Shown here piece after piece: positions 1-14,703 of a DNA stretch of 14,703 bases. The stretch covers positions 1-14,703 of the forward strand of contig DKBC01000334.1 in NCBI GenBank assembly GCA_002451065.1, written 5' to 3'. The stretch's first letter is position 1. Every line of letters begins with the position of its first letter. The position numbers were made by a program, and so were the translations under genes. The notes under the pieces are model-generated. The model had not been told where the DNA came from. It was given only the letters and a program-made list of their open reading frames with translations, and did no database searches. This DNA is from Betaproteobacteria bacterium UBA6910. Its GTDB lineage: Bacteria > Pseudomonadota > Gammaproteobacteria > Burkholderiales > UBA6910.

Positions 1-1254
1 CAGCTGGTAGCCGTCGGCGATGGCCTTGGGCGCGGGGCCATCGAGGAACGGGAAGCTCTCCACGTCGCCGATGCGCAGGGCCTTCATGCGCAGGATCACG
101 GCAGCCAGGGACGAGCGCAGGATCTCCGGGTCGGTGAATTCGGCGCGCGCCTGGAAATCCTCCTCGGAGTAGAGCCTCACGCACACGCCGGGGCCGATGC
201 GCCCGCAGCGCCCTGCCCGCTGCCGGGCCGACGCGCGGGAGATCTTCTCCACCTGCAGCTGCTCGACCTTGTTGCGGTAGCTGTAGCGGTTCACGCGGGC
301 GAGGCCGGAATCCACCACGTAGCGGATGCCCGGCACGGTGAGGGACGTTTCGGCGACATTGGTGGCGAGCACGATGCGCCGCGACCCGGCGGGCTTGAAC
401 ACCCGCTCCTGCTCCTCGAACGAGAGCCGCGCAAACAGCGGCAGTATCTCGGCGCCGGGCGGATGGTGTTTGCGCAGCCGCTCGGCGGTATCCCGGATCT
501 CCCTCTCCCCCGGAAGGAAGACCAGGACGTCGCCGGGAGCGCGCCCCCGGGTCACCTCGTCCACCGCGTCCACGATCGCCTGCTCCATGTCCTGCTCCTG
601 CTGGTCCTCGTCCTTGGAGTCCAGGGAGCGGTAGCGCACCTCCACCGGGTACGTGCGCCCCGAAACCTCGATCACCGGCGCGCCGCCGAAGTGCCGGGAA
701 AAGCGCTCGGCGTCGATGGTGGCGGAGGTGACGATCACCTTGAGATCCGGCCGCCGCGGGAGCAGCCGCTTCAGGTAGCCCAGCAGAAAATCGATGTTGA
801 GGCTGCGTTCATGGGCTTCGTCGATGATCAGCGTGTCGTAGGCGCGCAGGTCCTGGTCGCGCTGGGTTTCCGCGAGCAGGATGCCGTCAGTCATGAGCTT
901 GATGTAGGTGTCCCGGGACAGCTTGTCGGAAAAACGGACCTTGTAGCCCACGGCATGGCCCAGCGGCGACTTGAGCTCGGAAGCGATGCGGGAGGCTACC
1001 GTCCGCGCGGCAATCCGCCGGGGCTGAGTGTGGCCAATGAAACCCGCCGTGCCGCGCTTCAGCTCGAGGCAGATCTTGGGAAGCTGGGTGGTCTTGCCCG
1101 ACCCGGTTTCGCCGCAGACGATCACCACCGGGTGCGCCGAGACGGCATCGGCAATGTCCCGCCGCCGGGCTACAACCGGAAGGTCCTCGGGGTAGGCAGG
1201 TCGCGGAAGGTTGGCGAGGCGCCGCTCGCGCTCGGCGCCGGAAAAGCGGCTCAT
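1..1254 (-). CDS. hrpA: ATP-dependent RNA helicase HrpA, N-terminal part (3' end beyond window)
   Basis: DEAH-box (superfamily 2) helicase that uses NTP hydrolysis to remodel RNA; HrpA acts in the cytoplasm on mRNA and stalled ribosomes. The 418 codons in the window hold Walker A GETGSGKT (residues 48-55), the HTQPRR segment (75-80), DEAH (145-148), motif III SAT (177-179), NVAETSLT, and motif [10 protein letters not shown], followed by a [12 protein letters not shown] segment and EFTDPEIL, which match E. coli HrpA closely rather than HrpB. The start is the only in-frame ATG near the conserved PEDLPV segment; it leaves about 25 residues before that segment, so the N-terminal extension of about 70-80 residues known in E. 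coli HrpA is missing. The rest of the protein (full-length relatives are about 1300 residues) lies off the left edge. It is divergent from the sirtuin gene across 50 bp. Confidence 0.95.
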
Positions 1255-1304
1255 GGGGCCGCATATTCTACAATAGCGGCTTGATCGCTCCTGAACCGCG
1301 CGCC
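1255..1304. promoter_or_regulatory. Short divergent promoter region with overlapping -10-like hexamers
   Basis: The hrpA and sirtuin start codons are separated by only 50 bp. Within it, TACAAT (plus strand, 1269-1274) and TAGAAT (minus strand, 1265-1270) each match five of six -10 consensus bases and overlap by two bases. No convincing -35 box is seen at 17 bp for either, so this rests on the hexamers and the gene arrangement alone. If both are used, RNA polymerase could occupy only one at a time. Confidence 0.25.
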
Positions 1305-2036
1305 ATGTCCCAGGTCCCGATCGCCCTTCTGATGCGATTGCGCAAAGCCCGCAGCGTGGCGGTGCTCACCGGCGCCGGCATCTCCGCCGAATCGGGAGTA
1401 CCCACCTTCCGGGATGCCATGACCGGATTGTGGGCCCGCTTCCGCCCCGAAGACCTGGCCACCCGGGAAGCGTTCCGGCGCAACCCAAAGCTGGTCTGGG
1501 ACTGGTACCAATGGCGGCGCGGGCTCATAGAAAAAGCCCGCCCCAACGCGGGACACGAGGCGCTGGCCCGGCTGGAGGACCGGTTTGCCGACTTCACCCT
1601 CATCACCCAGAACGTGGACGACCTGCATCGGAAGGCGGGCAGCCGCAAGGTGCTGGAACTCCACGGCAATATCCGCCGCAACAAATGCTTCGAGGACAAT
1701 GGCCCCGTGGACGACCGGGCAGCGGAGGGTGAGGCGCCGCCCCGCTGTCCTCGCTGCGGCGGCCGGGTTCGCCCCGATGTGGTCTGGTTCGGCGAATATC
1801 TTCCCCAAGCCGAACTCGCCGCAGCGTTCGAGGCAAGCCGCCGCTGCGAGGTTTTCCTGTGCGTGGGAACCTCGGCCCTGGTGCACCCGGCGGCCTCGCT
1901 GCCGGTGGAAGCCTTAAAGCACGATGCCTGCCTGGTGGAAATAAATCCTGTGGAGACACCGCTCTCCCCGCTCTGCGAATTTTCGCTGCGGGGGCCGGCA
2001 GCCAGCATGCTGCCCGGGCTCCTCGCGCAAACCTAA
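1305..2036 (+). CDS. Sir2-family NAD-dependent protein deacylase (class III, CobB-like)
   Basis: NAD+-dependent lysine deacylase of the cytoplasm. Visible motifs, numbering from the ATG: GAGIS (23-27) and TFRD (34-37) of the NAD pocket, TQNVDDLH (101-108), catalytic His120 in [15 protein letters not shown], and VGTS near the C-terminus. Tyr68 and Arg71 in the WYQWRR stretch match the Y-x-x-R pair that lets class III sirtuins (CobB, SIRT5) bind succinyl- and malonyl-lysine. The zinc-binding part is incomplete: CPRC (148-151) is present, but the first pair has only Cys128. At 243 residues it has normal bacterial length. An in-frame TTG at 1281 would add eight residues; I prefer the ATG because it sits just ahead of the conserved region, though neither has a strong ribosome site. 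It is the only plus-strand gene here. Confidence 0.92.
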
Positions 2037-2047
2037 CCCAGCCGGAG

Positions 2048-2986
2048 TCAGTCGGTGGTAGAGACGCGATTGCGCCCGGAATTCTTGGCCTGCAGCAACG
2101 CGGCTGCCGCGCGTTCCAACAGCACGTTGGAGGTGTCCACGTCGCGGTACTCGGTGACGCCGAAGCTTGCGGTGACGGGGCGCTCGACGGAGGGAATCAG
2201 GTCGACGCTGAACTGGGTGCGGAGCCGCTCGGCGAAGGCCACGCCTCCGGAGACGCCCGAATGAGGGAGCAAGGTAATGAACGTGCCTCCCTCGTAGCGC
2301 GCCGGCAGGTCCGCCCGCCTCACGCTGCTCGCGAGCAACTGCCCGAACCGTCGCAGGACCCGGTCTCCCGACTCGCGGCCATATATCTGGTTCAATTCCT
2401 CTACATTGTCTATATCCGACATCACGAGGCTCAAGGGCGTGCGGTAACGGCGCGCCCGCTCGACTTCCACGTCCAGCGTTTCTTCCAGCTTGCGGCGGCT
2501 AGGCAGGCCGGTCAGGGAATCATTGACCATCAGCGCGTCGAGCGCCTTTTTCTGATCCTCGATCTCGCCACGGAGCCTGGCGATGGTCTCGTCCTTGCCC
2601 GCCAGTTCAGTTCGCAACCGGGAAACAGAGGCGGTAAGGTCGCCCATCTCGGCCATCTCGGCGAGCACCACGATGCCCCCAGCGACGCCGTACACTGCTC
2701 CCCGCAACGAGCGGACCTGCCCCAACTCCCGGCCAATCCTGAGTAAGCCGTCGTGAACGGGGTCGCCTTGCGCCGCCGAACCCGCAATCAGCTCGTCGAA
2801 GGCGGGCTGAATGAAATACGGGGCAACACTTGCCCCGGTGGTCCCGCCGGTCAGGGCGTGAAAGGCCGCATTGGCCTCGAGCAGGGCACCTTCCCGGGAG
2901 ACCCGCGCCGCCGCGACGGAGGAAAACTCCATCAGCAGCCCCAGCATGGGCTCCCCGTCCCCCAATTTCATAAACCGACTGATCAT
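2048..2986 (-). CDS. PAS-like/coiled-coil/degenerate GGDEF-domain protein (EGGTF)
   Basis: 312-residue cytoplasmic signalling protein with no membrane segment. An N-terminal PAS-like domain (about residues 15-115, with GALLEANAAFHALTG) is followed by a coiled coil (about 115-155) and a GGDEF domain starting at DSLTGLPSRRKLEE. The active-site loop reads EGGTF (232-236) in place of GG(D/E)EF, so metal and GTP chemistry should be lost. The allosteric RxxD motif is intact (Arg223-Asp226, five residues before the loop), and the upstream DID metal site is present. I infer a c-di-GMP-binding or GTP-sensing protein rather than a synthase. The start follows an AGGAG at 2990-2994 with four-base spacing; a longer frame open to 3115 has no such support. 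Its paralogue lies directly upstream. Its stop lies 11 bp from the converging sirtuin stop. Confidence 0.88.
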   Translation of the reverse strand: MISRFMKLGDGEPMLGLLMEFSSVAAARVSREGALLEANAAFHALTGGTTGASVAPYFIQPAFDELIAGSAAQGDPVHDGLLRIGRELGQVRSLRGAVYGVAGGIVVLAEMAEMGDLTASVSRLRTELAGKDETIARLRGEIEDQKKALDALMVNDSLTGLPSRRKLEETLDVEVERARRYRTPLSLVMSDIDNVEELNQIYGRESGDRVLRRFGQLLASSVRRADLPARYEGGTFITLLPHSGVSGGVAFAERLRTQFSVDLIPSVERPVTASFGVTEYRDVDTSNVLLERAAAALLQAKNSGRNRVSTTD

Positions 2987-2989
2987 TCC

Positions 2990-2994
2990 GCTCC
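2990..2994 (-). promoter_or_regulatory. Ribosome binding site fixing the start of the EGGTF protein
   Basis: AGGAG on the minus strand lies four bases before the ATG at 2986. It favours this start over upstream in-frame codons, and the resulting N-terminus lines up with that of the paralogue. Confidence 0.6.
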
Positions 2995-3111
2995 TGCGTC
3001 CATGAATCTCGCGCGACCCAGCCTGTCTTAGTTGTTCAAGCGGGCCCTCTCGCCGCTTGGTCCTGCATATGAATTTAACATACTCCGCCAAGGGCAGAAA
3101 CTCGTGGCCCC

Positions 3112-4038
3112 TCACTCCTCGGCACCAGCCGCTGGGGATCCCGCCTCCTGGTCTCGGCGCAGCGCGCTCTCGGCGCGCTGAATCAGATCCCCCGGGGTAT
3201 CGTTCTCTTGATATTCCGCCACTCCGAAACTTGCGGTGAAGCGACCACTCGCGGGCGCGATGTCCTGGACAGCGAAACGGGCCGCGATCCGCCGCGCGAA
3301 CACGGCCGCACCCGCGAGCCGGGCATGGGGCAAGACAATCAGGAAACGGTTGTCCCCGTACCTCGCAGCAAGATCACATAGGCGGCATCCCACCCGCAGC
3401 AACCTCGCGAAGGTTTGCAGGACCGCATCGCGATTGCCATCACCCGCGGATGCCGCTTTGGGTGCAAGTCCGTCAATCTCTGCCATGGCCAGGCTGAGCG
3501 GGACGCGATAGCGGCGAGTCCGGGCCACCTCCATGTCCAGGCGCTCCAGCAGCCTGCGGCGGTTCGCGAGCCCGGTCAGCGCGTCGGTGCCGAGATTAGC
3601 CTCGATGTTTCCGGCCTGGCGCTCGATCTCCTGGCGCGCCCGAGCGAGCTCGTTCTCCTTGCCAGCCAACGCAGCCCGCAGACCGCTGACCTCTTCAATC
3701 AGTCTTAACCAGTCGGCGACTTCCGCGAGGATCAGCAGGCCGTCGCCATCGCGCAGAACGGCGCTCGCCGGTGCCGTAATCTCCCCGGCGCCGACCGCAA
3801 AATGCAGGGGTCCCGTATAGGATGAGATTTCGGTAGAAAAAACAGAATTGAGGAGTTGCTGGAAAGTGGGGCGCCGGAACAGCCCGGAAATGCCTGTTCC
3901 CAGCACCGCATGGCCGCCAACCAACGTAAGAAACGCCGGGTTGGCCTCAATCAGACGCCCGTCGGGCCCCAACCGGGCTGCGGCAAGAGAAACGAAGTCT
4001 CCAACCAGCCCCACTACCGGAGTTTGATTGGGCGCCAT
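3112..4038 (-). CDS. PAS-like/coiled-coil/degenerate GGDEF-domain protein (GDNRF)
   Basis: 308-residue paralogue of the next gene with the same order: PAS-like domain (DGRLIEANPAFLTLVG), coiled coil, then GGDEF domain from DALTGLANRRRLLERLD. It is more decayed: the catalytic loop is GDNRF (228-232), the first metal-binding Asp is Glu (AEID), and the FKxxND helix has been replaced by an alanine-rich stretch. The RxxD inhibitory site survives (Arg219-Asp222). Diguanylate cyclase activity is therefore unlikely, and c-di-GMP binding is plausible but inferred. The chosen ATG gives an N-terminus that aligns with the paralogue; GGGAG lies about nine bases upstream. Upstream in-frame codons exist back to 4230 but lack homology. 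The 125-bp gap to the next gene leaves room for a separate promoter. Confidence 0.86.
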   Translation of the reverse strand: MAPNQTPVVGLVGDFVSLAAARLGPDGRLIEANPAFLTLVGGHAVLGTGISGLFRRPTFQQLLNSVFSTEISSYTGPLHFAVGAGEITAPASAVLRDGDGLLILAEVADWLRLIEEVSGLRAALAGKENELARARQEIERQAGNIEANLGTDALTGLANRRRLLERLDMEVARTRRYRVPLSLAMAEIDGLAPKAASAGDGNRDAVLQTFARLLRVGCRLCDLAARYGDNRFLIVLPHARLAGAAVFARRIAARFAVQDIAPASGRFTASFGVAEYQENDTPGDLIQRAESALRRDQEAGSPAAGAEE

Positions 4039-4122
4039 GGCCTCATCACTCCCATTCTTGTTATCCCCCCGTAGAAGCCGTTCCCCGTTACCCCTCGGCT
4101 TCAAAGTCATGGTAACAATGTT

Positions 4123-4138
4123 TGTGACATTTGTCTCA
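4123..4138 (+). promoter_or_regulatory. CRP/Vfr-like binding site candidate
   Basis: TGTGA-N6-TCTCA matches the CRP consensus TGTGA-N6-TCACA at nine of ten specified bases. It lies about 85 bp upstream of the GDNRF gene start, between that gene and the end of the TerC gene, where an operator for the signalling pair would be expected. It also overlaps an imperfect inverted repeat (ACAATGT and ACATTTGT, 4115-4134). No matching -10 box could be placed with confidence, so function is inferred from the pattern and position. Confidence 0.35.
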
Positions 4139-4223
4139 AAGAAAAGATTCCTGCCACAGATCGGCGCGGGTGGGGGATTTCGCCCGGAGGGTGTCCGGGG
4201 ACCCATGGGGTGAGGGGAAACCC

Positions 4224-4238
4224 GAGGCACGTGGCCTC
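4224..4238. repeat. Short inverted repeat downstream of the TerC gene
   Basis: GAGGC and GCCTC arms separated by five bases lie about 30 bp past the TerC gene stop, next to a second small palindrome (GGGTC-C-GACCC). There is no T-run after either, so this is at best a weak terminator or transcript-end hairpin. The rest of the gap 4039-4264 holds only the CRP-like site. Confidence 0.25.
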
Positions 4239-4264
4239 AGACCTGGGGTCCGACCCGAGCGCCG

Positions 4265-5230
4265 TCAGGCGCCGACGCGAGTGGGCCGGGGATCGGGACG
4301 GCGTAGCAGGCTGATAAAGATGGACCCCGTCAGCAGGATGACCACCACCCCGAGGGACCAGAAGACCGGGATCTTGATGAAATCCACCGCCAGCATCTTT
4401 ACGCCGATGAACATCAGCACCAGGGCCAATCCGTATGAGAGCAAGTGAAAGCGATCCGCCATCTCCGCCAGCAGGAAATACATGGCTCTCAGCCCGAGGA
4501 CGGCAAAGATGTTGGAAGTGAGCACGATAAACGGGTCCGAAGTGATGGCGAAGATGGCCGGGATGCTGTCCACGGCGAACACCAAGTCAGTGACCCCGAT
4601 CATGACCATCACCACGAACAGCGGCGTTGCCCAGCGCAAACCGTTTTGGTTCACAAGAAATCGCTCGCCATGAAATTCGGACGTAACCCGCAGCTGGGAT
4701 CGCATCCAGCGCAGGGCGGGATTCGCCTCCAGATCCGGCTTCTGGCCGGCGAACCACAGCATCTTGATCCCGGTGACCAACAGGAAAAACCCGAAGAGAT
4801 AGAGGATCCAATGAAAATGCGCAATCAGCCAAGCGCCCACCAGGATCATGATGGCGCGCAGCACCAGGGCGCCGATCACGCCGAAAACAAGGACCCGGCG
4901 CTGGAATTCCGGCGGCACCGCGAAATAGCTGAACAACATGAGGAACACGAATATGTTGTCCACCGCCAGGGACTTCTCGATGACGTAGCCGGTGAGGAAT
5001 TCGGTGGCTTTCAGGTTCGCCATCTGCCGGCCAAGCTCCGCGTCCAGGTACCCCCATAGCATGCCGCAGAACGCGAGTGCGAGCATGACCCATAGCGCAG
5101 ACCACTTAAGCGCGGCGCCAACAGAGACGCGCCCGGCGGCGTTGCCCACCAGCCGCAGGTCGAGGGCCAGGGCCGCGGACACGAAGCCGGCGAACCCCGC
5201 CCACATCCACCAGGTTCCGATGGTTTCCAA
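4265..5230 (-). CDS. alx: TerC-family (Alx-type) integral membrane protein, probable Mn2+ exporter
   Basis: Inner-membrane protein with about nine hydrophobic segments. Characterised Alx and TerC relatives (E. coli Alx, B. subtilis MeeF/MeeY) export or handle manganese. The two conserved family segments are visible: EKSLAVDN (85-92) and TDLVFAVDSIPAIFA (from 214), together with SDPFIVLTSNIFAVLGLRAMYF. The start is a TTG: reading from it gives LETIGTWWMWAGF, matching the N-terminus of E. coli Alx, and a length of 321 residues, the same as Alx. A longer frame back to 5356 adds an unrelated arginine- and proline-rich stretch. Odd point: the glutamate usual three residues before the TD pair is Gly212. 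It follows the TerB gene after 214 bp and probably shares the manganese riboswitch upstream of that gene. Confidence 0.9.
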   Translation of the reverse strand: METIGTWWMWAGFAGFVSAALALDLRLVGNAAGRVSVGAALKWSALWVMLALAFCGMLWGYLDAELGRQMANLKATEFLTGYVIEKSLAVDNIFVFLMLFSYFAVPPEFQRRVLVFGVIGALVLRAIMILVGAWLIAHFHWILYLFGFFLLVTGIKMLWFAGQKPDLEANPALRWMRSQLRVTSEFHGERFLVNQNGLRWATPLFVVMVMIGVTDLVFAVDSIPAIFAITSDPFIVLTSNIFAVLGLRAMYFLLAEMADRFHLLSYGLALVLMFIGVKMLAVDFIKIPVFWSLGVVVILLTGSIFISLLRRPDPRPTRVGA

Positions 5231-5444
5231 TTGTCGTCCCGAGCTACCCGTCAGTCCCCGGAAATGATCTCGCTCAGCAACCAGCGCTGAAGGTGCTCGG
5301 GCTTGACTGCTTCTGTGGGGCCAGCGGGACGAACCTGCCTTTCCCTTCCCCGGCACCCGCGGAACGCAGCGCCTTCCTGGCCGGTTTCGCCGTTTCCAGC
5401 TCCCTGCCGCCGGCGCCCTGGCTTTAAGGACGCGAGTTCCTAAC
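5231..5444 (-). other. Intergenic gap between the TerB and TerC genes, no gene called
   Basis: A 214-bp stretch inside the presumed operon. GAGTT-AGG-AACTC forms a small hairpin right after the TerB gene stop, without a T-run. I looked for a second yybP-ykoY motif and found none. One minus-strand frame stays open from 5442 to a TGA at 5251 and ends in a protein-like KPEHLQRWLLSEIISGD, but has no ATG or GTG start. It could be a decayed gene end or chance. Confidence 0.4.
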
Positions 5445-5885
5445 TCATGCCACGGCCCTTTCGCTGCTCCCTTTATTCAGCAGCTCGCCCTCGAGGGACT
5501 CCAGGGAGAACTCCCAGCGCTCAAGGATGTAGCGCAACACCGCCACCTCGGGGTCGCTCAGGTGATCGTCAGCGTTTATGACATTGAGCAGCATGCCGCA
5601 GGTCAGGACCCGCAGCTGACGATCGTTCACCAAGCCGATCACGTCGTCGATACGCGCCTTGTCCACCAGCTTGATTCGCCCGTTGCTGGCAGGGCGCGCA
5701 AGAAGGTCGCCGCAGTAGTCGTGCACTACCTTCATGAAACCGAGCCGGGAAATACCGATGATTTCGTAGATGCGGAGGTGGTCCAGGACCTCGATCTCGC
5801 GCGGGTGCAGCTTGCCGTCGGTCACCATAATCATGGCCAGCACCTGAGACACGGCCTCCGGACTGTTGTGGGGGTAACGATTCAT
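5445..5885 (-). CDS. TerB-family cytoplasmic protein behind a Mn2+ riboswitch
   Basis: 146-residue, all-helical soluble protein without signal peptide or membrane segment. Two similar acidic segments mark the TerB fold: VTDGKLHPREIEVLDHL (about residues 22-38) and NADDHLSDPEVAVLRYIL (about 104-121), each placing Asp and Glu where TerB-like proteins may bind divalent metal. TerB proteins were named from tellurite operons, but their biochemical role is unsettled. Here the gene follows the manganese riboswitch directly and precedes an Alx-type TerC gene, and no other tellurite-cluster gene is seen nearby. I infer a metal-responsive partner of the exporter. The ATG has a strong AAAGGAG ribosome site eight bases upstream, so the start is secure. 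Confidence 0.85.
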   Translation of the reverse strand: MNRYPHNSPEAVSQVLAMIMVTDGKLHPREIEVLDHLRIYEIIGISRLGFMKVVHDYCGDLLARPASNGRIKLVDKARIDDVIGLVNDRQLRVLTCGMLLNVINADDHLSDPEVAVLRYILERWEFSLESLEGELLNKGSSERAVA

Positions 5886-5893
5886 GTTGCCAT

Positions 5894-5900
5894 CTCCTTT
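5894..5900 (-). promoter_or_regulatory. Ribosome binding site of the TerB gene
   Basis: AAAGGAG lies eight bases before the ATG at 5885, a near-perfect Shine-Dalgarno. It is only eight bases past the T-run of the riboswitch terminator, so no promoter fits between them and translation of this gene depends on read-through. Confidence 0.8.
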
Positions 5901-5908
5901 CGTGAGTC

Positions 5909-5944
5909 AAAAAAAAAGACCCTCGCCATTTCTGGCAAAGGTCT
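5909..5944 (-). terminator. Intrinsic terminator forming the expression platform of the riboswitch
   Basis: On the minus strand AGACC (5944-5940) pairs with GGTCT (5921-5917) and GCCA (5936-5933) with TGGC (5928-5925), separated by a 3x3 internal loop and closed by a GAAA loop, then nine Ts (5917-5909). The 5' arm is the conserved 3' end of the yybP-ykoY aptamer, so terminator and aptamer helix P1 exclude each other. In the family, Mn2+ binding stabilises the aptamer and allows read-through. It may also stop stray transcripts from the upstream catabolic genes. Confidence 0.88.
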
Positions 5945-6042
5945 CGCTCGCAGCCTTGGAGCACCCGTAGTCGGCTCCGCTGCCGGCTGGACCGGGGAAC
6001 ATCCCGTAATGACGGCCCAACCGCGTAAGCTACTCCCCTTCG
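5934..6042 (-). ncRNA. yybP-ykoY (Mn2+) riboswitch aptamer
   Basis: Cis-regulatory RNA that senses Mn2+ and controls efflux genes. Conserved segments seen in order: AAGGGGAGUAGC (6040-6029), CGUCAUUACGG (6014-6004) and AGACCUUUGCC (5944-5934). The helices can be drawn by hand. P1 is CGAAGG (6042-6037) with CCUUUG (5941-5936). P2 is GCUUACGC (6030-6023) with GCGAGC (5951-5946), with a UA bulge. P3 is GGUUGGGCCG (6022-6013) with CGGUCCAGCC (5994-5985), ten pairs. P4 is GCAGCGGAGC (5983-5974) with GCUCC and GCUGC (5962-5950), an AAG bulge between. P2 and P4 compete for two bases at 5950-5951. In published structures the two conserved loops dock side by side around the Mn2+. The downstream TerB and Alx-type genes fit the known targets. 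Confidence 0.92.
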
Positions 6043-6095
6043 GACCCGCCGCTTCCGGTCAACCGGCCGCGCCGCGCCTTCCAGTCATGTAGCGT

Positions 6096-6125
6096 ATTGT
6101 CATGGACATCGCGCCCGGGGGCCAA
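6096..6125 (-). promoter_or_regulatory. Candidate promoter of the riboswitch-TerB-TerC transcript
   Basis: Minus-strand TTGGCC (6125-6120) and GACAAT (6101-6096) are separated by 18 bp and would start transcription near 6089, giving a leader of about 200 nt that includes the whole aptamer. Both hexamers match four of six consensus bases. A TTGACC at 6062-6057 was considered, but its -10 would fall inside the aptamer. Confidence 0.3.
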
Positions 6126-6144
6126 TGAAGGTTCGATATTCCAG

Positions 6145-6163
6145 CCATTGCGAATCGCAATGG
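6145..6163. repeat. Perfect 19-bp palindrome after the catabolic gene cluster
   Basis: CCATTGCGA, a single central base, and TCGCAATGG: nine-base arms with no mismatch, four bases past the stop codon of the last dehydrogenase gene. As RNA it would make a tight hairpin, but no T-run follows on the minus strand, so it is not a standard intrinsic terminator. It could be a transcript-end hairpin or an operator for the manganese unit, whose likely promoter begins about 20 bp further on. Confidence 0.6.
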
Positions 6164-6166
6164 GTC

Positions 6167-7048
6167 CTAAGCGGCTCCTCCCGCTCGTTCGATCAGCTTC
6201 ACCAGCAGGGACGTGTCGCGCTTCGCGCCGCCGCCGCTCATCAAGGCGTTGTAATTCTGCGCCGCGACGCTCGCCGCGGGGATCGCGAGCCCCACTTCCG
6301 CCGCAAGTCCCATGACGATGTGCATGTCCTTCCAGTGCCAGCGCGCTTCGACGCCCGGGTCGTAGTCTTCCTCAACCATGCGCCGACCCATGACGTCCAG
6401 CACCCGGCTTGCGGCAAAGCCGCCCATCAGGGCTTCGCGTACCTTGCCCGCGTCGACGCCGCAGCGGCGGGCAAGCGCCAACCCTTCGGCGCAGGCCTCC
6501 AGCGTGGTGACGAGGATCAGTTGATTCACCGCCTTCGCCACCTGCCCTGCCCCGTTTTCGCCCACGTGCACCACGGTCTTCCCCATGCGCTCGAGCACGG
6601 GCCTAACCCGCGCATAGACCTCGGGCCTGCCGCCCACCATGACGGAAAGCGTGCCCTGAACCGCGCCCGCCTCTCCGCCAGACACCGGCGCGTCCAGCAT
6701 CTCGATGCCTCTGGCGCGCAGGATCTCGGCCATACGCCGCGTCGCGCCGGGAGCGATAGTGCTGCAGTCCACCACCACCGAGCCCGGCGCGAGGCCATGG
6801 ATCAGGCCGTCGTCGCCCAGCACCACCTGCTCCACATCCGGCGTGTTGGTCACCATGGTGAAAACGATGTCGCTCGCCCGTGCCACTTCCCTGGGAGATC
6901 CCGTCAACGACGCCCCTCCCGCCGCCAGCACCTGCGCCGTCTCCAGGCGCCGCGCATAGACGGCGAGTGTGTACCCCGCCTTGAGCAGGTTCTGGGCCAT
7001 GGGCCGGCCCATCACGCCCAGCCCGACAAAGCCGATTCGGGGTTGCAT
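6167..7048 (-). CDS. NAD(P)-dependent beta-hydroxyacid dehydrogenase (tartronate semialdehyde reductase-like), copy 2
   Basis: 293-residue oxidoreductase of the 3-hydroxyisobutyrate dehydrogenase family, which includes the GarR and GlxR tartronate semialdehyde reductases. It has an N-terminal Rossmann domain with GFVGLGVMGRPMA, the substrate-binding DAPVSGG segment, the catalytic lysine (Lys172 in GAGQVAKAVNQ) and an all-helical C-terminal domain. Length is normal for the family. The ATG lies two bases after the stop of its tandem paralogue, with GGAG eight bases upstream inside that gene's end, so the two are translationally coupled. The substrate is not decided by sequence: tartronate semialdehyde, 3-hydroxyisobutyrate and related acids are possible. 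The cofactor is also not assigned. It is the last gene of the cluster and diverges from copy 1 mostly at the C-terminus. Confidence 0.88.
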   Translation of the reverse strand: MQPRIGFVGLGVMGRPMAQNLLKAGYTLAVYARRLETAQVLAAGGASLTGSPREVARASDIVFTMVTNTPDVEQVVLGDDGLIHGLAPGSVVVDCSTIAPGATRRMAEILRARGIEMLDAPVSGGEAGAVQGTLSVMVGGRPEVYARVRPVLERMGKTVVHVGENGAGQVAKAVNQLILVTTLEACAEGLALARRCGVDAGKVREALMGGFAASRVLDVMGRRMVEEDYDPGVEARWHWKDMHIVMGLAAEVGLAIPAASVAAQNYNALMSGGGAKRDTSLLVKLIERAGGAA

Positions 7049-7050
7049 GT

Positions 7051-7935
7051 CTATAACTCCTTGGCCGCACTGATGCGATCAATGACGCGAAACAAGGAGT
7101 TGCCGTCCAAGTCCCCTTCCCCGGCCCCCATCTGGGCATTGAAGTGCTGGGCGACCATCGCCGCCGCAGGCAGCGCGAGGCCCATCTGGTGGGCGCTGTC
7201 GAGCACGATGCCGAGATCCTTCTGGAACAGGCGGATCTTGAAACCGGGCTTGAAATCCCCGTCCAGCATGCGCTGGCCGTGAACCTCAAGGGCCTTGCTG
7301 TAGGCGAATCCTCCCAGGAGCGCTTCCCGCACCTTGCGCGGGTCGGCGCCCGCCCGGATGGCGAAATTGAGTGCCTCCGCCACGCCTTCGATGTTGACGG
7401 CGGCGAGAATCTGGTTGCAGGCCTTGGCCACCTGGCCCGCGCCAGCGGGTCCGACGTGCACGATGTTCTTGCCCATGCACTGGAAAAAAGGTTTCACGCG
7501 CTCGAACACCTCGGGCTTGCCGCCGACCATGATCGAGAGCGTCCCCTGCACGGCGCCGGTCTCGCCGCCGGAAACCGGCGCGTCCAGCATCTCGATGCCG
7601 CGCTGGGCAAGCTGGCCGGCCAGGTCCCGGGTCGTCGCCGGAGATATGGTGCTCATGTCCACCACAACCGTGCCGCGAGCCGCGCCGTGGGCGATACCAT
7701 CGCCGCCGAAAATCACCTGCTCCACGTCCGGGGTGTCGGAAACGATCAGGAAGACGATGTCTGCCTCCCGCGCGACTTCCCGCGGGGAGGCCGCCACCCG
7801 GGCCCCGGCTTCCGTCAAGGGCGCCACGCTCTCCCTGCGCCGTGCCCACACCGTGAGGCCGTGTCCCTTCCTCGTGAGGTTGAGCGCCATGGGCCTGCCC
7901 ATGATGCCAAGCCCGATGAATCCGATTCTTTCCAT
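7051..7935 (-). CDS. NAD(P)-dependent beta-hydroxyacid dehydrogenase (tartronate semialdehyde reductase-like), copy 1
   Basis: 294-residue member of the same family as the gene that follows. It shows the Rossmann motif GFIGLGIMGRPMA (GLGIMG at 8-13), a DMSTISP stretch, DAPVSGGE, catalytic Lys171 in GAGQVAKACNQ, and FKPGFKIRLFQKDLG, which matches the C-terminal half of GarR/GlxR. This copy is nearer to E. coli GarR than its neighbour is. A reaction such as tartronate semialdehyde to D-glycerate would fit the hydroxypyruvate/glyoxylate reductase-like gene upstream, but is inferred. AGGAG lies ten bases before the ATG. Two full-length copies in tandem suggest duplication followed by specialisation. 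Confidence 0.9.
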   Translation of the reverse strand: MERIGFIGLGIMGRPMALNLTRKGHGLTVWARRRESVAPLTEAGARVAASPREVAREADIVFLIVSDTPDVEQVIFGGDGIAHGAARGTVVVDMSTISPATTRDLAGQLAQRGIEMLDAPVSGGETGAVQGTLSIMVGGKPEVFERVKPFFQCMGKNIVHVGPAGAGQVAKACNQILAAVNIEGVAEALNFAIRAGADPRKVREALLGGFAYSKALEVHGQRMLDGDFKPGFKIRLFQKDLGIVLDSAHQMGLALPAAAMVAQHFNAQMGAGEGDLDGNSLFRVIDRISAAKEL

Positions 7936-8009
7936 GCCCGTCTTTCTCCTGTCCTAATCCATGAATCCACGCCGCTCAGCGCCGCCGCTGGCGATCCAGG
8001 ATCCCCCCC

Positions 8010-8972
8010 TTACCGGATAAGCCCCACGGCCATCGCCAGGGGTAACGTCAGCCAGAACAGGATCGTGCTCCAGCCTATGAGCAGTGCGGCGGCGCCATGG
8101 TCAAGCCGGAAGCGGTCCGCCAGCAGCAGCGCCGTCACCATGCCCGGCGTCGCGGCCTCCACCACCGCGGCATACTGCGCCTCCTCCATGGGCGAGAACA
8201 GCAGTATGCCGAGGCCCCAGACGATGAGCGGCGTCACCAGCAGCTTCACCGCCGATACCGCGAGAATCTCCGGCCTCGGCGTGAGCTTGTCCCAGGGAAT
8301 GGTCATGCCCAGCACGAACAGGATCACCGGAATCGTGGCCTGGCCGATGAACCGGGTCGCCGTCACCAGGGGCTGGTAGGTGAGCTCCAGTTGCTGGACC
8401 ACGAATCCGATAACGAACGCCCAGATCGGTGGCATGGTGAGAATCACCTTGACCACCGACGGCCCTCCCACATCGTGGCGATGGGTGCCGAGGCGGGTGC
8501 AGATCCAGACCCCTAGGCTCCACAACAGCGGCATGGTCATGAGCATGTCGTTGAACACGGCATAGCGCATGGCCTCGGCGCCGTAAAAGAAGACCAGCAC
8601 CGGCACGCCGATGTTGAACGTGTTGCCAAACATTCCGCCCACTACCAGGATGGCGCGGGTGGTGTCCTGGAGCCCTCGCCCCAGGGGGGAACGATAAAGC
8701 ATCCAGTAGAGCAACAGTCCCGAAACCAGGGACCCGATCCCCACCAGCAGCGGCACGGTAAGCAGCGCGCCGGTAATAGGCGTCGAGGCGGCGACCGCAA
8801 AAAGGATGCAGGGGTAGAACAGGTAGAGCACCAGCCGGTTGAGCTGGGTCCGCATCACGTCCACCGCCGCGTCGCGGAACACCCGGGGCCAGAGGGCCCC
8901 CGCCGCCACCAGGATCGACAGGGGCAGCATCACCTCGATCATGAGGTTGAAAAGGCGGGCGAAGTAACTCAT
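8010..8972 (-). CDS. AEC-family (auxin efflux carrier-type) permease
   Basis: 320-residue integral membrane protein with about ten hydrophobic segments spread over its length and a central loop near RLGTHRHDVGGPS. The family carries malonate, malate and other organic acids by secondary transport. Family marks include FYPCILF early on, GGMFGNTFNIGVPV (the conserved asparagine-rich segment) and IPVILFVLGM, with an EAATPGM stretch near the end. GAGG lies eight bases before the ATG, and the ATG overlaps the stop of a doubtful 48-codon frame. It sits between an amidase and the dehydrogenase pair, so it probably moves a substrate or product of the same pathway, in addition to the TRAP system. Direction and substrate are unknown. 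Confidence 0.88.
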   Translation of the reverse strand: MSYFARLFNLMIEVMLPLSILVAAGALWPRVFRDAAVDVMRTQLNRLVLYLFYPCILFAVAASTPITGALLTVPLLVGIGSLVSGLLLYWMLYRSPLGRGLQDTTRAILVVGGMFGNTFNIGVPVLVFFYGAEAMRYAVFNDMLMTMPLLWSLGVWICTRLGTHRHDVGGPSVVKVILTMPPIWAFVIGFVVQQLELTYQPLVTATRFIGQATIPVILFVLGMTIPWDKLTPRPEILAVSAVKLLVTPLIVWGLGILLFSPMEEAQYAAVVEAATPGMVTALLLADRFRLDHGAAALLIGWSTILFWLTLPLAMAVGLIR

Positions 8973-9115
8973 CCAGGCATCCTCGACGGGAATTCAGCAG
9001 AGCCCTGCGCTGAGCAGCAGGCCCCCGAAGCGCAGCCGGTGGAAGAATCCGGGACCCGGCGATCTGGGAACGCCCCCCGCAGTGGTCCCCGGATACCCGT
9101 GGCGGGGCATCGCAT
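8969..9115 (-). CDS. Doubtful 48-codon ORF bridging amidase and AEC permease genes
   Basis: The frame starts at an ATG that overlaps the amidase stop (TAATG) and ends with a TGA that overlaps the permease start (ATGA), so it fills the gap exactly. The product is rich in Arg, Pro, Gly and Cys (MRCPATGIRG at the start, a CASGACC cluster), looks like no family I know and has no hydrophobic segment. It could serve to carry ribosomes across the gap. In GC-rich DNA such a frame can also arise by chance. Confidence 0.2.
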   Translation of the reverse strand: MRCPATGIRGPLRGAFPDRRVPDSSTGCASGACCSAQGSAEFPSRMPG

Positions 9116-10425
9116 TACGGGAGTCCGTTGAATGGCAGGCGCGCCTCGCACCAGGCGGCGACCGACAGGAGGCGGCTGTCATACCCGGCCGGCGCCGCCA
9201 GCTGAATTCCGAGGGGAAGCCCTCCCGATGACATGCCGACCGGAATGGTGATTGCGGGAAATCCGGCGAGGGACCACAGGGAGCAGAAGCTCGGGTCTCC
9301 GGTGCCGCCCAGCCCCGCCGGGGCGGGGCCAGGGACGGGCGGCGTCAGCACGGCATCAGACTCCTGGATAAGGCCCGCCAGTTCAAACGCCAGGGCGTCG
9401 CGGTCGGCCAAGGCCCCGCGGTACTCGGTGTCGGTAACACGGGCACCTTCGTCCAGGGCCGCGTTCAACTCCGAGGACAGCCGCGCCCGCTCCCGCGCCT
9501 GGAGCGGCCCCAGCTCTTCAGCGCCCTCGCGAAGCATGATGGTGCGCAGCAGACGGTCGGCTCCGGCAAAGGTCTCGGGAAGCGACAACTCCCGGATTTC
9601 TGCCCCCTCCCGGCGGATAGTGACCGCGCAACCTTCCATTACCGCTGCCTGTTCCCCATCGGGTCGGGCCCAGGGAAGATCCCGGAGCCAAGCCAGCCGC
9701 GGCGGGCGCGTCGGAGGTCTGGATTCCCGCGGCAGGCTGCCGGGAATCGAGGCGAGAGCTGCCGCGAACCAGGCCGCATCCGCGATGCTCCGGCAAAAAA
9801 CGCCGATCTGGTCCAGGGTCGGGCTGAAATGCTGGATGCCCTCGACCGACAGCGCATAGCGTGAAGGCTTGTAGCCAACCACCCCGCAATAAGCGGCGGG
9901 GCGGATCACCGAGCCGTTGGTCTGGGTTCCAATGGCGGCCGGCACAAACCGCGCGGCGACCGCGGCCGCGGAACCGCTGGAGGAGCCGCCCGGCGTGTGT
10001 CCCGGGTTCCAGGGATTGCGCGTCCTGCCAGGATGCAGGTAGGCAAGCTCCGCGGTGACGGTCTTGCCCATGACGAATCCGCCGGCTGCCTCGAGACGCT
10101 CCACGATGCGTGCGTTCTCGCCCGCGACGTGGCCGGAAAATACTTCGCTGCCCATTTGCGTCGGCAGGTTGCGGGTGCGGATGATGTCCTTGACGCCCAC
10201 GGGAAGCCCCGCCAGCGGCAGCGCCGCCTGCTTTCTCAATGCGTCGCGGGCACGGGCCTCCGCCAACGCCTGTTCCGCCTCGAGACACGCCCAGGCCTGC
10301 ACTCCCGGCTCCAGCCGGCGGATACGCTCCAGGCAGGCAATGGCGTACTCCTCCGCGCTGAGCCGCCCCTCGCGAATCCGGCCAACGGCCTCGACCAGGC
10401 CGAGCGCGGCAAGATCGCCGCTCAC
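9115..10425 (-). CDS. Amidase signature family hydrolase (copy 2)
   Basis: 436-residue amidase of the Ser-cisSer-Lys type. Visible parts are Lys79 in PVGVKDII, GGSSSGSA with Ser148 as the cis-serine, and the nucleophile Ser172 in TQTNGSVIRPAAYCGV; the 24-residue spacing between the serines is that of the family. It hydrolyses a carboxamide or related C-N bond; the substrate is unknown. The GTG start overlaps the stop of the glutathione S-transferase gene by four bases (GTGA), so the two are coupled. A longer frame back to 10584 runs inside that gene and is a shadow. It is a paralogue of the amidase at 12384-13739 and shares the TNGSVIRPAAYCG core, with a more divergent C-terminal half. Confidence 0.9.
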   Translation of the reverse strand: MSGDLAALGLVEAVGRIREGRLSAEEYAIACLERIRRLEPGVQAWACLEAEQALAEARARDALRKQAALPLAGLPVGVKDIIRTRNLPTQMGSEVFSGHVAGENARIVERLEAAGGFVMGKTVTAELAYLHPGRTRNPWNPGHTPGGSSSGSAAAVAARFVPAAIGTQTNGSVIRPAAYCGVVGYKPSRYALSVEGIQHFSPTLDQIGVFCRSIADAAWFAAALASIPGSLPRESRPPTRPPRLAWLRDLPWARPDGEQAAVMEGCAVTIRREGAEIRELSLPETFAGADRLLRTIMLREGAEELGPLQARERARLSSELNAALDEGARVTDTEYRGALADRDALAFELAGLIQESDAVLTPPVPGPAPAGLGGTGDPSFCSLWSLAGFPAITIPVGMSSGGLPLGIQLAAPAGYDSRLLSVAAWCEARLPFNGLP

Positions 10426-11015
10426 AGCCCCGGCATGCCCTCGTAACCGGGCAGCTGCTGGACGCGGGAGATCCAGGACCTGACCGCGGGATAGTCCTGC
10501 AGGGAAACGCCCCCCTCTGGGGCAAGGGCCGCATAGGGGAAGCAGGCCACATCCGCGATGGTGGGACGCTCGAGCGCCAGCCATTGGTGACCGGCAAGCC
10601 TTTCCTGCAACACGTCAAGGGCGCGCCGGCCCGCCGCTTGTGCCTCCTCGAGGTTCCAGGGGCGCTTGAACAGGTTGATGGCGCGGGCCCGAGCCAGTCC
10701 GTAGAGAATCTCGTTCTGGGCCAGCGCAAGCCACTGCATGACTTCCGCCATTGCCGCCGGATCCGTCGGGAGCCATTGCTCGCCGCCATAGCGCCGGGCC
10801 AGGTACACGAGAATCGCCGTGGAATCCCAGAACACCCGGCCGTCGTCCTCGAGAACCGGAATCTGCCCGCGAGGATTGAGCCGCAGGAACTCCGGTTTGC
10901 GGTTCTCACCGCCGGGAAGGTCCACGTTGACCCGTTCGTACGGAAGGTTCAGCAGCGCAAGCAGCAGCCGGGCCTTGTAGGCGTTTCCGGAAATGTCGCG
11001 GTCGTAGAGTTTCAC
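10422..11015 (-). CDS. Glutathione S-transferase family protein
   Basis: 197-residue cytosolic GST fold: an N-terminal thioredoxin-like domain (residues 1-80) with KLYDRDISGNAYKARLLL, the cis-proline segment GQIPVL and the glutathione gamma-glutamyl site WDST, then an all-helical domain with the PTIADVACFPY capping motif. Ser9 is the likely catalytic residue. Many relatives have Cys in the SGNCYK motif, and here it is Ala. The start is GTG; no better in-frame start is seen, and the ribosome site is weak. It overlaps the following amidase by four bases and lies 63 bp after the hydroxyacid dehydrogenase gene. The role in the cluster may be glutathione conjugation or removal on the pathway substrate, which is inference. 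Confidence 0.88.
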   Translation of the reverse strand: MKLYDRDISGNAYKARLLLALLNLPYERVNVDLPGGENRKPEFLRLNPRGQIPVLEDDGRVFWDSTAILVYLARRYGGEQWLPTDPAAMAEVMQWLALAQNEILYGLARARAINLFKRPWNLEEAQAAGRRALDVLQERLAGHQWLALERPTIADVACFPYAALAPEGGVSLQDYPAVRSWISRVQQLPGYEGMPGL

Positions 11016-11078
11016 GTCGTTCCGAATCGGGAAGTTGGGGCGCGGAGGGTGGAAACGGAAACGAAGAATCGCCAGCGG

Positions 11079-12056
11079 CTAGCCGCTCTTCAGCTCGGCA
11101 TTGACCAGGTTAGGCGGGCTGCCACCGGTGAGGGCAGCAACCAGGTTGCGCGCGGCCGTCATGGCCATGGCCCGGCGCGTGGATTCGGTGGAACTGCCGA
11201 TGTGGGGAAGCAGCACCACGTTTCTGAGGTCCAGGAAGCCGGGGTTGAGCGCGGGCTCGTTCTCGAACACATCCAGGCCGGCGGCGCGTATGGTTCCGTC
11301 CTTCAAGGCCTTCACCAGGGCCGCGTCATCCACCACGCCGCCCCGCGCGGTATTCACCAGGATCGCGGTCGGCTTCATGCGTTTCAGATCTGCCTCGCCG
11401 ATCAGGTGGTGGGTGGCCGCGGAATAGGGCACCTGGAGCACCACGAAATCCGACTGCTCGAGCAACTGCTCCTTGTTGGTGTAAGTCGCACCAATCCGGT
11501 CCTCGGTCTCGGGATCGAGGCGGGAGCGATTGTGATAGATGACCTTCATCTCGAATCCGGCCGCGCGGCGCGCAACCGCCTGCCCGATGCGCCCCATTCC
11601 GATGATGCCGAGGGTCGCGCCGTGCACGTCGGCGCCCAGCATCTGCTTCAGGTACCAGCGCTTCCACTCGCCATTCCTGACATAGGCCTCCGCCTCGGTC
11701 ACGCGGCGCGCCGTCGCGAGGATCAGGGCCCAGGCAAGGTCCGCGGTGCTCTCGTCCAGTACGCCCGGGGTGTTGGTGACCATAACTCCGCGCCGGGTGC
11801 ACGCGGCAACGTCGATGTTGTTATAGCCGACCGCGATGTTGCAAACCGCCTTGATTTTCGGGCCGCGCGAGAGCAGCGCTTCATCCACGCGCTCGGTGAG
11901 GGCCGTCATCAGCCCGTCCTTGTCAGCCGCGAGACCCGCGAGTCGCTCCGGGTCAAGCTGGACGTCGTCCTGGTTGGAGGTAACTTCGAAATGCTGGCGC
12001 AGGTAATCCAGGACGTCGTCGAACACTTCGCGGGTGACGAGAATCTTGGGCTTCAT
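11079..12056 (-). CDS. D-2-hydroxyacid dehydrogenase (glyoxylate/hydroxypyruvate reductase-like)
   Basis: 325-residue cytoplasmic NAD(P)H-dependent oxidoreductase that interconverts 2-oxo and D-2-hydroxy acids, most like glycerate dehydrogenase and GhrB-type glyoxylate/hydroxypyruvate reductases. The order is catalytic domain with AVGYNNIDV, Rossmann motif GMGRIG (153-158), then Arg238 in NTARGGVVDD, Glu267 in NEPAL and His285 in PHIGSST, the full catalytic Arg-Glu-His set. After the Rossmann motif the VIYHNRS stretch ends the second strand in Asn-Arg-Ser rather than Asp, suggesting NADPH use. The ATG is at a natural MKPKILVTREVF start with a weak ribosome site. With the two downstream semialdehyde reductase-like genes it suggests a route ending in glycerate. 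Confidence 0.92.
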   Translation of the reverse strand: MKPKILVTREVFDDVLDYLRQHFEVTSNQDDVQLDPERLAGLAADKDGLMTALTERVDEALLSRGPKIKAVCNIAVGYNNIDVAACTRRGVMVTNTPGVLDESTADLAWALILATARRVTEAEAYVRNGEWKRWYLKQMLGADVHGATLGIIGMGRIGQAVARRAAGFEMKVIYHNRSRLDPETEDRIGATYTNKEQLLEQSDFVVLQVPYSAATHHLIGEADLKRMKPTAILVNTARGGVVDDAALVKALKDGTIRAAGLDVFENEPALNPGFLDLRNVVLLPHIGSSTESTRRAMAMTAARNLVAALTGGSPPNLVNAELKSG

Positions 12057-12181
12057 CTTTCAGGCCTGTTTCGAAAAGGACCGCGAAGAAGGTACTCAAA
12101 GGCAGGAAGCCTCAGGCAGCGGCCGAGGCCAGCCGGAGGTGTGGCGATGGAGCCTTTCCCCGCCGGCGGAGGCGATCCCGC

Positions 12182-12349
12182 CTAATCGCCCCCCTTGTGG
12201 ATTTCTTCCCAGAACTCGTAGAACATCATTGCCACGCCGATCAGCACCACGATGATGAGCGGAATGTCTCTGAGCTTTATGATGGGAATGCTGTAGAAGG
12301 CAAGCGCCAGCAGCATCGCGATCAGACCCGCCCCTATCCTAACGAACAT
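12182..12349 (-). CDS. 55-residue membrane protein, unknown function
   Basis: Small open frame starting MFVRIGAGLIAMLL and ending FWEEIHKGGD. Two hydrophobic segments (about residues 5-23 and 29-44) are joined by a short basic turn (IIKLRD), giving a helical hairpin with a charged C-terminal tail. A strong GGAGG ribosome site lies nine bases before the ATG, and the frame fits snugly 34 bp after the amidase stop, which makes it a real gene in my view. I do not recognise a family. Its place in a cluster with a TRAP permease could mean a small accessory subunit, but nothing in the sequence proves it. Confidence 0.75.
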   Translation of the reverse strand: MFVRIGAGLIAMLLALAFYSIPIIKLRDIPLIIVVLIGVAMMFYEFWEEIHKGGD

Positions 12350-12358
12350 TTTCCCTAT

Positions 12359-12363
12359 CCTCC
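12359..12363 (-). promoter_or_regulatory. Ribosome binding site of the 55-residue membrane protein
   Basis: GGAGG nine bases before the ATG at 12349. It is among the strongest Shine-Dalgarno sequences in the window and is the main evidence that this short gene is translated. Confidence 0.65.
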
Positions 12364-12383
12364 ATTACTGTCAGCGCCGGCCC

Positions 12384-13739
12384 TCATCCCCCAGCCCGCT
12401 CCCGCACCTGCCCCTGCATCCAGCGCGCCGTGCGCAGAAGCCGAGCGTCCGCGCCGCGGAATCCCACCAACTGGACTCCCAGCGGCAAACCATTCTCACC
12501 TTCCATCAAAGGTAAGCTCAGCGCCGGCATGCCGCACAGGGTCCACAGGGAGCAGAACACGGGACTGCCCGTGGATTCCAGGCCGCGCGGCGCGGTTCCG
12601 GTGGTTGCCGGCGTGACAACGGCGTCATAATCCAGGCGCATCCCGTCGAGGGCGTTGTAATACCCGTCAATGCTGTCCACCGCGTCGTTGTATTCCCCGG
12701 CCAACACCCTTTGCCCGCGCTCGATCTGCTCCCGTAGCGACCGGGAAAGTTGGTCCCGCCCGCGCTGGTACTCGTGGCGGTAGCTGCTCGCGATGTCCGC
12801 CTCCATTATGACCTTGAGCGCGTCCCAGGCTCCGCGGAAACTCGCGCCGAGGGGGACCTCCTCCATGCTCTCGCCCAGATGATCCGCCAGCTCCGAAAAC
12901 GCTGCCTGGGTTTCTGCCTCGGCCTGGTCCCACATCGGTGTCTTGACGAAGGCCAGCTTGGGGGGGAACGGCGGTTCCTCCGCCAGAGCCCGCACCAGTT
13001 GCGGACGGGGTCGGGGCCGGGTCGCGGGGTCGTTGTCATCGAACCCCATGAGCTGCTCGGTCGTGAGCGCGATGTCCTGAAGGTCGCGGGCGAACACGCC
13101 GACCTGATCCAGCACCCGGGACTGGCGCAGAATGCCATGCCGCGAGATCAGCCCCCGCGTCGGCTTGAAACCGTAGACGCCGCAATAGGCGGCCGGCCGG
13201 ATCACGCTGCCGTTGGTCTGGGTGCCCAGCGCGACCGGCACCATGCCCGCCGCCACGGCAGCGGCGGAACCGCTGGAGGAACCGCCCGGCGTGTGATCCG
13301 GATTGCGGGGATTGCGGGTCTTACCCGGCGAATAGGTGGCCATCTCGGTGGTCACCGTTTTTCCGAGGATCAGTGCGCCGGCCTGCCGCAGCCGGGCCAC
13401 GACCGTGGCATCGTCCGTGGGCTGGCGGCCGGCATGCAGCACGGTCCCGTCCTCGGTGGGCATGTCATCGGTATCGATGATGTCCTTGATGCCCACCGGC
13501 ACCCCGTGCAGGGGCCCCAGGGGCTTGCCTTCCCGCCGGTGCTCGTCTATCGCCCGCGCCCGGGAAAGAGCGAATTCCCGGTCCACATAAGCCCAAGCCT
13601 GCACCCTCCCCTCCTCGCGCTCGATCTGCGCCAGGCAGGATTCCGCGTATTCCTCGGCGCTGATCTGTCCCTCGAGCATGGCCTTGACCGCCTCGGCGGC
13701 CGTCATCCAGGCCAGCGTACCGGAACCGCTCATGCTCAT
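12384..13739 (-). CDS. Amidase signature family hydrolase (copy 1)
   Basis: 451-residue amidase with the complete Ser-cisSer-Lys triad: Lys85 in PVGIKDII, Ser154 in GGSSSGSA and Ser178 in TQTNGSVIRPAAYCGVYG. The N-terminal helix region (ISAEEYAESCLAQIE) is typical of the family. Related enzymes cleave amides, carbamates or ureido compounds; this one cannot be assigned a substrate. The ATG is four bases after the stop of the TRAP permease gene with GGAA upstream. A second in-frame ATG two codons on (13733) is possible. Direct coupling to the transporter suggests that the imported solute, or a close product, carries the amide. Confidence 0.92.
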   Translation of the reverse strand: MSMSGSGTLAWMTAAEAVKAMLEGQISAEEYAESCLAQIEREEGRVQAWAYVDREFALSRARAIDEHRREGKPLGPLHGVPVGIKDIIDTDDMPTEDGTVLHAGRQPTDDATVVARLRQAGALILGKTVTTEMATYSPGKTRNPRNPDHTPGGSSSGSAAAVAAGMVPVALGTQTNGSVIRPAAYCGVYGFKPTRGLISRHGILRQSRVLDQVGVFARDLQDIALTTEQLMGFDDNDPATRPRPRPQLVRALAEEPPFPPKLAFVKTPMWDQAEAETQAAFSELADHLGESMEEVPLGASFRGAWDALKVIMEADIASSYRHEYQRGRDQLSRSLREQIERGQRVLAGEYNDAVDSIDGYYNALDGMRLDYDAVVTPATTGTAPRGLESTGSPVFCSLWTLCGMPALSLPLMEGENGLPLGVQLVGFRGADARLLRTARWMQGQVRERAGG

Positions 13740-13743
13740 GACT

Positions 13744-14703
13744 TCAGTTTCCGTAGAACACGCCCGGAAGATAAGTGACGATGTCCGGGAACACGTAGAC
13801 CAGGAACATGGATATGAAAACCATGGTCAGGAACGGGAAGCAGCCCTTGAAGATGGTCCAGAGCTGAACGTGGGGCGGCGCGATGCCCTTCAAGTAATAG
13901 GCGGACATGGCCATGGGCGGGGTCAGGAACGAGGTCTGCAGGTTGAGCGCCACCAGGATCCCGAAGAACATGGGATCGATGTTGAAATGCCCCAGCAGGG
14001 GAAGGAAGATGGGTACGAAGATGATGATGATCTCGCTCCACTCCAGGGGCCAGCCCAGGATGAAGATGATGACCTGGGCCAGGAGCAGGAACGTGGTCGG
14101 CGTCAGGTCCAGGGCCAGCACGAATTCCTTCACCAGGCCCTCCCCCCCGAGATAGGAGAACACCGAGGAGAAGGTCCAGGAGCCCACGAACAGCCAGCAC
14201 ACCATGGCGGAAGTCCGGGCGGTGAGGAACGTTGCTTCCTTGAGCCGGGTCCAGGTGAGCGCCCGGTAGCCCGCCGCCAGCACCAAGGCGCCCATGGCTC
14301 CCACCGCCGCCGCCTCACTGGGCGTGGCGAGGCCGAAGAGGATCGCGCCCAGCACGGCCATGATCAGCACCGCCAGCGGGAAGAAGGAGGTCACCATCAT
14401 GACCATCACCCTGGACCAGGGAATATCGGTCTCCTCCTTGGGCAGCTTGGGCGCGAGGCTGGGCTTGACCACGGCAACCCCGATCACGTACACCATGTAG
14501 AGACCCGCCAGCATTAAGCCCGGGAGCATCGCCGCCGCGTAGAGCTTCACCACCGATACCGCCGAGGTGGCGCCGTACACGATGAGCATGATGGAAGGCG
14601 GGATCAGGATGCCCAGAGTGCCCCCGGCGCAGATCACCCCCGCGGAAAGCTTCTCGTCATACCCGGCCTTGAGCATGGCCGGGAACGCCAGCAGGCCCAT
14701 CAG
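13744..14703 (-). CDS. TRAP transporter large permease (DctM-type), C-terminal part; 5' end beyond window
   Basis: The last 319 residues of an integral membrane protein of tripartite ATP-independent periplasmic transporters, which use an ion gradient to import acidic solutes bound by a periplasmic protein. Family marks include GGTLGILIPPSIMLIVYG, ATPSEAAAVGA and TPPMAMSAYYLKG; the second half shows the long hydrophobic segments of the scaffold and transport domains. The frame is open to the right edge, so roughly the first quarter to third of the gene, the small permease and the binding protein lie outside if present. PWSRVMVMMV and LEWSEIIIIFVPIFLP are typical of DctM loops. It heads the visible gene cluster and is coupled to an amidase. 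Confidence 0.93.
   Translation of the reverse strand: MMGLLAFPAMLKAGYDEKLSAGVICAGGTLGILIPPSIMLIVYGATSAVSVVKLYAAAMLPGLMLAGLYMVYVIGVAVVKPSLAPKLPKEETDIPWSRVMVMMVTSFFPLAVLIMAVLGAILFGLATPSEAAAVGAMGALVLAAGYRALTWTRLKEATFLTARTSAMVCWLFVGSWTFSSVFSYLGGEGLVKEFVLALDLTPTTFLLLAQVIIFILGWPLEWSEIIIIFVPIFLPLLGHFNIDPMFFGILVALNLQTSFLTPPMAMSAYYLKGIAPPHVQLWTIFKGCFPFLTMVFISMFLVYVFPDIVTYLPGVFYGN

Follow-up and report, generated by a model that had tools for sequence, protein, structure and literature searches.

The window, by which we mean the whole 14,703-nt stretch of DNA that was analysed, carries on its minus strand a structured leader (6042-5909) followed by a TerB-like gene and a gene of the TerC/Alx family. 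A reading made from the letters alone, without database searches (the sequence-only reading), had described this leader as a complete Mn2+ riboswitch of the yybP-ykoY class with a mutually exclusive terminator. The features of the locus are as follows, R1 being a covariance model described below.

5936-6042 (minus strand): alx-type yybP-ykoY (Mn2+) aptamer without P2; R1 match, RNAfold
6037-6042 (minus strand): P1 5′ strand CGAAGG, partner of 5941-5936; sequence, RNAfold, pairing in 23 relatives
6031-6036 (minus strand): L1 5′ side GGAGUA; identical letters in E. coli alx, and invariant in 23 aligned relatives, a block that their selection pattern itself demanded
6027-6030 (minus strand): P1.2 5′ strand GCUU, partner of GAGC 5949-5946; RNAfold and relatives
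6016-6023 (minus strand): P3 5′ strand CGGUUGGG, partner of UCCAGCCG 5991-5984; RNAfold and covariation in relatives
6006-6015 (minus strand): L3 region, 5′ side CCGUCAUUAC; sequence, nine of ten letters as in E. coli alx
5992-6005 (minus strand): outer P3 arm GGGA-UGU-UCCC, then CGG (5994-5992); sequence, RNAfold
5984-5991 (minus strand): P3 3′ strand UCCAGCCG; RNAfold
5950-5983 (minus strand): P4 hairpin; RNAfold
5942-5949 (minus strand): P1.2 3′ strand GAGC (5949-5946) and L1 3′ side GAGA (5945-5942); RNAfold
5936-5941 (minus strand): P1 3′ strand CCUUUG, common to P1 and the terminator; RNAfold, R1 match
5909-5944 (minus strand): intrinsic terminator AGACCUUUGCCA-GAAA-UGGCGAGGGUCU, 12 bp plus a G-U pair 5945/5916, T run 5917-5909 (T9); RNAfold, terminator scan
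5894-5900 (minus strand): Shine-Dalgarno-like AAAGGAG; sequence
5445-5885 (minus strand): TerB-like gene, 146 aa; sub-threshold Pfam match
4265-5230 (minus strand): TerC/Alx-family membrane protein, 321 aa, probable TTG start at 5230 (start by homology); NCBIfam TIGR03718

The TerC protein matches TIGR03718 (R_switched_Alx) at 399 bits against a cut-off of 246.4, which places a manganese homeostasis gene downstream of the leader. The TerB label given earlier to the first gene survives as a likeness, with Pfam PF05099 scoring 20 bits, below its cut-off of 24.4, and no match in NCBIfam. From the gene layout, we infer that the switch and the two genes form one operon. Downstream of TerC, in the same orientation, lie two GGDEF (diguanylate cyclase) genes (2048-4230), which read-through from the switch might also reach. 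On the upstream side, a perfect inverted repeat without a T run, CCATTGCGA-T-TCGCAATGG (6145-6163, minus strand), adjoins the end of a co-directional dehydrogenase gene (6167-7048). A scan of positions 5850-6200 recognised no sigma-70-like promoter.

The three conserved yybP-ykoY blocks indeed follow one another in order on the minus strand between 6042 and 5909, and the layout of helices and T9 terminator proposed by the sequence-only reading proved right to the base when compared with the sequence, RNAfold and a terminator scan. Both the L1 block GGGGAGUAGC and GAGACC are present, as are P1.1, P1.2, P3 and P4, the covariation test reported below covering P1, P1.2 and P3. Folded from 6045 to 5935, the RNA adopts the aptamer helices as its unprompted best structure, with P3 lengthened by CCG/CGG pairing and an open L3 of UCAUUAC. 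Within CCGUCAUUAC, A6010 takes the place of the invariant metal-contacting adenosine of the L3 UCA, whose counterparts A41 in L. lactis and A48 in X. oryzae are reported to contact Mn2+ (PMC6754395). The description as "complete", by contrast, had to be given up: P1.2 and P3 are three nucleotides apart (ACG, 6026-6024), so that P2 is missing and the junction in the leader (6042-5936) is three-way, not the four-way junction around which P1/P2 and P3/P4 stacks are described in crystals (PMC11087558). The aptamer on its own is of ordinary stability (RNAfold; z −1.56, 14 of 200 shuffles equally stable), and our case is therefore built on comparison rather than on energy; for the whole leader, z is −4.1 and none of 200 shuffles is equally stable.

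The terminator hairpin reaches −21.2 kcal/mol (z −6.3; 0 of 200 shuffles equally stable) and, because its 5′ arm contains the P1 3′ strand, it cannot coexist with P1. That CCUUUG (5941-5936) is shared in this way, and that the two structures exclude each other, had been proposed from the sequence and is borne out by RNAfold: the full leader (6045-5909) folds best with the terminator formed and P1 opened, a P1-forced fold of the same length being 13.5 kcal/mol less stable. In growing transcripts, folded every 3 nt, P1 is present from 5936, is kept at 5924 (there shifted by one base) and is gone at 5921; by 5918, once the 3′ arm has been made, C5941 lies inside the terminator. Likewise as proposed, eight bases (5908-5901) separate the T run from the AAAGGAG motif; the ATG lies at 5885. 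The further claim of the sequence-only reading, that the TerB gene can be expressed only by way of this switch, presupposes that there is no internal promoter.

For a comparative view of the leader, we searched for relatives with a pattern of its three blocks. The window has a single match to this pattern and its shuffles none (0 of 200); forward matches occur in 44 of the 399 genomes of the order (the window's own included) and backward matches in none. As measures of chance these figures are partly circular, the pattern having been derived from the family blocks and from the window itself. Counting distinct hits in the examined loci, rather than every place in the 399-genome scan, 42 have the window's L3 type (window included) and 14 the mntP type. 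The model R1 was built from 23 P2-less relatives with the window left out. With R1, the window reaches 69.9 bits (E 3.3e-20) and is the sole significant match in the 3.28-Mb genome, an assembly 85.5% complete in 365 contigs (E 7.2e-18; next best E 6.55). Part of this score arises by construction, since the training sequences had been gathered with a pattern that already required these blocks; more independent evidence comes from the helices and the gene context.

Compensatory changes support the helices. With a structure drawn from the window and from L081, a locus in a same-family genome that is itself one of the 23 rows, 85.8% of pair cells are paired in the relatives (74.3% when shuffled), and there are 70 both-side changes versus 22.8, a level reached in 0 of 500 shuffles; when the partners are slid by one to three positions, pairing drops to 31-60%. 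P1 is paired in 96.4% of cells and shows both-side changes in three of its six pairs. P3 shows them in seven of eight pairs with 76.1% of cells paired, counts that are lowered by some alignment rows standing one column off behind L3. For this helix, we prefer the covariation to a permutation figure (mean run 5.90 versus 1.68) that is inflated by the choice of the CGG position for maximal pairing.

The type of switch found in the window is repeatedly linked to TerC. Among the best 80 of 255 TerC relatives, taken from titled genome records mostly labelled Betaproteobacteria (Rhodocyclaceae, Dechloromonas, Aromatoleum), 50 have an R1 match that lies upstream in the same orientation as TerC and ends 75-321 nt short of the TerC match; besides these, one TerC locus (L144) has a partial match of 17.4 bits. 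That TerB comes first after the switch seems to be a local arrangement, as R1 finds no switch close to the order's TerB relatives (L033-L043). None of those loci shows the gene order switch-TerB-TerC, nor do the genome's two further TerC genes (L097 and L098, neither with an R1 match nearby) or the 80 TerC loci, and a first TerB-based scan of genome contigs gave no match. Other combinations do occur: three loci (L117, L119 and L140) have two TerB-like stretches each, upstream of switch and TerC, and in two loci (L107 and L041) a single TerB-like gene immediately precedes TerC, with no R1 match.

Room for P2 is lacking in 24 of the 42 pattern hits with the window counted (23 of 41 without it), and 18 of the 42 do have such room (at least 20 nt). 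Judged by segment length (at most 14 nt), P2 is missing from 49 of the 50 TerC-linked relatives, a proportion biased by the training of R1 on P2-less sequences. The missing P2 is best read as the mark of an alx-type subgroup, which includes the proven member E. coli alx. Within this group, the U-tailed terminator is a minority platform: a U5-tailed hairpin using the P1 3′ strand occurs in 5 of the 42 pattern hits (window included) and in 2 of the 50 TerC-linked hits, with L081, where a T7 terminator uses that strand, as a clear second case by sequence. Pairing of the ACC with downstream letters is seen in 28 of 42 pattern hits and 35 of 50 TerC-linked hits, where shuffled downstream letters lead one to expect 21.5 and 18.2, respectively.

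The genes behind the 42 alx-type hits are not all of the TerC family. A relative of the LysR protein of L069 lies within 1.8 kb downstream in 16 of them, a YjbE-like TerC in 10, an Alx-like TerC in 7 (window included) and none of these in 9. Switches preceding LysR genes are found at L069 (1501-1621, minus strand), L031, L026, L064, L070, L077, L082 and L021, the LysR assignment being confirmed by Pfam for L069 and made for the others as relatives of its protein. At L026, L031 and L069, the LysR and TerC genes are divergently oriented, and each of the two has a separate switch. Among the titles listed by a literature search, none pairs a yybP-ykoY or manganese riboswitch with LysR.

The database model of the family tells a different story, which needs to be read with its controls. 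RF00080 (Rfam release 15) scores the minus-strand leader at 12.4 bits, well short of its gathering cut-off of 45 and thus outside the family as defined; the fit is poor over the 3′ half, and in a whole-genome search at E ≤ 10 the leader was not listed, the best match being 10.3 bits elsewhere. The sequence-only reading had named this search as its own check and is formally refuted by it, but E. coli alx fails likewise, with no RF00080 match at E ≤ 1 in the E. coli K-12 control (loci L179 and L180). The E. coli mntP leader, at 41.6 bits, also stays under the cut-off. Since both are reported Mn2+ riboswitches, the failure carries little weight, and the cut-off is best seen as an operational threshold below which proven members fall. 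We attribute the low score to the model's L3 consensus, GUCAACAUACUUG...AUGGCG, which is of the E. coli mntP type, and to its P1, which is not modelled as pairs. Rfam at its cut-offs gave zero matches in 60 of the 80 TerC loci, though 45 of these 60 are R1-positive; the switch at L135 reaches 39.6 bits with RF00080. Run on the 39 genomes that contain the R1-positive loci, RF00080 has above-cut-off matches in 13, while the TerC loci themselves of those 13 genomes (nine plus four) have none. At its cut-off, RF00080 missed every alx-type member tried: the 45 TerC loci, E. coli alx and the window. Annotations of Betaproteobacteria thus probably overlook part of the Mn2+ control of TerC operons and, apparently, of some LysR regulators.

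Taken together, we read the leader of the TerB-like/TerC operon as an alx-type, P2-less yybP-ykoY Mn2+ riboswitch with ON logic, at a probability of roughly 0.93. Structure, covariation, relatives and downstream genes all support the class and the ON direction that had been proposed from the sequence, with Mn2+ as the probable ligand and activator by analogy. In the proposed mechanism, high cytoplasmic Mn2+ would lead L1 to dock on L3 around one Mg2+ and one Mn2+ ion, the N7 of A6010 contacting the latter. Docking would hold P1 closed and bar its 3′ strand from the terminator, upon which RNA polymerase would read through and the TerB-like protein would be made together with TerC, a probable Mn2+ exporter or metalation protein. 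Without Mn2+, the terminator would form and transcription would stop before the ribosome-binding site. That Mn2+ should turn the operon on is expected by analogy with the L. lactis switch, in which Mn2+ is reported to stabilise P1.1 against the terminator (PMC11087558), and from the L1-L3 metal site described in crystals (PMC6754395). In V. parahaemolyticus, a terC gene downstream of a yybP-ykoY riboswitch is reported as Mn-induced (PMC13274385), and reporters of E. coli alx and mntP are described as responding to both Mn2+ and pH (PMC9603457).

The dual response of these reporters leads to the best of the alternatives, namely, that the RNA is of the same class and takes as its main signal here another ion, alkaline pH, or several signals together. 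For the E. coli alx reporter, pH 8.5 is said to suffice for activation, which is strongest when pH and Mn2+ are combined (PMC9603457), and the L3 letters after the key adenosine are UUAC in the window versus AUUC in L. lactis and UACU in X. oryzae (PMC6754395). However, the window retains the metal-contacting adenosine and the L1 block, its L3 departs from that of alx at one of ten letters, and a downstream TerC/Alx gene fits Mn2+. We consider a different main signal unlikely on balance; an alkaline-pH response as in E. coli alx may nevertheless hold for the window's switch.

Far less probable is that no metal is sensed and that the element is an ordinary terminator or some different leader, such as SSRC10, anti-hemB or PyrG. 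This would account for the strong terminator and for the unremarkable stability of the aptamer part, and SSRC10 is the best Rfam match, at 25.7 bits. This score, however, is far under the cut-off (E 0.0035-0.28 depending on search size), as are those of anti-hemB and the PyrG leader, and we rejected all three identities; the covariation in relatives speaks against such a leader as well. Matches to mir-451, ctRNA, RsaE, mir-1011 and leuA, in the whole window and in the small region, were also under their cut-offs and were rejected. SSRC10 (RF02617), listed as a Streptococcus sRNA and matching 5911-6010 on the minus strand, deserves a remark of its own: its consensus shows GGGAG, CGUCaaUACG and GCgaGaCc, the blocks of Mn2+ riboswitches, and it may thus belong to the same class and be the terminated leader of such a switch. 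In S. pyogenes it is reported to precede a putative calcium-transporter gene; in the same report it is assigned by probe to the complementary strand, which counts against this reading as a riboswitch leader (PMC3675131). A decayed or non-working copy, to which the low RF00080 score, the missing P2 and the lack of a recognised promoter might point, is just as improbable, given that no mismatch interrupts P1, P1.2, P3 or the terminator, all of them intact, and that P2 is missing too from the 49 TerC-linked relatives and, by the R1 alignment, from alx.

The Mn2+ riboswitch of the window is, in our view, an ordinary and genuine alx-type switch with a clean transcriptional platform, of a known class and missed by the database. 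Going beyond this locus, we would entertain, with more doubt than assurance, a widespread P2-less, three-way-junction Mn2+ branch, largely missed by Rfam, that in Burkholderiales would directly control TerC and LysR-type regulators; the loss of P2 may shift its metal or pH set point.

Among known systems, RF00080 as modelled shares with the window the GGGGAGUAGC block and the general plan and differs in its L3 (GUCAACAUACUUG...AUGGCG). The L. lactis yybP-ykoY riboswitch (PDB 4Y1I), as reported, likewise sets P1.1 against an intrinsic terminator and has an L3 of UCA plus four letters, but it possesses P2 and a four-way junction, and its L3 reads AUUC where the window has UUAC. The TerC-linked switches of Burkholderiales relatives (L081 and L135, for example) share the helices, the L3 type and the missing P2; they have TerC directly next, whereas the window has the TerB-like gene first. 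E. coli alx, whose leader R1 scores at 42.2 bits (E 1.2e-11), differs in a long, A/U-rich P4, in the lack of a U run immediately after the competing hairpin, in having TerC follow the switch with no TerB-like gene intervening, and in a best RNAfold structure without P1.2. Yet it shares the blocks CAAAGGGGAGUAAC, UCGUCAUUAC...CGG and GUGAGACCUUG, with L3 reading UCGUCAUUAC for the window's CCGUCAUUAC, as well as P3 and P4, a hairpin using the P1 3′ strand and a TerC/Alx gene downstream, and with some 7 nt before P3 by the R1 alignment, and no room for P2, its junction is seemingly three-way, too.
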